From Salinicola acroporae (GTDB lineage Bacteria > Pseudomonadota > Gammaproteobacteria > Pseudomonadales > Halomonadaceae): a stretch of 64,000 nt of DNA. The position numbers were made by a program, and so were the translations under genes. The stretch covers positions 62,001 to 126,000 of the forward strand of contig NZ_PZJW01000001.1 in assembly GCF_003206615.1 (NCBI RefSeq). Reading direction: 5' to 3'. Positions 1 through 64,000 of this stretch are shown piece by piece (within the stretch, counting starts at the first letter, position 1; every line of letters starts with the position of its first letter). The notes under the pieces are model-generated. The model was given only the letters and a program-made list of their open reading frames with translations. It did no database searches and was not told the origin of the DNA.

Positions 1-126
1 GAAGTGGTAGTGGGAACCGACCTGAACCGGCCGGTCACCGGTATTGGCCACCGCCAGCGTGATCGTCTCGAGACCCGCATTGAGCTCGATCTCGCCATCC
101 TGAATCTGCGTTTCACCGGGAATCAT
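1..126 (-). CDS. ureB: Urease beta subunit (partial, runs off the window)
   Basis: Only the first 42 codons lie in the window, reading from the ATG at 124-126 toward position 1. The visible protein starts [18 protein letters not shown] and continues through [17 protein letters not shown], the highly conserved N-terminal part of the urease beta chain. UreB packs with UreA and UreC in the cytoplasmic nickel urease, which splits urea to ammonia and carbamate. It follows ureA by 129 bases in the same direction, so it belongs to the same urease operon; ureC and the ureEFG accessory genes are expected just outside the window. Recognition is firm; length and C-terminus cannot be judged. Confidence 0.95.
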
Positions 127-255
127 CGATTTTCCCTTGTTGTCGATTGTTCTTCGCCGGGACGGCACCCCGGACGGCACAAGCAAGGCCGTCGGCATTG
201 GCCGACCTGCAGCGTGCGAAACCGCGCCGACACCGTCCGGCCCGGAAGCGCCGCG

Positions 256-558
256 TCAGACGATGGGATCGTGAACCGTGACGAGCTTGGTGCCGTCCGG
301 GAATGTCGCCTCGACCTGCACCTCGTGAATCATGTCGGCCACTCCGTCCATGACGTCTTCCCGCGTCAGTATTTCGCGTCCGTACCCCATCAGGTCGGCC
401 ACGCTTCTGCCATCCCGCGCACCTTCCAGAATCTCGAAACTGATCAGCGCCATCGCTTCCGGGTAGTTGAGCTTGAGTCCACGGGCACGCCGTCGCTCGG
501 CCAGTTGAGCGGCGCTGAACAGCATCAGCTTGTCTTTGTCTCTCGGGGTCAATTCCAT
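256..558 (-). CDS. ureA: Urease gamma subunit
   Basis: A 100-residue protein of the usual UreA length. It begins [20 protein letters not shown] and ends in [11 protein letters not shown], both typical of the gamma chain, and contains [20 protein letters not shown] in the centre. UreA is the small structural subunit of the cytoplasmic nickel urease that frees ammonia from urea. It sits between ureD and ureB on the minus strand, the common ureDABC order. The start is supported by the match of the first residues to the family. Expression probably follows the nitrogen-regulated urt promoter upstream, although an internal promoter in the 109-base gap before it cannot be excluded. Confidence 0.97.
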
Positions 559-667
559 CGCGACGGCTCCCTGGCTCTTGCGCGTTGTTCAAAGTTCGGT
601 CTTTCAGCCCTGCCGCCGGCCAAGCGCCGGCTTCAAGGTGCCGCGGGCGGGGTTCTCCGCGGGGTGG

Positions 668-1603
668 TCACGTCCGCCAGATGCGTGGCTCGCAAGCCCC
701 CCGACCGGCCAGCAAGGGTCGAAGCACGTGCCAGGCAGCGCAGCACAGGTCCCAGGCTTCGTTGCGGGAACTGCCCAGATAGCGCAGCAGCAGCACACCG
801 TGACGTTGCGTCACCGCCCAGTTCGGGCGCGCCGGCAGCGCCGCTCTGAGGGCATCAACCGCCCCACCCGCATCCTCCACGCCCGCCGCCCACAGCGTGG
901 CCTGGACAGTCGCGCCGCCCTGCCCCCAACGCCCGACGAATCGCCGGTGCGCCGGATCCAGCGGCTGGCGCTCGAGCCACAGCGGCAGGCCATCCCGGGT
1001 CAGTCGAAAGCGCTGCTCGATGCGACCGCTCTCGAACGGCAACTGGCTCGCCGGGCGTCCCAACGCCATGATTTCCCACCCCAGACAGCGGGCGTTGCCC
1101 TGCAAGGCGATCTCGGTAAGCTGCTCGCCTCGCGAGCCATCGAAACCGATGGTCTCCTGGGGCAGCCACTCGAGAAGACCCTCGTCCTCGACAGCGAATC
1201 GATTGGTCTGCGACCAAGCGACGGCGTGGCTATCCGCCCGGTAGAGCTTGGTCGCCGCTGGCGTGGTGAGCACGGCATGGGCAGAAGGTTCGACCCTGAC
1301 ATCGACCGTCAGTGCATCGCCACTGACCAGCCCCCCTGGCGGATGCAGCAGATAGACGTGACAGGGGTCGACTTGGCCGACCTGTTGCGGCTCCGGGTAG
1401 AACGGCCGCTGGACCCGTAGCGGCCCATGGTGCCGTGCCCGGACCAACCGCGTTCGTGCCGCGTCTTCCCGGCCATGCGGACGCGACGCGAACGCCAACG
1501 ACAGCGAGGCGTCCCAGCGGCGCCCGGCATCGAACCGGTGCCCGGAATCCGCCGGCGCCAGTGACATCGGGCGCTGCAATGGCCTGGGGATCTCCGCCGT
1601 CAT
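668..1603 (-). CDS. ureD: Urease accessory protein UreD/UreH
   Basis: The 311-residue product has the UreD family landmarks: LVRARHHGPLRVQRPFYPE near residues 53-71, HPPGGLVSGD near 86, and TTPAATKLYR. UreD is the scaffold that, with UreF and UreG, carries nickel into apo-urease. The ATG at 1601-1603 overlaps the urtE stop codon (ATGA), so it is translationally coupled to the urea transporter genes, and ureA follows on the same strand. This physical coupling argues that urea uptake and urease maturation are made from one transcript. The family call is firm. Confidence 0.95.
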   Translation of the reverse strand: MTAEIPRPLQRPMSLAPADSGHRFDAGRRWDASLSLAFASRPHGREDAARTRLVRARHHGPLRVQRPFYPEPQQVGQVDPCHVYLLHPPGGLVSGDALTVDVRVEPSAHAVLTTPAATKLYRADSHAVAWSQTNRFAVEDEGLLEWLPQETIGFDGSRGEQLTEIALQGNARCLGWEIMALGRPASQLPFESGRIEQRFRLTRDGLPLWLERQPLDPAHRRFVGRWGQGGATVQATLWAAGVEDAGGAVDALRAALPARPNWAVTQRHGVLLLRYLGSSRNEAWDLCCAAWHVLRPLLAGRGACEPRIWRT

Positions 1604-2310
1604 ACCGTCAGATGCCGTTTGATCAGGTCGTCGCTCAATGATCCGATATCTCCCTCGGCCACCTTCTGCCCCCGGTCCATGATCACGAAGCCATCGGCGT
1701 AGCGACGCGCGAACGGCAATTTCTGCTCGACCAGCAGCACCGTCAGGCCGTCCTCGCGATTCAGCTGGCGCATGACCTCCCCGATCTGAGCGACGATGTT
1801 GGGCTGGATACCCTCACCCGGCTCGTCGAGGATCAGCAGACGGGGGTCGAGCACCAGCGCCCGCCCGATCGCCAGTTGCTGCTGCTGCCCGCCGGAAAGA
1901 TCGCCACCTCGACGATAGCGCATCTCCTTGAGCACCGGAAATAGCTCGTAGATGCGCTCGGGAATCTTGCCGGCTCTTCTCTCCCGGCCACGAACGCGCC
2001 GCGATGGCAGCCCGACCTTGAGATTCTCCTCCACGCTCAGGGTGGCGAATATCTGGCGACCCTGGGGCACATAGCCGATGCCGAGGCCCGCGCGGGCCTC
2101 GGGCCGGCGTTTGAATAGATCCTCGCCGTCGAAGCGAACGCTGCCGTCACGGGCGGCAACCTCGCCCATGATCGTCTTCAACAGCGTCGTCTTGCCGACT
2201 CCATTGCGCCCCATCACGCAGGTACAGCGACCCGTGGGCACGTCCAGGGTGAGATCGCGCAGTATATGACTTTCGCCATAGTACTGGTTCAGATTTTCCA
2301 CGCTCAGCAT
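1600..2310 (-). CDS. urtE: Urea ABC transporter ATP-binding protein UrtE
   Basis: A 236-residue ABC ATPase of the branched-chain amino acid/urea (LivF-like) type. It starts MLSVENLNQYYGESHILRDL, carries a Walker A motif GRNGVGKTT near residues 34-42, a signature LSGGQQQQLAIGRAL and a Walker B LLILDEPGEGIQPN. The tyrosine-rich start and the phrase GEGIQPNIVAQIG are typical of UrtE rather than LivF. It powers urea import with UrtD at the inner face of the UrtBC channel. The stop overlaps the start of ureD; the start lies at the stop of urtD. Together with four other urt genes in order, the assignment is secure. Confidence 0.95.
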   Translation of the reverse strand: MLSVENLNQYYGESHILRDLTLDVPTGRCTCVMGRNGVGKTTLLKTIMGEVAARDGSVRFDGEDLFKRRPEARAGLGIGYVPQGRQIFATLSVEENLKVGLPSRRVRGRERRAGKIPERIYELFPVLKEMRYRRGGDLSGGQQQQLAIGRALVLDPRLLILDEPGEGIQPNIVAQIGEVMRQLNREDGLTVLLVEQKLPFARRYADGFVIMDRGQKVAEGDIGSLSDDLIKRHLTV

Positions 2311-3167
2311 CAGGCCGACTCCTCGTCACCACCGAGATAGACCTCGATCACCCGCGGGTCGCTCGACACCGCATCCATGGAGCCCTCGGCCAGGACACTC
2401 CCCTGATGCAGCACCGTGACCTGCCGCGCGATCGAACGCACAAAGCCCATGTCGTGCTCGACCACGACCACCGACTGCTGGCCGGCAAGGCGCGTCAGCA
2501 GCTCGGCGGTACGGTGCATTTCCGGCTCGGTCATGCCGGCCACGGGCTCGTCCACCAGCAGTAGACGCGGTCGCTGCATCAGCAACATGCCGATCTCGAG
2601 CCACTGTTTCTGGCCATGGGAGAGCACGCCGGCAAGGCGATAACGCTCATCATTCAGTCCGATCGTCTCGAGCACCTCGTCGATTCGCGCCTGCCCTTCG
2701 TGATCGAGTCGCGCCAGCAGCGTCTTCCAGACTCGCCGCTCACCCGCCATCGCCAGCTCCAGGTTCTCGGTCACGTCGAGCGCCTCGAAGACCGTCGGTT
2801 TCTGGAACTTGCGGCCGATGCCGAGATTGGCGATCTGCGGCTCGTCCAGGGCCAGCAGGTTGTGGCGGCTGCCGAACCAGACCTGGCCAGTGTCGGGACG
2901 TGTCTTGCCGGTGATGATGTCCATCATCGTCGTCTTGCCGGCCCCGTTCGGGCCGATGATGCAGCGCAGCTCGCCATCGTCGATGGTCAGATTCAAGCCG
3001 TTGATGGCCTGGAAGCCATCGAAACTGACGCTGACGTCCTCGAGATAGAGGATCGGTCCGTGACGCACGTCCACCGGCGACTGGGCCGGGGCCATGAAGT
3101 CGAACACCCGGTCTGGCCGGGCCAGCTCGCGCAGTCTGCCGAAGCGGGCACTCTCCAAACCGCTCAT
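2310..3167 (-). CDS. urtD: Urea ABC transporter ATP-binding protein UrtD
   Basis: A 285-residue ABC ATPase of the LivG/UrtD type. I chose the ATG at 3165-3167 (MSGLESARFGRL) because it overlaps the urtC stop as ATGA; the open frame runs further upstream but only as an antisense-like shadow inside urtC. Walker A GPNGAGKTT lies near residues 72-80, followed by MDIITGKTRPDTG, typical of UrtD, a signature LSHGQKQWLEIGMLLMQRP and Walker B LLLVDEPVAGMT. It hydrolyses ATP for high-affinity urea uptake with UrtE. The N-terminal extension of about 35 residues before the ABC domain is usual in UrtD. Confidence 0.95.
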   Translation of the reverse strand: MSGLESARFGRLRELARPDRVFDFMAPAQSPVDVRHGPILYLEDVSVSFDGFQAINGLNLTIDDGELRCIIGPNGAGKTTMMDIITGKTRPDTGQVWFGSRHNLLALDEPQIANLGIGRKFQKPTVFEALDVTENLELAMAGERRVWKTLLARLDHEGQARIDEVLETIGLNDERYRLAGVLSHGQKQWLEIGMLLMQRPRLLLVDEPVAGMTEPEMHRTAELLTRLAGQQSVVVVEHDMGFVRSIARQVTVLHQGSVLAEGSMDAVSSDPRVIEVYLGGDEESA

Positions 3168-4255
3168 GCGCTTGCCTCCCTCTGCCCAGGCCGCACCGCT
3201 GCGCGCCGCCGACCCCGCCACTTCGCGATCACCCCGGCGATGCCCTGAGGCAACACCATCGTCACCAGCACGAACAGCGCGCCAAGAATGAACAGCCAGG
3301 CGTCCGGCATCGCCCCCGTCAGCACCGTCTTCAGATAGTTGACCACCAGCGCCCCGAGCAGCGCGCCGTAGAGCGTCGCCCGGCCGCCCAGGGCAACCCA
3401 CACCACGACCTCGATGGAGAACAGCGGGGCGAAGGTGCTGGGGTTGATGATGCCGACCTGCGGCACATAGAGCGCCCCGGCAACGCCGGCGATCATCGCC
3501 GAGACCACGAACAGCGCCAGCTTGACGTGATCGACCCGATAGCCGATGAAACGCATTCGCGCTTCGGCGTCGCGCGTCGCCAGACTGACCCGGCCCAGCC
3601 GCGAGACGGTGATCGCCCGGCACAGCCAGAACGCCAGCAACACGGCAACGCCGGAGGCCACGAACAACGCCACGGTCATACCTTCGCTGCTCAGGGAAAA
3701 ACCCATGAGCTCGTAGAAACGAGTGAGGCCGGTACTGCCGCCAAGCCCCATCTCGTTGCGATTGAACGCGAGCATCAGCGCGAACGTCAGCGCCTGGGTA
3801 ATGATCGAGAAGTAGACGCCGGTGACCCGGGAGCGAAACGCCAGCCAGCCGAAGGCCAGCGCCAGCAGACCCGGCGCCAGCAGGACCATGAGCGCCGCTA
3901 CCGGGAAGTAGGTCATCATCGCCTGCCAGCCCGGCAGTGCTGAGGTCTGTGCATTGAGGTAGAGCCCCATGGCGTAACCGCCCAGGGCGAAGAAGGCGCC
4001 ATGGCCAAGGCTCAGAATACCGAGATAGCCCCAGATCAGGTCCACGGCGAGTGCCAGCAGCATATAGGTGAAATATTTGCCCAGCAGCGCGACGGTCGCC
4101 CCGCTGACGTGCAGCGCGTTCGACGCCGGCAGGGCGTTGAGCACCAGCACGAGCAGCATGCCGACGATCAGCACCAGGCTGGTCACCAGCGTCGAGCGGG
4201 AAAGGAACGCCTGGCGCGACCGGTCGCGGCCAGACAAGGTGGCTTGGGTCGTCAT
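3164..4255 (-). CDS. urtC: Urea ABC transporter permease UrtC
   Basis: A 363-residue inner-membrane permease of the LivM family. The start MTTQATLSGRDRSRQAFLSR at 4253-4255 overlaps the urtB stop (ATGA), which decides it over the longer open frame. Long hydrophobic runs alternate with short loops, for about ten membrane segments. The family phrase YLGILSLGHGAFFALGGYAM (about residues 85-105) is the conserved channel-lining stretch of UrtC/LivM. It forms the translocation path with UrtB. Position third in urtABCDE supports the specific name. Confidence 0.95.
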   Translation of the reverse strand: MTTQATLSGRDRSRQAFLSRSTLVTSLVLIVGMLLVLVLNALPASNALHVSGATVALLGKYFTYMLLALAVDLIWGYLGILSLGHGAFFALGGYAMGLYLNAQTSALPGWQAMMTYFPVAALMVLLAPGLLALAFGWLAFRSRVTGVYFSIITQALTFALMLAFNRNEMGLGGSTGLTRFYELMGFSLSSEGMTVALFVASGVAVLLAFWLCRAITVSRLGRVSLATRDAEARMRFIGYRVDHVKLALFVVSAMIAGVAGALYVPQVGIINPSTFAPLFSIEVVVWVALGGRATLYGALLGALVVNYLKTVLTGAMPDAWLFILGALFVLVTMVLPQGIAGVIAKWRGRRRAAVRPGQREASA

Positions 4256-5886
4256 GAGGTCCGCCCCTTGGGTGCGAAGATGCCCTGCGGGCGCTTCTGG
4301 ATGAACAGGATCACGCCGACCAGCACGATGATCTTGGCCAGCACCGCGCCGACCCAGGGCTGCAGTACCTGATTGATCACCCCCAGCGACATGCCCGCCA
4401 CCAGTGTTCCCCACAAGTTGCCGACGCCGCCGAAGACGACGACCAGGAAGGAGTCGACGATGTAACTCTGGCCCAGGTTGGGGCCGACGTTGGTCAACTG
4501 CGACAGCGCCACGCCGGCGAGCCCCGCGACACCCGCGCCGAGGCCGAACGTGAGCATGTCGACACGCGTAGCGCGCACGCCCATCGCCCTCGCCATGGCA
4601 CGGTTCTGGGTAACCGCGCGCACTTCCAGCCCGAGGCGGGTGAAGCGCATCAACGCCCACAGCGCGGCGAACACGGCCAGGCAGAACAGCAGCACGCCAA
4701 GCCGGTTGAGCGTAAAGGCGAGCGCCTCGTTGATCTGCCAGGCGCCCTGCATCCACTCCGGCGAGGTCACTCGGCGGTTGAGCGGCGAGAACACGCTGCG
4801 GACCAGTTGCTGCAGGATCAGGCTGAGGCCGAATGTCGCCAGCAGCGTCTCCAGCGGGCGGCCCTTCAGAAAGCGGATCACGGTGCGCTCGATCACCACG
4901 CCGAACGCCCCGGCGACCAGAAACCCGCCGGGGATGGCGAGCGCTAGCGCCAACCCGGGCTGGCCGGGCAGCGCCTGCTGGATCAGCCAGGTGGTGTAGG
5001 CGCCGATCATGATCAGCTCGCCGTGGGCCATGTTGATCACACCCATGACGCCGAAGGTGATTGCCAGGCCGATGGCCGCCAGCACCAGAATCGAGCCGGC
5101 GCTCAGGCCGAAGAACAGCGTCTGCGCACGGTCGTACCAGACGCGCTTGCTCTCGATGCCGTCAAGCACCGATCGCGCCTCGGCCGCCAGGGGCGAGTCG
5201 CCTGCGGCGATCGGCACCAGCGTATTGCGTATCCGCGTATCGAGATTGCCGCGCAGCGTGTCGAGCGCCTCGGCATCGCCCTGTTGCACGTCGTATAACG
5301 CCAGCGCAACATCGAGCGGCTGGCGAACGGCGTCGCTCTCTTCCTCGTTGCGCATCTGGCGCACGCTGGCCGCGTTATCCGCCTCGATCTCGCCGATCAA
5401 TTGGCGCGCCGCCGCCAGACGCGACGCTTCATCGCCCGCGCTCAATGACAGCGAGGCGAGCAGCCCTTCGATCTGCGTGCGCAGATCGTTGTTGATCTTG
5501 AAGATATCCACGGTGCGCCGGGTGCCGGTGCCCGCATCCTCGAAGGTGATGGCATCGATGATCGGCCATTCGCGACCGCTGTCATCGGTGACGATATAGA
5601 AGCGCTCGCCGCGACGCTCCTTACCCAGGCGCCCATCGAGCAACGCCTGCAACCAGCGCGTTTTCTGCTCGGCATCGCTGTCGGCAATGGCCTGAGCGGC
5701 AACGCCCTTGGCCTGGAAGTTACCGGTATCGAGTGCCTCCAGCAGCGCTCGTGGCTCGCTCGACGTGGCTGCAAAGACACTCTGGCTGATGAAGCTCAGG
5801 CTCCATGCCATCAACAGGCACAGCAGCAGTTTTATGTTCCGCCCGCGTAAGGGTGCGCGGGCGGGTTGTTCTTTGAAGGTGCTCAT
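4252..5886 (-). CDS. urtB: Urea ABC transporter permease UrtB
   Basis: A 544-residue protein with the two-part layout of proteobacterial UrtB. An N-terminal signal-like segment (KLLLCLLMAWSLSFISQSVFA) is followed by an extracytoplasmic region of about 200 residues with repeated helical, HEAT-like character. The C-terminal LivH-type permease begins near residue 255. The permease half holds GVMGVINMAHGELIMIGAYT, a hallmark of the LivH/UrtB group. It pairs with UrtC in the membrane. The start ATG at 5884-5886 follows urtA by about 100 bases; its stop overlaps urtC. The large periplasmic extension is known for UrtB but absent from amino acid LivH. Confidence 0.95.
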   Translation of the reverse strand: MSTFKEQPARAPLRGRNIKLLLCLLMAWSLSFISQSVFAATSSEPRALLEALDTGNFQAKGVAAQAIADSDAEQKTRWLQALLDGRLGKERRGERFYIVTDDSGREWPIIDAITFEDAGTGTRRTVDIFKINNDLRTQIEGLLASLSLSAGDEASRLAAARQLIGEIEADNAASVRQMRNEEESDAVRQPLDVALALYDVQQGDAEALDTLRGNLDTRIRNTLVPIAAGDSPLAAEARSVLDGIESKRVWYDRAQTLFFGLSAGSILVLAAIGLAITFGVMGVINMAHGELIMIGAYTTWLIQQALPGQPGLALALAIPGGFLVAGAFGVVIERTVIRFLKGRPLETLLATFGLSLILQQLVRSVFSPLNRRVTSPEWMQGAWQINEALAFTLNRLGVLLFCLAVFAALWALMRFTRLGLEVRAVTQNRAMARAMGVRATRVDMLTFGLGAGVAGLAGVALSQLTNVGPNLGQSYIVDSFLVVVFGGVGNLWGTLVAGMSLGVINQVLQPWVGAVLAKIIVLVGVILFIQKRPQGIFAPKGRTS

Positions 5887-5983
5887 GCGGTGGTGCTCAT
5901 AGGATCATCCTCAACGCGGTCTATCATCCGGCCAGGCGAGCGACACCGGCGCCCTGTCGGGCGCCGGCATCGATCCAGCTGGC

Positions 5984-7291
5984 TTATTCCGCGCCGGGAC
6001 CGTCTTCGCAGGTCATCGACTCGACATCGAGCTTGCCGCAGCGCAGCGGCGCCCGCCAATCGCTGATCAGGTTCTTGGATTCCGGCAGGTAGTCGGACCA
6101 GGCATCGCCGGCAACCGTCGTCGGCGTCTGCCAGACCACGCTGAACTGACCGTCATCCTGGATCTCGCCGATCATCACCGGCTTGGTGATGTGGTGGTTG
6201 GGCATCATGGTCGAAGCCCCACCGGACAGGTTGGGCACGGTCACGCCGATGATCGAATCCTTGACCGCGTCGACATCGGTGGTGCCGGCCTTCTCGACCG
6301 CCTGCGCCCACATGTTGAAGCCGATGAAATGCGCTTCCATGGGATCGTTGGTCACCGCCTGATCGTTGCCGGTGTAGGCAACCCAGTCGTCGATGAAGTC
6401 GTAGTTGGCGTCGCTGTCGACGCTCATGAAGTAGTTCCACGCCGCCATGTGGCCGACCAGCGGCGCGGTATCGATACCGGTCAGTTCCTGCTCGCCGACC
6501 GAGAACGCGACCACGGGAATGTCGCCCGCGGAGATGCCCTGGTTGGCGAGTTCGTTGTAGAACGGCACGTTGGCATCACCGTTGATGGTGGAAACCACCG
6601 CGGTCTTCTTGCCCTGGCTACCGAAGTCCTTGACCTGCGAGACGATCGACTGCCAGTCACTGAAACCGAACGGCGTGTAATTGACCATGATGTCGTCATC
6701 GGCGACGCCATTGGCCTTGAGGTAGGCTTCGAGGATCTTGTTGGTGGTCCGCGGGTAGACGTAGTCGGTGCCCAGCAGTGCCCAACGCTCCACGCCCTGG
6801 CTCATCAGGTAGTCCACCGCCGGGATCGCCTGCTGGTTGGGCGCCGCGCCGGTGTAGAAGATGTTCTCGGAGGACTCCTCGCCCTCGTACTGCACCGGAT
6901 AGAACAGCAGCCCGTTGAGCTCCTCGACCACCGGCAGCACCGCCTTGCGAGACGCCGACGTCCAGTTGCCGAAGATGACGTCGACGCGATCGTCGCCGGT
7001 CAGCATGTCGCGCGCCTGCTCGGCATAGAGCGACCAGTCCGAGGCCGGATCCATGACCACCGGTTCGAGCTTGCGACCCAGCAGCCCACCGGCGTCGTTC
7101 TGCTTGGCGATCAGCATCAGCATCTCGTCTTTCAGCGTCGACTCGCTGATCGCCATGGTGCCGGAGAGCGAGTGCAGGATGCCGACCCGGATCGGGCCCT
7201 CGTCCTGGGCCACCGCGGCGGTACCGAAACCGGCCAGCCCCAGCGCGATGCTGGAACCGGCAATCAACTTGCGAAGGGATGTTGTTGTCAT
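5984..7291 (-). CDS. urtA: Urea-binding periplasmic protein UrtA
   Basis: A 435-residue solute-binding protein with an N-terminal signal peptide of about 28 residues ending at AAVA before QDEGP. The mature part starts IRVGILHSLSGTMAISEST, the classic UrtA opening, and continues with NDAGGLLGRKLEPVVMDPASD and GNWTSASRKAVLPVVEE. It captures urea in the periplasm and hands it to UrtBC. It is the first gene of the operon, preceded by an AGGAG-like ribosome site and by the sigma54/NtrC region at 7370-7592. About 100 bases separate it from urtB, room for partial attenuation of the distal genes. Confidence 0.96.
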   Translation of the reverse strand: MTTTSLRKLIAGSSIALGLAGFGTAAVAQDEGPIRVGILHSLSGTMAISESTLKDEMLMLIAKQNDAGGLLGRKLEPVVMDPASDWSLYAEQARDMLTGDDRVDVIFGNWTSASRKAVLPVVEELNGLLFYPVQYEGEESSENIFYTGAAPNQQAIPAVDYLMSQGVERWALLGTDYVYPRTTNKILEAYLKANGVADDDIMVNYTPFGFSDWQSIVSQVKDFGSQGKKTAVVSTINGDANVPFYNELANQGISAGDIPVVAFSVGEQELTGIDTAPLVGHMAAWNYFMSVDSDANYDFIDDWVAYTGNDQAVTNDPMEAHFIGFNMWAQAVEKAGTTDVDAVKDSIIGVTVPNLSGGASTMMPNHHITKPVMIGEIQDDGQFSVVWQTPTTVAGDAWSDYLPESKNLISDWRAPLRCGKLDVESMTCEDGPGAE

Positions 7292-7369
7292 CGGATTCTC
7301 CTGGTCATGATCCCCTGATGATCGGGAATGCTCGCCCGTGACGGCGTAGCCATCGATCGGAAAACCCCA

Positions 7370-7385
7370 TGCATTTTTCGTGCCC
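7370..7385 (-). promoter_or_regulatory. Sigma54 (RpoN) -24/-12 promoter of urtABCDE-ureDAB
   Basis: Read on the minus strand the bases are GGGCACGAAAAATGCA. The consensus is TGGCACG-N4-TTGCW, so the -24 block GGCACG is exact, the spacing is exact and the -12 block is ATGCA. It lies 79 bases before the urtA ATG, giving an expected transcript start near 7358-7360. Nitrogen control by RpoN and NtrC is well known for urt and ure genes in other proteobacteria; the assignment here rests on this match and on the flanking NtrC-like sites. Confidence 0.75.
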
Positions 7386-7449
7386 TAAACTTTCACCACC
7401 TCAACCTTGTATACAAAAACCAGGAAAAAGAGCGAGAACTTCGGTCAAC

Positions 7450-7466
7450 GGCAACGATTTGGTGCA
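7450..7466. promoter_or_regulatory. NtrC-like enhancer site 1
   Basis: The bases GGCAACGATTTGGTGCA match the NtrC palindrome TGCACY-N5-RGTGCA at all but two defined positions, with a perfect right half. The site is about 90-105 bases upstream of the predicted sigma54 start, a usual enhancer distance. Confidence 0.6.
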
Positions 7467-7534
7467 AAAAAAGATCGAAGAACCCGGGATGATTTCCGCA
7501 AAAGGTGCGCCAGGCCCCCTCGAGCGCCTCGGAT

Positions 7535-7551
7535 CGCACCATTGCTGCGCA
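7535..7551. promoter_or_regulatory. NtrC-like enhancer site 2 (weak)
   Basis: The bases CGCACCATTGCTGCGCA fit TGCACY-N5-RGTGCA with three mismatches. The left half GCACC is intact, the right half is degraded. It lies between sites 1 and 3, so it could help NtrC oligomers assemble, but alone it would not be persuasive. Confidence 0.35.
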
Positions 7552-7575
7552 TGAAACTCGCGCGCGAGCAGGTGT

Positions 7576-7592
7576 CGCTCTGCGTTGGTGCA
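7576..7592. promoter_or_regulatory. NtrC-like enhancer site 3
   Basis: The bases CGCTCTGCGTTGGTGCA match TGCACY-N5-RGTGCA with two mismatches and a perfect right half GGTGCA. It is about 125 bases farther from the promoter than site 1 and only about 40 bases from the acyl-CoA dehydrogenase stop codon. Confidence 0.5.
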
Positions 7593-7630
7593 GCTTGGCC
7601 CGATAGGCAGGGTCGACCACCCAGGTGACG

Positions 7631-9430
7631 TCAGAACCAGCCCCGTTCCAGCGCCATCAGCCCCGACGGCCCCGACGCTATCTGGCGCTCCAACGCCTCG
7701 GAATGGGGTAGCTGGCGAGTCAGAAAATGCTGCCCCACGATCAACTTCGCCCGATAGAAATCCTCACCGGACGACCCTTGTCGGGTCAGGCCGCGCTGTG
7801 CCGCGCAAGCCGCCTTCCACCACAGCCAGGTGTAGACCGCGTAGCCGAGCAAGTGCAGGTAGTCATTGGCGGCCGCCCCAGCCGCCGCCGCGTCCTTGCT
7901 GGCGGCATCGATCACCGCTGCGGTGACTCGCTCGAGCCGGATCAACTCACGCTCGAGCGCCTCCCGGAACGGATGCACGTCAGGCGCATCGATATCATCG
8001 TTCTCGAGATCCGTTCTGATCCGATCGGCAAGACGCTCGACATAAGCCCCCTGGTTGCGCGTCAGCTTGCGGCCGATCAGATCCATGGCCTGAATGCCGT
8101 TGGTGCCCTCGTAGATCATCGCGATTCGCGCATCACGCACGTACTGCTCGGCGCCCCATTCGACGCAGTAACCGCTGCCGCCAAAGATCTGCTGCGCCTC
8201 GACCGTGGTCGCAAAGCCCCGGTCGGTCAGAAACGCCTTGGCCACCGGGGTGAGCAACGCGACCAGCTCCTCGGCCGCCTCGCGAACCTCGCGATCGGCG
8301 TGATACTTGGCACGATCGAGTTCACGGGCGACACAGGCGGCAAACAGCCGGCCGCCCTCGTTCCAGGCACGGGCGTTGAGTGCCATGCGTCGCACGTCGG
8401 GATGAACCAGGATCGGATCGGCGGCCTGATCGGGCTCGGCGGCACCACCCGGGCCCCGGCTCTGGCGACGCTCGCGGGCGAAGGCGATGGCGCTCTGGTA
8501 GGCGACGTCGCCCAGGCCCAGACCCTGTATGCCGATCGAGAGCCGCTCGTAATTCATCATCGTGAACATCGCCGCCAGCCCCTGATGGGGTTCACCGATC
8601 AGCACGCCCTCGGCACCTTCGAAATGCATCACGCAGGTCGCACTGCCGTTGATGCCCATCTTGTGCTCGAGTCCGCCACAGACCACGCCGTTCGCCTCTC
8701 CCAGTGAACCGTCTTCGAGCACCTGGCGCTTGGGAACCAGGAACAGCGAGATGCCCTTGGCGCCCGGCGGCGCATTCGGCAATTTGGCCAGCACCAGGTG
8801 GACGATATTGTCGGTCAGATCGTGCTCACCGCCGGTGATCCAGATCTTGCTGCCGGTCACCGAGTAACGGCCGTTGTCGCTCGGCACTGCCCGCGTCTTG
8901 ATCAACCCGAGATCGGTGCCGCAGTGCGGTTCGGTCAGGCACATGGTGCCCAGCCACTCACCGGCGTAGAGCCGCGGAAGATAGCGGGACTTGACCGCGT
9001 CGTCGGCATAGGCGTCGAGCAACAGGCCGGCACCGTTGTTGAGCGTCAGGTATAACGCGAAGCCGGTATTGCTGGCGTAGAGCAGTTCGTCGAAGGACTG
9101 GGTCAACAGTTTGGGCAGGCCCTGTCCACCATGGGCAGGATTGCCGCCGAGCCCGCACCATCCGCCCCGCGCCAGCTCCGCGAAAGCCTGGCGAAAACCG
9201 CCCGGTGTGGTCACCGCGCCATCCGACATCACGCAGCCTTCGTGGTCTCCACGCTGATTGAGCGGAAACAGTTCTGCTTCGACCAGACGAGCGGCTTCCT
9301 CAATGACGGCATCGGCGAGTTCGGCATTGAAATCGGCGGTCGCCGACATGGACTGCCACTCCTGCTCGGCCCGGAACACCTCTTCACGGACGAACCGCAT
9401 GTCCATGAGCGGCGCACGATAGTCTGCCAT
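7631..9430 (-). CDS. Acyl-CoA dehydrogenase, DmdC-like large family
   Basis: A 599-residue flavoenzyme, longer than ordinary 380-residue acyl-CoA dehydrogenases because of the extra C-terminal domain typical of the DmdC/AcdB branch. It starts MADYRAPLMDMRFVREEV. The FAD and substrate motif CLTEPHCGTDLGLIKTRA and SKIWITGGEHDLTDNIVHLV lie in the middle. The catalytic glutamate is in MIYEGTNGIQAMDLIGRK (about residue 438). It removes two hydrogens from an acyl-CoA and passes electrons to ETF. Methylmercaptopropionyl-CoA is one known substrate of the branch, but straight-chain acyl-CoAs are also possible. A PsrA-like palindrome just upstream points to fatty-acid control. Ribosome site GAGGGGG precedes the ATG. 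Confidence 0.88.
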   Translation of the reverse strand: MADYRAPLMDMRFVREEVFRAEQEWQSMSATADFNAELADAVIEEAARLVEAELFPLNQRGDHEGCVMSDGAVTTPGGFRQAFAELARGGWCGLGGNPAHGGQGLPKLLTQSFDELLYASNTGFALYLTLNNGAGLLLDAYADDAVKSRYLPRLYAGEWLGTMCLTEPHCGTDLGLIKTRAVPSDNGRYSVTGSKIWITGGEHDLTDNIVHLVLAKLPNAPPGAKGISLFLVPKRQVLEDGSLGEANGVVCGGLEHKMGINGSATCVMHFEGAEGVLIGEPHQGLAAMFTMMNYERLSIGIQGLGLGDVAYQSAIAFARERRQSRGPGGAAEPDQAADPILVHPDVRRMALNARAWNEGGRLFAACVARELDRAKYHADREVREAAEELVALLTPVAKAFLTDRGFATTVEAQQIFGGSGYCVEWGAEQYVRDARIAMIYEGTNGIQAMDLIGRKLTRNQGAYVERLADRIRTDLENDDIDAPDVHPFREALERELIRLERVTAAVIDAASKDAAAAGAAANDYLHLLGYAVYTWLWWKAACAAQRGLTRQGSSGEDFYRAKLIVGQHFLTRQLPHSEALERQIASGPSGLMALERGWF

Positions 9431-9446
9431 TCGACCCCCTCAAGAA

Positions 9447-9464
9447 TTCAAACATTCGTTTAAA
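9447..9464. promoter_or_regulatory. PsrA-like operator upstream of the acyl-CoA dehydrogenase
   Basis: TTCAAACATTCGTTTAAA is an inverted repeat with 6 of 7 arm positions matching. Its core CAAAC-N4-GTTTA fits the PsrA consensus (G/C)AAAC-N2-4-GTTT(G/C) except for the last base. PsrA is a TetR-family, fatty-acid-responsive repressor that controls beta-oxidation genes. The site lies 17 bases before the gene start, where binding would block transcription or initiation. Confidence 0.5.
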
Positions 9465-9801
9465 TGCTGCTGCGACTATAGGCGATAGTGCCAGCGCGTT
9501 TCACTCTGACCTTGGTCTACTCCTCGCGTCGTCGCCAGAACAGAATCAGAAATAGAAAAAGGCTACTGTCGCGATACCGGCGGGGAAACTTGCGGATTCT
9601 CGCCGAGACGGTTGGAAGCACCAACTTGATTCAGGATAATTGGGGAACTTGCGTGTTCCCGCGGATACGCCAGACTATGTGCTCTGCCTCGACCGGGTGG
9701 CACAGCCTGGCAAGACGCCCGGACGACGCAAGGGAGCGCAAGAGAATCGTCGCCACACGAGGGCGACCTCGAACTGACTCATCAAACAAGGGAGACGGCT
9801 A
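9465..9801. other. Intergenic region upstream of the BCCT gene
   Basis: About 340 bases between the dehydrogenase and the transporter with no convincing coding frame. Two similar elements, GGGGAAACTTGCG at 9582-9594 and GGGGAACTTGCG at 9642-9653, repeat about 60 bases apart. The second forms a perfect inverted repeat GGGAAC-N6-GTTCCC at 9643-9660. These are candidate control sites for the osmolyte transporter. I could not place a clear -35/-10 pair. Confidence 0.4.
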
Positions 9802-11433
9802 GTGGCTCAAGACGCCAACAATCAGCCGGATGCGCCGCAGGAAGGCATACCGGCGCCCGAAGGTCCCGCCAATCTCATCGATACCGATTACGTGATTGGC
9901 CAGGACAATATTCAGACCAGCAAGTTTGGTCTCAACGTCGATCTGCATGGCAAGGTCTTTTCGGTCTCTTCCCTGCTGATTCTGTTCTTCGTCATCATCA
10001 CGCTGGCATTGCCGGAACAGATGGGTCCGATCTTCAACGGAGCGAAGAGCTTCCTGACCGACAACTTGAGCTGGCTGTTTCTGTTCGCCGCCAACATCTT
10101 CGTGCTGCTGTCGGTGGTGCTGATCTTCACCCCGCTGGGCAAGGTCAGGATCGGCGGCCTGCACGCCAAGCCCGACTTCAGCTATGCCGGCTGGTTCGCC
10201 ATGCTGTTCGCGGCGGGCATGGGTATCGGGCTGATGTTCTATGGCGTCTCCGAGCCCATGACCCACTTTGACACCTCCATCTCCGGCGACTCGTGGGCGC
10301 CGCTGGGGGGTGCCCAGGGTGACCAGGCGGCAGCGCAATCGCTGGCCATGGCCGCCACGATTTTCCATTGGGGCCTGCACCCGTGGGGGATTTACGCGGT
10401 GGTCGCCCTGTCGCTGGCGTTGTTCTCCTTCAACAAGGGCCTGCCGCTGACCATGCGCTCGATCTTCTACCCCATTCTGGGTGAGCGGATCTGGGGCTGG
10501 CCGGGACACATCATCGATATCCTGGCCGTATTCGCGACCTTGTTCGGCCTGGCGACATCCTTGGGCCTGGGCGCGTCGCAGGCGTCCGCCGGCCTCAACT
10601 ATCTTTTCGGTACACCCAACAACGATGTCACCATGGTGCTGCTGATCATCGGCATCACCCTGGTAGCACTGATGTCGGTCATGCTGGGTGTCGACAAGGG
10701 CGTACAACGCCTGTCCCAGATCAACATGGCGCTCGCGTTCCTGCTGCTGCTGTTCGTGATCTTCGTCGGCCCGACCCTGCTGATCGCCACCGGTTTCGTC
10801 GAGAACATGGGGTCGTACCTCAAGAACCTGCCGGCGCTTTCCAACCCGTTCGGCCGTGAAGACAGCAACTTCGTGCATGGATGGACGGCCTTCTACTGGG
10901 CCTGGTGGATCTCCTGGTCACCGTTCGTCGGCATGTTCATCGCTCGTGTCAGCCGCGGCCGCACCGTCCGTGAATTCCTGATCGCCGTACTGCTGGTGCC
11001 GACCGTCGTCTCCGTGCTGTGGATGACCGCATTCGGCGATACCGCCATCAACCAGCTGGTCAGCGACGGCTTCGAGGGTGTCAAGAACGCAGAATTGCCG
11101 CTGCAGTTGTTCACCATGCTGGGCCAGTTGCCGTTGACCTCCATCACGTCGTTCGTCGGCATCATTCTGGTCATGGTGTTCTTCATCACCTCGTCCGACT
11201 CCGGTTCGCTGGTCATCGATTCGATCACTGCCGGCGGCAAGGTCGACGCACCGACACCGCAGCGCGTGTTCTGGGCCTTGATCGAGGGCGCGATCGCCAT
11301 TGCGCTGCTGCTGGGTGGCGGCTTGACGGCACTGCAGGCGGCGGTCATCACCACCGGTCTGCCGTTCACGATCGTTCTGCTGGCCGCGTGCTACGCCATC
11401 ATCCAGGGCTTGCGGTCCGAGCCTCGCGGCTGA
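9802..11433 (+). CDS. BCCT-family osmolyte transporter (betaine/choline/carnitine type)
   Basis: A 543-residue membrane protein with about twelve hydrophobic segments and a hydrophilic N-terminal tail of about 45 residues. The family glycine stretch reads GMGIGLMFYGVSEPMTHF near residue 139; the GMGIG form is that of sodium-coupled BetP rather than the GIGID form of proton-coupled BetT. The tryptophan-rich segment YWAWWISWSPFVGMF near residue 363 leads into RVSRGRTVREF, the standard BCCT signature. It imports trimethylammonium compounds such as glycine betaine across the inner membrane. The start is GTG after GGAG. A strong terminator follows, so it is monocistronic. Exact substrate cannot be read from sequence. 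Confidence 0.92.
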   Translation: MAQDANNQPDAPQEGIPAPEGPANLIDTDYVIGQDNIQTSKFGLNVDLHGKVFSVSSLLILFFVIITLALPEQMGPIFNGAKSFLTDNLSWLFLFAANIFVLLSVVLIFTPLGKVRIGGLHAKPDFSYAGWFAMLFAAGMGIGLMFYGVSEPMTHFDTSISGDSWAPLGGAQGDQAAAQSLAMAATIFHWGLHPWGIYAVVALSLALFSFNKGLPLTMRSIFYPILGERIWGWPGHIIDILAVFATLFGLATSLGLGASQASAGLNYLFGTPNNDVTMVLLIIGITLVALMSVMLGVDKGVQRLSQINMALAFLLLLFVIFVGPTLLIATGFVENMGSYLKNLPALSNPFGREDSNFVHGWTAFYWAWWISWSPFVGMFIARVSRGRTVREFLIAVLLVPTVVSVLWMTAFGDTAINQLVSDGFEGVKNAELPLQLFTMLGQLPLTSITSFVGIILVMVFFITSSDSGSLVIDSITAGGKVDAPTPQRVFWALIEGAIAIALLLGGGLTALQAAVITTGLPFTIVLLAACYAIIQGLRSEPRG

Positions 11434-11466
11434 CGACCTCTTCCCCGGAAGATCGATCACGAACAA

Positions 11467-11493
11467 GGGCGGCTCAGAGAGCCGCCCTTTTTT
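11467..11493 (+). terminator. Rho-independent terminator of the BCCT gene
   Basis: GGGCGGCTC-AGA-GAGCCGCCC forms a perfect nine-base-pair stem with a three-base loop, followed by six T residues. It starts 34 bases after the transporter stop. Confidence 0.93.
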
Positions 11494-11528
11494 GCATCCG
11501 CCATTGGCCCCGTCGCGCCCGGCCCGGG

Positions 11529-12254
11529 TCAACGCCAAAGCGCACCGACCGGGGTCTCCCAGTCGTAATGGTAAAGAATCTGCGCCTGCAACAGCTCCGC
11601 CGTTGCCAGCGAATCGACCAGCGCATGGTGCCCGGTGTACGCCGGGAGATGATAGCGCTGGCGACTTTCGTGCAACCGAATCGACGCCATCGGCCGTCCC
11701 GCCCAGCGACGCAGCCTTGCCCACCACGACTGGCGGTGAATCCGCGCTTCCAGCGACATGGTATCGATCATCGGCATCAGCAGGCCTTCGCCCAACCGCT
11801 CGCGTACCGCCGCGTCGAGGAACGTGCGCTCCAACTGACGATAGTGCACGACGACCAGCCGGCCAGCGAGCGAGTCCAGCAGCTCATCGATGATCGCCGC
11901 GAAATCGGGAGCATCCGCCACCTCGGCATGGGTGATGTGGTGAAAGGCCACCGATTCATCGCTGAGCTTGCGACGCGGTGACAGCACCCAGTAGCGGCCG
12001 TCCGCCGGGCGGATCCGGGACAGGGTGAACGGCATCACCCCGACGCTGACAATGTCGTGGCGGCTGCTATCCAGGCCAGTGGTCTCGAAGTCCATCGCGA
12101 CCAGCGGGGCCTCGCCGATCGGGGTATCCGGGTCGAGCGTCCCCCGGGTGAAGAAATCGGCCAGCCGGGATTCGCGAGCCTGCTGTGCGCGGGAGGCCAT
12201 GTAATCCGGCCAGGTCGGCTGGGACGGCCTTCTGGCGCCGGCACGTAACGTCAT
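11529..12254 (-). CDS. DnaQ-fold 3'-5' exonuclease
   Basis: A 241-residue DEDDh-type exonuclease. Exo I is VAMDFETTGLD with Asp55 and Glu57; the C-terminal Exo III segment is YTGHHALVDSLATAELL, with the catalytic His and Asp. Between them PLVVVHYRQ-like sequence (GRLVVVHYRQLERTFLD) is Exo II. It is shorter than a PolC or RNase T protein and lacks an extra domain, resembling the PolB-proximal 'DNA polymerase III subunit epsilon-like' proteins. The ATG overlaps the stop of the upstream DUF294 gene (ATGA), a pairing I recognise from other gammaproteobacteria. The role is likely nucleotide or DNA/RNA end processing, but the substrate is unknown. Confidence 0.85.
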   Translation of the reverse strand: MTLRAGARRPSQPTWPDYMASRAQQARESRLADFFTRGTLDPDTPIGEAPLVAMDFETTGLDSSRHDIVSVGVMPFTLSRIRPADGRYWVLSPRRKLSDESVAFHHITHAEVADAPDFAAIIDELLDSLAGRLVVVHYRQLERTFLDAAVRERLGEGLLMPMIDTMSLEARIHRQSWWARLRRWAGRPMASIRLHESRQRYHLPAYTGHHALVDSLATAELLQAQILYHYDWETPVGALWR

Positions 12255-14203
12255 CGGTGGCCCCGCTGCTCTTCGGAGCCACCGCCCGTCCTGGAGGAGC
12301 CCGACCTGGATGGCATGGTGTAGCGGAAGGAGAGAAATTTCTGGGCGTTGCTGATCGCCTCGAAGGCATCCTTCAGATGGTGCCGTTCCCGGCTGCCGAT
12401 GTTTTCGGGGTCGACGCTATTGTCGGGCTCGACGCCCCGCTCGACCGCATCGGCCTGATGGCGAATACGCACCATCGACATGAACTCGAAGGCGTAGCGC
12501 AGACGCTCGGTGACGCCGTCGGCCAGCAGTTTGGTCTGGGCAATGTCATCGAGGCGGGCAAAGCTGTTCTGCGCCTTGGAGCCGCAGGCCAGCGCATGCA
12601 CCCGCACCAGGTCGGTCAGCGGCGCGGTTCCCCGGCGCTTGAGGTTGATCGACTTGCGATGTTCACCATCCTGCTCCATGACGAACTGTCGAAAGAATCC
12701 CAGCGGCGGCGTGCGATTCTTGGCGTTGCGCGCCAATGCGGCCAGAAAGATCGGTCGCTGTGGCGCCAGTTCGGCGATCAGGTCCTGCAACGCTTCGACC
12801 ATGGGCGTCTCGCCATGCACTGGCGCCAGGTCGAAGAAGATGGAGCTGTGCAGCAGTCGCTCGCCATTCGGCTCGTCCATCCACTCGGTGAAATAGCGTT
12901 TCCAAACCTGTAGCGGTTTTCGCCAGCGCGGATTGGTCGCCATCACGTCGCCCTTGCAGTACGGATAGCCGCAGGCGTCGAGGCCATCGCAGACAAGCCT
13001 CGCCAGCGCCTCGAAATACTCTCCGTGTCGCTCGGGATCGTAGTCGTCATGGAGAACCAGCGCGTTGTCCTGGTCGGCATTGATGGTGGGCTCCTCCCGC
13101 GCCATCGACCCCAGTACCATAAAGCAATAGGGTACCGGTGCCGGGCCCAGCTCGGCTTCCGCCAGTTCGATCAGGCGCTGCGTGAACGCCCGCCCGATCG
13201 TCGCCAGCGCCCGGCAGACCATCTCGGAGTTGGCGCCGTCGGCGACCATGCGCACGAACCCCGTACCCACCTCCGGCGCCAGCCGTGCCAGTTGCTCGGG
13301 CGTGTTCTGAACGAAGATGTTGTTGACCAGGAACAGGCTGCTGTGGGTCTCGTGGCGAACGATATCGGAGAGGTGCAGCACGCCGACCGGCTGACGACGG
13401 TGCAGTACCGGCAGATGGTGAACCTGATTGCGTAACATGCACAGCATTGCTTCGTAAACCGATTCATCGGACTGGACGACGATGACTTTCCGCGACATGA
13501 CCTCGCCCACCGGGGTCTGGGCCGACTTGCCTTCTGCCAGCACGCGAGTGCAGAAATCGCGGTCGGTCAGAATGCCGTTGAGCTGCCAGTGGCGGCCGTC
13601 GGGGCCGGTGAAGGTATAGGCGGAATGGGTCTCGGTGACATCGACCACCAGCACGCAGGTGACATTGGCATCGCGCATCTGCAGGGCCGCCTGCTGCAGG
13701 GACATGGAGGCTTCGACCATCTGTGGCTGCCGGCTGATCAGCTTGCGCACCCGGGTCGTCATCAGGCCGCTGTCGTCGCGCTGCTGCTCCACCGTCACCT
13801 TGAGACGCTGGCCACCGGTCTCGACGAACTCGGCGAAGTCGTCGTCCTCCTCGCAGATCGCCTCGAACACATCACCGGGGATGAAATAGATCAGCGTGTC
13901 CTCGATCGCGCTGACCGGATAGCGCACCCGGCGGTTGCTCCGCAGCAGATCCGAGTAACCGAAGATGTCGCCTTCGCTCAGGCGATTGAACAGCCGGCCG
14001 CTGCGCTGGTACATCTCCACCGCCCCGCTGCGGATGTACCACAGCGCTTCGACCGGCTGGTCCTTGACCAGCAGTTCGCTGCCGGCCTGGAAATAGCGGA
14101 TTTCGACCTCTCCGGCGATGCGATCGAGCAGCGCATCGGGAAGATCGTCGAACGGCGCGAACTGCGCCATGTGGCCACGGATATCCAACTGCTCAACGTT
14201 CAT
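12251..14203 (-). CDS. cNMP-binding/CBS/DUF294 putative nucleotidyltransferase
   Basis: A 650-residue multidomain regulator. From the N-terminus: a cyclic-nucleotide-binding-like beta barrel (about 1-130, with LSEGDIFGYSDLL), two CBS repeats (about 150-290, with GILTDRDFCTRV and GVLHLSDIVRH), a DUF294 nucleotidyltransferase-like domain with GSMAREEPTINADQDNALVL, and a C-terminal helical substrate domain. It resembles GlnD-like nucleotidyltransferases joined to small-ligand sensors. I chose the ATG at 14201-14203 (MNVEQLDIRG) because GGGGAG precedes it; the open frame extends 18 codons further. The coupled exonuclease downstream suggests a joint task. In other bacteria this family lies near acetate and osmolyte transport, but no function is proven. 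Confidence 0.85.
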   Translation of the reverse strand: MNVEQLDIRGHMAQFAPFDDLPDALLDRIAGEVEIRYFQAGSELLVKDQPVEALWYIRSGAVEMYQRSGRLFNRLSEGDIFGYSDLLRSNRRVRYPVSAIEDTLIYFIPGDVFEAICEEDDDFAEFVETGGQRLKVTVEQQRDDSGLMTTRVRKLISRQPQMVEASMSLQQAALQMRDANVTCVLVVDVTETHSAYTFTGPDGRHWQLNGILTDRDFCTRVLAEGKSAQTPVGEVMSRKVIVVQSDESVYEAMLCMLRNQVHHLPVLHRRQPVGVLHLSDIVRHETHSSLFLVNNIFVQNTPEQLARLAPEVGTGFVRMVADGANSEMVCRALATIGRAFTQRLIELAEAELGPAPVPYCFMVLGSMAREEPTINADQDNALVLHDDYDPERHGEYFEALARLVCDGLDACGYPYCKGDVMATNPRWRKPLQVWKRYFTEWMDEPNGERLLHSSIFFDLAPVHGETPMVEALQDLIAELAPQRPIFLAALARNAKNRTPPLGFFRQFVMEQDGEHRKSINLKRRGTAPLTDLVRVHALACGSKAQNSFARLDDIAQTKLLADGVTERLRYAFEFMSMVRIRHQADAVERGVEPDNSVDPENIGSRERHHLKDAFEAISNAQKFLSFRYTMPSRSGSSRTGGGSEEQRGHR

Positions 14204-14389
14204 GCGCCTCTCCCCGTCGCGAGCTCTCATTGTCGAAGCGCCGCAAGATGGCGTCAACGACGGTCTGACCGCTATCCGGTTGATCTATCGATGGAAACGT
14301 CAACGGTGTCGACCGAGAGAGAGGACGCCAGCCATCCCGCCCCATGAACGCCGAGGGCCGGGATCAACGGTCGCCGACGGTGGCTGGCT

Positions 14390-15610
14390 TCAGGCGCTGT
14401 CGGCCCGGGAGAGCGGTGTGGGGTGCTTGCCCTCGACCCAGCCCAGGCTGCCACTATCGGTCGGCTTGAACCAGTCGAGACGCGAGGCCAACGCGACCAC
14501 GCTGCCGACGACGATCAACGTCGGCGGGCGGGGTTGATGATCGGCGAGACTCTCGGGGAGTCGTGCCAGCGTGCCCAGATGCACCCGCTGGTTGGCCGTC
14601 GTGCCCTGCTCGATCAGTGCCAGCGGCGTGGCCGCGTCCAGCCCGTGTGCCACCAGCCGTGCGCGAATCAGCTCCAGCGCACCCAGGCCCATGTAGAAGA
14701 CCAGGGTCTGACCGCCCCGAGCCAGCGCCGGCCAGTCGAGATCGCAACTGCCGTTCTTGAGATGACCGGTGACGAAACGTACCGACTGGGCGTGGTCGCG
14801 ATGGGTCAGCGGCAGACCGGCATAGGCCGCACAGCCGGAAGCGGCGGTGATCCCCGGCACGACATCGAATTCGACCCCGGCGGCGACCAGCGCCTCGAGT
14901 TCTTCCCCGCCACGGCCGAAGATGAACGGATCGCCGCCCTTCAGCCGAACCACCCGGTTACCCGCCCTGGCCCAATCGACCAGCGCCTGGTTGATGCCCT
15001 CCTGGGGCACACTGTGCCGGGACCGCGCCTTGCCGACGTAGAAACGCTTGGCATCGGGCCTGGCCAGGGCCAGGATTTCCTGGCTGACCAGCCGGTCGTG
15101 GATGACGATATCCGCCTGCTGCAACTGCTTCAGCGCTTTCAGCGTCAGCAGCTCCGGATCCCCCGGGCCGGCCCCGACCAGCGAGACGTGGCCGCGTCGC
15201 CAGCTCCCCGGCGCCAGCCCTGCCGCGTTCTCGGCCACATCCCGGGTGGTTACCCGTGGCGGCAGGCGCACGCTGCAAAGCGCCGGGTGCGACGGTACGA
15301 AGACCGCCACGCCGGACTCCCGCGCCCGCGCGGCCACCTGGCGATCGCGCGCGGCGTCGCCACTGGCCACGAGCCATAACTGGCCAGCCCCCGGCAGCGG
15401 CTCGTCGTTGCGCACCGCCCAGCCCTGGCTCCGGCAAAGGGCCGCCAACGCCGGCATCGTCGAGCCGGCATGCACGGTCACCCGCGGCATCAGCCCGGCG
15501 ACACGCTGGGCCAGCGCCAGCGTCTCGCTGCCGCCACCGATCAGGTGCACGTCGAGCTGCGACGGGTCGTACTGCAGAGTCAGGGAATCGGTCACGAATC
15601 GAGCCGTCAT
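14390..15610 (-). CDS. cysG: Uroporphyrinogen-III C-methyltransferase (CysG-like, degenerate N-terminal domain)
   Basis: A 406-residue protein. The C-terminal part (about 140-390) is a complete SUMT methylase: [52 protein letters not shown]. It methylates uroporphyrinogen III twice using SAM to make precorrin-2 for siroheme. The N-terminal 140 residues keep a Rossmann-like opening [17 protein letters not shown] but are about 70 residues shorter than the CysG dehydrogenase/ferrochelatase domain. The helical dimerisation region is missing, and Ser107 stands where CysG has the catalytic Asp of the NVVDAP motif. So oxidation and iron insertion are probably not done by this protein. It lies downstream of serS in the same direction, a common pairing. 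Confidence 0.85.
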
Positions 15611-15731
15611 TGGAGTGGGAAGGGCCGGCCTTAGATCGAAAAGCCGAAAATCACATCACGCTTATAGCAAAAGTGTAAGAGCACGACACCGGCAAACGAA
15701 GGAACGCTTTTGTTTAGGGTTATAACCAAAC

Positions 15732-15763
15732 GTGCCCGGGTCGCCCTTCACCGACCCGGGCAC
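15732..15763 (-). terminator. Hairpin after serS
   Basis: GTGCCCGGGTCG and CGACCCGGGCAC form a perfect twelve-base-pair stem with an eight-base loop, nine bases after the serS stop. On the minus strand it is followed by GTTTGGTTAT, a modest T tract. It probably separates serS from cysG at least partly. Confidence 0.7.
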
Positions 15764-15772
15764 ACGCTGCAT

Positions 15773-17134
<1,362 letters not shown>

Positions 17135-17362
17135 TCATTCTTGGCGAGGGGAATATTGTAGGGAAAACCCCTCCCCGGCACCATGCGCCTCCAGGGATTC
17201 GTGTCACATCGCGGCCTGGCACGCTAAACTGTTGCCCCCCGAGCGCCCGTGACGCCATGAAACGGTTCCCGCCATGCCCGCGGCACCGGCAATCGATAAC
17301 CCGTCGGATGGATCACCCTCCGATGACGGCCGTCTGACCGGCCCGACGTGATGGCTTGATGC

Positions 17363-20300
17363 ATGACAATGATGACACGCCTTGACCCGGCCAGCGCCGA
17401 GCTGACGCTGCCAGCGCGCTATCGCCGATTCCTCGCCGAGCTGGCGACGGCCGGCTTCGTCGGCGATATCGCCGACGATGCCGCCAACCGTACCGTACTG
17501 GCTACCGACAACTCGATCTATCAGCGTCTGCCAATGGCCGTCCTTTATCCTCGCGATGCCGCCGATCTCCAGCGGATCGCCCGACTCATGGCCCAGGAGA
17601 CGTATCGCGACATCGCGCTCGCGCCCCGCGGGGGCGGCACCGGTACCAACGGCCAGTCGCTGACCGACGGCCTGGTGGTGGATGTCTCCCGCTACATGAA
17701 TCGGATCGTCGAGATCGACGTCGAGAACCGCCGCGTACGCGTCCAGGCCGGCGTGGTCAAGGATCAGCTCAACGCCGCACTCAAGCCCCACGGGCTGTTC
17801 TTCGCCCCGGAGCTCTCTACCTCCAACCGCGCCACCCTCGGCGGCATGATCTCCACCGATGCCAGCGGCCAGGGCAGTTGCGAATACGGCAAGACCCGGG
17901 ACCACGTCCTCGCGCTCGATATCGTGGTACTCGGTGGCGAACGGTTCGAGAGCCGACCGCTGGACGCCGCCGCACTGACCGCCATGTGCCAGCGCGATGA
18001 TCGGGTCGGCGAGCTCCATCGCGTGGTCAGCGGCATCGCCGAGACCGAGCGCGAGCGGATCGACGCCATCTTCCCGCCGCTCAATCGCTGCCTGACCGGC
18101 TACGACCTGGCCCATCTCACCGACGGCCAGGGGCACTTCGACCTCAACAGCGTGCTGTGCGGGTCGGAAGGTTCATTGGCGCTGCTCAACGAGGCCACGC
18201 TCAATGTCCTGCCGTTACCCCGGCATTCGACCCTGGTCAACGTGCGCTACGCGGGTTTCATGGAGGCGCTGCGCGATGCCAAGGCGCTGATGTCGGAAGG
18301 CGATCCGACCTCGATAGAGACGATCGACGACCGCGTGCTGACGCTCGCGATGGAGGATTTCGTCTGGGATAGCGTGGCGGAGTTCTTCCCTGCCGCCGTC
18401 GCTGACAATGGCGAGCGCGAGACGCCGATTCGCGGCATCAACCTGGTCGAGTTCAACGACGACGACCCGGCCCGGCTGGCCGAGCGGGTGCGGGCCTTCA
18501 CCGATCACCTGGGCGCGGACACCAGCGTCGAGCGGCTCGGTTACACCCTGGCCGAGGGCCGTCCGCAGATCAGCCGGGTCTATGCCATGCGCAAACGGGC
18601 GGTGGGGTTGCTCGGCAATGCCCGCGGTGAGCAGCGTCCGATCCCGTTCGTGGAAGACACGGCGGTACCGCCGGAATCCCTGGCCGACTATATCGCCGAG
18701 TTCCGCCAATTGCTGGACGCGCGCGGCCTGGCGTACGGCATGTTCGGCCATGTCGACGCCGGCGTGCTCCACGTGCGCCCGGCCATCGACATGAAGGATC
18801 CGGATCAGGCGCGCCTGATCCGCGAGATCTCCGACGAGGTGGCTGCACTCACCCAGCGTTATGGCGGGCTGCTGTGGGGCGAGCACGGCAAGGGGATACG
18901 CTCCGAGTACTCGCCGCGCTTCTTCGGCGAGCTCTATCCGGCGCTGCAGCGGGTCAAGGGCGCCTTCGACCCGTGCAACCAGTTCAATCCGGGCAAGATC
19001 GCGACCCCGCTGGCGGAAGGCGCTACCGGCATCGTCGATGGTCACGACCCCGGGCTACTGACCATCGACGGTGTGACCACCCGCGGCGAGCTGGACCGCC
19101 AGATCGACGAGCGGGTGTGGCAGGAGAACGCCAGCGCGGTCTTCTGCAACGGCAACGGCGCCTGCTACAACTACGATCCCGCCGATGCCATGTGCCCGTC
19201 GTGGAAGGCGACCCGCGAGCGGGTGCATTCACCGAAGGGCCGTGCCAGCCTGATGCGCGAGTGGCTGCGCCGCCAGGGCGAAGCCGGGGTGGACGTGACA
19301 GAGGTGAGCCGGGCCCAGCGCCGCGGCCGCCTCGGCGCCTGGCTGCTGGCCCAGCCCGGCAAGATCAGGCGGGCGATCGCCCGGCAGCGGGGCGAGACCG
19401 ACTTCTCGCATGAGGTCTACGACGCCATGGCCGGTTGCCTGGCGTGCAAGTCCTGCGCCGGTCAGTGTCCGATCAAGGTCGACGTGCCCGACTTCCGCGC
19501 CCGCTTTCTCGAAAGCTACCACAGCCGCTACGGGCGCCCGCTGCGCGACTACCTGATCGGTGGGCTCGAGTTCGTGGTGCCGCACCTTCGGCCGGTGGCG
19601 CCGCTCTACAATGCGCTGCTCGGCAACCGGCTGGTCGACCGCTTCCTGGCCAGGAGAGTCGGCATCGTCGACAGCCCGAGACTCTCCCGCGCCAGACTCG
19701 ACAAGACGCTCGACGCCTGGGGCATTGCCGAAGCCACGCCGCTGACGCTGGGTCGGCTCACGGCGACCCAGAAAAGCCGCAGCGTGGTGCTGGTGCAGGA
19801 CGCCTTCACCAGCCATTTCGAGTCTCGGCTGGTGATGGATGTCGTCGAACTGCTGGCACGACTCGATATCCGCGTGTTCGTGGCGCCGTTCGGGCCCAAC
19901 GGCAAGCCGCTGCACGTGCAGGGATTTCTCGGCCGCTTCGAGCGGGTCGCCGAGCAGCAGGCCGCCCGGCTCCGCGCGCTGTCGCGCTTCGGCGTACCAC
20001 TGGTAGGCATCGATCCGGCGATGACGCTCACCTATCGCCAGGAGTACGTCAAGATGCTTGGGCCGCAGGCGGTGCCGGAGGTGCTATTGCTGCAGGAGTG
20101 GTTGCTATCGCTGGGGCGATCGGTCCTGCCCCAGGGCTGGAACAGCGAGCGCATCGATCAGGCCGATCCCGGCTATCGCCTGCTGAGTCACTGCACCGAG
20201 AAGACCAATGCCCCGGGCAGCCCCAAGGGCTGGCAGCAGTTGTTCGAGCGCTTCGGCCTCTCGCTGGAGCTGGTCGACACCGGCTGCTGCGGCATGTCCG

Positions 20301-20515
20301 GCACCTATGGCCACGAGGCGCGTCATCGCCAGACTTCGGAGACGATCTACGATCTCTCGTGGCGCGAACCGGTCGAGGATCGTGCCAACACGGATCGCCT
20401 GCTGGCGACGGGCTACTCCTGTCGCAGCCAGGTCAAGCGGCTCTCCGAACAGGCGTTGCCCCATCCACTGCAGGCGTTGCTGAAGCGCGTCAGGATCGCC
20501 GGCGCCGTCTCGTGA
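17363..20515 (+). CDS. ydiJ: YdiJ-type FAD/Fe-S 2-hydroxyacid dehydrogenase
   Basis: A 1050-residue fusion. First comes a VAO-type FAD domain (about 40-300; PRGGGTGTNGQSL near 89, GGMISTDASGQGS), then the FAD-oxidase C-terminal domain (about 300-570). Next are a cysteine-rich part with FCNGNGACYNY near 595 and CLACKSCAGQCP near 692 for Fe-S clusters. Last is a CCG domain with DTGCCGMSGTYGHE near 972. This order and length match E. coli YdiJ (1018 residues), reported as a D-2-hydroxyglutarate dehydrogenase. It would oxidise a D-2-hydroxyacid and feed electrons to the quinone pool. No clear ribosome site precedes the ATG at 17363; ATG codons at 17369 and 17372 are alternatives. Confidence 0.9.
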   Translation: MTMMTRLDPASAELTLPARYRRFLAELATAGFVGDIADDAANRTVLATDNSIYQRLPMAVLYPRDAADLQRIARLMAQETYRDIALAPRGGGTGTNGQSLTDGLVVDVSRYMNRIVEIDVENRRVRVQAGVVKDQLNAALKPHGLFFAPELSTSNRATLGGMISTDASGQGSCEYGKTRDHVLALDIVVLGGERFESRPLDAAALTAMCQRDDRVGELHRVVSGIAETERERIDAIFPPLNRCLTGYDLAHLTDGQGHFDLNSVLCGSEGSLALLNEATLNVLPLPRHSTLVNVRYAGFMEALRDAKALMSEGDPTSIETIDDRVLTLAMEDFVWDSVAEFFPAAVADNGERETPIRGINLVEFNDDDPARLAERVRAFTDHLGADTSVERLGYTLAEGRPQISRVYAMRKRAVGLLGNARGEQRPIPFVEDTAVPPESLADYIAEFRQLLDARGLAYGMFGHVDAGVLHVRPAIDMKDPDQARLIREISDEVAALTQRYGGLLWGEHGKGIRSEYSPRFFGELYPALQRVKGAFDPCNQFNPGKIATPLAEGATGIVDGHDPGLLTIDGVTTRGELDRQIDERVWQENASAVFCNGNGACYNYDPADAMCPSWKATRERVHSPKGRASLMREWLRRQGEAGVDVTEVSRAQRRGRLGAWLLAQPGKIRRAIARQRGETDFSHEVYDAMAGCLACKSCAGQCPIKVDVPDFRARFLESYHSRYGRPLRDYLIGGLEFVVPHLRPVAPLYNALLGNRLVDRFLARRVGIVDSPRLSRARLDKTLDAWGIAEATPLTLGRLTATQKSRSVVLVQDAFTSHFESRLVMDVVELLARLDIRVFVAPFGPNGKPLHVQGFLGRFERVAEQQAARLRALSRFGVPLVGIDPAMTLTYRQEYVKMLGPQAVPEVLLLQEWLLSLGRSVLPQGWNSERIDQADPGYRLLSHCTEKTNAPGSPKGWQQLFERFGLSLELVDTGCCGMSGTYGHEARHRQTSETIYDLSWREPVEDRANTDRLLATGYSCRSQVKRLSEQALPHPLQALLKRVRIAGAVS

Positions 20516-20594
20516 CGACGAGACCGGGCGGATGAGCCATTGGCGAATGCGTGCGGGCATTGATCTCGTGCCATACTTGGCCAACTCATGCCCG

Positions 20595-20650
20595 GTCGCT
20601 TCACGTTCTGGCCTGTCGCTTCACGTTCTGGCCCGTCGCTTCACGTTCTA
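20595..20650 (+). repeat. Three tandem copies of a 20-base unit before the LysE gene
   Basis: The unit GTCGCTTCACGTTCTGGCCC occurs at 20595-20614 (last base T), 20615-20634 and 20635-20650 (third copy truncated after TTCTA). The array ends 16 bases before the LysE-family start and contains no gene. It could be slippage-prone or a stack of regulator sites. Confidence 0.9.
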
Positions 20651-20666
20651 GATAGGAGCGCGCTTC

Positions 20667-21290
20667 ATGTCGAGCAGTTGGATCCTGATCAATTTCATCG
20701 CCATCTGGACAGTGGCAGCCGTCACCCCGGGGCCTAACTTCTTCCTGACATTGCAGACGGGGATCGTCCACGGGCGCCGGGCGGCGATGATTGCCGTTGC
20801 CGGGCTCGCCTCGGGAACCCTCGCCTGGGGACTATTCGGCTACTTCGGCATTGCGCTGCTGTTTGCGCTGGCGCCGTGGCTCTACCTCACGCTCAAGCTG
20901 ATCGGCGGTGCCTATCTGCTATTTCTCGGCGGCCGACTGATTCTGCATAGCTTCCGCGGCCCAGGCGATGACGCGCCCCATCGGCATCCCGTGCTACTCG
21001 ATGGCCAGGTCTATCGCCGGGGGTTGCTCACCGGCGCTTCGAATCCCAAGACGGCGCTGTTCGTGAGCAGCCTGTTCGCCTCGACGCTGCCGGCCCATGC
21101 ACCGATGTGGATGGGCATCGTCTGTATCGCCGCGATGCTGACAGTCTCCGTGTGCTGGTACAGCTTGATCGCACTGGCCTCCACAACGCCGCGCCTGCGC
21201 GCCCTGTATCGGCGCACACGGCATTGGATCGAACGCTGCGCTGGCGCCGTCTTCATCGGCTATGGCGGCCGACTGATCACGCTGCGCTGA
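20667..21290 (+). CDS. LysE/RhtB-family exporter
   Basis: A 207-residue inner-membrane protein with five to six hydrophobic segments. The opening holds TPGPNFFLTLQTGIVHGRRA (about 19-38), the conserved first helix and loop of the RhtB/LysE group, and later GGAYLLFLGGRLI and LTGASNPKTALF, also family hallmarks. Members export amino acids or related small molecules. The ATG at 20667 is preceded by AGGAG (20654-20658). Three 20-base tandem repeats lie directly upstream, which may bear on its expression. Substrate cannot be deduced; homoserine, threonine or leucine are family precedents only. Confidence 0.9.
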   Translation: MSSSWILINFIAIWTVAAVTPGPNFFLTLQTGIVHGRRAAMIAVAGLASGTLAWGLFGYFGIALLFALAPWLYLTLKLIGGAYLLFLGGRLILHSFRGPGDDAPHRHPVLLDGQVYRRGLLTGASNPKTALFVSSLFASTLPAHAPMWMGIVCIAAMLTVSVCWYSLIALASTTPRLRALYRRTRHWIERCAGAVFIGYGGRLITLR

Positions 21291-21477
21291 GGTTGCGGCA
21301 CGTGAACGCAACGAGGTTGTCGACCCGACCCATTCGATATCGCCCCGAATCAACGGCCACGAAACCGTCTGAAGCGGTACCCTGCAACCGCATGACGCAA
21401 CGGCCGCCGATCATCCGCGCCACCGCGCTCCGCTTCCTCCTGGCTCGGCGGCAATCCTTTCATCCGGAGCCCGTTAC

Positions 21478-21921
21478 ATGTCCGACACGCTTCACCTCGT
21501 CTGCCCCCACTGTCATGCGGTCAATCGGGTCGCCAGCGCGCGCCTGACGGAGGCCCCTCGCTGCGGGCAGTGCCACGACGCGCTGTTCACCGGCGAGCCA
21601 CTGGCACTGGACTCCACCAACTTCGATCGTCACCTGTCGCGCAGCGATCTGCCGCTGCTGGTCGATTTCTGGGCCGACTGGTGCGGCCCCTGCAAGGCGA
21701 TGGCGCCGGGATTCGCCAAGGCCGCGGGCGAGCTCGAGCCCCACCTGCGCCTGGCCAAGCTGGATACCGAAGCGGCCACCGACATTGCATCGCGCTTCGG
21801 CATTCGCAGCATCCCGACGCTGATCCTGTTCCGCGGCGGCCGCGAGATCGCGCGCCAGGCGGGCGCCATGGCGCAGGCGGACATCGTCGCCTGGGCCCGG
21901 CGACAACTCGCCACACCCTGA
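21478..21921 (+). CDS. trxC: Thioredoxin 2
   Basis: A 147-residue thioredoxin with an N-terminal zinc knuckle. Cys9 and Cys12 in CPHCHAVNRV, and Cys29 and Cys32 in CGQCHDALF, are the four zinc ligands typical of TrxC. The active site WCGPC spans residues 68-72, and the cis-proline is in SIPTLILF. It reduces disulfides in cytoplasmic proteins, often under oxidative stress. The start ATG matches the family start MSDTLHLVCPHC. It is followed after 86 bases by a CPA1 antiporter on the same strand; a functional link is not obvious. Confidence 0.97.
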   Translation: MSDTLHLVCPHCHAVNRVASARLTEAPRCGQCHDALFTGEPLALDSTNFDRHLSRSDLPLLVDFWADWCGPCKAMAPGFAKAAGELEPHLRLAKLDTEAATDIASRFGIRSIPTLILFRGGREIARQAGAMAQADIVAWARRQLATP

Positions 21922-22007
21922 AACCTCTCCGGCTCACGATTCGGCATTGCATCCATGCAGTGCCGCCGCTAGTCTGCGCGCCTTTTGCCACGCACCGGAG
22001 AGACCCC

Positions 22008-23807
22008 ATGGAAAACGCCGCCCTTGCCCTGACCGGCATCGGCCTGCTGGCGCTGGGCTGCCAATGGCTCGCCTGGCAGATCCGGGTGCCGGCCATCCTG
22101 CCGCTGCTGATCGCCGGTATCGCCGCCGGGCCGATAACCGGGGTACTCGATCCGGATGCGGTGCTCGGCGACCTGCTGTTTCCGCTGGTCTCCCTGGCGG
22201 TCGCGGTGATCCTGTTCGAGGGCGCATTGACCCTCGACTTCCGGGAGCTGCGGGGTCACGGCCGCACCGTCAGCCGGCTGGTGACCTGGGGTGCGTTGAT
22301 CACCGCGCTGCTGGCCATCGTGGCCGCGCACCTGATCCTCGGGCTCTCCTGGGAGATGGCCAGCGTCCTGGGCGCGCTACTGGTCGTGACCGGGCCGACG
22401 GTGGTCCTGCCGCTGCTCCAGTCGCTGCGCGCCCGTGAGCACGTCAGCCAGATCCTGCGCTGGGAAGGCATCCTGATCGACCCGATCGGCGCCATTGGCG
22501 CGGTCCTCGTCTATGAGTTCGTCGCGCTGGGACTCTCCAATGGCGCAGCGACCCACACCTTGGTGAGTTTCGCCCAGACTGCGGTGATCGGCTTCGGCCT
22601 GGGGACGGCGGGCGGCTATCTATGGGGCAGCGTGCTGCGCCATTACTGGCTGCCACAACGCCTGCACAGCTTCGGTACCCTGATGATCATGCTGACGCTG
22701 TTCACCGCCTCGAACCTGCTGTTCCACGAGTCCGGCCTGCTGACCGTCACCGTCATGGGCGTATGGATGGCCAATATGCGGGGGGTGCCGACGCAGCCGA
22801 TCCTGGAGTTCAAGGAGACGCTGTCGATCCTGCTCATCTCGGGACTGTTCATCCTGCTGGCCGCGCGGCTGAGCCTGGCGCAACTGGGCCTGCTGTCATG
22901 GGAGGCGTGGGCGTTCCTGGTCGTTCTGGTATGGGTCGCGCGACCGCTGGCGGTATGGGTCTGCACCTGGGGCAGTTCGCTCAGCTGGCGGGAGAAGGCA
23001 CTGCTGGCTTGGCTCTCTCCTCGCGGCATCGTCGCCGCGGCGGTGGCCTCGCTGTTCGCGATCCGGCTCGAGGCGCTGGAAGTGCCGGGTGCCGAGTTGC
23101 TGGTCCCGATCACCTTTCTGGTGATCATCAGTACCGTCGTGGTGCAGAGCCTGTTCTCGCGTCCGCTGGCTCGGTTTCTGAAGGTGGACGCACCGACGGC
23201 GTCGGGCTTCTTGATCATCGGCGCCAATCCGGTGGCGCGGGCCTTCGGCAGCGCCCTGCAGGAAGCCGGCTTCGCGGTGCGACTGTGCGACCACAACTGG
23301 GATGCGATCCAGGAGGCGCGGATGGCCAGCCTCTCAACCTACTACGGCAACCCGCTGTCGGAGCATGCTGCCCAGCATCTGGGGCTGACGGGCATCGGCC
23401 ATCTACTCCCGCTGTCGCCCTACCGCGAGCTCAACAACCTCGCCGCACTGCACTTCGAACATATTCTCGGTCACGGCAACGTCTTCCGGCTGGCGGTGGA
23501 ATCCTCCCGCAACGCCCGTCGCCACCATCAGCAGGCGTTGGCCCACCTGCCACTGCTGTTCGATGGCCACACCACCTTCACCCGCCTCTCCAGCCTGATC
23601 GGCCAGGGCGCGGTAATGCGCCACGCCAGGATCAGCGACAACTTCGACATCGAGGATTATCGCCGCATCCATCAGGACCGGCTGCTGACACTGTTCACGC
23701 TTTCCGCCAGCGGCCGCATTCGCATCGCTACCTCGGCCAAACCGCTCAATCCGAAGGCGGGCGACACCCTGATCAGCCTGATCTTCCCCGACTCGCCCGA
23801 GTTCTGA
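22008..23807 (+). CDS. CPA1-family Na+/H+ antiporter with C-terminal nucleotide-binding-like domain
   Basis: A 599-residue protein. Residues 1-390 hold about twelve membrane segments, with LFEGALTLDFRELRGHGR and LLVVTGPTVVLPLL, motifs of the NhaP/CPA1 exchangers. The rest is cytoplasmic, starting FLIIGANPVARAFGSALQEA, a TrkA-N-like fold with a nonstandard glycine motif, so nucleotide binding is uncertain. It would exchange Na+ or K+ for protons, fitting a salt-tolerant host. I chose ATG 22008 because CCGGAGAG precedes it; the open frame runs upstream through trxC only as overlap. The gene ends close to the convergent trpC. Confidence 0.88.
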   Translation: MENAALALTGIGLLALGCQWLAWQIRVPAILPLLIAGIAAGPITGVLDPDAVLGDLLFPLVSLAVAVILFEGALTLDFRELRGHGRTVSRLVTWGALITALLAIVAAHLILGLSWEMASVLGALLVVTGPTVVLPLLQSLRAREHVSQILRWEGILIDPIGAIGAVLVYEFVALGLSNGAATHTLVSFAQTAVIGFGLGTAGGYLWGSVLRHYWLPQRLHSFGTLMIMLTLFTASNLLFHESGLLTVTVMGVWMANMRGVPTQPILEFKETLSILLISGLFILLAARLSLAQLGLLSWEAWAFLVVLVWVARPLAVWVCTWGSSLSWREKALLAWLSPRGIVAAAVASLFAIRLEALEVPGAELLVPITFLVIISTVVVQSLFSRPLARFLKVDAPTASGFLIIGANPVARAFGSALQEAGFAVRLCDHNWDAIQEARMASLSTYYGNPLSEHAAQHLGLTGIGHLLPLSPYRELNNLAALHFEHILGHGNVFRLAVESSRNARRHHQQALAHLPLLFDGHTTFTRLSSLIGQGAVMRHARISDNFDIEDYRRIHQDRLLTLFTLSASGRIRIATSAKPLNPKAGDTLISLIFPDSPEF

Positions 23808-23861
23808 TCGCTCCCGACCGGTGGCGGCCCGAGGCCGGTCGTTGGTTCCCAACCAACGCAA

Positions 23862-23893
23862 AGCGCCGCTCCCCGGTCATGGAGAGCGGCGCT
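23862..23893. terminator. Hairpin between the antiporter gene and trpC
   Basis: AGCGCCGCTC and GAGCGGCGCT form a perfect ten-base-pair stem with a twelve-base loop, between two convergent genes. Read on the minus strand it is followed by TTTGCGTTGG, so it best serves trpC. A separate perfect inverted repeat GTTGGTT-CCC-AACCAAC lies at 23841-23857. Confidence 0.6.
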
Positions 23894-23921
23894 CGAATGC
23901 CGGCGACGACGTCGCCAGCGA

Positions 23922-24734
23922 CTAGAAAAACATCCGGCGCAGTGCGCTGCCGGGCTCTTCCTCACGCATGAACGCCTCGCCCACCAGGAAGGCGTTGACG
24001 TCGAACTCCCGCATTCGTTCGACATCATCACGGCTGTGGATGCCGGACTCGGTGACGACCGTGACGCCCTGGGGGATCCGCTTCAGCAGTTCGAAGGTGG
24101 TATTCAGCGAGGTCTCGAACGTGCGCAGATCGCGGTTGTTGATGCCCACCAGCGGCAGATCCAGCATCAGCGCCCGCTCGAGTTCGAAGATGTCGTGCAC
24201 CTCCACCAGCACGTCCATGCCCAGCGCCGTTGCCTGCTGGTGGAGATCCTTGAGCTGCCCATCGCTCAGCGCCGCCACGATCAACAGGATACAGTCGGCA
24301 CCAATGCCCCGGGCTTCCGCGATCTGGTAGCTGTCGATGATGAAATCCTTGCGGATCACCGGCAGCTCGCAAGCATCGCGCACGGCAATCAAGTCATCCT
24401 CGTGACCCTGAAAATAGTCGGCGTCCGTCAGTACCGACAGACAGCTCGCACCTGCCGCCGCGTAGTCGGCCGCGATATCAGCGGGTCGAAAGTCTTCGCG
24501 TATGATGCCCTTGGAGGGCGACGCCTTCTTGATTTCGGCGATGACGGCGGGGTCACCGCCCTCGATACAGGCATTGAGGGCGGCCACGAAACCGCGGGGC
24601 GCAGCCTGGGATTTCGCCCGCTCGAGCCACGCCTGCTCGCTGACGACGGGCCGGCGCTCGGCAATCTCCTCGCGCTTGCGGGCCAGTATCTTGGCCAGGA
24701 TGGTCGGCAGTTCACTATCGGCGACATCGGTCAT
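23922..24734 (-). CDS. trpC: Indole-3-glycerol phosphate synthase
   Basis: A 270-residue single-domain TrpC, not fused to TrpF. All active-site strands of the TIM barrel are present: [51 protein letters not shown] and VTESGIHS. It closes the indole ring from CdRP in the cytoplasm, the fourth step to tryptophan. It is the last gene of trpGDC, 34 bases after trpD, and ends before a hairpin. Expression should follow the attenuator at 26517-26624. Confidence 0.97.
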
Positions 24735-24768
24735 GTAGCGGTTCCTGTTGGACTTGTTCGGCGAGGAC

Positions 24769-25788
24769 TCACTCGGCGAAGACGCGAGTGAAATCGGAAA
24801 GCTCCTTGAGCTTCTCCAGCGGCAGTTTGGAAGCCTGGGCGTCCTGGGCCATCAACACGCCCTCTTTCAGCGAATCGGCAATGCCAGCGGCAAACAGCGC
24901 CGCCCCCGCGTTGAGCGCGACGATATCGCCGGCCACGCCCTTGCCAACCAGCGCCTCCTTGACCAGCTTGAGGCTATCTTCGGCGGTCACGACCTTCAGC
25001 GACTCGAGCGATTGACGCTCGATGCCCAGCGACTCGGGCGTGATCGTGTATTCGTGGATCTCGCCATCGCGAAGTTCGGCTACCCGGGTCGGCGCCGCTA
25101 CCGAGATTTCGTCCAGACCATCCTCGGCATGAACGACAAGCACGTGGCGGCTGCCCAGCTTGCGTAGCGATTGCGCCACCAGCGGCACGAGATGGGGCGC
25201 GTAGACACCCAGCAACTGATTGGGTGCGCCCGCCGGATTGGTCAACGGCCCGAGAATGTTGAAGACCGTGCGCACGCCCATCTCGCGACGCGGGGCGATG
25301 GCGTGACGCATCGCCTGATGGTGACGCGGCGCGAACATGAATCCGACGCCCACCTGCTCGATACAGCGGGCGATGGTCGCGGCATCGAGATCGAGATAGA
25401 TCCCCGCAACGTCGAACAGATCCGCACTGCCGGCTGAAGACGAAACACCGCGATTGCCGTGCTTGGCGACGTGGCCGCCGGCAGCCGCGACGACGAAACT
25501 GGATGCGGTGGAGACGTTGAAGAGATTGGCGCCATCGCCCCCGGTGCCGACGATATCGACGACGTTGTCACAATCGATCGATACCGGCTGCATCAGCTCG
25601 CGCATGACCTGCGCCGCCGCCGTGATCTCGTCGGCGGTTTCGCCTTTCATCGCCAGCCCGATCAGGAAGCCGCCGATCTGCGCTTCGGTGGCCTCCCCCG
25701 TCATGATCGCCTGCATGATGGCGTGAGTATCCTCGTAGCTGAGGTCCTGGCGACGCATGACCGCGCCGATGGCATCCCGCATTTGCAT
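24769..25788 (-). CDS. trpD: Anthranilate phosphoribosyltransferase
   Basis: A 339-residue TrpD. The PRPP-binding loop [20 protein letters not shown] lies near residues 77-96, followed by [16 protein letters not shown] and [12 protein letters not shown], all diagnostic. It joins anthranilate to PRPP. The ATG at 25786-25788 ([10 protein letters not shown]) is preceded by GAGGAG seven bases away, which favours it over the second ATG two codons in. It lies between trpG and trpC with short gaps (22 and 34 bases). Confidence 0.97.
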
Positions 25789-25810
25789 GTTGGCTCCTCG
25801 CCTGTTCCAG

Positions 25811-26398
25811 TTAGCCGCGTCGTTTGAGGAAATTCGCCAGCAGCTCGTGACCTTGGCGAGACAGAATCGATTCGGGATGAAACTGCACCCCTTCGATATC
25901 CAGCGTCTTGTGCTTCAAGCCCATGATCAGTCCTGGCGTCGGATCGTCGTCGCCGACCCAGGCCGTGACTTCGAGACAGTCGGGCAGCGTCGTGGCATCC
26001 ACTACCAGCGAGTGATACCGGGTCACCTCGAGCGGATCCTCGAGGCCCTCGAAAACCCCTTCACCGTGGTGACGAATGCGGGACGTCTTGCCATGCATCA
26101 CCTGCGGCGCGCGCACCACATCGCCGCCGTAGACCTGGCCGATGGCCTGGTGCCCCAGGCAGACACCCAATATCGGAATCCTGCCGGCAAAGTGGCGGAT
26201 CGCCTCCATTGCGATCCCGGCTTCATTGGGCGTGCACGGACCGGGCGATACCACCAGATGGCTCGGCTCATGCCGTTCGAGACCGGCAATATCCGTCTCG
26301 TCGTTGCGCACGGTCACGACATTCGCCCCCAACTCTCCCAGGTACTGGACGATGTTGAAGGTGAAGCTGTCGTAATTGTCGATCATGAGGACTGACAT
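25811..26398 (-). CDS. trpG: Anthranilate synthase component II (glutamine amidotransferase)
   Basis: A 195-residue class I amidotransferase. It starts [20 protein letters not shown]; the catalytic nucleophile is Cys80 in [12 protein letters not shown], and the His-Glu pair is in VQFHPESI. It frees ammonia from glutamine for anthranilate synthase TrpE, which is not in this window; it could also serve PabB in folate synthesis. CAGGAG precedes the ATG. It is the first structural gene after the trp leader and attenuator, and trpD and trpC follow. Confidence 0.96.
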
Positions 26399-26516
26399 GG
26401 TGCAAGCTCCTGATATTCATACTAGATCGAGTAAAGGTCGTGATTGCTTACCCAGGTGATTACCCAAGTCGATCATTCCACCTATGCCAAACCCCACGAA
26501 GCGCAGCAGACAAACG

Positions 26517-26545
26517 AAAAATGCCGCCCCGAGGGACGGCATTTT
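26517..26545 (-). terminator. trp attenuator (segments 3:4) before trpG
   Basis: On the minus strand AAAATGCCGTCCC, a short loop and GGGGCGGCATTTTT form a strong hairpin with a T run. It lies between the trp leader peptide and trpG, about 120 bases before the trpG ATG. Segment 3 (26533-26542, ATGCCGTCCC) can pair either with segment 4 (26521-26530) or with the near-identical segment 2 (26560-26568, GGGCGGCAT). That is the alternative pairing expected of a ribosome-mediated attenuator. Confidence 0.88.
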
Positions 26546-26573
26546 CTACAGACGTCGGCATGCCGCCCTTGGA

Positions 26574-26624
26574 TCAAAGGCGCCACCACCACTGGTTCGG
26601 TCTGTGCGTCGGATTCATGTTCAT
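26574..26624 (-). CDS. trpL: trp operon leader peptide with three Trp codons
   Basis: A 17-codon frame from the ATG at 26622-26624 to a TGA at 26574-26576. It encodes MNMNPTHRPNQWWWRL, 16 residues with three consecutive TGG codons near the end. A ribosome starved of charged tRNA-Trp would stall there, covering the segment CGCCTT just downstream. That would free GGGCGGCAT (26560-26568) to pair with segment 3, preventing the terminator at 26517-26545 and letting transcription enter trpGDC. This is the same logic as E. coli trpL, but placed before trpG rather than trpE. No good ribosome site is seen; an in-frame ATG two codons later is an alternative start. Confidence 0.88.
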   Translation of the reverse strand: MNMNPTHRPNQWWWRL

Positions 26625-26628
26625 GGGC

Positions 26629-26661
26629 CGTATAGTGCCGTGGAGCGCCGATCACTGTCAA
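26629..26661 (-). promoter_or_regulatory. Candidate promoter of trpL-trpGDC
   Basis: A perfect -35 TTGACA (26656-26661, minus strand) is followed by CACTAT at 18 bases (26632-26637) or TATACG at 21 bases (26629-26634). Either choice puts the transcript start within a few bases of the trpL ATG, so the leader may be translated from a nearly leaderless RNA. Confidence 0.5.
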
Positions 26662-26753
26662 CGCCGCCCTGCCGGGCATCGTGGCCGGGCCTACCGCCAC
26701 CTCGACGCCGCGACATCTCATCCAGAGGCGACGCTCGCCATCCGGATAGAGGG

Positions 26754-27110
26754 TTACTCCTCGAGGGCACCCATCTCGAGATCCATCAACAAGTCGTCGA
26801 TGTCGGGAAAGATGGGATCGACCGCTGACTGGCCCGACCGCCTTGGGCCCAGACGGACTCGCAGGAACTGCCAGAAAACCAGGCCGTAGCGGTCCATGTA
26901 GTGGCCGACTCGGGACTGCCTTGGTATCCCCTCGCCCTTGGCGAGCCGTTCGGCCAGGAAAGGAACGAGCCGCGCCTGGATTTCTTCGAAGGCTTCCATA
27001 TCGGACGAAGCTTCGACCACCAGACCAGGCAATGCGGGCACCAATGCCTCCCAGCGTCGTCGGGACGTTGCCGTCGGCCGGATCACGACATCGAAAACGA
27101 ACTCTCGCAT
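26754..27110 (-). CDS. HicB-like small protein, no toxin partner seen
   Basis: A 118-residue protein. I start it at the ATG 27108-27110 (MREFVFDVVIRPTATSRRRW) because GGGGGGGAG precedes it; the frame is open 27 codons further. The N-terminal third reads VPALPGLVVEASSDMEAFEE and then a helix ending KGEGIPRQS. This pattern resembles the partial RNase-H fold of HicB antitoxins (typically VPDLPGC...ALENI...G.PIP). No HicA-like frame lies next to it, and the C-terminal half shows no DNA-binding motif that I can name. It is transcribed toward trpL and ends about 90 bases before the trp promoter. Function unknown; HicB relationship is a resemblance only. Confidence 0.5.
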   Translation of the reverse strand: MREFVFDVVIRPTATSRRRWEALVPALPGLVVEASSDMEAFEEIQARLVPFLAERLAKGEGIPRQSRVGHYMDRYGLVFWQFLRVRLGPRRSGQSAVDPIFPDIDDLLMDLEMGALEE

Positions 27111-27313
27111 ACTCCCCCCCAGAACCATCGCGGCCAATCGGAAGCGGTCACCGGCACCAGCTGGCCACCTAGCACATTGTGCGAGAGGCACGCGCCATCA
27201 AATGGATAAGGACCCGTCATCAAGCGGACCAATTCATTCCCGAGGGGGAGGAGGAGAGACGGCAGCCCATCGGGGCATCGGTCAGGAATCGGATGGGGCA
27301 TCGCGGTTTCGGG

Positions 27314-27357
27314 CATGAAAAAGCCGCTTTCACCAAGGTGAAAGCGGCTTTTTCATG
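27314..27357 (-). terminator. Perfect 21-base-pair palindrome after tRNA-Ala
   Basis: CATGAAAAAGCCGCTTTCACC, a two-base AA loop centre, and its exact complement form an unusually long perfect stem. The inner CCGCTTTCACC part flanked by A and T runs works as a terminator in both directions. It lies eight bases beyond the tRNA-Ala 3' end, so it should stop that transcript, and it may also shield the region at 27111-27313, where I see no gene. Confidence 0.85.
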
Positions 27358-27364
27358 AAGAATA

Positions 27365-27440
27365 TGGTGGAGCCTAGCGGGATCGAACCGCTGACCTCAA
27401 CACTGCCAGTGTTGCGCTCTCCCAGCTGAGCTAAGGCCCC
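27365..27440 (-). tRNA. tRNA-Ala (anticodon GGC)
   Basis: A 76-base cloverleaf with encoded CCA. Acceptor GGGGCCT pairs with AGGCTCC before ACCA; the D arm is TAGCTCAGCTGGGAGAGC; the anticodon loop is CTGGCAG in a CAACA/TGTTG stem; the T arm is AGCGGTTCGATCCCGCT. Anticodon GGC reads GCC and GCU alanine codons. A sigma70 promoter lies just upstream and a strong terminator just downstream. Confidence 0.97.
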
Positions 27441-27470
27441 AAAAACATGCTGCCCTGATGGACGCGACGC

Positions 27471-27499
27471 ACTATAAAAGCCCCCTCCCTTCAGGTCAA
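27471..27499 (-). promoter_or_regulatory. Sigma70 promoter of tRNA-Ala
   Basis: Minus-strand TTGACC (27494-27499) and TATAGT (27471-27476) are separated by exactly 17 bases. Transcription would start about 25 bases before the mature tRNA, as usual for tRNA genes. A GC-rich stretch GCGTCGCG follows the -10 box, resembling a stringent discriminator. Confidence 0.8.
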
Positions 27500-27818
27500 G
27501 CCCCGTTCCTCGCGAGGCAACCGCATCGATGTCGCGGCGACCGCCTTGGAAGCGGGTCGACGCAAGACTTTGCCGGTCGCAAATTCACCGTCGAACATGG
27601 AGTATTTGGTCCAAGAACATGTCACACTACTTGACAGCGCAGACGTGAAACCTCCATCCGTAACGGACAAGCTCCGATGATGAAGATGTTGAGGTTGCTC
27701 GAGCGTTCGCCGGCTGGTTGAACGAGAGCGCATTACCAATCATAAACAAGGCTCGCCGGCTGCTGGCACAGCAGCCGATGGCAGGACCTTCAGGGGCAGC
27801 GGGAATTCAGGAGTCATC
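27500..27818. other. Intergenic region before uvrY
   Basis: About 320 bases between the tRNA-Ala promoter and uvrY. I see no coding frame that I can support. A TTGACA occurs near 27633 but without a fitting -10 box. The uvrY promoter must lie here. Confidence 0.4.
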
Positions 27819-28466
27819 TTGATCAGGGTATTAGTAGCCGACGATCACCATCTGGTTCGCACGAGTATCGCGCGCGTCATGGCCAGCGAACCCGACATCG
27901 AGGTCGTTGCCGAAGCCGACAGCGGAGAAAGTGCGTTACAGAGCTGCCGGGAACACATGCCGGATATTGCAATGGTTGACATTCGGATGCCGGGAATCGG
28001 CGGTCTGGAGACCATTCTGAAACTCCTCAAGACCCAGCCCGACACCCGAATCATCGTACTGACGGGGCATGTCGAGGAGAGCACGGCGCAGCGTCTGATA
28101 GATTCCGGCGTGACCGGCTTCATCAGCAAGGGCACCGAACTGGATCTGATGATCGAGGCCGTGCGCCGGGTCGCGGAGGGAAAGCGCTTCATCAGCCCGG
28201 ACATCGCCCAACGCGTGGTGCTGGCCCGCAGTGAGGGCCGCCAGAGCCCGTTCGACCAGCTCTCCCACCGCGAACTGCAGATCGCGACCATGATCATTCA
28301 CTGTCACAAGGTCAGCCGTATCTCGGAACAGCTCTGCCTGAGCCCCAAGACGGTGAATACCTACCGCTACCGGATATTCGACAAGCTGAAAGTGCAGTCC
28401 GATGTGGAGTTGACGCACCTCGGCCTTCGGCATGGCCTGCTGGATGGTTTCGAACCCAAATCGTGA
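27819..28466 (+). CDS. uvrY: Response regulator UvrY/GacA
   Basis: A 215-residue NarL-family regulator. The receiver has acidic Asp8 and Asp9, phosphoacceptor Asp54 in MVDIRMPG, Thr in VLTGHVE and Lys in FISKGTELD. A LuxR-type helix-turn-helix fills residues 150-210 (LSHRELQIATMII, LSPKTVNTYRYRIFDKL). UvrY/GacA acts with the BarA/GacS sensor to switch on csrB-type small RNAs. The start is TTG at 27819, supported by AGGAG seven bases before and by the family start MIRVLVADDH. It is followed by uvrC, the classic order. Confidence 0.96.
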   Translation: MIRVLVADDHHLVRTSIARVMASEPDIEVVAEADSGESALQSCREHMPDIAMVDIRMPGIGGLETILKLLKTQPDTRIIVLTGHVEESTAQRLIDSGVTGFISKGTELDLMIEAVRRVAEGKRFISPDIAQRVVLARSEGRQSPFDQLSHRELQIATMIIHCHKVSRISEQLCLSPKTVNTYRYRIFDKLKVQSDVELTHLGLRHGLLDGFEPKS

Positions 28467-28536
28467 ACACCAATCGAGCGCGCTGAAAATGCAGGGAGCC
28501 CACCGTGCTCGCACGGGACTTTGATATACTCGGGGC

Positions 28537-30378
28537 ATGAGTGAACTCTCGATCGATACCCCATTGCGCTTCGACGCCAAGCACTTCCTGAAATCGGTCT
28601 CGGAGTCGCCGGGCGTCTATCGCATGCTCGACGAACAGGCCAACGTGCTCTATGTCGGCAAGGCCAAACGCCTGAAGCCGCGACTCGCCAGTTACTTCCG
28701 CGGCGCCTTGAATGCCAAGACCCAGGCGCTCGTGGCACGCATTCAGGACATCCAGATCACGGTCACACGCAGCGAGACCGAAGCCCTGCTGCTGGAGCAG
28801 ACCCTGATCAAGGAGCTGCGGCCACCCTATAACATTCTGTTGCGCGACGATAAGTCCTACCCTTACGTCTTCGTTACCGATCGCCACGCTTACCCTGCAC
28901 TCGAGTTCAAGCGCGTTCGCCAGAAGCGACGCGACGGCCGTTATCTCGGCCCTTACCCGAGCTCGACCGCAGTGCGCGAGAGCCTCTCGCTGATGCAGAA
29001 GATATTTCGCATCCGCAACTGCGAGGATAGCGTGTTCGCGCACCGGCACCGACCGTGCCTGCAATACCAGATCAAACGTTGCAGCGCACCCTGTGTCGAT
29101 TACATCAGCGAAGCCGACTACCGCCAGGATATCGAGCATGCCGTGATGTGCCTCGAGGGACGCAGCGAGCAGGTGACTCAGCAACTGACCGCAAGCATGG
29201 AACGCGCCAGCGATGCACTCGACTTCGAGGAAGCGGCCCGCTTGCGCGACCAGATCCAGCAATTGCGCCGGCTGCAGGAAAAGCAGTTCGTCGATAACGC
29301 CGATGGCGATGCCGACATTTTTGCCCTGGCCGAGCAACCCGGCGGGCTCTGTATCAGTGTCCTGTCGATTCGCCAGGGTCGCATGATGGGCGCGCGTCAT
29401 CACCAGCCCGACAATGGCCTGGACCTGGGGGCCGAGGAGCTGCTCAGCGAGTTCGTCAGCCAGTTCTATCTCGGCCAGTCCAAGGAGATCCCGCTCGAGA
29501 TCATCGCCTCCCACCCGTTGACCGATAGCGAGTTGCTGCAATCGGCATTGAGCGAACATGCCGGTCGGCGCATTCGGGTCGCGTCTCAGGTACGGGGCCA
29601 CCGCGCCCAGTGGCGCCGGCTGGCCATCACCAATGCCGAGCAGCACTTGGCGACCCAGCTTGCCAACCGCAGCCAGTTGGGCAAGCGTTTCGAGTCGCTG
29701 CGCCAGGCGCTGGATATCCCGGTCGCCCCCGCCCGGCTCGAGTGTTTCGATATCAGCCACAGCCACGGCGAAGCGACCGTGGCGTCCTGTGTCGTGTTCG
29801 ACCAGAACGGTCCGGCCAAATCCGACTATCGACGCTTCAATATCGAAGGGGTGGCCGCGGGCGATGATTATGCGGCGATGCGCCAGGCCTTGACCCGACG
29901 CTTCAAGCGACTGCAGAAAGGTGAAGGCAAGCTGCCCGACATCCTGATCGTCGATGGTGGCAAGGGCCAGTTGAACATGGCGCGGGAGGTGTTGGCCGAG
30001 CTGGAAGTCGTCGGCGTCGCGTTGATCGGCGTCGCCAAGGGGACGACCCGGAAGGCCGGCCTGGAGACGCTGTTCATCGAGACGGTGGACCGCACCCTCA
30101 ACCTCGATACCAGTTCACCGGCACTGCACCTGATCCAGCACATCCGCGACGAGGCCCACCGCTTCGCGATTACCGGCCACCGTCAGCGCCGTGACAAGCA
30201 ACGTCGGACCTCATCGCTGCAGGATATTCCCGGCGTCGGCCCGAAACGTCGCCGAGAACTGTTACGCTTCTTCGGCGGCCTGCAGGGCGTGCGCAAGGCA
30301 ACCCGGGACGACCTTTCCCGCGTTCCGGGCATCAACGAGCAGATGGCGGCCACCATACATCAGGCGCTCCATGGATGA
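28537..30378 (+). CDS. uvrC: Excinuclease ABC subunit C
   Basis: A 613-residue UvrC. The GIY-YIG nuclease is at the N-terminus (SPGVYRMLDEQANVLYVGKA, then LKPRLASYF). A cysteine-containing linker RPCLQYQIKRCSAPCV lies near residue 170, the UVR motif (DFEEAARLRDQIQQLRRLQ) near 230, the RNase-H-like second nuclease follows (CFDISHSHGEATVAS), and two helix-hairpin-helix repeats end the protein (LQDIPGVGPKRRRELLRFFG). It cuts both sides of a DNA lesion with UvrB. CGGGGC precedes the ATG. TATACT lies only seven bases before the start, so a private promoter is possible. Confidence 0.98.
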   Translation: MSELSIDTPLRFDAKHFLKSVSESPGVYRMLDEQANVLYVGKAKRLKPRLASYFRGALNAKTQALVARIQDIQITVTRSETEALLLEQTLIKELRPPYNILLRDDKSYPYVFVTDRHAYPALEFKRVRQKRRDGRYLGPYPSSTAVRESLSLMQKIFRIRNCEDSVFAHRHRPCLQYQIKRCSAPCVDYISEADYRQDIEHAVMCLEGRSEQVTQQLTASMERASDALDFEEAARLRDQIQQLRRLQEKQFVDNADGDADIFALAEQPGGLCISVLSIRQGRMMGARHHQPDNGLDLGAEELLSEFVSQFYLGQSKEIPLEIIASHPLTDSELLQSALSEHAGRRIRVASQVRGHRAQWRRLAITNAEQHLATQLANRSQLGKRFESLRQALDIPVAPARLECFDISHSHGEATVASCVVFDQNGPAKSDYRRFNIEGVAAGDDYAAMRQALTRRFKRLQKGEGKLPDILIVDGGKGQLNMAREVLAELEVVGVALIGVAKGTTRKAGLETLFIETVDRTLNLDTSSPALHLIQHIRDEAHRFAITGHRQRRDKQRRTSSLQDIPGVGPKRRRELLRFFGGLQGVRKATRDDLSRVPGINEQMAATIHQALHG

Positions 30379-30439
30379 GCGCACACAGCAGGCGTAAAAT
30401 GCCCGACTCTCATCTCCCAGTAAGGACGCTAGCGGCACG

Positions 30440-30988
30440 ATGAACATTCCCAATATGCTCACTCTGGCAAGAATCGTGTTCATCCCGCTAATGGTGGTGT
30501 TGTTCTACTTGCCCTACGCCTGGAGCCTGCTGGTGACGGCAGCCCTGTTCGGGCTGGCGGCCATCACCGACTGGCTGGACGGTTACCTCGCCAGGCGCTG
30601 GGACCAGAGCACGCCGTTCGGCGCTTTTCTGGATCCCGTCGCGGACAAGGTCATGGTCGCCGTCGCCCTGGCGCTGCTGATCGAGCGCTACGAGGCGTTC
30701 TGGCTGACGCTGCCGGCACTGGTCATCATCGGTCGCGAGATCGTCATATCCGCGCTGCGCGAGTGGATGGCGGAGATCGGGCAGCGCAAGCGGGTAGCCG
30801 TCTCCTGGATCGGCAAGTCGAAGACCACGCTGCAGATGATCTCGCTGCTGCTGCTTCTGGGCTTCCCGCCGCTCTCTCCGATCGCCAACATCGGCATCGT
30901 GCTGCTCTATGCAGCGGCCAGTCTGACCCTGTGGTCGATGATCCAGTATCTCAGGGCGGCGTGGCCGGAACTCACCCGCTCGCTATAA
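30440..30988 (+). CDS. pgsA: CDP-diacylglycerol-glycerol-3-phosphate 3-phosphatidyltransferase
   Basis: A 182-residue inner-membrane enzyme that makes phosphatidylglycerophosphate. It begins [19 protein letters not shown] and has the CDP-alcohol motif [20 protein letters not shown] continuing to DPVADKVM, with all four aspartates. Its location after uvrC and before the tRNA-Gly/Cys/Leu genes is the standard gammaproteobacterial order, which strengthens the name. Confidence 0.97.
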
Positions 30989-31008
30989 GCGAAAAGTGAC
31001 ATAAGCGT

Positions 31009-31036
31009 TTGACAGGTACGCACTTATCCTTATAAT
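31009..31036 (+). promoter_or_regulatory. Sigma70 promoter of the tRNA-Gly-Cys-Leu genes
   Basis: TTGACA (31009-31014) and a perfect TATAAT (31031-31036) are 16 bases apart, followed by GCGACGGCG, a GC-rich discriminator. The start would fall about ten bases before tRNA-Gly. Confidence 0.88.
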
Positions 31037-31051
31037 GCGACGGCGTGTTCA

Positions 31052-31126
31052 GCGGGAATAGCTCAGTGGTAGAGCATTGCCTTGCCAAGGCGAGGGTCGG
31101 GAGTTCGAATCTCCTTTCCCGCTCCA
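31052..31126 (+). tRNA. tRNA-Gly (anticodon GCC)
   Basis: A 75-base tRNA with encoded CCA. Acceptor GCGGGAA pairs with TTCCCGC; D arm TAGCTCAGTGGTAGAGC; anticodon loop TTGCCAA; T arm with GGGAGTTCGAATCTCCT. GCC reads GGC and GGU codons. First gene of the tRNA block after pgsA. Confidence 0.97.
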
Positions 31127-31134
31127 AACACGAA
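31109..31134 (+). repeat. Direct repeat, copy 1 (3' end of tRNA-Gly)
   Basis: 26 bases that include the T-arm 3' strand, acceptor 3' strand, CCA and eight bases beyond tRNA-Gly. They recur exactly at 31187-31212. Confidence 0.92.
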
Positions 31135-31186
31135 GTGTCATGGAAACGGTAAGCGAAGGTCGGGAGCTGGAACGCCAGCCCGGTCG

Positions 31187-31212
31187 ATCTCCTTTCCCGC
31201 TCCAAACACGAA
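31187..31212 (+). repeat. Direct repeat, copy 2 (orphan tRNA-Gly 3' end)
   Basis: Exact copy of 31109-31134 with start-to-start spacing of 78 bases. A further shared GGTCGGGAG lies just before each copy. The rest of a tRNA is missing, so this is a tRNA fragment. It could be left by tandem tRNA duplication and decay, or by an integration event at the tRNA 3' end. Confidence 0.9.
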
Positions 31213-31289
31213 TCTCGATCCTGCCGATTCGACGCGAATTGTCATGGTAATGACAGATCGGAAGACATATCTGCAGTGAATCGACGAAA

Positions 31290-31363
31290 GGCTGGATGGC
31301 AGAGTGGTTATGCAGCGGACTGCAACTCCGTGTACGCCGGTTCGATTCCGACTCCAGCCTCCA
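31290..31363 (+). tRNA. tRNA-Cys (anticodon GCA)
   Basis: A 74-base tRNA with encoded CCA. Acceptor GGCTGGA pairs with TCCAGCC; anticodon loop CTGCAAC in GCGGA/TCCGT; T arm GCCGGTTCGATTCCGAC. GCA reads both cysteine codons. Second gene of the block. Confidence 0.96.
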
Positions 31364-31464
31364 CTTCTTCTTGGCGGTGAATCCTTCATGATTCGATCGT
31401 CATGTCGGCCAACGGCGCTCAGCCTGGGCCAAGGCCCCGGAAAAAAAGTGGCCGAATACGTCCA

Positions 31465-31551
31465 GCCCGGATGGCGAAATTGGTAGACGCAAGGGATTTA
31501 AAATCCCTCGGTGGCAACACCGTGTCGGTTCGAGCCCGACTCCGGGCACCA
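31465..31551 (+). tRNA. tRNA-Leu (anticodon TAA)
   Basis: An 87-base class II tRNA with encoded CCA and a long variable arm (CGGTGGCAACACCG). Acceptor GCCCGGA pairs with TCCGGGC; anticodon loop TTTAAAA gives TAA for UUA and UUG codons. Third gene of the glyW-cysT-leuZ-type block. Confidence 0.97.
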
Positions 31552-32085
31552 TCTTCCGACTCGCTGCCGATTATCAACCGATAGTCATCTTCCCTCGTTC
31601 GAGTTGCTTCGCCCCTCCCCGTATGATTACCCGAGCCGGACCGGTAACCCGGTAACGTAGTCAGACTGTCGGTTTTCCTGCCATGAGAACGCGCCCATCG
31701 ACCGCCTTCTGGTCAGCGTGGCAGGACGAAGTGCGGAAGAAAAAGCGACCCGGTGGCACACGGAAAGAGTCGCCATATGCACCGGGTCGAAGTTGTCGCA
31801 GGGAAGCGACACGAACCAATAGCGAATCCGAATCGCATCGACATCCGCCCGGTTACCGGCAATGAACTCGCGCCTCAGACCGTCTGGTGACTGTTCTATC
31901 GGCCAGCACCCCGATGACTTGAGCCCGACGCCCTGGACTTGGCGCCGTGCGCCTCGGAATCGCTGTGCCTGGCCTGAACGTCGACCCGCAAGTCGCTTCC
32001 GGCCAAGGCCACCGCCACCCGATCCCTCGCCCGGTAATGCCGCACGACCGCTCGACGGCGCATTGAAACCAGGCCGGCGGGGCAG
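31552..32085. other. Gene-free stretch after tRNA-Leu
   Basis: About 530 bases with only low-complexity or antisense-like open frames that resemble no family I know. No ribosome site supports any of them. A repeated ACCGGTAAC/CCGGTAACG lies at about 31639-31656. It may hold a decayed gene or an unrecognised RNA. Confidence 0.4.
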
Positions 32086-32116
32086 AAAAAAACCCTGGTC
32101 AGGCGAAGGACCAGGG
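32086..32116 (-). terminator. Terminator of the small secreted protein gene
   Basis: On the minus strand CCCTGGTC, an eight-base loop and GACCAGGG are followed by seven T residues. A second hairpin, GCGCCCCG-N6-CGGGGCGC at 32147-32168, lies between it and the gene. Confidence 0.9.
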
Positions 32117-32206
32117 AGATTGGCGACGACGGGAGGTCTCACGAAGGCGCCCCGGACTCTCGGGGCGCGAGACAGAATGTTCTGTGACTGCGATCCTGCG
32201 TGGCGC

Positions 32207-32575
32207 TCAGTCGATGCTGGCAAACGTCATTTCGACATGGCCGCGATCCGTTGGCTGGCCAACACTCTGCAGCGCCTGAGCGGCCGCCACGCTTTGCCCG
32301 CCGCCGACCAAGCCGTCGTTACCCGCCGGGATATTGGTAGCACGCATGGTACTGGCGGAGACATAGGTCAAGGCCTCGTCGGCGGCGTCGCTGTGGCCAC
32401 CATCGACCGGATTGATTCGGTACTGGGTCGGCAGCGTCTGGAACTCGGAAGTCTGCTGTGTGTTCAGTGCTTGCTGCTGGCTGGCAAAGGCCTCTTCGGC
32501 CTGAGCGCTATTGGCCTGAGCGGCCGTGGGCAGCGCGATGGCCAGTGCGATTGCCGCGAGAATGGAAGTTTTCAT
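32207..32575 (-). CDS. Small secreted protein of unknown function
   Basis: A 122-residue protein starting at the ATG 32573-32575, preceded by TTGGAG. The N-terminus MKTSILAAIALAIALPTAAQA is a clear signal peptide with cleavage before NSAQAEE. The mature part is polar, about 100 residues, rich in Gln, Ala and Thr, without cysteine, and ends HVEMTFASID. It contains GNDGLVGGGQSVAAAQALQ. I do not recognise a domain. The gene stands alone between a gene-free stretch and the N-acetyltransferase and has two hairpins downstream. Export to the periplasm is a safe inference; function is not. Confidence 0.7.
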   Translation of the reverse strand: MKTSILAAIALAIALPTAAQANSAQAEEAFASQQQALNTQQTSEFQTLPTQYRINPVDGGHSDAADEALTYVSASTMRATNIPAGNDGLVGGGQSVAAAQALQSVGQPTDRGHVEMTFASID

Positions 32576-32812
32576 GATTCGTTCTCCAATGATGTTTTTT
32601 CGTTTTCTTTCTTCGGTTGGCCACTGGGCCTTGACCGTTGATGACATTATGGGAACGAGACAGTTAGCATGCGAATCGAAGACCTCGAAAGCGACTATCG
32701 CCGAAATCGATAGGCCGCCATGAGCGCCGCGCACACCAGCACTGGCCTCTCGCGCGGCTGACGTGATGGTCCATCCAGAGACGACGCCTGGCGCGGTTAT
32801 CCTCCTCCTTGC

Positions 32813-33685
32813 TCATGAAGATGCGGCTTCGTCCTGGGCCTGTGCAGAAGCGGCGATGCGCTCCAGTACCGGAATCCAGCAGGACTCGACGTTCAACCCG
32901 AATCGTTCGCCAAGGGTGTCGACCATCTCCTCGACCGTGAGGTAGCGCTCTTCGACCTCTCCCGTCACCCGCGCCACCTTCAACCGATTGCTAGCCAAGG
33001 TGTAACGCGCTTCAGGTGTGGTCATGGCCACCATCAACCGGCTGCGAAAGTGTGATTCCGGGTAGCGGGATACATAGTGGTTGGCCATCTGGCAATCGAT
33101 GGGCTCCCAGGGAAAATCGAGAACTTCGTACAGGGCCTGCCAGACGTGATCATGATGCGACTCGACCATGAAGCCGCTCATCGTCTTGCGCAGCCGATAA
33201 GCACCGTGGGCATACTGCTGGGGACGCTCCGGCTGCCAGACGAGCGGCTCATTGGGCATGAAACTGCCGAAACCGACATCCACCAACCACAGGGCGTCGT
33301 CCACTACCACTTTCAAGGATGCATGTGTCGCGGCCGGGGCAGGGCCTTCCAGCTCGTGGCCGACCCATACCCGGGCCAGATGGATTTCCACCGAATACCC
33401 CAGCGCTTGCAGCACACGCTGCAGCAGGCTGGTGTGTTCGAAACAGTAACCTCCCCGTTGTCGACGAAGCATCTTGTCATCGATGGCGGTCGGATCGAGC
33501 GAGATCTCCCGCCCCAGCAATACATCGATAGCCTCGAAGGGAATGGAGGCCATGTGATGGGCCATGATGGAGCGTAGAGTCCCCAGCGTCGGGGGCAAGG
33601 CACCCGAGAGTCCGATACGCTTCAAATAGGCTGATAGATCGACGCTGGCCATCGCCTGGCCGGAGAGTGGAACGATAGCTGACAT
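32813..33685 (-). CDS. Arylamine N-acetyltransferase
   Basis: A 290-residue NAT-family enzyme. The catalytic triad is visible: Cys81 in RGGYCFEHTSLL, His121 in ATHASLKVVV and Asp136 in WLVDVGFGS, at spacing usual for the family. The opening VDLSAYLKRIGLSGALPPTL is typical. It transfers acetyl from acetyl-CoA to arylamines or hydrazines; natural substrates in bacteria are mostly unknown. AGGAG sits eight bases before the ATG at 33685; a second in-frame ATG 11 codons in is possible. It appears to be monocistronic. Confidence 0.93.
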   Translation of the reverse strand: MSAIVPLSGQAMASVDLSAYLKRIGLSGALPPTLGTLRSIMAHHMASIPFEAIDVLLGREISLDPTAIDDKMLRRQRGGYCFEHTSLLQRVLQALGYSVEIHLARVWVGHELEGPAPAATHASLKVVVDDALWLVDVGFGSFMPNEPLVWQPERPQQYAHGAYRLRKTMSGFMVESHHDHVWQALYEVLDFPWEPIDCQMANHYVSRYPESHFRSRLMVAMTTPEARYTLASNRLKVARVTGEVEERYLTVEEMVDTLGERFGLNVESCWIPVLERIAASAQAQDEAASS

Positions 33686-33849
33686 GATGGAGCTCCTCTG
33701 AACGACGAGCGCAGCGTAATTCCTCGACTTTACTTGAGGTCAAGCCCGTGATGATCCAGTGAAGCCCGCTCGAAATATCCTTTCGGGAGAACCTGGCGGC
33801 ACCACCATGAACGACGCTACCCGCACTCCCCGAACACCGGGTCGCCTGA

Positions 33850-34152
33850 CTACAGCCTTGGGCCGGATTCATCTATGTCGGCGCACCGCATCGAGAAGGA
33901 CTTCGCTGTCACGGAAGCCCTCTCTTCCCTGCAATGGCGCGCTACCGCCCCACGCCACCGGAAGTCGCCCGGCGCGCTGAGCTCCAGCTCTCGGCGCTTG
34001 GCCCATTCTTCGGCCATCGCCTTGCGCGGGAAGGTCCGCGATTCTGTATCATCCTCTCTCCCTCGGCGGGCGATGCGGATCCGAGCCAGGTATGAGAAAC
34101 TGCCGTCCTTTTTCCGCCGCTCGACGATGGTGGCCACAGCCCCTCCCGACAT
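33850..34152 (-). pseudogene. N-terminal remnant of a dusA-type tyrosine integrase
   Basis: The readable frame begins MSGGAVATIVERRKKDGSFS and continues YLARIRIARRGRE...ESRTFPRKAMAEEWAKRRELEL. This is the N-terminal Arm-binding part of phage and island integrases of the type that insert at the 5' end of dusA. About 55-60 residues fit the family. Then the sequence turns into unrelated residues and stops at 33850, so the core-binding and catalytic domains are absent. It lies immediately upstream of, and divergent from, dusA. It is best read as a decayed scar of an integrative element. The exact start is uncertain. Confidence 0.7.
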
Positions 34153-34238
34153 GTGACAAATCCGGTCGCCGCACGGTGCCAGGTTTGTGACTACACGACA
34201 CGTAAAACGCGGCAAAACCAATGTAAACACAACCAGTT

Positions 34239-35297
34239 ATGGCCATGACCGAACACGCCACAAACCGTGGGAACGCTACAACCACACGGCCTGCGTTGGA
34301 CAGGACCTTCTCCGTCGCGCCCATGATGGACTGGACCACCCGGGACTATCGTGCCTTCGCCCGCTGTCTGACTCGCCGCACGCTACTGTATACGGAGATG
34401 GTCACCACCGGCGCGATTCTGCATGGCTCGCCGCGGGAGCGTTTCCTGGGATATGACGCTGTCGAGCATCCGCTGGCGCTGCAATTGGGTGGCAGCGATC
34501 CCGGTGAACTGGCCGAATGCGCGGCCATCGCCGAGGCGTGGGGCTACGACGAGGTCAACCTGAACGTGGGCTGTCCGAGCGATCGGGTGCAGAACAATCT
34601 GATCGGCGCCTGCCTGATGGGTTATCCCGACAAGGTGGCCGACGCCGTCGCCGCCATGCGCCGCGCGGTATCGATTCCCGTTACGGTGAAATGCCGCATC
34701 GGGATCGACGACCAGGACGAGGATGCCGATCTCGAGCGCTTCATCGATCGGGTCGCTGGCGCCGGCTGCGACACCTTCATCGTGCACGCCCGCAAGGCGT
34801 GGCTCCAGGGGCTGTCTCCCAAGGAGAATCGCGACGTCCCGCCACTCAACTATCCCCGCATCTATCGGCTCAAGGCACAGCATCCCGAACTGCATATCGG
34901 GATCAATGGCGGTATCAAGACGCTGGAAGCCTGCAGGGGGCATCTGGACGCTGGCGCGGATAGCGTGATGATCGGTCGGGAGGCCTACCAGAATCCGTGG
35001 CTGCTGGCCGACGTCGACAGCACCCTCTACGGTGTCGAGCCCCCGGCCACCAGCCGCCACGAGGCGGCGCGGGCCTTTCGTCCCTACGTGATGGAACGGC
35101 TGGCTGAAGGCGTCAAGCTCAACCATATCACCCGGCATCTGCTGGGGCTGTTCCAGGGCTGTGCCGGCGGCAGGCGTTTCCGACGCTACCTTTCGGAAAG
35201 CGCCCACAAGGAGGGCGCCGGTATCAGCGTCTACGACGACGCTATCGGCCTGGTCGACGAGCGTGGGCTGGCCGAGCCAGCCCGAGAGCGCGCCTAG
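34239..35297 (+). CDS. dusA: tRNA-dihydrouridine(20/20a) synthase DusA
   Basis: A 352-residue FMN enzyme. It holds FSVAPMMDWTTRDYRAFAR near the start, the catalytic cysteine in LNVGCPSDRVQNN (about residue 112), and FIVHARKAWLQGLSPKENR, a DusA hallmark. It reduces U20/U20a in tRNA D-loops. The ATG at 34239 is taken from the open frame; no ribosome site is visible before it, and a second ATG lies two codons in. The upstream DNA is probably foreign, as the integrase remnant abuts the gene. The stop shares CTAG with the convergent hydrolase gene. Confidence 0.96.
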   Translation: MAMTEHATNRGNATTTRPALDRTFSVAPMMDWTTRDYRAFARCLTRRTLLYTEMVTTGAILHGSPRERFLGYDAVEHPLALQLGGSDPGELAECAAIAEAWGYDEVNLNVGCPSDRVQNNLIGACLMGYPDKVADAVAAMRRAVSIPVTVKCRIGIDDQDEDADLERFIDRVAGAGCDTFIVHARKAWLQGLSPKENRDVPPLNYPRIYRLKAQHPELHIGINGGIKTLEACRGHLDAGADSVMIGREAYQNPWLLADVDSTLYGVEPPATSRHEAARAFRPYVMERLAEGVKLNHITRHLLGLFQGCAGGRRFRRYLSESAHKEGAGISVYDDAIGLVDERGLAEPARERA

Positions 35298-36331
35298 AAG
35301 CCGGTCGTCTCGTAACGCGACTGGAAGCTCTCCACCGCGTTCTCGACATCGTCGATCTCCTGGTAACGGGCGACGTGAAACAGCGCCTCGCCCTCGTTGA
35401 CCAGCGGCAGGTTGCTCATGCCGATGACGATGCCATCAGCGTTGGCCACGACCGGCGCTTCATCGTTGCCGAAGGGATCGGCCACCACGCCCAGCGACTG
35501 ATGCTTGGCGACCCGCGCACCCAGTCTGACGCGCGGCCTCAGAATGCCGTCGATCGGCGCCCTGGCCCAGCTCGAACCGTTGGCCACTTCGGCGGGAGGT
35601 GGCGTACGCCGGCGGCTGTCGGCCGGCAGCATGCCGATCAGGCGCATCACACGCCGGATTCCCCTCACGCCGGGCGCGATCGCCCACTCGTCGAAGCGCA
35701 GCGCCTCGCCAGCCTCGTAGGTAAGCACGGGAACGCCACGATTCTGGGCGTACTCGCGCAGGCTCCCCTCGCGCAGCTCCGCGTTGAGGATTACCGGCAC
35801 GCCGAACGCCTCGGCCATGGCATGGGTTTCGCGGTTCTGGCGCAGTTGGGAACGAATCTGGGGCAGGTTAGTGCGGTGAATGGCACCGGTGTGCAAGTCG
35901 ATGATGTGGGTGGCCCGATCGACCATCTCCTCCCGCATCAGTGCGGCGATGCGAGAGCCTAGCGATCCGCCCTCACTCCCCGGGAAGCAGCGATTGAGAT
36001 CGCGCCGGTCCGGCAGGTATCGCGACTGCTGGACGAAGCCGAAGACATTGACGACGGGCACGGCGATCAGCGTCCCGCGCAATCGCGACAAGTTCGGCAG
36101 CCGCAACAGCCGGCGCACGATTTCGACACCATTGAGCTCGTCGCCGTGAATCGCGCCGCAGACAAGCAACACCGGGCCAGGCTGGCGACCGTGGACCACC
36201 TCTACCGGAATATGCATAGGCGCGTGGGTATAGAGCTTGGCCACCGGGACATCGACCTGCCGGCGCGTGCCCGGTTCGATTCGCTCGCCGACGAGGGTGA
36301 AGGCTTCCTGCGCCATGACAATCCTTGACAA
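35294..36331 (-). CDS. Succinylglutamate desuccinylase/aspartoacylase-family hydrolase
   Basis: A 345-residue zinc hydrolase of the M14-like AstE/ASPA group. The zinc site is His62 and Glu65 in CGAIHGDELNG plus His147 in IIDLHTGAIHR. The C-terminal part (about 255-330) has a lipoyl-like beta barrel: GILRPRVRLGARVAKHQSLG. It should cleave an amide bond of an N-acyl amino acid or similar. Some halophile relatives (DoeB-like) act in ectoine breakdown, but this protein lacks the DoeB context. A second start five codons in (MAQEAFTLVG) is possible. It stands between dusA (convergent) and yceI. Confidence 0.85.
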   Translation of the reverse strand: MSRIVMAQEAFTLVGERIEPGTRRQVDVPVAKLYTHAPMHIPVEVVHGRQPGPVLLVCGAIHGDELNGVEIVRRLLRLPNLSRLRGTLIAVPVVNVFGFVQQSRYLPDRRDLNRCFPGSEGGSLGSRIAALMREEMVDRATHIIDLHTGAIHRTNLPQIRSQLRQNRETHAMAEAFGVPVILNAELREGSLREYAQNRGVPVLTYEAGEALRFDEWAIAPGVRGIRRVMRLIGMLPADSRRRTPPPAEVANGSSWARAPIDGILRPRVRLGARVAKHQSLGVVADPFGNDEAPVVANADGIVIGMSNLPLVNEGEALFHVARYQEIDDVENAVESFQSRYETTGF

Positions 36332-36370
36332 TGGTTGGGTCGGTAGTGACGAGATCGTGAAACCCTCACG

Positions 36371-36973
36371 TCAGCGGGAGAGGGCATCCCGCTGGATCGC
36401 TTCCAGCTCGAAGATCAGCGTCACATGATCACCGACCATACCGTTGTCGACGCCATAATCCATCCCCCAGTCACTACGATCGAGAGCGCCCCGAACCGAC
36501 AATCCCAGCGTGGGCCGCCTGTGCCCGAACGGATAGACCGCATCCCGGTTCAACGTGACGTCCAGCGTGACCGGCTCGGTGCGCCCCAGCAGCGCGAGCT
36601 TGCCATTCAGCGTACCGGTCGTCGGGGAGGAGGGCTCGAAATCCGTGGCTACGAAATGTATCCGCGGGTGATGGTCCGCATCCAGAAAGTCGTGCCCCCG
36701 CAGATGCTCGTCACGAGCGTCGAGATTGGTGAAGACGCTGGCGGCCTGGATCGTGACCTCCGCCGAGACCAACCGCTGCGCCTCGCGATCGTAGACGAAG
36801 GTGCCCTCGCCCTTCAGGAACTGCCCAAGCAGGTTCTCGTAACCCAGATGATCCACCATGAACGCGATGGAGAAATGTTCGGGATCGATATCGAAGCGCT
36901 GCGGCTCGGCGCTTGCCGGCGACGACGCGAGCAGCGCCAGTGCGGGGAGAAGATTCAACCAAGCGCGTCTCAT
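36371..36973 (-). CDS. YceI-family periplasmic lipid-binding protein
   Basis: A 200-residue secreted protein. The ATG at 36971-36973 follows AAGGAG. The signal peptide MRRAWLNLLPALALLASSPA ends near ASA before EPQRFDIDPEHFSIAFMVDH, the classic YceI opening. The body reads as an eight-stranded lipocalin-like barrel (FLDADHHPRIHFVATDF, LALLGRTEPVTLDVTLN). YceI proteins bind isoprenoid lipids and are often induced by base or osmotic change. It is located just downstream of the CDP-alcohol phosphotransferase gene on the same strand (56 bases apart), so the two may be cotranscribed. Confidence 0.92.
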   Translation of the reverse strand: MRRAWLNLLPALALLASSPASAEPQRFDIDPEHFSIAFMVDHLGYENLLGQFLKGEGTFVYDREAQRLVSAEVTIQAASVFTNLDARDEHLRGHDFLDADHHPRIHFVATDFEPSSPTTGTLNGKLALLGRTEPVTLDVTLNRDAVYPFGHRRPTLGLSVRGALDRSDWGMDYGVDNGMVGDHVTLIFELEAIQRDALSR

Positions 36974-37028
36974 GACGAACTCCTTGCGGGGAAATCGACC
37001 CAAAAATCGCGCGAGACGGCGACGCCGC

Positions 37029-37790
37029 TCACAGCTCGATGTCTCCGGCAGGACGACGACGCCAGAGCCAGACGATGTCGCGGCCGAACGAAAGGACCAG
37101 CAATAGTGCCGCGACCAGCGTAAAAGCGGTCGCCCATGACGGTTCGACGAAGGGAAGCAGGCAGACCATCAGCGTCGACACCTGCCAGACGCAGACCGTC
37201 TTGCGAAAATAGCTCTCTGGCAGGGTGCGATTGAGCCACGGCGTGTAGAACCCAGCGATCAGGAACGCATAGCGGGCCAGTCCGATGACCAGAATCCAGG
37301 CCCCCACCTTGTCCAGGGCGATCAATGCCACGCACAGCACGACGATGAAAAACGCATCCAGCTCCATGTCGAATCGCGCGCCGAAGGCGCTCGACGACCC
37401 AGTCCGTCGCGCCACCCAACCATCGATGCCGTCGAGGGCCAATGCCAGCAACGACAACGCTGCGATACCTTCGGCGTGGCGCTGGATGAAATCCGGATAG
37501 ACCACGACGCCGGCGACGACCGCGATCAGCACCGCTCGGAGCAGGGTGACACGGTTCGCCCAGCCGAGCCCCTGCCGCGAGGCTGGCCAGGCCCAGAGCA
37601 CTGCCGTGGCGATCGCCAGGTAGATGCCGCCGGCCGTGAGACGCAGGCCCGATGGTGCCGAGAATGCCCAGTGCACCCACTCGGTGAGCAGGCCGACCAG
37701 TGCGAGCCCCGCGCCCATCTCGACCCAGCCGCGCAGGGATCTTCCCCGCCGGGAAGCCGCTGCCGAGATACGTGTCGATGAGTGTCGCAT
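37029..37790 (-). CDS. CDP-alcohol phosphatidyltransferase-family membrane enzyme
   Basis: A 253-residue inner-membrane protein, started at the ATG 37788-37790 after GGGAGG. The catalytic pattern D-x2-D-G-x2-A-R-x8-G-x3-D-x3-D is complete: Asp120, Asp123, Gly137, Asp141 and Asp145 in LDGIDGWVARRTGSSSAFGA and the residues after it. Six hydrophobic segments surround it. The family moves a phospho-head group from CDP-alcohol to another alcohol. It is distinct from PgsA at 30440 and longer. It is divergent from the dehydrogenase/PTPS/glycosyltransferase run, sharing the 353-base control region at 37791-38143. That layout suggests it serves the same pathway, perhaps by attaching a lipid. Confidence 0.88.
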   Translation of the reverse strand: MRHSSTRISAAASRRGRSLRGWVEMGAGLALVGLLTEWVHWAFSAPSGLRLTAGGIYLAIATAVLWAWPASRQGLGWANRVTLLRAVLIAVVAGVVVYPDFIQRHAEGIAALSLLALALDGIDGWVARRTGSSSAFGARFDMELDAFFIVVLCVALIALDKVGAWILVIGLARYAFLIAGFYTPWLNRTLPESYFRKTVCVWQVSTLMVCLLPFVEPSWATAFTLVAALLLVLSFGRDIVWLWRRRPAGDIEL

Positions 37791-38143
37791 CGGCGACCTC
37801 CTCCCTGATGATGGCTCGCGCCCCGACCTGTCGTGACGCCAGAGCGCGATGCCCTTCTCCAATCGATACGCTACCGGTACAAGTTTGGATGCAATTCGAC
37901 CGATTTGCGAGAATGGCGGGTCATCGTGGCGATCGACGGGGCCAGCAACGCCGAGAGATGGCCGACTTCCAGGCCATGCACTTCGCCTCGGCGGCCCTTC
38001 GACGCCGCCATCGAAGCGAAGAAATCTTATTCATCATTTTATTCTTGTACACCATTTGTACAATTCCAATTCGCCATACTCTGCCATACTCTCAGCAGGA
38101 CGATGAACCGCCACCCGATCTGCCCCAAGGAACGGATACCGCA
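37791..38143. other. Divergent control region of the GTP-derived pathway
   Basis: 353 bases between the CDP-alcohol phosphotransferase and the dehydrogenase gene. It is AT-richer near 38020-38090. It holds the palindrome at 38045-38063, tandem GCCATACTCT copies at 38073-38082 and 38083-38092, and an isolated TACCGGTACAAG near 37870. Small open frames here are not supported. Confidence 0.55.
38045..38063. promoter_or_regulatory. Perfect palindromic operator candidate
   Basis: TTGTACA-CCATT-TGTACAA has seven-base arms with a five-base spacer. It is the only strong palindrome in the divergent region. Paired TGTACA half sites are used by MerR-family regulators, including the B12-dependent photoreceptors LitR/CarH, but with different spacing. 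The likely regulator is not encoded next to it. Confidence 0.6.
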
Positions 38144-39115
38144 ATGACGACGCCTTACGCTCACGCCTTCTGGTCTCTCGGCAACGGCAACGGCGAAATT
38201 CGCCAGGCCGAGCTGAGTGTCAGCGGTGACTTGATGATCCGCACCTGCTACTCCGCCATCAGCCGGGGCAGCGAGACGCTGGTCTTCAATGGCCAGGTAC
38301 CGGCGAGTGAATACCAGCGGATGCGGGCGCCCTTTCAAAGCGGCGAGTTCCCCGGCCCGGTCAAGTACGGCTACTCCAATGTCGGCGTCGTCGAGCAGGG
38401 AGCGCATGACTGGCACGGGCGCTATGTCTATTGCCTTCACCCTCACCAGACCCACTACCGGGTCGGCGTCGACGACGTCGTGCCGCTGCCACCCGGCGTG
38501 CCCCCGCAGCGCGCGATACTCGGCGCCAACATGGAAACGGCGCTCAACGCCCTGTGGGACGCGGCGCCGGGAATCGGCGACCGAATCAGCGTCGTCGGCG
38601 CTGGCGTCGTCGGCGCCCTGGTGGCCTGGCTCTGCGCCCGATTGCCCGGGACGCGCGTCCAGTTGATCGATATCGACGAGCGCAAGCGCTTCCTCGGCGA
38701 AGCACTGGGGGTGGACTTCCACACCCCCGAAACCGCCGAGGCCGAACAGGATCTGGTCGTGCACGCCAGCGCATCGGACGCCGGCCTGCAAAGTGCCCTC
38801 TCACTGGCGGGGTTCGAGGCCACCGTGCTGGAAATGAGCTGGTACGGCAGCCGCGAGGTCAACCTGCCACTCGGCGAGGCATTTCACGCCCGCCGCTTGA
38901 CGCTGCGCTCCAGTCAGGTCGGCAGCGTATCGCCCGGACACCGCCCTCGCTGGAATCACCAGCGGCGACTGGCGCTGGCACTGGCGCTGCTCGATCACGA
39001 CTGTCTGGACGTGCTGATCAGTGGAGAGAGCCATTTCCGGGATCTGCCCGAAACGCTCAAGCGACTGAGCCAGCGTGACGACGATACGCTCTGCCAGCGC
39101 ATCCGCTACGGCTGA
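38144..39115 (+). CDS. MDR-family dehydrogenase without catalytic zinc ligands
   Basis: A 323-residue medium-chain dehydrogenase/reductase. The N-terminal domain reads [16 protein letters not shown] instead of the Cys...Gly-His-Glu zinc site of alcohol dehydrogenases, so the catalytic zinc is absent. The NAD(P)-binding motif [12 protein letters not shown] is near residues 151-162, and [12 protein letters not shown] starts are shared with BchC-like reductases. AAGGA precedes the ATG at 38144. It is the first gene of a run with the PTPS-like, glycosyltransferase, methyltransferase and flippase-like genes. A redox step on a sugar or side chain of the pathway product is the likely role, by inference. 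Confidence 0.82.
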
Positions 39116-39237
39116 CGCGACGTACCTCATGGTGCCAGCCCGGTCATCGCACGCTTCGCCAGGCCGGTTCGCCAGGGACAGCAAGACGCAAATTCGGCAA
39201 CGGCCCCATACGGCCGACTCAGCAAGGAGCGAGAGGA

Positions 39238-39636
39238 ATGTTCAGCTTGACCGTTCGCGATCACATGATGATCGCTCACAGCTTCAACAGCGAGACCTTC
39301 GGCCCGGCGCAGAAGCTTCACGGCGCGACGTACGTGGTCGACGCCACCTTCAAGCGCCCCGAGCTCGACCAGGACGATCTCGTCGTCGATATCGGTTTGG
39401 CCAGCGAGACGCTGAAGCGCGTGCTCGGTGAATTCACCTTGGGCAACCTCGACGAGATCGGCGAATTCAAGGGCCGCAACACCACCACCGAATTCATGGC
39501 CAAGGTCGTCTTCGACCGACTCTCCCACGCCATCCGCGAGGGCGAGCTGGGTGACGGCGGCCGCCATCTCACCGCCCTGACCGTGACCCTGCACGAGTCC
39601 CACGTGGCCTGGGCGAGCTACGAAGGGGGGTTATGA
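39238..39636 (+). CDS. PTPS/QueD-like protein with altered active site
   Basis: A 132-residue T-fold protein of the 6-pyruvoyltetrahydropterin synthase/QueD family. It keeps His14 (MIAHSF), His28 (LHG) and the substrate-anchoring Glu120 (LHES). Three key positions differ from E. coli QueD. The second His of the LHGH zinc motif is Ala30. The catalytic Cys four residues before that His is Ala24. The DH pair of the catalytic relay is Asp72-Glu73. It therefore should not do the standard 7,8-dihydroneopterin-triphosphate reaction in the standard way. It overlaps the glycosyltransferase gene (ATGA). It may act on the pyrimidine made by GTP cyclohydrolase II downstream. Confidence 0.82.
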
Positions 39637-40697
39637 GCGACTTCACGCTGATCGTCGCCGGCGACCCCGGCCAGTTGACCGGCGGCTACGTCTACGATGC
39701 GCGCATCGCCGAGGCGCTGCGCGCCACCGGCTGGAACGTCGACGTCGTCGGGCTCGAGGGACGCTTTCCCGAACCGGATGCCGTCGCCGCCCACGCCCTG
39801 GACAGCGCCTTGACCGCACTGGCGGACGGCAGCCGGGCCGTGATCGACGGGCTTGCCATGGGCGGGCTACCGGCCATCGTCGAGCGTCACGCGTCGCGGC
39901 TGTCGATCACCGCGCTGGTGCACCACCCTCTCGCCGACGAAACCGGCCTGGGCGCCCCGGAGCAGCAGCGCTTCCGCATCAGCGAGACCCGCGCCTTGGC
40001 CGCGGCCGGGAGCGTCATCGTCACCAGCGTCTTCACCGCCCGGCGGCTTCGCGACTTCCAGGTGCCGGCCGAGAAGATCGCGGTCATCGAGCCTGGCGTC
40101 GAGCCCGGCCCCCTGGCGAGCGGCGATGGCAGCGGCACGCCTCGCCTGCTGTGTATCGCCACGGTGACGCCGCGCAAGGGCCAGGATCTGCTGGTCGAAG
40201 CGCTGGCGGGCCTGACCTCGCTGCCGTGGCAGTGCGATCTGATCGGCGCGCTGGACCGAGCCGACACCTACGTCGCCAAGGTGCGCAAGGCCATCGACGA
40301 ACACGGGTTGGGCGAACGTATCCGGTTACTGGGCTCGCAGCCCGCCGAGCGCCTGTCCGAGCATTACCGGCAAGCCGATCTCTTCGTGCTGCCCTCGCAC
40401 TACGAAGGCTACGGCATGGTAGTCACCGAAGCGCTCGCCCATGGCTTGCCGGTCGTCACCACGACGGGCGGCGCCCTGGCCCATACGCTGCCCGACGGCG
40501 CCGGTATCAAGGTGGCACCGGGAGACGTGGTGGCGCTGCGTCATGCGCTCGAACGCATGCTGCAAGACACGGAGACCTACCAGCGCTACCGGGAAGGGGC
40601 CAGCGCGTGTCGCGATACCCTGACCGACTGGCACGCCGCCGCCGCCGCCTTCGGTCAGGCCCTGAAGCGCTCGGACACGAGAGAGGCAATGCGCTGA
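39633..40697 (+). CDS. GT4-family glycosyltransferase
   Basis: A 354-residue GT-B enzyme. The N-terminal domain begins [20 protein letters not shown] with the glycine-rich acceptor loop. The C-terminal nucleotide-sugar domain has [18 protein letters not shown] near residue 172 and the EX7E motif in [19 protein letters not shown] near 255-270. It transfers a sugar from a nucleotide donor. The gene overlaps the PTPS-like stop by four bases and its own stop overlaps the methyltransferase start (TGATG). The tight coupling means the glycosylation step belongs to the same pathway. Confidence 0.9.
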
Positions 40698-41623
40698 TGC
40701 CGACCTCGACGCCCCCCGCCACCGACGCGCTGTTCAGCGATCAATGGCTGACGCTGAGGGAGCCCGCCGATCACAGGGCAAGAGATGCCCAGCTCACCCA
40801 CGCCGCAGATCAATGGCTGATGCGCCGCGCCGCAACGAACCAGCCGGGGGACCCGCGGTCGTTCAGGACACGACGCACCCTGGTTGACCTGGGTTGCGGC
40901 AGCGGCTCCAACCTGCGCTACCTCGCACCCCGCCTGCAGGGCGCCCAGCGGTGGCGGCTGATCGATCACGACGCCGGGCTGCTGGCTCAGGCCCGACAGC
41001 GCTGCGAGTCGCTGGCGAGTGCCGACGACCAACCGATCCATCTCGAGACCAACCAAATGAGCCTGACGGTGGCCTGGCAGCACCACCTGGAAGGCGCCGA
41101 TCTGGTCACCGCCTCGGCGCTATTCGACCTGCTGACGGCCGATGCCATCGAGGCATTGGCCGATGCCTGCCAGCGTAGCGGCTGCGCGGTACTGTTCGCG
41201 CTCAGTATCGATGGCCTGATCCGTTTCCACGACGCCAGCGGCAGTGCGCTTGAAGACGATGACGATCGCTTCATGCTCGCCGCGCTCCAGGCCCATCAAC
41301 ATCGCGACAAGGGGGGTGGCCCGGCGGTGGGCGGCGAAGCCCCCCGCAGACTTCGCGAGAGCTTCCACCGTCGCGGCTACCATATCCGTGAAGCCGCCAC
41401 CCCCTGGCGACTCGGGCCGGAGTCGCAGCCTCTCACCGAAGCGCTAATGGCCGGCTGGCGCAAGGCGCTTCACGAGCAACTGCCGCAGCAGCGGGATCGT
41501 GTCGACCAGTGGCATGGCCACCATCTCGACGGCCTGCGGCGTGGCCAAGTGACGTTGACCGTGGGTCATCGGGACCTGCTGGCGACCCCGTCCGACGCAA
41601 CGCCCCCAGGAGCGCGAGCGTGA
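40697..41623 (+). CDS. Class I SAM-dependent methyltransferase
   Basis: A 308-residue methyltransferase. Motif I is LVDLGCGSGSNLRYLAP at residues 62-78, followed by an acidic post-I residue in WRLIDHDAGLL. ADLVTASALFDLLTADAIEA is the motif IV region. The C-terminal half is unusual for its length and may bind the acceptor. The ATG overlaps the glycosyltransferase stop, and the TGA overlaps the GTG of the flippase-like gene. It likely methylates the pathway product; acceptor unknown. Confidence 0.87.
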   Translation: MPTSTPPATDALFSDQWLTLREPADHRARDAQLTHAADQWLMRRAATNQPGDPRSFRTRRTLVDLGCGSGSNLRYLAPRLQGAQRWRLIDHDAGLLAQARQRCESLASADDQPIHLETNQMSLTVAWQHHLEGADLVTASALFDLLTADAIEALADACQRSGCAVLFALSIDGLIRFHDASGSALEDDDDRFMLAALQAHQHRDKGGGPAVGGEAPRRLRESFHRRGYHIREAATPWRLGPESQPLTEALMAGWRKALHEQLPQQRDRVDQWHGHHLDGLRRGQVTLTVGHRDLLATPSDATPPGARA

Positions 41624-42609
41624 ATCGGTGGTTGTCGCCGTGGCTACGGCTGGCCGTGACGCTGGCACTGCTGGGCGTACTGGCGTGGAGACTGGATACC
41701 GGCCAGTTGCTGGAGAGGCTCATGGCGCTATCGCCGGCCTGGGTTGCGCTCGCGGTCCTGCTTGGCCTCCCCCAGATCGCGATTTCGGCCTGGCGCTGGA
41801 GAATGACCGCGCATCGGGTCGGCATCGCGCTACGGTGGCCCACGGCCATCCGCGAGTACTACCTGGCCACCTTCCTGAATCAGGTCCTGCCGGGCGGCGT
41901 CCTGGGGGACGCGGCTCGGGCCTGGCGCCACGGCAATACCCCGACAAACGCCAGTGGCGACCAGCCATCGCCCTCGGGACCAGCGCTACGCGCCGTGATC
42001 ATCGAGCGCGCCTCCGGCCAGGTGGCGCTGCTGCTGGTGGCGGTCACCGCCGTCTCGCTCTCGCCGGCGCTACGCCACGGCATCGTTCAGGCATGGCAAA
42101 CCTGGGCGACGACCCTGGCATGGCTGCTGCTGGCGGCACTGCTACTGGTCGGCATCATCGTCGGCGTCTCGAGGCGGCGACGCGGGCGGGCCCTGGCAAC
42201 CTTCGGCCGGGACATCAGGCGGGCGTTGCTGACGGCGTCGGTATGGCCCGCCCAGCTGGTCAGCTCGCTGCTGGTCATCGCCACCTACGTCGCCGTCTTT
42301 CTCTGCGCCGCCCAGGCCCTCGGCCTTCAGCGGCCGCTCTGGCAGTTGCTGCCGCTGATCCCGCCCCTACTGATGGCCATGGCGATCCCCTTGACCGTCG
42401 CGGGTTGGGGGCTACGGGAAGGCGCCGCCGCGGTGATCTGGCCCCTGGCTGGCCTCCCGGCCCAAGAGGGCGTCGCGCTGTCCGTGGCCTACGGCCTGCT
42501 CGTACTCGCCGCCAGCCTGCCGGGATTGGGAGTGCTGTTGTGGGACCGTCGGGGGAACCGGGCAGTCTCGCTTCGCCGCAAGCTGGTATCGGAGGGCAAT
42601 CCCGGATGA
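41620..42609 (+). CDS. Flippase-like integral membrane protein (UPF0104/LPG-synthase TM family)
   Basis: A 329-residue protein with about eight membrane segments. The GTG start at 41620 is preceded by AGGAG and overlaps the methyltransferase stop (GTGA). The family phrase YYLATFLNQVLPGGVLGDAARAW (about residues 80-102) and ERASGQVALLLVAV are the conserved core of the flippase-like domain also found in MprF. It may move a lipid-linked product across the inner membrane or act as a membrane transferase. It is the last plus-strand gene before the convergent RibD-like gene. Confidence 0.85.
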   Translation: MNRWLSPWLRLAVTLALLGVLAWRLDTGQLLERLMALSPAWVALAVLLGLPQIAISAWRWRMTAHRVGIALRWPTAIREYYLATFLNQVLPGGVLGDAARAWRHGNTPTNASGDQPSPSGPALRAVIIERASGQVALLLVAVTAVSLSPALRHGIVQAWQTWATTLAWLLLAALLLVGIIVGVSRRRRGRALATFGRDIRRALLTASVWPAQLVSSLLVIATYVAVFLCAAQALGLQRPLWQLLPLIPPLLMAMAIPLTVAGWGLREGAAAVIWPLAGLPAQEGVALSVAYGLLVLAASLPGLGVLLWDRRGNRAVSLRRKLVSEGNPG

Positions 42610-42611
42610 GA

Positions 42612-43538
42612 TCAGGACACCGCTGGCGTTCGGTCACGCAGGTCGAGATCGAACAACATATCCCGGCCAAGGCAGAAATGGCGACAGGCTGGCCGCAGCG
42701 CCATGTCCAGCGTCTTGATCTCCGGCAGCGTCAGCGCCGGACGGCCGGACCCGATCAGCATGGGCGCGACGACACTGTGCAATCGGTCGAGACAGTCCGC
42801 CTCGAGAAAGCGGGAAATCGTCAGCCCGCCGCCTTCGATCAGGATCCGACGATGACCCTGCTCGGCCAGCAACGCCAGAACCCTCGAGGGATCGAAGCCC
42901 GCCGCCTCCGGCGGCAACGGCGTGACGCTGACATGCGTCGCGAGCCCGTGGCCCCCGACGCCCTCGTTGACGAGATGCCAGGTCGGCGCCGCCGGCTGGC
43001 AGAAGACGTGGCGATCGGCCGGTACCCGCCCCCGGGGGTCGAGCACCACCCGCAGCGGGTTGTCGCCCTCGACATGGCGCACGGTCAACTGCGGGTCGTC
43101 GGCGTCGACCGTACCAGCACCGACGACGACCGCGTCGACCAGCGCCCGCATTCGATGCAGATGGACCAGGCTCTGCTTTCCGGTCACGTAGTGGGAAGCA
43201 CCGGTGACCGTCGCGATACGGCCATCCAGGCTCTGGCCCAACTGGGCGATGACGCACGGCCCCCGGCGCACCGAGGTCGTGCACCACGGCAACCAGATCG
43301 ACAACAGTTGCGCAGCCTCCTCGTCGACCGGATGGCTGCAGCGCCAGCCGCCGCCGGCGTCGACTTCCAGGCGACGATGCCCATCGACGACGGTCCCGTC
43401 GAACGAGTCGTCACGGGTCAGGGCCGCCACTTGGCGAAGCCAGCGCCAGGCCAGGGCGACGGGCACGGTGGGAGTCACGGCGTGAGTGGGGTTATCGGAC
43501 GAGGCAGTCACGGTCATTCCTTGGCCAGACGGCATCAC
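42612..43538 (-). CDS. RibD_C-type reductase (dihydrofolate-reductase fold)
   Basis: A 302-308-residue protein. It lacks the RibD deaminase domain but has the reductase half. GQSLDGRIATVTGASHYVTG lies in the middle, then RMRALVDAVVVGAGTVDADDPQLTVR, and IEGGGLTISRFLEADCLD near the C-terminus; all are riboflavin-specific reductase hallmarks. The first 80 residues are extra. In riboflavin synthesis this fold reduces the ribosyl chain of the GTP cyclohydrolase II product. It sits convergent to the flippase-like gene (2-base gap) and divergent from GTP cyclohydrolase II. The start is uncertain: ATG at 43535 or 43517, or GTG at 43511, which has AAGGA six bases before. Confidence 0.85.
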   Translation of the reverse strand: MMPSGQGMTVTASSDNPTHAVTPTVPVALAWRWLRQVAALTRDDSFDGTVVDGHRRLEVDAGGGWRCSHPVDEEAAQLLSIWLPWCTTSVRRGPCVIAQLGQSLDGRIATVTGASHYVTGKQSLVHLHRMRALVDAVVVGAGTVDADDPQLTVRHVEGDNPLRVVLDPRGRVPADRHVFCQPAAPTWHLVNEGVGGHGLATHVSVTPLPPEAAGFDPSRVLALLAEQGHRRILIEGGGLTISRFLEADCLDRLHSVVAPMLIGSGRPALTLPEIKTLDMALRPACRHFCLGRDMLFDLDLRDRTPAVS

Positions 43539-43635
43539 AGCGTAGCAAAGATCGACCTTGGCGCGGAGTGCGTTCGGCGGTGGGCGCCATCATTCCGACT
43601 CCCCTCGCCGGTCCCCCACCCCGGGCCTCGGGTGC

Positions 43636-43661
43636 CGATCACGGATAGCGATCACAGATGA
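43636..43661 (+). repeat. Tandem 13-base direct repeat before the GTP cyclohydrolase II gene
   Basis: CGATCACGGATAG and CGATCACAGATGA follow one another directly with ten of thirteen positions matching. They lie 35 bases before the ribA ATG. They may be an activator or repressor site. Confidence 0.5.
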
Positions 43662-43695
43662 GACTGATCATGGACGACAGGATAAGGAGACGATC

Positions 43696-44835
43696 ATGCG
43701 ACAGGTAGAGCGCGCGATATTCGATCTGCGGCGCGGCCTCCCGGTGCTCGTGCGGGCCGCCAGCGGCGACGTGGTGGTCCACCCGCTCGAGGGCTGCGAC
43801 GACGAGGCACTGACGGCATTGCCGGCGCTCGCCGGCAACTCGGCCGCCCTGGCGCTGACCCGCCATCGCCTGGCGCGGCTGGGCATCGACTTCGGCCCCC
43901 GCGTAGGGCTGGTACCCGTCGACCCCGACGATGGTGCCCAAGCCATCGTCGCCTGGGCCAGCGACGAAACGCGGCGGCTGCCCGTGGATCGCCAGCCCGT
44001 CGCCGCCGCCCCGGCGAGCGAGGCGGCGCTGGATCTGATGCGAATCGGCCTACTGATCCCCGCGGCCGTGGTCGCCGAGGTCAGCCAGGCGCAACGCGCC
44101 CAGGTCGAGGCGCTGGTCGCGGAGGGTACGGTACTGGCGGTCGCCGCCGAGCAGATCGACGCCTACGCCGGGAGCCGGTCGCGTTTCCTCAAACGCACCA
44201 GTGACGCGGAGATCCCGCTGTCCCACGCCGAGCGCGCCACCTTCGTCATGTTCCGGGAGGCCGACGGCATGCGCGAGCACATCGCGATCGTGATCGGCGA
44301 TCGCGCCGAATGGAGCGATGCGGTGCCGGTGCGTCTTCATTCGGCCTGCCTCACCGGTGACCTCTTCGGCAGTTTGCGCTGCGACTGCGGCGAGCAGCTG
44401 CGCGAGAGCGTGCGCACCATCGACGAACGCGGCGGCGGCGTCCTGCTCTATCTCGCCCAGGAGGGTCGGGGCATCGGGCTGGCCAACAAGCTGCGCGCCT
44501 ACACCCTGCAGGATGGCGGCCTGGATACGGTCGACGCCGACCAGGTACTCGGGTTCGGCGAGGACGAGCGAACCTACGAAGTCGCGCTGGAGATGCTCGA
44601 GCAGCTCGAGATCGCGCGGATCGAACTGTTGACCAACAATCCCGAGAAGATCGCCGCCATGGACCAGGGCGGCGTCGAGGTGGTCAACCGTCGCGGCATC
44701 TACGGCAAGCTGACCAAGCAGAACCGACGCTATCTGGATGCCAAGGCCAAGCGCGCCGGCCACTGGCTGGAAGAGGTGCTTGACGACGGCGAGGGTAAAT
44801 CGTCCACGCCTCTCAGGCGCCCGGTGGCGCGCTAA
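43696..44835 (+). CDS. ribA: GTP cyclohydrolase II with N-terminal extension
   Basis: A 379-residue protein. The C-terminal 200 residues are a complete RibA: zinc ligands Cys218, Cys229 and Cys231 in LHSACLTGDLFGSLRCDCG, the catalytic loop LAQEGRGIGLANKLRAY at 253-269, and LLTNNPEKIAAM. It opens GTP to 2,5-diamino-6-ribosylaminopyrimidinone phosphate, formate and pyrophosphate. The N-terminal 175 residues (VERAIFDLRRGLPVLVRAAS) are a RibB-like remnant without the catalytic acidic motif, as in many alphaproteobacterial RibA proteins. AAGGAG precedes the ATG. Its place among PTPS-like, RibD-like and decoration genes, not with ribBDE, suggests a dedicated second copy for a non-riboflavin product. 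Confidence 0.92.
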   Translation: MRQVERAIFDLRRGLPVLVRAASGDVVVHPLEGCDDEALTALPALAGNSAALALTRHRLARLGIDFGPRVGLVPVDPDDGAQAIVAWASDETRRLPVDRQPVAAAPASEAALDLMRIGLLIPAAVVAEVSQAQRAQVEALVAEGTVLAVAAEQIDAYAGSRSRFLKRTSDAEIPLSHAERATFVMFREADGMREHIAIVIGDRAEWSDAVPVRLHSACLTGDLFGSLRCDCGEQLRESVRTIDERGGGVLLYLAQEGRGIGLANKLRAYTLQDGGLDTVDADQVLGFGEDERTYEVALEMLEQLEIARIELLTNNPEKIAAMDQGGVEVVNRRGIYGKLTKQNRRYLDAKAKRAGHWLEEVLDDGEGKSSTPLRRPVAR

Positions 44836-44838
44836 GCG

Positions 44839-45648
44839 TCATCCCGACGCCGGATGGCGGTGGCGCAAGGTAGCGAGATCGAATGTCCCCGCCTCCTCGA
44901 TCACCTGCGCCAGCCGGATGCCGAAATGGTCGACCAGCCGACGGCCGGTCTCGGCGTCGGCCAGGGTCGCGTTGCCGGTCACCCCGCTGGCGTGAAGATC
45001 CTGCGCCAGCCAAGCGTAGCCAGCGTCCCCCTCGGGCCCCAGGGTCGATCCAGCCTGTTCGCGGATCCGACCCTCGGAGACCGCGTCGGCCAGCCGGGCG
45101 ACACGAACCCTGTCCGGAGCGAGATGCAGCATCATCGACGTCTCCAGCGCACCACCATGCAAACCATGGCGGAGCTCCTCGGCGGGAAGCGCCTGCGCCG
45201 GGGGCGCGAAGCGGAAGTAGTTGGCCTTGACCACCAGCATGGCGTGCCTTGCGCGCAGCTTGAGCGCGGCAAGGTCGATGACTGCCTTGTTGCCGCCGTG
45301 GCTGTTGAACAGCACCAGCCGGCGGATGCCGGCGCGCTGAACCGCCTCGCCCAGCGCCTCGATCACCGCGATCGCCGTCTCCGGCAGTAGGCTCAACGTG
45401 CCGGAGAATCCGGCGTGTTCGAGGCTCGAACCCAGCGCCAGCGGCGGCAGCAGGATCACGTTCCGATCCGGCGCGAGCCTTGTCGTTGCCGCCTCGAGCA
45501 GGCCCAGCCCGATGTCCAGGTCGGTGGAGAGCGGCAGATGCGCACCGTGCTGCTCGATCGCCGCCAGCGGCAGCACCGCCACCGTCCCCGCGTCGACCAG
45601 TTCGGCCATCTCCGTCGTGGTCAGCTCCTGCCATTTGTGGACACTCAT
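44839..45648 (-). CDS. Creatininase-family amidohydrolase
   Basis: A 269-residue metal-dependent hydrolase. The metal motif AAIEQHGAHLPLSTDLDIG has Glu32, His34 and Asp43; LFNSHGGNKAVIDL and HGGALETSMML supply the rest of the site. The family includes creatininase, MftE, and the archaeal FAPy deformylase ArfB, which acts right after a GTP cyclohydrolase in making flavin precursors. That precedent makes a role next to RibA attractive. Against it, the ATG overlaps the recD stop (ATGA), so it is cotranscribed with recCBD, and it is only convergent with ribA (three-base gap). Confidence 0.87.
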   Translation of the reverse strand: MSVHKWQELTTTEMAELVDAGTVAVLPLAAIEQHGAHLPLSTDLDIGLGLLEAATTRLAPDRNVILLPPLALGSSLEHAGFSGTLSLLPETAIAVIEALGEAVQRAGIRRLVLFNSHGGNKAVIDLAALKLRARHAMLVVKANYFRFAPPAQALPAEELRHGLHGGALETSMMLHLAPDRVRVARLADAVSEGRIREQAGSTLGPEGDAGYAWLAQDLHASGVTGNATLADAETGRRLVDHFGIRLAQVIEEAGTFDLATLRHRHPASG

Positions 45649-47723
45649 GTTTCACTCCCTGACGAACCGCTTGACGTCGATGGCGCCGGCGAGCCCAGCA
45701 GCCGTTCCGCGATTGCGCTATCCCTGACCACCCGCCGGGCGATCGCCTCGCGTAACGTCCGCTCGTGGTTGCCGCCCTGCGCCAGCGTCAGCCGCGAGCG
45801 GGCTCGCGTGATGCCAGTGTAGATCAGCTCCCGGGTGACGATCGGATTGGCCCGCGCCGGTAACGCGAACAGGACGTGCTCGAACTCCGATCCCTGGGAT
45901 TTGTGCACGGTCATCGCGAATGCCGTCGCCGCGGCATCCAGCCGCGACGGCAGTACCTGGCGGATACCGTCGCCCTGCGGGAAACAGACCCGCAGTCGGC
46001 CGGCGTCATCGGCCAACGTCAGCCCCAGATCGCCGTTGTAGAGACCCAACTGGGGGTCGTTGTGAGTCACCATCACCGGGCGCCCGGCGAACCACCCTTC
46101 GGTGCGCGAGATCCAGCCCTGCTGCCATAACGCCCGGGCGATACGGTCGTTCAACCCCTCGACGCCCCAGGGCCCGCGGCGCAGCGCGCACAGCACCTGG
46201 AAGCGGCCCTGCAGGGCGAGAATCGATGCCACGTCCGCCCCGCCGCGCAGCGCCTCGAACAGCGGACGGTAGCCTGTCACCACGGCTCGCTCGAATGCCG
46301 CCGTGTCGATATCCAGCGTCTCCACATCCTGGAAACCCGCGGCCAGCAGTCGCGTGAAGTCACGGCCATCGCCGGCGTTGGCCGCCCTGGCGAGCGCCCC
46401 GATGCCGCTGTCCGCCCGGAAACGAAAGCTCCGGCGCAGCATGGCCACGTGATCGGCCAGCGGGTTGGTCACGGCGGCCACGGGCAACGACTCGCCCGCG
46501 ATCGACCGAAGATAGTCGCGCGTCGCCTCGGAGTATCCAGCGTCGCCGGCCCCCGCGCACAGATCGCCCAGCACCGAACCTGCCTCCACCGAAGCCAGTT
46601 GATCCTTGTCGCCGAGCAGGATCAGGCGGGCCTTCGCCGGCATCGCGTCGAGCAGCGCCGCCATCATCTCGAGATCGACCATCGAGGCCTCATCCACGAC
46701 GAGCAAGTCGAGGCTCAACGGTGCCTCGCCATGATGGCGAAAATGGCGCGTGTCCGGGCGCGCCCCCAGCAGCCGGTGGAGCGTCTGCGCCTCCTGGGGT
46801 ATGGCGGCGCGCACGACATCGGAGACCTCCAGGCGGCCGACCGCTCCCGCGATCGATTCCGATAGCCGAGCGGCCGCCTTGCCGGTGGGCGCGGCGAGCC
46901 GTATCCGGAGCGGCTCGCCGTCACCCGACAACGACTGCTCCTGCAGCAGCGCCAGCAGTCGAGTCACGGTGGTGGTCTTGCCGGTCCCGGGCCCGCCGGA
47001 GATGATCGTCAGCCGCTGCCGCAACGCCAGGGCGCACGCCACGCGCTGCCAGTCGGGTTCGCCCTCCTCGCGCCGATTGTCGGCGAACAGGGCCTGCAGC
47101 CGCCCGGCCAGCTCCTCGGCAACCGCCAGTGGTGGCCCCAGGCGCTGTCGAAGCCGCGCCGCCACCCCGCTCTCGGCCTGCCAGTATCGGCGCAGGTAGA
47201 CCCGGTCGCCGTCCACGACCAGCGGCGTGGCGAGCCCCTCTGCCGCCGTCGCCTCGGCAACGGTGGAGGATTCGATCAACGCGGCAAGCCATTGCGCCGG
47301 CGTGACCGGGTCGAGCAGGGATTCCGGCAGCACCACCGCCTCCGACGACGCGTGCTCGTCCGTGTTCTCCAGAGGCGGCAACGACAGCGCGGAGCGCGGC
47401 GCGTCCAGCACCCGGGCCAGCGACAGGCAGACATGGCCCCGGCCCACCTGATGGCTGACCAGCGCCGCAGCGAGGCCGACCAGCGGATCGGCGGCGGGAT
47501 CGCGTTCGAGCAGGAAGAGCGCGAAGTGGCGGTCGAGCTGGCGCAGCCAGCCCAGCGCCACCCACAGCGACAGCGCCGCCAACAGGGTCTCGCGGGTGAG
47601 CGCAGCGACGGTCGGCGACGCCGCGGTATCGTCACCATCCAGGGCCAGCGAGAACTGGCCCTCGCCCGGCGAGCCGGGGTGCGCGTTCCGATTCGAAGGC
47701 GTCGTCGACGGTCGGCGGTTCAT
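45645..47723 (-). CDS. recD: Exodeoxyribonuclease V alpha subunit
   Basis: A 692-residue SF1B helicase, the fast 5'-3' motor of RecBCD. Walker A is ISGGPGTGKTTTVTRLLALL near residues 245-265; VVDEASMVDLEMM is motif II, LILLGDKDQLASVEAG motif III, and MTVHKSQGSEFEHV motif V. The N-terminal 200 residues match the RecD domain that contacts RecC. Its start overlaps recB and its stop overlaps the creatininase gene. It acts on double-strand ends in recombination repair and DNA degradation. Confidence 0.96.
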   Translation of the reverse strand: MNRRPSTTPSNRNAHPGSPGEGQFSLALDGDDTAASPTVAALTRETLLAALSLWVALGWLRQLDRHFALFLLERDPAADPLVGLAAALVSHQVGRGHVCLSLARVLDAPRSALSLPPLENTDEHASSEAVVLPESLLDPVTPAQWLAALIESSTVAEATAAEGLATPLVVDGDRVYLRRYWQAESGVAARLRQRLGPPLAVAEELAGRLQALFADNRREEGEPDWQRVACALALRQRLTIISGGPGTGKTTTVTRLLALLQEQSLSGDGEPLRIRLAAPTGKAAARLSESIAGAVGRLEVSDVVRAAIPQEAQTLHRLLGARPDTRHFRHHGEAPLSLDLLVVDEASMVDLEMMAALLDAMPAKARLILLGDKDQLASVEAGSVLGDLCAGAGDAGYSEATRDYLRSIAGESLPVAAVTNPLADHVAMLRRSFRFRADSGIGALARAANAGDGRDFTRLLAAGFQDVETLDIDTAAFERAVVTGYRPLFEALRGGADVASILALQGRFQVLCALRRGPWGVEGLNDRIARALWQQGWISRTEGWFAGRPVMVTHNDPQLGLYNGDLGLTLADDAGRLRVCFPQGDGIRQVLPSRLDAAATAFAMTVHKSQGSEFEHVLFALPARANPIVTRELIYTGITRARSRLTLAQGGNHERTLREAIARRVVRDSAIAERLLGSPAPSTSSGSSGSET

Positions 47724-50700
47724 GCCGGAATCTCCTTGGATTGTCGCAGCAACGCGCCGGCCGGCCCGGCGTCACCCTGGAGCCACGCGTCCAGCGCCTC
47801 GATCAGCGCCCGCGACGGGCGCCGGTGGAATACCCCGGGCGCGACTTCGGACGCCATGCCAGACTCGAACGCGTCTTGGGCCGCCATGGCAGACTCAGGC
47901 GCATCTTCGGGCGCATTGGAGAGCGGCGCCTTGGAGGACGACGCCTCGGAAAGTCCCCGCAGGAAGACGTAGCAGGCGCCGCCCATGTGCCGGTCGTAGT
48001 CGTAATCCTCGAGCCGCGACTCGAGCAGGCGGTGCAGCGCCAGCACGTAGAGCACGTACTGCAGGTCGTAGCGGTGATCCACCATCGCCGCGGCCAGGCG
48101 CTCGCCCTGGTAGTCGTCCGGCGTATCGCCCAGATGATTGGATTTCCAGTCGAGGACGTACCAGCGCCCTCCCGACTCGAAGACAAGGTCGATATAGCCC
48201 TTGAGCATGCCGTTGAGCTTGCGCGGCGCCAGCCGGGGGCGCCGGCCGGGAAGCGGCTCGAGCCGTGAGACGAGGCGGTCAAGCGGCTCGCTCCAGGCCG
48301 CCGATGCCGGCAGCCAGAAATCGAGCTCGGGCCGCCATGACTCGAGGCGATCGAGACGCACCGAGTGGCCGTCGACGGTCATCAGCGGCGAGCGCAGCCG
48401 CTCCAGCAGCAACGTCTCCAGCAGCGGCGACCACTCGGCATCGAACCCGCTGGTCGCCAGACGGCGGCCGATCTCCCGGCGCAGCGCTACGGCATAGCCG
48501 GGGTCGTCCAGGCGATCGAAGTCGAGCGTTTCCAGCAAGCCGTGCAGGAAGGTTCCCGGGCGCGGCCCCCGCGGGAAATCGAACAGCGCGCGGATACTGG
48601 GTCGCGGCACCGGATCCCGCTCGCGGCTGACCTCGATGTCCAGCGTCGCCGGCAGATCCTCGCTGGCCGCGACGGCATCCTCGCCCCCGCCATCGCCGGT
48701 AGTGTCGCCGTCCCATGTCTCCTCCTCGCCCACGGCGCGACGGGCGTCCGCAATCAGCGCGGTGTAGGAGGCGATCCACCAGTCATCGTCGATCTTGCCG
48801 TCGAAGATCCGCGCCGGTTTGGTTTCCGGGGCGGCCATCGTCGTTCGTAGCCGGTGATCCGGCAGTTCGGGCAGCGGCTCGATCGCCAGCCAGCCGTCGC
48901 GCTCGCCCTGCCGCAGCCGATCCAGCAGCGCCGAACCATCGTCCGCCTGCGCGCTGCCCAGCAACCGCCCCAGCGCAGTCTCGTGCAGGCAGCCGCCCTG
49001 GCCCCGCCCGCGAGCGACATGGGCGACCCCCAGGCGACAGGCGTAGACGGCACGGGTCAAGGCGACGTAGAGCAGGCGGACATCCTCGTCGAGACGCGCC
49101 AGCTCGGCCTCTCGCTTGTGGTCGTCATCGGGGGCGGCCACCAGCACGCTACCCTCGCCCCCGGGCGGCCTCAACGCCAGCAGTCCGGTCCGGCGATCCG
49201 GCTCCGCCGGCCGGTGGGAGCAGACGAACGGCAGCAGGACGATGGGATATTCGAGGCCCTTGGACTTGTGCACGGTGACCACCCGGACCAGATCCTCGTC
49301 GCTCTCCAGACGCTGGCTGAGCGCCTGGCTGTCCAGTGTCGCGACGCCCTCCTGCAGCGCCCGGTGCCACCAGCGCAACAGCGCCTGCTCGCCGTCGAGC
49401 CGCTGCTGGGCGTTCTGGGCCAGCTCACCGAGATGGAGCAGGTCGGTCAACGCCCGCTCGCCGTCGACGCGCTGGGCCAGCCGTTCGGCGACGCGGAAAT
49501 CCTGCATCACCCTGCGCAACATGGGCAGCACGCCACGCCGTTGCCATTGGCGATGATAGTCGCCGAAGCGCTCGACCTCGCGCTCCCACGCCAGCTCGTC
49601 AGCCAGCAGCGCTTCCAGGGCCCGCGGCGAATCGTTGAGCAACTGGGTCGCCAGTGCCGCCTTGAGCCGGGCATCCTGGCGCGGCTGGGCCACTGCCTCG
49701 AACAGCTGCAACAGCTCGAACGCCTGCGGGGTGTCGAACACGCTCGACTTCTCGCTGAGATAGACGCTGCGGATCCCGCCGTCGGCGAGCGCCCGTCGCA
49801 CCTTGAGCGCTTCCGGCCCGTTACGTACCAGGATGGCGATATCGGCCGGCTGGACCGCCCGCTCGCCGGAGTCGCCGGCGAAGCGCCACTCGCCCTCCAG
49901 CAACCGCTGGACCTCGGCCCGGGTGGCCGCCGCCATCGTCGCCTGATAATCGCCCTGGCTGTAGCGCTCGGTATCCGGCCACCACACCCCCAGCGCGGCC
50001 ACCGGCCCGCCATCGCGGTCGACCAAGCGCGTTGGCTTGGGCTGGGAGCCGATCGCCACGAACGGTATCTCGTCGCTACCGAAGGGTTGCGGGTGACGCT
50101 GGAACAGCGCGTTGGTGGCCTCGACCATGGGCCGCGTCGAGCGGAAGTTGCGCATCAGCGTGAAGCGGCTCGGTGTCGCCCGACGCGCGCGCAGGTAGGT
50201 GTGGATGTCGGCACCGCGAAAGGCGTAGATCGCCTGCTTGGGATCGCCGATCATCAGCAGCGCGGTGGTGGCCGGGTCGCTCTCCGGCGCCCGATAGATC
50301 CGCGAGAAGATCCGGTACTGGACCGGGTCGGTATCCTGGAACTCGTCGATCAGCGCCACCGGCAGTTCCTGGCGGATGCGCGCCGCCAACCGCAGCCCGG
50401 CATCGCCACCGTTACTGCCCGGCGCCAGGGCGGCGTCGAGATCGTTGAGCAGGTCCGAGAACTCCCATAGTCCGCGGCGCCGTTTCTCCTCCGCGAACGC
50501 CCTCGCGATTCGGTCGCGGGCATGCACCAGCACCTGGGAGGCAATCGCATCGAATGGCGTGCCGGCCTCGGCGAGTCGATCCAGCCAACCGAAGAACGGA
50601 TGCTCGGGCACCGCCGCGTTCTTCTTCGTCGCCCCCGCCAGCTTCTCCTGGCCGAGCCAGAAACGCCCGCTGCTGTCGGTGACATCGTCCGCCTTGTCGA

Positions 50701-51634
50701 AGGTCTCCTGTTCGAGCCAGCTCCGGAAACCGGCAAGGCGGGCCTCGAGCTCTTCCGGCTTGTAGCTGTTCTTCTTCAGCGCGTCGGCGTCGAACGCCGC
50801 CTGCAGCGTCTGGCGGATCGTCTCCTCATCCCAGTGCGCGCGCAGGGCGGACTCGATCGCCTGGCGGCGCTCCATCTCACGCTCGAAGCCGCCGAGCAGT
50901 GCCGCCAGCGATGCCGGCGCCGATACCGCCACGCCGTCCACCCACAACGGCTGTGGCTCGCCATCCTTCAGCAATGGCCGCAACGCGGTCGACAGGGCAT
51001 CCGGTCCGCTCCAGCGCGAGCGGATCTGACGCTGCCAGCGCTCGTCGAGCGGATAGAACTCACAGCGCCAGTAATCTTCCACCGTTCGGGCCAACAGCGT
51101 CTGTCCGTCCTGCAGCAGTTCGGCGGAGAACCGCGCCCCGGCGTCGAAGGCGTGGCGGGTCAGCATCCGTTGGCAGAAGCCGTGAATGGTGAAGATCGCC
51201 GCCTCGTCCATCAGCCGCGCGGCCTGGTCCAACCGCTTGGCTCCACCCCGGCAGGCGGCCTCTCCCGCCGCCGCCAGCGGTACCAGCAGGGTCGCCAACA
51301 CCGGGTCGGCGCGGTCCTCGGGGCTGGCCAGCAGCCAGTTGCGCGCCTGCTTGAGGCGCGCGCGGATACGCCCACGCAGCTCGGCGGTGGCGGCCTCGGT
51401 GAAGGTCACCACCAGAATTTCCGGCGGCGTCAACGGACACGGGAAATCCACCGTCTCGCGCCCGGGTAGCGGCCCCAGCACCAGCCGAACGTAGAGTGCC
51501 GCCAGGGTGAAGGTCTTGCCGGTGCCGGCACTGGCCTCGATCAGATGTCGCCCGGTCAACGGCAGGCCGTCGAGCACCAGCGGGACGACCCCCTCGTCCA
51601 TCGCGGCATCGGCACGGTCGCGGCTGTCGGTCAT
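47720..51634 (-). CDS. recB: Exodeoxyribonuclease V beta subunit
   Basis: A 1304-residue RecB. Walker A is LIEASAGTGKTFTLAALYVR at residues 31-50; ALIDEFQDTDPVQYRIF is motif II and RVVTVHKSKGLEYPIVLLPF motif V. The C-terminal nuclease domain has LNGMLKGYIDLVFE and WYVLDWKSNHLG, with the metal-binding Asp and the Asp-Trp-Lys core. It is the 3'-5' helicase and only nuclease of the complex. The ATG overlaps the recC stop and the stop overlaps recD, so subunits are made in step. Confidence 0.97.
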   Translation of the reverse strand: MTDSRDRADAAMDEGVVPLVLDGLPLTGRHLIEASAGTGKTFTLAALYVRLVLGPLPGRETVDFPCPLTPPEILVVTFTEAATAELRGRIRARLKQARNWLLASPEDRADPVLATLLVPLAAAGEAACRGGAKRLDQAARLMDEAAIFTIHGFCQRMLTRHAFDAGARFSAELLQDGQTLLARTVEDYWRCEFYPLDERWQRQIRSRWSGPDALSTALRPLLKDGEPQPLWVDGVAVSAPASLAALLGGFEREMERRQAIESALRAHWDEETIRQTLQAAFDADALKKNSYKPEELEARLAGFRSWLEQETFDKADDVTDSSGRFWLGQEKLAGATKKNAAVPEHPFFGWLDRLAEAGTPFDAIASQVLVHARDRIARAFAEEKRRRGLWEFSDLLNDLDAALAPGSNGGDAGLRLAARIRQELPVALIDEFQDTDPVQYRIFSRIYRAPESDPATTALLMIGDPKQAIYAFRGADIHTYLRARRATPSRFTLMRNFRSTRPMVEATNALFQRHPQPFGSDEIPFVAIGSQPKPTRLVDRDGGPVAALGVWWPDTERYSQGDYQATMAAATRAEVQRLLEGEWRFAGDSGERAVQPADIAILVRNGPEALKVRRALADGGIRSVYLSEKSSVFDTPQAFELLQLFEAVAQPRQDARLKAALATQLLNDSPRALEALLADELAWEREVERFGDYHRQWQRRGVLPMLRRVMQDFRVAERLAQRVDGERALTDLLHLGELAQNAQQRLDGEQALLRWWHRALQEGVATLDSQALSQRLESDEDLVRVVTVHKSKGLEYPIVLLPFVCSHRPAEPDRRTGLLALRPPGGEGSVLVAAPDDDHKREAELARLDEDVRLLYVALTRAVYACRLGVAHVARGRGQGGCLHETALGRLLGSAQADDGSALLDRLRQGERDGWLAIEPLPELPDHRLRTTMAAPETKPARIFDGKIDDDWWIASYTALIADARRAVGEEETWDGDTTGDGGGEDAVAASEDLPATLDIEVSRERDPVPRPSIRALFDFPRGPRPGTFLHGLLETLDFDRLDDPGYAVALRREIGRRLATSGFDAEWSPLLETLLLERLRSPLMTVDGHSVRLDRLESWRPELDFWLPASAAWSEPLDRLVSRLEPLPGRRPRLAPRKLNGMLKGYIDLVFESGGRWYVLDWKSNHLGDTPDDYQGERLAAAMVDHRYDLQYVLYVLALHRLLESRLEDYDYDRHMGGACYVFLRGLSEASSSKAPLSNAPEDAPESAMAAQDAFESGMASEVAPGVFHRRPSRALIEALDAWLQGDAGPAGALLRQSKEIPA

Positions 51635-54600
51635 GAGTCGGCCCCCGAGAGATGAATGCGCTGCGACGCCTGCCGCATCGCCTCCAGCAGCGGCTGGTAG
51701 TGGCGAACGCTCTCGGCCACGCCGCCGGCCGCCTCGAACGCCTCGAAGTCACGCCAGAGCTGGCCCAGGCCGCCCTCCCGCTGGACCAGCGCCGCGACCT
51801 GGTAGTTGCCGGCCTCGTAGTCCGCGCCGAGACGTTCCCGCAATGCCGGTTCGGGCGCCTCTCCCGCTGCCAGGGCTTGCAGCGTCTCGGCATGGCACTG
51901 GCCCCACAGCGTGCGGACCAGCTCCCCCGAGGCCGGCAGCGGCTTGTACCAGGCCCGCCACCAGCTCGCCAACCACGCCGTCAGCCGCCGCCTCGCGTCG
52001 AGCCGTTCCAGCGGCGGGAAATCGAGACAGCGATCCTCGAAGATTGCCGTCCAGTGACACGACGACTCGCCAGCCGCATTGACCAGCAGCCAGCGCAGAT
52101 AGCCGGCATGGAGTCGATGCGGCTTGCCGAGCTTCTTCCACGGGCCGTCGCCCTCGGGCTTGAAGTGACCGAAATGGCTGGTTTCCAGCGTCAGCAATTG
52201 CCAGCCGCCCTGCTCGTCCGTGAACAGTCCTTCGACGCGTGCCTCCAGCGCCAGCGGCGGCACGCCGTCGGTAGCCGTTGCGTCGAAACGCAGCAGTGGC
52301 GGTTCCCGCTCGCTGGCGGTCGCGGTCAATCGCCGCCAGGTCTCCAGTTGCGTCTCCAGGCGTTTCAATGTCGGCTCGATGGAGGCCAGGCCGAAACCGG
52401 CCGCCGGCAGCCGTCCCGTCAGACGCAGCCGGTCCGCCATCTGCGCCAGCGGTTCGCCACGGCGCCCGGCGTCCAGCAGCTCGCGCTTGACGGTGTGATC
52501 CTCCAGCGCATCGAGGACGAAAGGCTCGCTATCCTCGTCGGGGACTTCAGCATCCTGGAATCGCACGCCCAGGCGGCCGAGATAGACACTCCAGGGCCGG
52601 CGCAGCAGTCGCTGCAGGTCGGCCAGCCCCAGCGCTTCGCCCGGCGGCTGGGGCGGAGCCGGCTCGGTGACGTTCTGCCCGGTGTCCCGTTCGGTATCGT
52701 CGCGGGTGTCGTGCAATGGTGCCCAACTGGCATCGAAGGTGTAGCGTGGATCGTCGGCCTGGAAGTAGCGTCGCGAGAACGGTTGCAGCGGGTGGGCCTC
52801 GATCAGCCGTGCCGCCAGCGCCGTCTCGTCGTCCACCGCCGGGCGATCACCCGGATGGCCGGCCGGACGCCAGCCCTGCTCGAGCGTATCCAGCAGCTCG
52901 CCGATCAGCACCGAGGGCGGTCGCGGCGTGTTGTCGCGCTGGTCGAAGCCGACCCAGGAAAGTGTCAGCCGCTCGCGGGCGGAGAGCAGCGCCTCGAGCA
53001 GCAGGTAGCGGTCATCGTCGCGGCGCGAGCGATCCCCCGGGCGCGGGCGCTGTGCCATCAGGTCGAAATCCTGGGGCTGGCGGGTTCGAGGATAGGCGCC
53101 GTCGTTCATCCCCAGCAGGTAGACCTGCCGGAACGGGATGGCGCGCATCGGCATCAGCGTGGCGAAATTGACCTTGCCGGCGAGGAAGCGCTGGGCCAGG
53201 CCGCCGTCGTCGAGCTCGGCTCTGAGGGCGTCACGCACCACCGCCAGGCCGATCGGCTGCGAGAACGAGGCCAGCTCGCAGCTCTGCTGCCAGCGGCCCA
53301 ACGCCTGGTCCACCCGCGCCAGCACATCGTGCTCGTCCAGTGCGGTCGGCGCGAACAGCGCCTCCATCAGCGATCGCAGTCGCATCAGCCAGTCGCCCGG
53401 CGTGGCGGCCCCGCTCAGGGCCTCGCACTGGGCGGCCACGACCTGCATCAGCTCGGCAAGCCGGCCCGCCAGGTCCGCCTCCAACCCGCCCACCTCGTCG
53501 TAGGGTACGATGGCATCGAACTGCCAGGCGGCGTCAGTGGGTATCGACCCGTGGCCCCCGCCCGGCGGCAGCGGACCGGTGGGCCCCGGCGGCAGCGGGC
53601 CGGTTGAATAGCCCAGCAGCATGCGTTCGAGCCCAAACGCCCAACTGTTCTCATGCAGCGCCGGGAACCCAAGCGTCTGGCGATGCGCACCCGAAAGCCC
53701 CCAGCGCACGCCGCTCTCCGAAAGCCATCGCCGCAGGCGCGGCAGTTCGGCTTCATCGATGGCGAAACGGGCCCGAAACGCCGGCACATCGAGCGCGTCG
53801 AGCAGTTCACTCACCCCCAGCCGCCGTTCGGGCAGTTCCAGCAGCGCCAGGATCAGCACCATCATCGGATGCGCCTCACTGGCAATCTGATCGGCGATGG
53901 TGAAGGGGATATGGCGCGGATCGTCGGCGGGCAATCGGCCGAAGACCGCCTCAATATAGGGGGCGTAGACGTCGATCTCCGGTACCATCACCAGGATGTC
54001 CCGCGGTCGTAGCGGCGCCCCCCGGGCGCTGGCCTCGTCGAAGGCCGCCAGCAGCCGGTCGTGCAGCACTTCCACCTCGCGCAGCGGCGAGTGCACGCTG
54101 AACAGCGACAGCGAGGCGTCGTCCACCGCAATCGTGCGTTTACCGCCCTCCCGGGCTCGCTCTCCCGGATGCCTGAGATCGAGGATGTCCTGCTGCAACT
54201 GGTTGAGCAGCGGCGCTCGTTCGGCATCCGACTCATCGTCCGCCGCCGGGTCGCGAAAGAGATCGGTCTCGACGTCGAAACCGCCATCCTGGCTCTCGAA
54301 CTCGTAGAGGCCGACGATGAAATCGCGCCCCTGGGCGCCCCAGGCAGCCAGTAGCGGGTTGGCCTGGAGATGCAGCGCCTGCTCGTCCAGCGCTTCGAGC
54401 CAGGGCGCTTCGGGGTGGCGAGCCTGCTGGCGCGCCACCGCCCCGGCGGAGAGCCGCCCGGCGCGCTTGATCGCCTCGCGGTCGGAGACGATATCGCCCC
54501 AGTAGTGACGGCAGGGGTTGGTGATCATCAGAAAGACATCGATGACACCGGAGAGCGCATGCAGGGCCTCCAGCGTCTGCGACGGCAGCGCCGAGATGCC

Positions 54601-55359
54601 GAAGACGAAGATCCTCGGCGGCAACCCCTTGGGGCAGCGCCGCAGTCGCCTGGCGGCGTGCAGGAAACGGCCGTGCAGGTTGGCGCGGTGAAACGCCCGC
54701 TCGTCGGGTCCGGCGTCATCGATCAGCGCCCGCCACAGCGCTGGCTGCCAGCGCTGATCGGCGGGCAGGTCCCGGGGCGAGTCCTCCCCTGCTTCCCATG
54801 CCGCCAGCCAGTCCGGGCGGTAGTTGAGATAATGGTCGAACAGGTCTGCCAGACGGACCGCCAGTTGCCAGCGCTTGCGCTCCGCCTGCTCGGCCGCCAG
54901 GCGCTCGGTGCCTGCCGTCGCGCGGGCCTCGTTGCCGGACTCCTCTCGTGCATCGTCTGGCACCGTACCTTCCGGGCCGGTTCCCAGGTAGTGGGCGAGC
55001 GGCGCGAAAACGACCGGCGCCGTGGCGACCGCGCCCTCCAGCAGTCGGAAGATGCGCCACGCCAGCGGTCGCTTGTCGAACGGCGAGTGCAGCGGAATCG
55101 ACTGCCCCTCGCCCTCCCCTCCGGCCTGTTCGAGCACCGCGCGATAGGCACGCCAGACGAAGCTCGAGGGCAGCGGGAAATCCACCGAAGCGGCGATGCC
55201 ATCGGCTTCGGCCAGCGACAGGCGCAACCACTGGGCCATGCCGTTGGACTGCACCAGGAAAGTCTCCGGGGTCAGTGGCGGCAGCCGATGGCGCTTGATC
55301 AGCGCCAGTGCCAGGTCGTGCAGGTCTTCGAGATGATTGGCATGCAGGACGCTGAACAT
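51631..55359 (-). CDS. recC: Exodeoxyribonuclease V gamma subunit
   Basis: A 1242-residue RecC started at the ATG 55357-55359 (MFSVLHANHLEDLHDLALAL) after GGAG; the frame stays open 14 codons upstream. RecC starts are normally of the form M..YHSN.LE.L, which fits. It contains FLVQSNGMAQWLRLSLAE, the decayed helicase motifs (MVPEIDVYAPYIEAVFG), and LGMNDGAYPRTRQPQDFDLM, standard RecC signatures. RecC scans for Chi and holds RecB and RecD. The gene leads the recCBD-creatininase operon. A 170-base gap to the divergent EamA gene holds its promoter. Confidence 0.96.
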   Translation of the reverse strand: MFSVLHANHLEDLHDLALALIKRHRLPPLTPETFLVQSNGMAQWLRLSLAEADGIAASVDFPLPSSFVWRAYRAVLEQAGGEGEGQSIPLHSPFDKRPLAWRIFRLLEGAVATAPVVFAPLAHYLGTGPEGTVPDDAREESGNEARATAGTERLAAEQAERKRWQLAVRLADLFDHYLNYRPDWLAAWEAGEDSPRDLPADQRWQPALWRALIDDAGPDERAFHRANLHGRFLHAARRLRRCPKGLPPRIFVFGISALPSQTLEALHALSGVIDVFLMITNPCRHYWGDIVSDREAIKRAGRLSAGAVARQQARHPEAPWLEALDEQALHLQANPLLAAWGAQGRDFIVGLYEFESQDGGFDVETDLFRDPAADDESDAERAPLLNQLQQDILDLRHPGERAREGGKRTIAVDDASLSLFSVHSPLREVEVLHDRLLAAFDEASARGAPLRPRDILVMVPEIDVYAPYIEAVFGRLPADDPRHIPFTIADQIASEAHPMMVLILALLELPERRLGVSELLDALDVPAFRARFAIDEAELPRLRRWLSESGVRWGLSGAHRQTLGFPALHENSWAFGLERMLLGYSTGPLPPGPTGPLPPGGGHGSIPTDAAWQFDAIVPYDEVGGLEADLAGRLAELMQVVAAQCEALSGAATPGDWLMRLRSLMEALFAPTALDEHDVLARVDQALGRWQQSCELASFSQPIGLAVVRDALRAELDDGGLAQRFLAGKVNFATLMPMRAIPFRQVYLLGMNDGAYPRTRQPQDFDLMAQRPRPGDRSRRDDDRYLLLEALLSARERLTLSWVGFDQRDNTPRPPSVLIGELLDTLEQGWRPAGHPGDRPAVDDETALAARLIEAHPLQPFSRRYFQADDPRYTFDASWAPLHDTRDDTERDTGQNVTEPAPPQPPGEALGLADLQRLLRRPWSVYLGRLGVRFQDAEVPDEDSEPFVLDALEDHTVKRELLDAGRRGEPLAQMADRLRLTGRLPAAGFGLASIEPTLKRLETQLETWRRLTATASEREPPLLRFDATATDGVPPLALEARVEGLFTDEQGGWQLLTLETSHFGHFKPEGDGPWKKLGKPHRLHAGYLRWLLVNAAGESSCHWTAIFEDRCLDFPPLERLDARRRLTAWLASWWRAWYKPLPASGELVRTLWGQCHAETLQALAAGEAPEPALRERLGADYEAGNYQVAALVQREGGLGQLWRDFEAFEAAGGVAESVRHYQPLLEAMRQASQRIHLSGADS

Positions 55360-55530
55360 CCGTTCTCCGGGATTCACGGGGCGACGGGGACCGATGAGCA
55401 CCGATCCGTGGTCGTGCCATCCTACCGTGGCGCAGGGCGACGATCACCTGAAGCCTGTGGCAAGATGTGACAATCGAATGACGAGCGTACCGTCATTACC
55501 CCACGGACTCGCTGTGCTTAAGGATTCACG

Positions 55531-56373
55531 TTGACGACGCCCGTCTTCCTCGCCGTGCTGGCCGGCGCCCTGATGCATGCCAGTTGGAATGCGCTGGTCA
55601 AAGTCGGACTCGACCGGTTGCTGAGCATCTCGCTGATTCAGGTCGCCTGTGCCGTGATCGCCCTCGCCGGGGTCGCCTTCGTGCCGCTGCCGCGGGCGGA
55701 AGCCTGGCCCTGGCTGGCGGTATCGGCGGTTCTGCATATCGGCTACAACATCTTCCTGGCCCGCGCCTACCGGGTCGGCGATCTCGGCCAGATCTACCCG
55801 ATCGCCAGGGGCTGCGCGCCCCTGCTGGTGACGCTGATCGGCGTCTTCGCGCTCAGCGAGAACCCCTCGTGGATCGGCTATGCGGGAATCGCGGTGCTGG
55901 TCCTCGGCATCCTGTGCATGGCCTTCCGAGGCGGCAAGGGGCCACGCCTGGAACGCGCCTCGCTGGTCAACGCCCTGACGACCTCCGCCTTCATCGCCGG
56001 CTACACCCTGGCCGATGGCAGCGGCGCTCGCGCCAACGGCGACGCGATCGGCTATGTGATCTGGCTGTTCCTGCTCGACGGCTTCGGCATGCTGCTGGCA
56101 CTGGTGGCCATGCGCGGCGTTCGAACGCTACCCGACCTGGGCCGTTACTGGCGGGTCGGCCTGATCGGCGGCGCGCTCTCCCTAGGCGCCTACGGCATCA
56201 CCATCTGGGCCATGACCCAGGCACCGATCGCACTGGTCGCGGCCTTGCGCGAGACCAGCGTGCTGTTCGCCATCGCCATCGGCGTGATCTGGTTGAAGGA
56301 GCCGTTGCGTCGCGAGCGGCTGCTCGCCGGCGGGCTGATTCTCGGCGGCGTCATCCTGACCCACTGGGGATGA
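55531..56373 (+). CDS. EamA/DMT-family transporter
   Basis: A 280-residue protein with ten hydrophobic segments in two EamA repeats (about 5-130 and 145-278). GALMHASWNALVKVGLDRL, YNIFLARAYRVGDLGQIYPIARG and IALVAALRETSVLFAIAIG are family-type helices. It would export or import a small metabolite. The start is TTG at 55531, with AAGGA six bases before. Transcribed toward the amidoligase gene after a 140-base gap, it could move the product of that pair, but this is only proximity. Confidence 0.88.
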   Translation: MTTPVFLAVLAGALMHASWNALVKVGLDRLLSISLIQVACAVIALAGVAFVPLPRAEAWPWLAVSAVLHIGYNIFLARAYRVGDLGQIYPIARGCAPLLVTLIGVFALSENPSWIGYAGIAVLVLGILCMAFRGGKGPRLERASLVNALTTSAFIAGYTLADGSGARANGDAIGYVIWLFLLDGFGMLLALVAMRGVRTLPDLGRYWRVGLIGGALSLGAYGITIWAMTQAPIALVAALRETSVLFAIAIGVIWLKEPLRRERLLAGGLILGGVILTHWG

Positions 56374-56513
56374 ATGTCATCCCCCGCCAGGACTGCTAGG
56401 CTTAATCCACCGAATCACCGCTCTGCCAACGCCGTTGCCGTGTCTTCCGGCGCGCATCCGACGCTCATCCAGACGACAGCCTGAGGGCGACAGCAATCGG
56501 CAAGGAGCCTACC

Positions 56514-57518
56514 GTGACTCTCACCGCGCCAACGTACACCACCAATGCCGACGGTCAGCCGCGTCGGGTCGGTGTCGAGATCGAGTTCGCCGGTATCGGC
56601 CCCATCCAGGCAGCGCGCCTGGTCGAGATGACGTTCGGCGGTCGAGTCGAGCAGCACAGCGCGCATCGCCTTCAGGTCACCGGAACCCCATGGGGCGTCT
56701 TCCATGTCGAACTGGACAGCAAGTACGTTCACCCCGACGAGCGCTTGCTCGATCGCGCCCGCGCCGTCGATGGCCAGCCGCCCGGCATCGGCGAGCACCT
56801 GCGTGCCAGCCTGCACAGCCGCACCCGCGAATGGCTCGGCGACATGGTAGCGGGCCTGGTGCCAACGGAGATTGTCTGCCCGCCGATCCCCTGGCACGAA
56901 CTGGAGCGCCTGGACGAGTTGTTCGCGGCGCTGCGCCGACATGGGGCGGAAGGCACCGATGCCAGCCTGCTGTATGGCTTCGGCCTCCACCTCAACCCGG
57001 AAATCCCCTCCCCCGACGTCGAGAGCGTGATCGCCTATCTGCGCGCTTATCTCATACTCGCCGACTGGCTGCGCGACGAGATCGTCGTGGACGTGACGCG
57101 GGACATGCTGCCGCACACCCGGCCGTTCCACAGCGACTACACCCGCCGGATACTGGCGCAGGACTATGCTCCCACGCTGCCGACGCTGGTCGACGACTAC
57201 CTGGTCGCCAATCCGACCCGCAACCGGGAGCTGGATCTGCTGCCACTGTTCGCCTGGCTGATGCCCGGCCACCCCAACGCGCTGCTCCGGGAGACGCTGG
57301 TCAAACCCCGGCCGACCTATCACTACCGCCTTCCCAATGCCTCGCTCTCCGATCCCGAGTGGGGCGTAAGCGTCGAATGGAATCGCTGGGCCGAAGTCGA
57401 GCGCCTGGCCGCCGATCCGGTCCGCCTGGCGGAGCGCAGCGCCGCCTACCGCGTGCATCTCGCCCAGCCGACCCTGAGCCGCTGGCTGGACTCGCTGCGC
57501 CACTGGATGCGCCATTGA
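56514..57518 (+). CDS. GS-fold amidoligase family protein (Amidoligase_2 type)
   Basis: A 334-residue protein starting at GTG 56514, preceded by AAGGAG. The opening RRVGVEIEFAGIGPIQAARL and later VFHVELDSKYV give the GxEIEF and paired-acid motifs of the predicted amidoligases with a glutamine-synthetase-like fold. GFGLHLNPEIPS is the usual histidine motif. Such enzymes are predicted to join a carboxylate to an amine using ATP. The stop overlaps the next gene, a class-I amidotransferase-like hydrolase (TGATG). Comparative work has predicted this type of pair to make or break gamma-glutamyl-like bonds; substrates are unknown. Confidence 0.82.
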   Translation: MTLTAPTYTTNADGQPRRVGVEIEFAGIGPIQAARLVEMTFGGRVEQHSAHRLQVTGTPWGVFHVELDSKYVHPDERLLDRARAVDGQPPGIGEHLRASLHSRTREWLGDMVAGLVPTEIVCPPIPWHELERLDELFAALRRHGAEGTDASLLYGFGLHLNPEIPSPDVESVIAYLRAYLILADWLRDEIVVDVTRDMLPHTRPFHSDYTRRILAQDYAPTLPTLVDDYLVANPTRNRELDLLPLFAWLMPGHPNALLRETLVKPRPTYHYRLPNASLSDPEWGVSVEWNRWAEVERLAADPVRLAERSAAYRVHLAQPTLSRWLDSLRHWMRH

Positions 57519-58261
57519 TGGCCTGGTCGCGCGCCAGACCCGGCCGCACACGACGAGCCGGGTCGCCCCGGATGACCGGCCGACCGCTGATCGGTATCAC
57601 AACCTCGGACCACAAGAGTTTCCTGGCCTGGTGGTGCGACTGGCTCTCGGTCTGGCGCGCCGGGGGCAGGCCGCTGCGCATTTCGCCCGCCCGCCCGCTG
57701 CAGCGCCCGGTGGACGGCCTGATCATCGGCGGGGGCGACGATATCGGCGCCCAGCGCTATGGCGGCGAGATGCAACTCGACGTGCGCATCGATCCCGCTC
57801 GCGACGAGCTCGAACTCGAACTGCTGGCCCGCTATCTACCGCAACGGATACCGATCCTGGGTATCTGCCGTGGCGCCCAGATCATCAACATCCACTGCGG
57901 TGGCAGCCTGATCGAGGACATCCAGACGACCTATCGTCACATCAGAAACCGGCGCATGGTGCTGCCGCGCAAGCGCATCGAGATCGAACCGTTCAGCCAG
58001 TTGGCCGACATTCTCAACCGCCGCTACTGCCACGTGAACAGCCTTCACCATCAGGCGGTGGATCGGCCGGGGGACGGGCTGAAGGTGGTCGCCCATGACC
58101 GCGACGACCTGGTGCAGGCGATCGAAAGCGACCGCCACCCCTTTCTCATCGGCGTGCAGTGGCATCCGGAGTTCCTGCTGTTCAGCCGCTCGCAACAACG
58201 GCTGATCCGGGCACTGGTGGATGCGGCCTCGAAGAGTAAGCCGGCGACAGTGGAAAATTGA
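57518..58261 (+). CDS. Class-I glutamine amidotransferase-like hydrolase (peptidase C26 type)
   Basis: A 247-residue protein. The nucleophile is the Cys in ILGICRGAQIINIHCGGSL, the His-Glu pair is in IGVQWHPEFLLF, and VNSLHHQAVDRPGDGL is a C26 signature, like PuuD. It would hydrolyse a gamma-glutamyl amide. The ATG at 57518 overlaps the amidoligase stop; an internal ATG 18 codons in (MTGRPLIGITTSD) looks more like the family start, so the first residues may be extra. Synthesis plus hydrolysis in one operon suggests that a gamma-glutamyl group serves as a temporary tag. Confidence 0.86.
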   Translation: MAWSRARPGRTRRAGSPRMTGRPLIGITTSDHKSFLAWWCDWLSVWRAGGRPLRISPARPLQRPVDGLIIGGGDDIGAQRYGGEMQLDVRIDPARDELELELLARYLPQRIPILGICRGAQIINIHCGGSLIEDIQTTYRHIRNRRMVLPRKRIEIEPFSQLADILNRRYCHVNSLHHQAVDRPGDGLKVVAHDRDDLVQAIESDRHPFLIGVQWHPEFLLFSRSQQRLIRALVDAASKSKPATVEN

Positions 58262-58297
58262 TCGCGCTATAGAAAAGCTGAGAGCCTCGGCAAAGCG

Positions 58298-59644
58298 TCA
58301 GCACGGCATGATCGCCAGCCGGCGCCCGGCACGGGTGCGCAGCAGAAACAGGCCGATGAGGATACCCATGACCGATAGCGCGGCGACGTAGATCGCCGGC
58401 GACATCGGGTACCAGCGCATCAGCGTGGTGACGATGATCGGTGTGAAGCCGCCGAATATCGCGTAGGCGACGTTGTAGGAGAACGACAGCCCGCTGAACC
58501 GGACCGCTGCCGGGAACGCCTTGACCGCCACCGCCGGGATGGCACCGGTAATTCCCACCGCGAAGCCGGCCAGGGCGTAGAGCGGCATCAACTGGTCCGG
58601 GCGCTGGCCGACGACGCTCATCATCAGCCAGTAGCTCGCGCCCAGCAGCACGCTCCAGCCGATCAGGGTCGGGCCGCTGCCGAAACGGTCGGCGCACCAG
58701 CCGGCGACCACGCAGCCCACGATCAGACACAGGATCGCCACCACATTGGCCAGCGAAGCGTCCAGCCCGGCGTACTGCACCGCCAGCAGGGGCGGCGTCA
58801 TCAACATCACCACGACGATGGCCGCGGTCAGGATCCAGCTGACAGCCATGGCCAGCAGTACGCCGCCCAGGTGATCGCGAAGCACCGCCTTGACCGGCAG
58901 CTCGGCGGCGAGCGCCCGACGCTCGCGCATCTCGGCGAAGACCGGGGTCTCGCGCAACCAGCGGCGCAGGTAGACCGCGATCAATCCGAATCCCCCGCCG
59001 ATCACGAACGGAATTCGCCATGCCCCCTCGGCCAGCTCGCCAGCCGAATAGTGCGATTTCATTGCCGCCGACACCAGCGAACCGATCAGGATGCCCGCCG
59101 CCAACCCCGCCGACAGCGTGCCGCAGGCAAGCCCGACATGACGACGCTGGACATGCTCGGTGACGAATACCCAGGCACCAGGCACTTCGCCGCCCACCGC
59201 CGCCCCCTGGAGCATGCGCAACAGCACCAGCAGCAGCGGCGCCAGATAGCCGATGGCCTGATAGGTCGGCAGGCAGCCGATCGCCAGCGTCGGCAATGCC
59301 ATCATGAAGATCGACAACGTGAACATCCGCTTGCGCCCCAGCAGGTCGCCGAAATGGGCCATCACGATGCCGCCCAGGGGGCGCACCAGATAGCCGGCGG
59401 CGAAGATGCCGAATGTCTGGGTCTGGCGCAGCCATTCAGGCATGTCCGGCGGGAAGAACAGTTGCCCGATCACCGTGGCGAAGTAGACGAAGATGATGAA
59501 GTCGTAGAACTCCAGCGCACCACCGAGCGCGGAAAGCGACAGCGTCTTGACGTCGTCTCGCGATAGAGGCCGGCTGGCGCTCGCGCCGGTAGCATTGTCG
59601 GATAGCGGTGTATGGGCCACGGTTTCTTCCACGAAATACGCCAC
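58298..59644 (-). CDS. MFS transporter, metabolite:H+ symporter (MHS) type
   Basis: A 448-residue permease with twelve hydrophobic segments. LGGALEFYDFIIFVYFATVI and RPLGGIVMAHFGDLLGRKRM are the ProP/KgtP-type first helix and loop 2-3 motif. It should import a carboxylate or osmolyte with protons. The next gene upstream encodes a close paralogue in the same direction; long stretches are the same in both (for example FSGLSFSYNVAYAIFGGFTP). The N-terminal tail of about 30 residues differs. Substrate not inferable. Confidence 0.9.
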   Translation of the reverse strand: MAYFVEETVAHTPLSDNATGASASRPLSRDDVKTLSLSALGGALEFYDFIIFVYFATVIGQLFFPPDMPEWLRQTQTFGIFAAGYLVRPLGGIVMAHFGDLLGRKRMFTLSIFMMALPTLAIGCLPTYQAIGYLAPLLLVLLRMLQGAAVGGEVPGAWVFVTEHVQRRHVGLACGTLSAGLAAGILIGSLVSAAMKSHYSAGELAEGAWRIPFVIGGGFGLIAVYLRRWLRETPVFAEMRERRALAAELPVKAVLRDHLGGVLLAMAVSWILTAAIVVVMLMTPPLLAVQYAGLDASLANVVAILCLIVGCVVAGWCADRFGSGPTLIGWSVLLGASYWLMMSVVGQRPDQLMPLYALAGFAVGITGAIPAVAVKAFPAAVRFSGLSFSYNVAYAIFGGFTPIIVTTLMRWYPMSPAIYVAALSVMGILIGLFLLRTRAGRRLAIMPC

Positions 59645-59750
59645 CCGCGGGTGGCGCCATCTTGATTATCGGTCGACAGGCGGTCGTCGCTGCCACCGGG
59701 TTTCCGGCCCCGGGTGGCGCTGGCCGGTCAAGCGCGAGACCGCCGCGAAA

Positions 59751-61058
59751 TCAGTTCTGCATCAACGCCAGACGCTGCCCGCTTGGCGCGCGCAGCAGGA
59801 ACAGGCCGATCACCACGCCGAGCGCCGCCAGGGCGGCGATATAGTAGGCCGGCGCGGCGGGATGACTGGCCATCAACGTCGACACCACCACCGGGGTAAA
59901 TCCCCCGAAGATCGCGTAGGCGACGTTGTAGGAGAACGACAGGCCCGAGAACCGCACCGCTGCCGGGAACGACTTGACCGCAATGGTGGGTACCACGCCG
60001 ACGATGCCGACGCCGAAACCGGCCAGGCAGTAGAGCGGCGTCAGTTGTTCGGGGCTGGTCGGCACCGTGTGCATCATCACCCAGTAGCCTACGCCCAGCA
60101 GCAGGCTCCAAGCGATGATCGTGATCCCGCTGCCGAGGCGATCGCAGCACCAGCCCGAGACCACGCAGCCGATGATCACGCAGACGATGGCCCAGACATT
60201 GGCCAGCGAGGCGTCGATGCCGTAGAGCGTCTGCAGCAGGCTCGGCGTCATCAGCACCACCACCACCACCGCGCCGGTGAGAATCCAGGTCACCGCCATC
60301 GACAGCACGACGCTGTCCAGATGGCGGCTGAGCACGCGCTTGACCGGCAAGCCCTCGGAGAGCGCTTTCTTGGCGCGCATCTCGGCGAACACCGGCGTCT
60401 CTTCCAGGTAACGGCGCAGATAGACCGCCAGAAAGCCGAACACGCCTCCGATCAGGAACGGCACCCGCCAGCCGTAGGCGTTCATCTCCTCCGGCGTGTA
60501 GTACGACTTCAGAAACGCCGAGATCACCGACCCGATCAGGATGCCGGCGACCAGCCCGGAAGCCAGCGTGCCACAGGCCAGGCCCACGTCCTTGCGCGAG
60601 ACGTGCTCGGTCACGAACACCCAGGCGCCGGGGACCTCGCCGCCCACCGCCGCGCCCTGCAGGATCCGCATCAACACCAGCAGCAGTGGCGCCAGGTAGC
60701 CGATGCTGTCGTAGGTCGGCAGGCAGCCGATCAGCAGCGTCGGTACCGACATCAGGAAGATCGACAGCGTGAACATCCGCTTGCGGCCCAGCAGGTCACC
60801 GAAGTGCGCCATGATGATGCCGCCCAGCGGCCGCGCCAGATAGCCGGCGGCGAAGATGCCGTAGGTCTGGACCATGCGCAGCCACTCCGGCATTTCGGGC
60901 GGGAAGAACAGGTGCCCGATCACGGTGGCAAAGTAGACGAAAATGATGAAGTCGTAGAACTCCAGCGCGCCACCCAGGGCGGATAGCGACAGAATCTTGA
61001 TGTCACCGCGTGACAAGGGACGCGACGGAGCCGCATCGTATTGAGGTGCGTTAGCCAT
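59751..61058 (-). CDS. MFS transporter, MHS type (paralogue)
   Basis: A 435-residue paralogue of the downstream gene, 106 bases away. It begins MANAPQYDAAPSRPLSRGDI at the ATG 61056-61058; the open frame extends upstream 17 codons with a weak TTG start. The membrane topology and the loop motif RPLGGIIMAHFGDLLGRKRM are intact. Compared with its neighbour, the first helix and the C-terminal half are nearly identical, while loops and tails differ. The arrangement reads as a tandem duplication with possible divergence in substrate or affinity. Confidence 0.9.
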   Translation of the reverse strand: MANAPQYDAAPSRPLSRGDIKILSLSALGGALEFYDFIIFVYFATVIGHLFFPPEMPEWLRMVQTYGIFAAGYLARPLGGIIMAHFGDLLGRKRMFTLSIFLMSVPTLLIGCLPTYDSIGYLAPLLLVLMRILQGAAVGGEVPGAWVFVTEHVSRKDVGLACGTLASGLVAGILIGSVISAFLKSYYTPEEMNAYGWRVPFLIGGVFGFLAVYLRRYLEETPVFAEMRAKKALSEGLPVKRVLSRHLDSVVLSMAVTWILTGAVVVVVLMTPSLLQTLYGIDASLANVWAIVCVIIGCVVSGWCCDRLGSGITIIAWSLLLGVGYWVMMHTVPTSPEQLTPLYCLAGFGVGIVGVVPTIAVKSFPAAVRFSGLSFSYNVAYAIFGGFTPVVVSTLMASHPAAPAYYIAALAALGVVIGLFLLRAPSGQRLALMQN

Positions 61059-61225
61059 GGCCGTGTTCTTTTTCTGAGGCGTTGAAACGTGCAGTTGTCC
61101 GGTAGCCAACGTGCGTCACGGATGCTCGACAGAGGATGCCGCCCGGCGCATGAAGGGGCCACGACATTACCAGACTTTGCCGGTTCCGTCAGCGCCGCCG
61201 CTCGGAGGGCGGGCCGACCCGGCGC

Positions 61226-61251
61226 AAAAAAACCGGCCTCGTGGGCCGGTT
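61226..61251 (-). terminator. Terminator of the OsmC gene
   Basis: Minus-strand AACCGGCC-CACGA-GGCCGGTT forms an eight-base-pair stem followed by a run of T residues (seven A residues at 61226-61232 on the plus strand). It starts 18 bases after the OsmC stop. Confidence 0.9.
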
Positions 61252-61268
61252 CTTCCCATCGCCGGGGC

Positions 61269-61700
61269 TCAGCTTTCCAGCTTGGCATCCAGCGAGATCT
61301 TGGCATTCAGCAATTTGGAGATCGGGCACCCTTCCTTGGCCTTCTGGGCAGCGCTGTCGAAGGTCGCCTGCTCGGCACCTGGAATCTTGGCCACGGTCTT
61401 GAGCTGGACTTCGGTGATGGTGAAGCCGCTGTCGTCCTGCTCCATGATCACGGTCGCGTCGGTCTTGATGCTATCGGGCTCGATGCCCTCCTCACCCAGC
61501 ATCATCGACAGCGCCATGGAGAAACAGCTGGCATGGGCGGAGGCGATCAGCTCTTCAGGGTTGGTACCCGGCTGGCCCTCGAAACGGGTATTGAAACCAT
61601 AGGGATTCTGCTTGAGCGCGCCACTCTCGGTGGAAACGACACCCTTGCCCTTCTTCAGGCTACCCTTCCATTCGGCGGATCCGGATTTCTTGATCGTCAT
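61269..61700 (-). CDS. OsmC-family peroxiredoxin
   Basis: A 143-residue thiol peroxidase. The ATG at 61698-61700 (MTIKKSGSAEWKGSLKKGKG) follows AAGGAG. The two reactive cysteines are Cys59 in AHASCFSMAL and Cys125 in EGCPISKLL, the standard OsmC pair. It detoxifies organic hydroperoxides in the cytoplasm and is often osmotically induced. It is followed by a strong terminator and preceded by tpx on the same strand after 115 bases; both deal with peroxide. Confidence 0.94.
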   Translation of the reverse strand: MTIKKSGSAEWKGSLKKGKGVVSTESGALKQNPYGFNTRFEGQPGTNPEELIASAHASCFSMALSMMLGEEGIEPDSIKTDATVIMEQDDSGFTITEVQLKTVAKIPGAEQATFDSAAQKAKEGCPISKLLNAKISLDAKLES

Positions 61701-61815
61701 CGTCAGCTCCTTCTGGTTTGATGTGACGTTTCGATGCAATCGACCATCGCAGTGGATGGGCGACGATCAGTGTAGACCACATTGCTCGGAGGTCATCCCT
61801 CCCGCCGTTTCCCCT

Positions 61816-62319
61816 TCACCCCTTCAGGGCCGTCAGCGCTGCATCGTAGTCGGGTTCGTTCTTGATCTCGCTGACCAGTTCGGCGTGCACGACCGTGTCC
61901 TGCTCGTCCAGCACGATCACCGCGCGGGCGCACAGTCCGGCCATGGAACCGCTCTGCAGCGCGACACCGTAGTTTTCGCGGAACTCGGGATGACGGAAAC
62001 TGGAAAGCGTGACGACGCGATCCAGCCCCTCGGCGCCACAGAATCGGCTCTGCGCGAACGGCAGGTCCGCCGACACCACCAGTACCACGGTGTTGTCGAG
62101 CCCGCTGGCGTACTCGTTGAACTTGCGCGTGGACATCGCGCAGGTCTTGGTATCGACGCTGGGAATGATATTGAGCACCTTGCATCGGCCGGAGAAGTCC
62201 GCCAGCGACACCTCCTCGAGCTCGGCATTGGTCAGGGTAAAGTCGGGGGCGCTGTCGCCGACGGTGGGGAAATCACCGCCAACCTCGACGGCCACGCCGC
62301 CTCGCGTCACGCTCTGCAT
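61816..62319 (-). CDS. tpx: Thiol peroxidase (atypical 2-Cys peroxiredoxin)
   Basis: A 167-residue Tpx. The peroxidatic Cys60 is in [16 protein letters not shown] and the resolving Cys94 in [12 protein letters not shown]. It reduces peroxides using thioredoxin. The start [18 protein letters not shown] is of family type, and AGAGA lies before the ATG. It lies between the DUF1415 gene and osmC on the minus strand. Confidence 0.95.
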
Positions 62320-62412
62320 GATGGTCTCTCCGAAAGGAACGATTCAAAGACGGAACGATGGAAAACCGTGAGCGCGATATCAGACGACATCTGCGCCACC
62401 GATCAGCATAGC

Positions 62413-63039
62413 CTATTCGCCGGGCTCGCCGGCCAATCGGTCCAGCAACTCTCGGGATCGCGCCAGGGCTCGCGAGTCCGGGGCCCGCAACAGCGTCATG
62501 TTGCGCTCGGGAATACCCTCGGGATCGGCATGGTGCGCGATCGCCTGCTCTAGCTCGGCTTCCCGCAGGATGTGCAGCATCGGACAGGGAGAACGGTTGG
62601 TCGCGTTGGCGGGGTCGTCCGCCGCCACGCCCTCGAACACATAGTCCGGGTGGAAACTGGCCAACTGATAGATGCCGACATAGCCCAGTTCCTCCAGCAA
62701 TCGCTCGGCCAGCTCGAGCCAGTCCAGGTAGTCGTCGAAGTCGTCCATGCCCACCGGCGCGATCAGCAGTGTGGTGGCAAGGCGGGTGTCCGCGTCGAGA
62801 CGCCGGCACTCGGCCACGAGCTCGTGGAGCAACCCTTCCAGGTCGCTGGCCTCGGCCAACGCGTAGCGGATGGCATCCCGACGCATCTCGCGCCCGGCAA
62901 AGGGACAGATGTCGTGGGCAACGACGAAGGATTCGACCCAGGTTCGGGTTCGAATGAGCGCAGACGGTTCGATGGCGATTCTCCTGAAACCGGTGGACGA
63001 TGGCCGCGAGACGTTCACCCTTACCGCGAACGCGTTCAC
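62413..63039 (-). CDS. DUF1415 family protein
   Basis: A protein of 186-208 residues. WVESFVVAHDICPFAGREM near the start, with the Cys-Pro-Phe motif, and FHPDYVFEGVAADDPANATN followed by RSPCPMLHILRE are DUF1415 hallmarks. Function is unknown; the family shows conserved Cys, His and Asp and may bind metal or nucleotide. The open frame starts with a GTG at 63039 that has no ribosome site. A good AGGAG at 62981-62985 precedes an ATC codon at 62971-62973 by seven bases, and starting there gives the usual family length (186 residues). The start is therefore open. Confidence 0.8.
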   Translation of the reverse strand: MNAFAVRVNVSRPSSTGFRRIAIEPSALIRTRTWVESFVVAHDICPFAGREMRRDAIRYALAEASDLEGLLHELVAECRRLDADTRLATTLLIAPVGMDDFDDYLDWLELAERLLEELGYVGIYQLASFHPDYVFEGVAADDPANATNRSPCPMLHILREAELEQAIAHHADPEGIPERNMTLLRAPDSRALARSRELLDRLAGEPGE

Positions 63040-63162
63040 AGGAAACCAACGGACGGGTCACACCAGTCGAGCAACGTTACACGGTTGTCGACAAAGGGGT
63101 TTGCGAAACTCGCGAGTGGCGACCAGCATAACAGTAGTGCCTTAACCGACAGGGAGTTTTCC

Positions 63163-64000
63163 ATGCCACGGCAGACACCACGGATCGAATTGCCCGAATG
63201 CCGGAACGCCCCATCGATCGCCTTGCCGGCGGTCGGCCAGGGAACCTGGTACATGGGCGAAAATCGGGTGCCGCGCCGGCAGGAGGTGGCAGCGTTACGG
63301 CATGGCCTGGACCTGGGCCTGACGCTGATCGATACGGCCGAGATGTATGGCGATGGCGGTGCCGAGGAGGTCGTCGGCGAGGCGATACGCGATCGTCGCG
63401 ACGACGCCTTCGTGGTCTCCAAGGTCTACCCCTGGAACGCCGGCCGGGACAGCGCCATCGCCGCTTGCGAAGGTAGCCTCGAGCGACTGGGGATCGAGAC
63501 GCTCGATCTCTACCTGCTGCACTGGCCCGGCAGCATTCCCCTGGAGGAGACGTTCGAGGCGTTCGAGCGGCTGCGCGATCAGGGCAAGATCCGCCGGTTC
63601 GGCGTCTCCAACTTCGATGCCGGCAACCTCAGGGCCATGGAGGCAATGCCAGCCGCTGGCGACTGCGCGACCAATCAGGTGCTCTACCACCTCGGTTCCC
63701 GCGGCATCGAGGTCGACGTGATTCCCTGGATGCAGGATCACCATATCCCGGTAATGGCCTACTGTCCGCTTGCCCAGGGCGGTCGACTGCGCGCCAAACT
63801 GCTCTCCTCCACGGTGGTCAACGAGATCGCCGACAAGCATGGTGCCAGTGCCGCACAGATCCTGCTGGCCTGGACCATTCGTCCCATCGGCAGCCACCGA
63901 GAGGGGCCAAGATCGGTCGTCGCCATCCCCAAGGCGTCGACCCTGGCGCACGTCGACGCCAATGCCGCCGCCTTGAACATCGAGCTCGACGATGACGATC
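63163..64000 (+). CDS. Aldo/keto reductase (partial at the window end)
   Basis: The first 279 codons of an AKR-family oxidoreductase; it runs past position 64000. GGGAG precedes the ATG. The catalytic tetrad is complete: Asp57 and Tyr62 in LIDTAEMYGDGG, Lys87 in VVSKVYPWN and His120 in LYLLHWPGS. FGVSNFDAGNL and MAYCPLAQGG are typical of the TIM barrel. It reduces a carbonyl with NADPH in the cytosol. It is divergent from the DUF1415 gene. Substrate is not inferable. Confidence 0.93.
   Translation, partial: MPRQTPRIELPECRNAPSIALPAVGQGTWYMGENRVPRRQEVAALRHGLDLGLTLIDTAEMYGDGGAEEVVGEAIRDRRDDAFVVSKVYPWNAGRDSAIAACEGSLERLGIETLDLYLLHWPGSIPLEETFEAFERLRDQGKIRRFGVSNFDAGNLRAMEAMPAAGDCATNQVLYHLGSRGIEVDVIPWMQDHHIPVMAYCPLAQGGRLRAKLLSSTVVNEIADKHGASAAQILLAWTIRPIGSHREGPRSVVAIPKASTLAHVDANAAALNIELDDDD

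Follow-up and report, generated by a model that had tools for sequence, protein, structure and literature searches.

The window analysed here is a 64,000 nt stretch of Salinicola acroporae DNA (GCF_003206615.1, contig NZ_PZJW01000001.1, positions 62,001-126,000 of the forward strand). An earlier note on it had placed nine adjacent genes at 37029-45648 and proposed that they form a GTP-derived pathway. Profile matches find all nine genes at that place and in the families named there (Table 1). The overlaps between neighbouring genes are real (ATGA at 39633-39636, TGATG at 40695-40699 and GTGA at 41620-41623), and three of the nine genes, those for the CDP-alcohol transferase, RibD_C and the creatininase, are on the minus strand. 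Just outside the nine genes lies one for a YceI-domain protein, on the same strand as the CDP-alcohol transferase gene and 25 bases downstream of it, and the creatininase gene shares 4 bases with the end of recD.

Table 1. Genes of the cluster and the adjoining YceI gene, in window coordinates.
Feature	Position	Strand	Evidence
YceI-domain protein, accessory	36371..37003	-	PF04264 9.1e-38
CDP-alcohol phosphotransferase, membrane; start codon uncertain	37029..37862	-	PF01066 3.5e-17
MDR-type oxidoreductase, BchC-like; gene start 38144	38144..39115	+	TIGR01202 4.8e-09, under cut-off
PTPS-IV subfamily T-fold protein, SCO6650 orthologue, marker	39238..39636	+	PF01242 1.2e-22; 3d7j 1.3e-51; FGPAQ
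GT4 glycosyltransferase	39633..40697	+	PF00534 1.2e-31
SAM-dependent methyltransferase	40697..41623	+	PF13649 1.2e-08
LPG_synthase_TM (flippase-like) membrane protein	41620..42609	+	PF03706 3.7e-37
RibD_C pyrimidine reductase lacking a deaminase domain; exact start uncertain	42612..43538	-	PF01872 4.1e-39
GTP cyclohydrolase II paralogue, decayed RibB-fold N-terminal half	43696..44835	+	PF00925 1.5e-56
Creatininase-family hydrolase, proposed formamidase	44839..45648	-	PF02633 2.1e-64

The PTPS-fold protein, an orthologue of SCO6650 (PDB 3d7j), was used as the marker of the cluster. Judged by the signatures that distinguish the subfamilies of COG0720 (PMC5445326), it belongs to PTPS-IV, with FGPAQ present and CxxxHGH absent. 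In 203 aligned PTPS-IV rows the signature is nearly invariant (F 200, G 202, P 203, A 201, Q 194), and alanine replaces the Cys of CxxxHGH in 201/203 and its second His in 199/203. Database records annotate PTPS-IV proteins as 6-carboxytetrahydropterin synthase. The queuosine enzyme QueD (PTPS-I) was rejected for the window protein, which lacks CxxxHGH and reaches 37.1 bits with TIGR03367 against a cut-off of 89.25. The pterin product of the earlier note thus keeps a PTPS-fold protein in its favour but not the motif of QueD, and is suggested by the fold. Likewise, the MDR enzyme was rejected as BchC of bacteriochlorophyll synthesis (TIGR01202, 35.8 bits against 291.25).

For the other proteins, the residues expected to matter are retained. 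The window RibA carries the zinc cysteines, all three of which are kept in 119/119 relatives, and its Y269 aligns with Tyr105 of the E. coli enzyme, so that by these residues it is predicted to be a GTP cyclohydrolase II. It has ca 160 additional N-terminal residues with the RibB fold but without the acidic loop of RibB, and this half is predicted to be dead. What had been called RibD is the reductase half only, whose best solved relative is 2,5-diamino-6-ribosylamino-pyrimidinone 5'-phosphate reductase (6p8c); the deaminase motif is found in none of 140 relatives. All seven motif residues of the CDP-alcohol transferase (D144, D147, G148, R152, G161, D165, D169) are kept in 152/152 rows, and E32, H34, D43, H117 and E169 of the creatininase-family protein, which we take to be metal ligands, in 82/82. 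The solved chains closest to the GT4 protein are Tll1590 and enzymes of the D-inositol 3-phosphate glycosyltransferase type.

In even draws of species genomes from three large bacterial classes, the marker was found in 57/394 actinomycete, 45/385 alphaproteobacterial and 17/369 gammaproteobacterial genomes, that is, in about 5 to 14 percent. These tallies include the centre genomes G000, G369 and G374, which are not among the 116 even-draw loci described below; carrier G457, where the match is at a contig end, was left out, and G392 gives two loci. The marker also occurs in genomes of 1.0-1.6 Mb, and in divergent form in a haloarchaeon. The comparison covers 202 loci, of which 86 were picked by similarity and are rich in Halomonadaceae, Marinobacter and Micromonospora, and 116 come from the even draws (56 actinomycete, 44 alphaproteobacterial, 16 gammaproteobacterial); L181, which is not a cluster locus, is excluded from all counts.

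As the earlier note had anticipated, the families co-occur in distant genomes. The MDR enzyme is present at 199 of the 202 loci (114 of the 116 even-draw loci), GT4 at 198 (114), the methyltransferase at 183 (100), the CDP-alcohol transferase at 154 (77), RibD_C at 139 (68), the flippase-like protein at 129 (60), RibA at 120 (67) and the creatininase at 82 (43), where the 120 includes the ordinary RibBA of L204 and becomes 119 without it. The most constant members are thus MDR, PTPS-IV and GT4, which are consecutive on one strand at 196/202 loci and consecutive at 112/116 even-draw loci, counting profiled families only, so that an unprofiled gene could sit between them. GT4 and the methyltransferase share a single open frame at 25/202 loci. 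Three alphaproteobacterial genomes of 1.4-1.6 Mb hold the seven soluble families, RibA, creatininase, RibD_C, MDR, PTPS-IV, GT4 and methyltransferase, all together.

Other window neighbours, taken as controls, are rare at the 202 loci (NAT 1, Dus 10, AstE-like 9, RecD 9, RecB 10), and nearly all of these loci are close kin. A sixth control, YceI, was found at 43/202 and was reclassed as an accessory gene; in the even draws it is near the marker at 9/16 gammaproteobacterial, 12/44 alphaproteobacterial and 0/56 actinomycete loci. Since the same families recur around the marker in phyla where the other window neighbours do not, the clustering is not due to chance. The cluster is thus conserved and widespread, the window holding one copy of it, and the pathway is probably old. 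The neighbouring families were surveyed over the non-overlapping frames of 115 loci. A membrane protein annotated as a sulfatase recurs near the cluster, and a family 2 glycosyltransferase is also found nearby.

The association of the creatininase with the cyclohydrolase, put forward in the earlier note, is borne out: RibA is also present at 39 of the 43 even-draw loci with a creatininase. In Sinorhizobium, a member of the creatininase family has been proven to act as a formamidase on this same intermediate (PMC9478397), and the window protein has the family and active-site features of an AFRPP formamidase (BrbF/ArfB-like), an activity that is putative here. Assignments to archaeal ArfB (NF033501, 19.4 bits against 180) and to mycofactocin MftE (TIGR03964, 111.8 bits against 172) were rejected. 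Where RibA lacks the Tyr105 equivalent, a creatininase is nearby in 40/41 cases. Among actinomycetes the split is almost complete, with all 39 RibAs that have a creatininase nearby lacking the tyrosine and 28 of the 29 without one keeping it, but 35 tyrosine-bearing RibAs outside the actinomycetes also have a creatininase. The link amounts to two changes on the RibA tree and one or two independent pairs, which is too few for a test; it was therefore rejected as statistical proof and kept as a clade-level pattern.

Because the window RibA keeps its tyrosine, a formamidase would have no obvious job in the window. This RibA should deformylate unaided, and the creatininase-family protein scores below cut-off with the models for creatininase, MftE and ArfB, which speaks for the same pathway with the creatininase acting further along, on an amide or a cyclic intermediate. 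Given its presence with nearly all tyrosine-less RibAs and the company of RibA at nearly all even-draw creatininase loci, we regard this later role as rather unlikely, although it is the strongest of the alternatives.

The suggestion that the product is possibly lipid-linked can apply to part of the range, namely to the 77/116 even-draw loci with a CDP-alcohol transferase, but not to all of it. The flippase-like gene is accompanied by this transferase at 58/60 even-draw loci, and the membrane module as a whole is common but optional. It could be argued that what the cluster really yields is a membrane glycolipid, made by the CDP-alcohol transferase, the flippase-like protein, GT4 and the methyltransferase, with the GTP enzymes supplying a minor head group or a regulator. 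The near-constant pairing of the two membrane genes, together with YceI, the recurring sulfatase-annotated membrane protein and the family 2 glycosyltransferase nearby, is in line with this. However, 39/116 even-draw loci have no CDP-alcohol transferase, among them the three small alphaproteobacterial genomes, whose clusters contain none while keeping the seven other genes listed above. A glycolipid as the real product is therefore improbable.

We now consider the relation to riboflavin. The genome of the window also has a stand-alone ribA, ribBA, ribD, ribH and ribE, and the RibA and RibD_C of the window are thus extra copies, not its sole riboflavin genes. In the RibA tree, from which nine low-scoring non-cluster rows (decayed or RibBX-like halves) were left out, the window RibA groups with other cluster RibAs, apart from 12 clear housekeeping copies. 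The cluster RibAs as a single clade were rejected by the tree: 16 rows first called housekeeping need seven changes, three of which are imposed by branches with good support, and among the cluster RibAs there are a few copies from elsewhere in their genomes. L234, labelled housekeeping, lies 0.4 kb past the edge of cluster locus L087.

Near the 202 loci, ribH was found at 0, ribB at 1 and the RibD deaminase at 0; the ribH and ribB queries, the two with a positive control, match at 14/25 and 16/25 non-cluster RibA loci. By an N-half profile, a RibB-like half is present in 51/52 non-actinomycete and 0/68 actinomycete cluster RibAs, and the RibB acidic loop is absent from 51/51 N-extended ones. 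A riboflavin biosynthesis cluster was rejected, there being no RibB, RibH or RibD deaminase with the cluster RibA. A second riboflavin module, in which RibA, RibD_C and the creatininase would feed flavin as in the case of BrbF and the glycosyltransferase and lipid genes would be unrelated neighbours, has in its favour that RibA and RibD_C belong to riboflavin families and that S. meliloti needs a creatininase-family formamidase for riboflavin (PMC9478397). The separate rib set, the near absence of the partner genes, the missing acidic loop and the greater constancy of MDR, PTPS-IV and GT4 in the cluster make it very improbable.

RibA within reach is missing at 49/116 even-draw loci and RibD_C at 48/116, so the two are either optional or replaced by housekeeping copies. 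PF00925 is found nowhere in the gammaproteobacterial carrier G255 (96% complete), and in each of its kin G142 and G351 the single RibA-type match lies outside the cluster. These gaps count against the pathway proposed below.

Coenzyme F420 shares the ribitylaminopyrimidine precursor. That the cluster serves F420, as section 7 of a review says of PTPS-IV with reference to unpublished work (PMC5041015), is the least credible reading, as CofD is missing from 16/17 gammaproteobacterial carriers and from the window's own genome, and the sole match need not mean F420 because the CofD Pfam family also matches the E. coli control.

The description of the set as undescribed stands as far as the product is concerned, our literature search, in which most subscription journals were outside coverage, having recognised no paper that names one. 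It does not stand for the association itself, as a neighbourhood study of 2017 (561 sequences) had already tied PTPS-IV to PF00925 and PF01872 (PMC5445326). The window protein, with the same FGPAQ and both of these neighbours, is a member of that group. Section 19 of the study gives no product and names none of the MDR, GT4, methyltransferase, creatininase, CDP-alcohol and flippase-like partners.

One PTPS-IV structure has been solved, 3d7j, which is SCO6650 of S. coelicolor. The Streptomyces gene order PTPS-GT4-MT-FLIP-CREA-RIBA fits the tags SCO6650 to SCO6655, and by gene order and tag numbers SCO6655 is the cluster RibA. Spoonamore is said to have found in 2006 that SCO6655 gives a formylated product. 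In the RibA of Streptomyces-type clusters Met stands in place of Tyr105 and a RibB-like half is absent, whereas the window RibA has both the Tyr and the half; most Streptomyces-type clusters also lack the RibD_C that the window has. SCO6655 is anticorrelated with modelled riboflavin flux (r -0.61), but the same table gives r -0.52 for SCO2687, another GTP cyclohydrolase II, which weakens this point for the pathway proposed here (PMC2853524).

Compared by description, BrbF (SMc02977) of Sinorhizobium and Brucella is likewise a creatininase-family protein acting after GTP opening, but its gene has MarR and CobW genes as neighbours and is required for riboflavin (PMC9478397), whereas the cluster creatininase has a GTP cyclohydrolase II paralogue next to it and no further riboflavin gene. 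In the archaeal ArfA/ArfB/ArfC route, too, the opening of GTP, the removal of the formyl group and the reduction by a RibD_C-type enzyme are separate steps, and no deamination precedes the reduction (in part after PMC13028884), but this route leads from GTP cyclohydrolase III to ribityllumazine or Fo, whereas the cluster has a GTP cyclohydrolase II. The nearest known product type is the glycosylated pterin, that is, cyanopterin and the biopterin glucosides of cyanobacteria and Chlorobium (PMC13259868). Their synthesis uses a dedicated pteridine glycosyltransferase. In cyanobacteria and Chlorobium, the route to pterin glycosides begins with GTP cyclohydrolase I.

Our preferred reading, to which we assign a probability of roughly 0.6, is that the cluster encodes a widespread pathway by which GTP becomes a dedicated small molecule of the pterin or diaminopyrimidine type, bearing both a sugar and a methyl group. 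Gene content, conservation, retained active-site residues and separateness from riboflavin synthesis are direct observations; every reaction, as well as the sequence in which steps 3 to 6 follow one another, is what we infer. The GTP cyclohydrolase II paralogue would open GTP (step 1) and deformylate its own product (step 2), or the creatininase-family formamidase would do the latter where RibA has lost its Tyr105 equivalent and perhaps in the window as well. RibD_C may then reduce the ribose to a ribityl chain with the 2-amino group kept (step 3), a step that may be dispensable since most Streptomyces-type clusters are without RibD_C. The MDR enzyme and the PTPS-fold protein would form or hold a pterin-like core (step 4), to be glycosylated by GT4 and methylated by the methyltransferase (step 5). 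In part of the range the CDP-alcohol phosphotransferase and the flippase-like protein may attach the product to the membrane or move it across, in proteobacteria with YceI in the periplasm (step 6).

More tentatively, and with odds somewhat against it, the product could be a new cofactor or redox carrier, a glycosylated and methylated pterin made via GTP cyclohydrolase II instead of cyclohydrolase I. Its route would include a bacterial formamidase step of its own, and in many lineages the CDP-alcohol transferase would anchor it to a lipid and it would be moved across the membrane. If the proposed pathway is real, it would fill a gap in the vitamin-like chemistry of actinomycetes, proteobacteria and possibly haloarchaea, and would give a home to the PTPS-IV proteins, to SCO6655 and to creatininase-family proteins without an assigned substrate. 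Annotation of these genes as riboflavin or queuosine genes by genome pipelines would then have to be corrected, and the cluster can be tested in a laboratory organism through SCO6650-SCO6655.

The nine genes that the earlier note had described are all present, with domains as named when the window proteins were searched, and the overlaps listed between them are confirmed in the sequence. For the RibD-like protein, the RibD_C reductase half is there, but it is only that half, with no deaminase domain. The MDR protein is BchC-like, yet its score is far under the BchC family cut-off, and RibA carries an N-terminal half of ca 160 residues. The window is part of contig C1 in a genome of 4.37 Mb (99.99% complete). 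A protein of Salinicola lusitanus CR50 is 100% identical to its PTPS-like protein, which makes this species or a near relative the source. The recD stop is overlapped by four bases by the creatininase gene, so that the latter may be read with recB-recD in this genome.

In the PTPS-like protein, the FGPAQ signature that marks PTPS-IV is present, and a motif check of the alignment showed the CxxxHGH motif of QueD to be absent. By sequence, the protein matched one PDB entry only, SCO6650 (3d7j), which is said to have no PTPS activity and a pocket that suits a pterin-like ligand, according to its structure paper. The nearest structures to the RibD_C protein are 6p8c, which bears the name of a reductase acting on the non-deaminated diaminopyrimidine, and 2azn. 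Creatininase residues E32, H34, D43, H117 and E169 are conserved in 82/82 rows; for the CDP-alcohol transferase, the motif is conserved in 152/152. Contig C29 of the same genome also holds a 463 aa open frame with two tandem PTPS-fold matches, distinct from the cluster gene.

We now turn to the spread of the cluster. A scan of genome contigs confirmed at least 572 relatives of the PTPS-like protein. In even draws, this marker was found in 17/369 gammaproteobacteria (protein query, own genome included), 57/394 actinomycetes and 45/385 alphaproteobacteria (profile query, each draw centred on one known carrier). We read 202 loci, using profiles made from relatives of the window proteins; the contig scan supplied 80 of these loci, the 25 plasmid records with a match supplied 6 and the even draws 116. 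The families do recur together in distant genomes, as the proposed pathway had implied: MDR at 199 of the 202 loci (114 of the 116 from even draws), GT4 at 198 (114), the methyltransferase (MT) at 183 (100), the CDP-alcohol transferase at 154 (77), RibD_C at 139 (68), the flippase-like protein at 129 (60), RibA at 120 (67) and the creatininase at 82 (43). For RibA, rough arithmetic from 1–6 matches per 3–10 Mb genome gives a chance rate of ca 1/100 per 18 kb stretch, compared to the 67/116 observed. Five of six control genes from the window match 1 to 10 of the 202 loci, nearly all of close kin. The sixth is the YceI gene, which lies downstream of the CDP-alcohol transferase gene and is found beside the cluster in proteobacteria, at 43/202 loci overall and 0/87 actinomycete loci.

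Other neighbours were also seen. A membrane protein, annotated as a sulfatase in one record, is near the cluster at 14 of 115 loci surveyed, from alpha- and gammaproteobacteria, an acidobacterium and actinomycetes; PF00884 is under the cut-off in one copy and another has no Pfam match. A family 2 glycosyltransferase occurs at 15 of the 115 (alpha and gamma), and cytochrome b561 is an extra neighbour in two plasmid loci. At a Salinicola tamaricis locus (L055), the MDR, PTPS-IV and MT matches are broken across several frames, a pattern suggestive of frameshifts or of errors in the assembly. One Streptomyces plasmid has a lone PTPS-IV gene, and none of the cluster partners lies within 12 kb of it.

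Coordinates of the cluster marker and of neighbouring or related features (L, loci read; C, contig of the window's genome)
Feature	Sequence	Position	Strand
PTPS-IV marker gene	window	39238-39636	+
YceI gene	window	36371-37003	-
creatininase–recD overlap	window	45645-45648	
open frame with tandem PTPS-fold matches	C29	185173-185916	
sulfatase-annotated membrane protein	L100	6146-7855	
sulfatase-annotated membrane protein	L216	4004-5719	
sulfatase-annotated membrane protein	L027	6205-7788	
family 2 glycosyltransferase (example)	L217	5397-7142	
lone PTPS-IV gene	L023	12001-12399	

The gene order is also conserved. Among the profiled families, MDR, PTPS and GT4 are consecutive on one strand at 196 of the 202 loci and are followed by MT in 178, and at 25 loci, mostly of Marinobacter, Halomonas and Vreelandella, GT4 and MT form a single open frame. 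At the even-draw loci, the flippase-like gene accompanies the CDP-alcohol transferase in 58 cases and is without it in 2, and the creatininase accompanies RibA in 39 cases and is without it in 4. Reduced versions were found in six small AT-rich genomes, whose loci have 26–31% G+C. Three alphaproteobacterial genomes (1.4–1.6 Mb) have creatininase, MDR, PTPS-IV, GT4, MT, RibD_C and RibA, and no membrane genes; three gammaproteobacterial ones (1.0–1.1 Mb) have YceI, CDP-alcohol transferase, MDR, PTPS-IV, GT4, MT, flippase-like and RibD_C genes, with RibA absent from the locus. PF00925 matches in the latter number 1, 1 and 0 genome-wide. The genome with none (G255, locus L177; 1.0 Mb, 96% complete) keeps most other cluster genes, and at least one carrier is thus without a visible enzyme for the GTP opening. 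From the genome sizes, one can guess that these are streamlined marine lineages. A divergent haloarchaeal version lies on a Haloarcula plasmid; the families matched there are creatininase, CDP-alcohol transferase, MDR, PTPS-like, GT4 and MT, the PTPS-like protein being only ca 31% identical and without FGPAQ.

One role already proposed is in F420 synthesis, which PTPS-IV serves according to a 2016 review that refers to unpublished work (PMC5041015). CofD is absent from 16 of the 17 gammaproteobacterial carriers, own genome among them, which makes this role unlikely, at least there.

The cluster is not this genome's riboflavin set, which lies elsewhere: the check for separate rib genes found a stand-alone ribA (C27), riboflavin synthase (C29) and, consecutively on C30, nrdR-like, ribD (with deaminase), ribBA, ribH and nusB-like genes, where names other than ribA, ribBA and ribD were assigned by reading the sequence. 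For 15 of the 80 named genomes from the contig scan, PF00925 matches were counted: 12 of the 15 have a cluster RibA (11 inside loci, one just outside L087), and each of these 12 has at least one additional match. Query searches near the cluster loci found ribH and the RibD deaminase at 0/202 and ribB at 1/202 (L204), while in the positive control, which covered 25 RibA loci outside the cluster and among them actinomycete ones, the ribH query matched 14 and the ribB query 16. The deaminase motif is found in 0/140 cluster RibD_C frames.

In a RibA tree of 136 rows, the window copy groups with other Salinicola cluster RibAs, apart from the 12 housekeeping RibAs. These 12 are adjacent in the drawing, with a tool warning of long branches meeting among them. 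The cluster RibAs are not one clade; they form N-extended proteobacterial/acidobacterial, Tyr-bearing actinomycete and Tyr-less actinomycete groups, and three RibAs encoded at other sites of their genomes (L230, L243, L248) are placed among them. A profile of the N-terminal half matched 51/52 RibA matches of non-actinomycete loci, the remaining one, close to one end of L204, being an ordinary RibBA, and 0/68 actinomycete ones. Residues 1–160 of the window RibA are predicted well (block means 81–96), and matches of the model include RibB structures (10–21% identity, TM-score about 0.5–0.6 by target). The genome's own RibBA has the RibB acidic loop, as do 15/25 non-cluster loci and 0/51 N-extended cluster RibAs. 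With the fold kept and the loop lost, the N-extended cluster RibA looks like a RibBA that has lost its RibB activity.

All three zinc cysteines are kept in 119/119 cluster RibAs. The equivalent of E. coli GCH II Tyr105, which is Y269 of the window RibA in the alignment, is kept in 78 and replaced in 41 (27 Met, 6 Leu, 5 His, 2 Gln, 1 Ile). As a separate observation, 40/40 actinomycete Tyr-less rows have Glu in place of the Asp that lies between the two zinc cysteines (window D230). A creatininase gene is near 40 of the 41 Tyr-less RibAs; among actinomycetes, Tyr is absent in 39/39 with creatininase and kept in 28/29 without. SCO6655 would be the cluster RibA of S. coelicolor, given that SCO6650 is the PTPS-IV orthologue and that the order in Streptomyces is PTPS-GT4-MT-FLIP-CREA-RIBA. 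Its change of Tyr to Met at the Tyr105 site reportedly leaves the formyl group on, as Spoonamore is said to have found in 2006. This result and the pairing, together with a Sinorhizobium precedent, suggest that the creatininase may act as the formamidase. The precedent is a creatininase-family protein that removes the formyl group of the GTP-opening product, as stated in PMC9478397. However, the Tyr loss amounts to two changes on the tree, with one or two independent pairs, and 35 non-actinomycete Tyr-bearing RibAs also have a creatininase, like the window's.

In a metabolic model of S. coelicolor, SCO6655 is anticorrelated with predicted riboflavin flux (r −0.61) and listed among genes mostly up in stationary phase; another GCH II, SCO2687, is also listed (r −0.52; PMC2853524). 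The SCO6655 anticorrelation is a hint as to the role of the cluster. That PTPS-IV has PF00925 and PF01872 genes in its neighbourhood was already noted in 2017 (PMC5445326). In a full-text literature search, whose coverage leaves out most subscription journals, we recognised no paper naming the product. The cluster is of a known kind, that is, one for a GTP-derived cofactor or metabolite, and the chance that it makes a new product is a real one.
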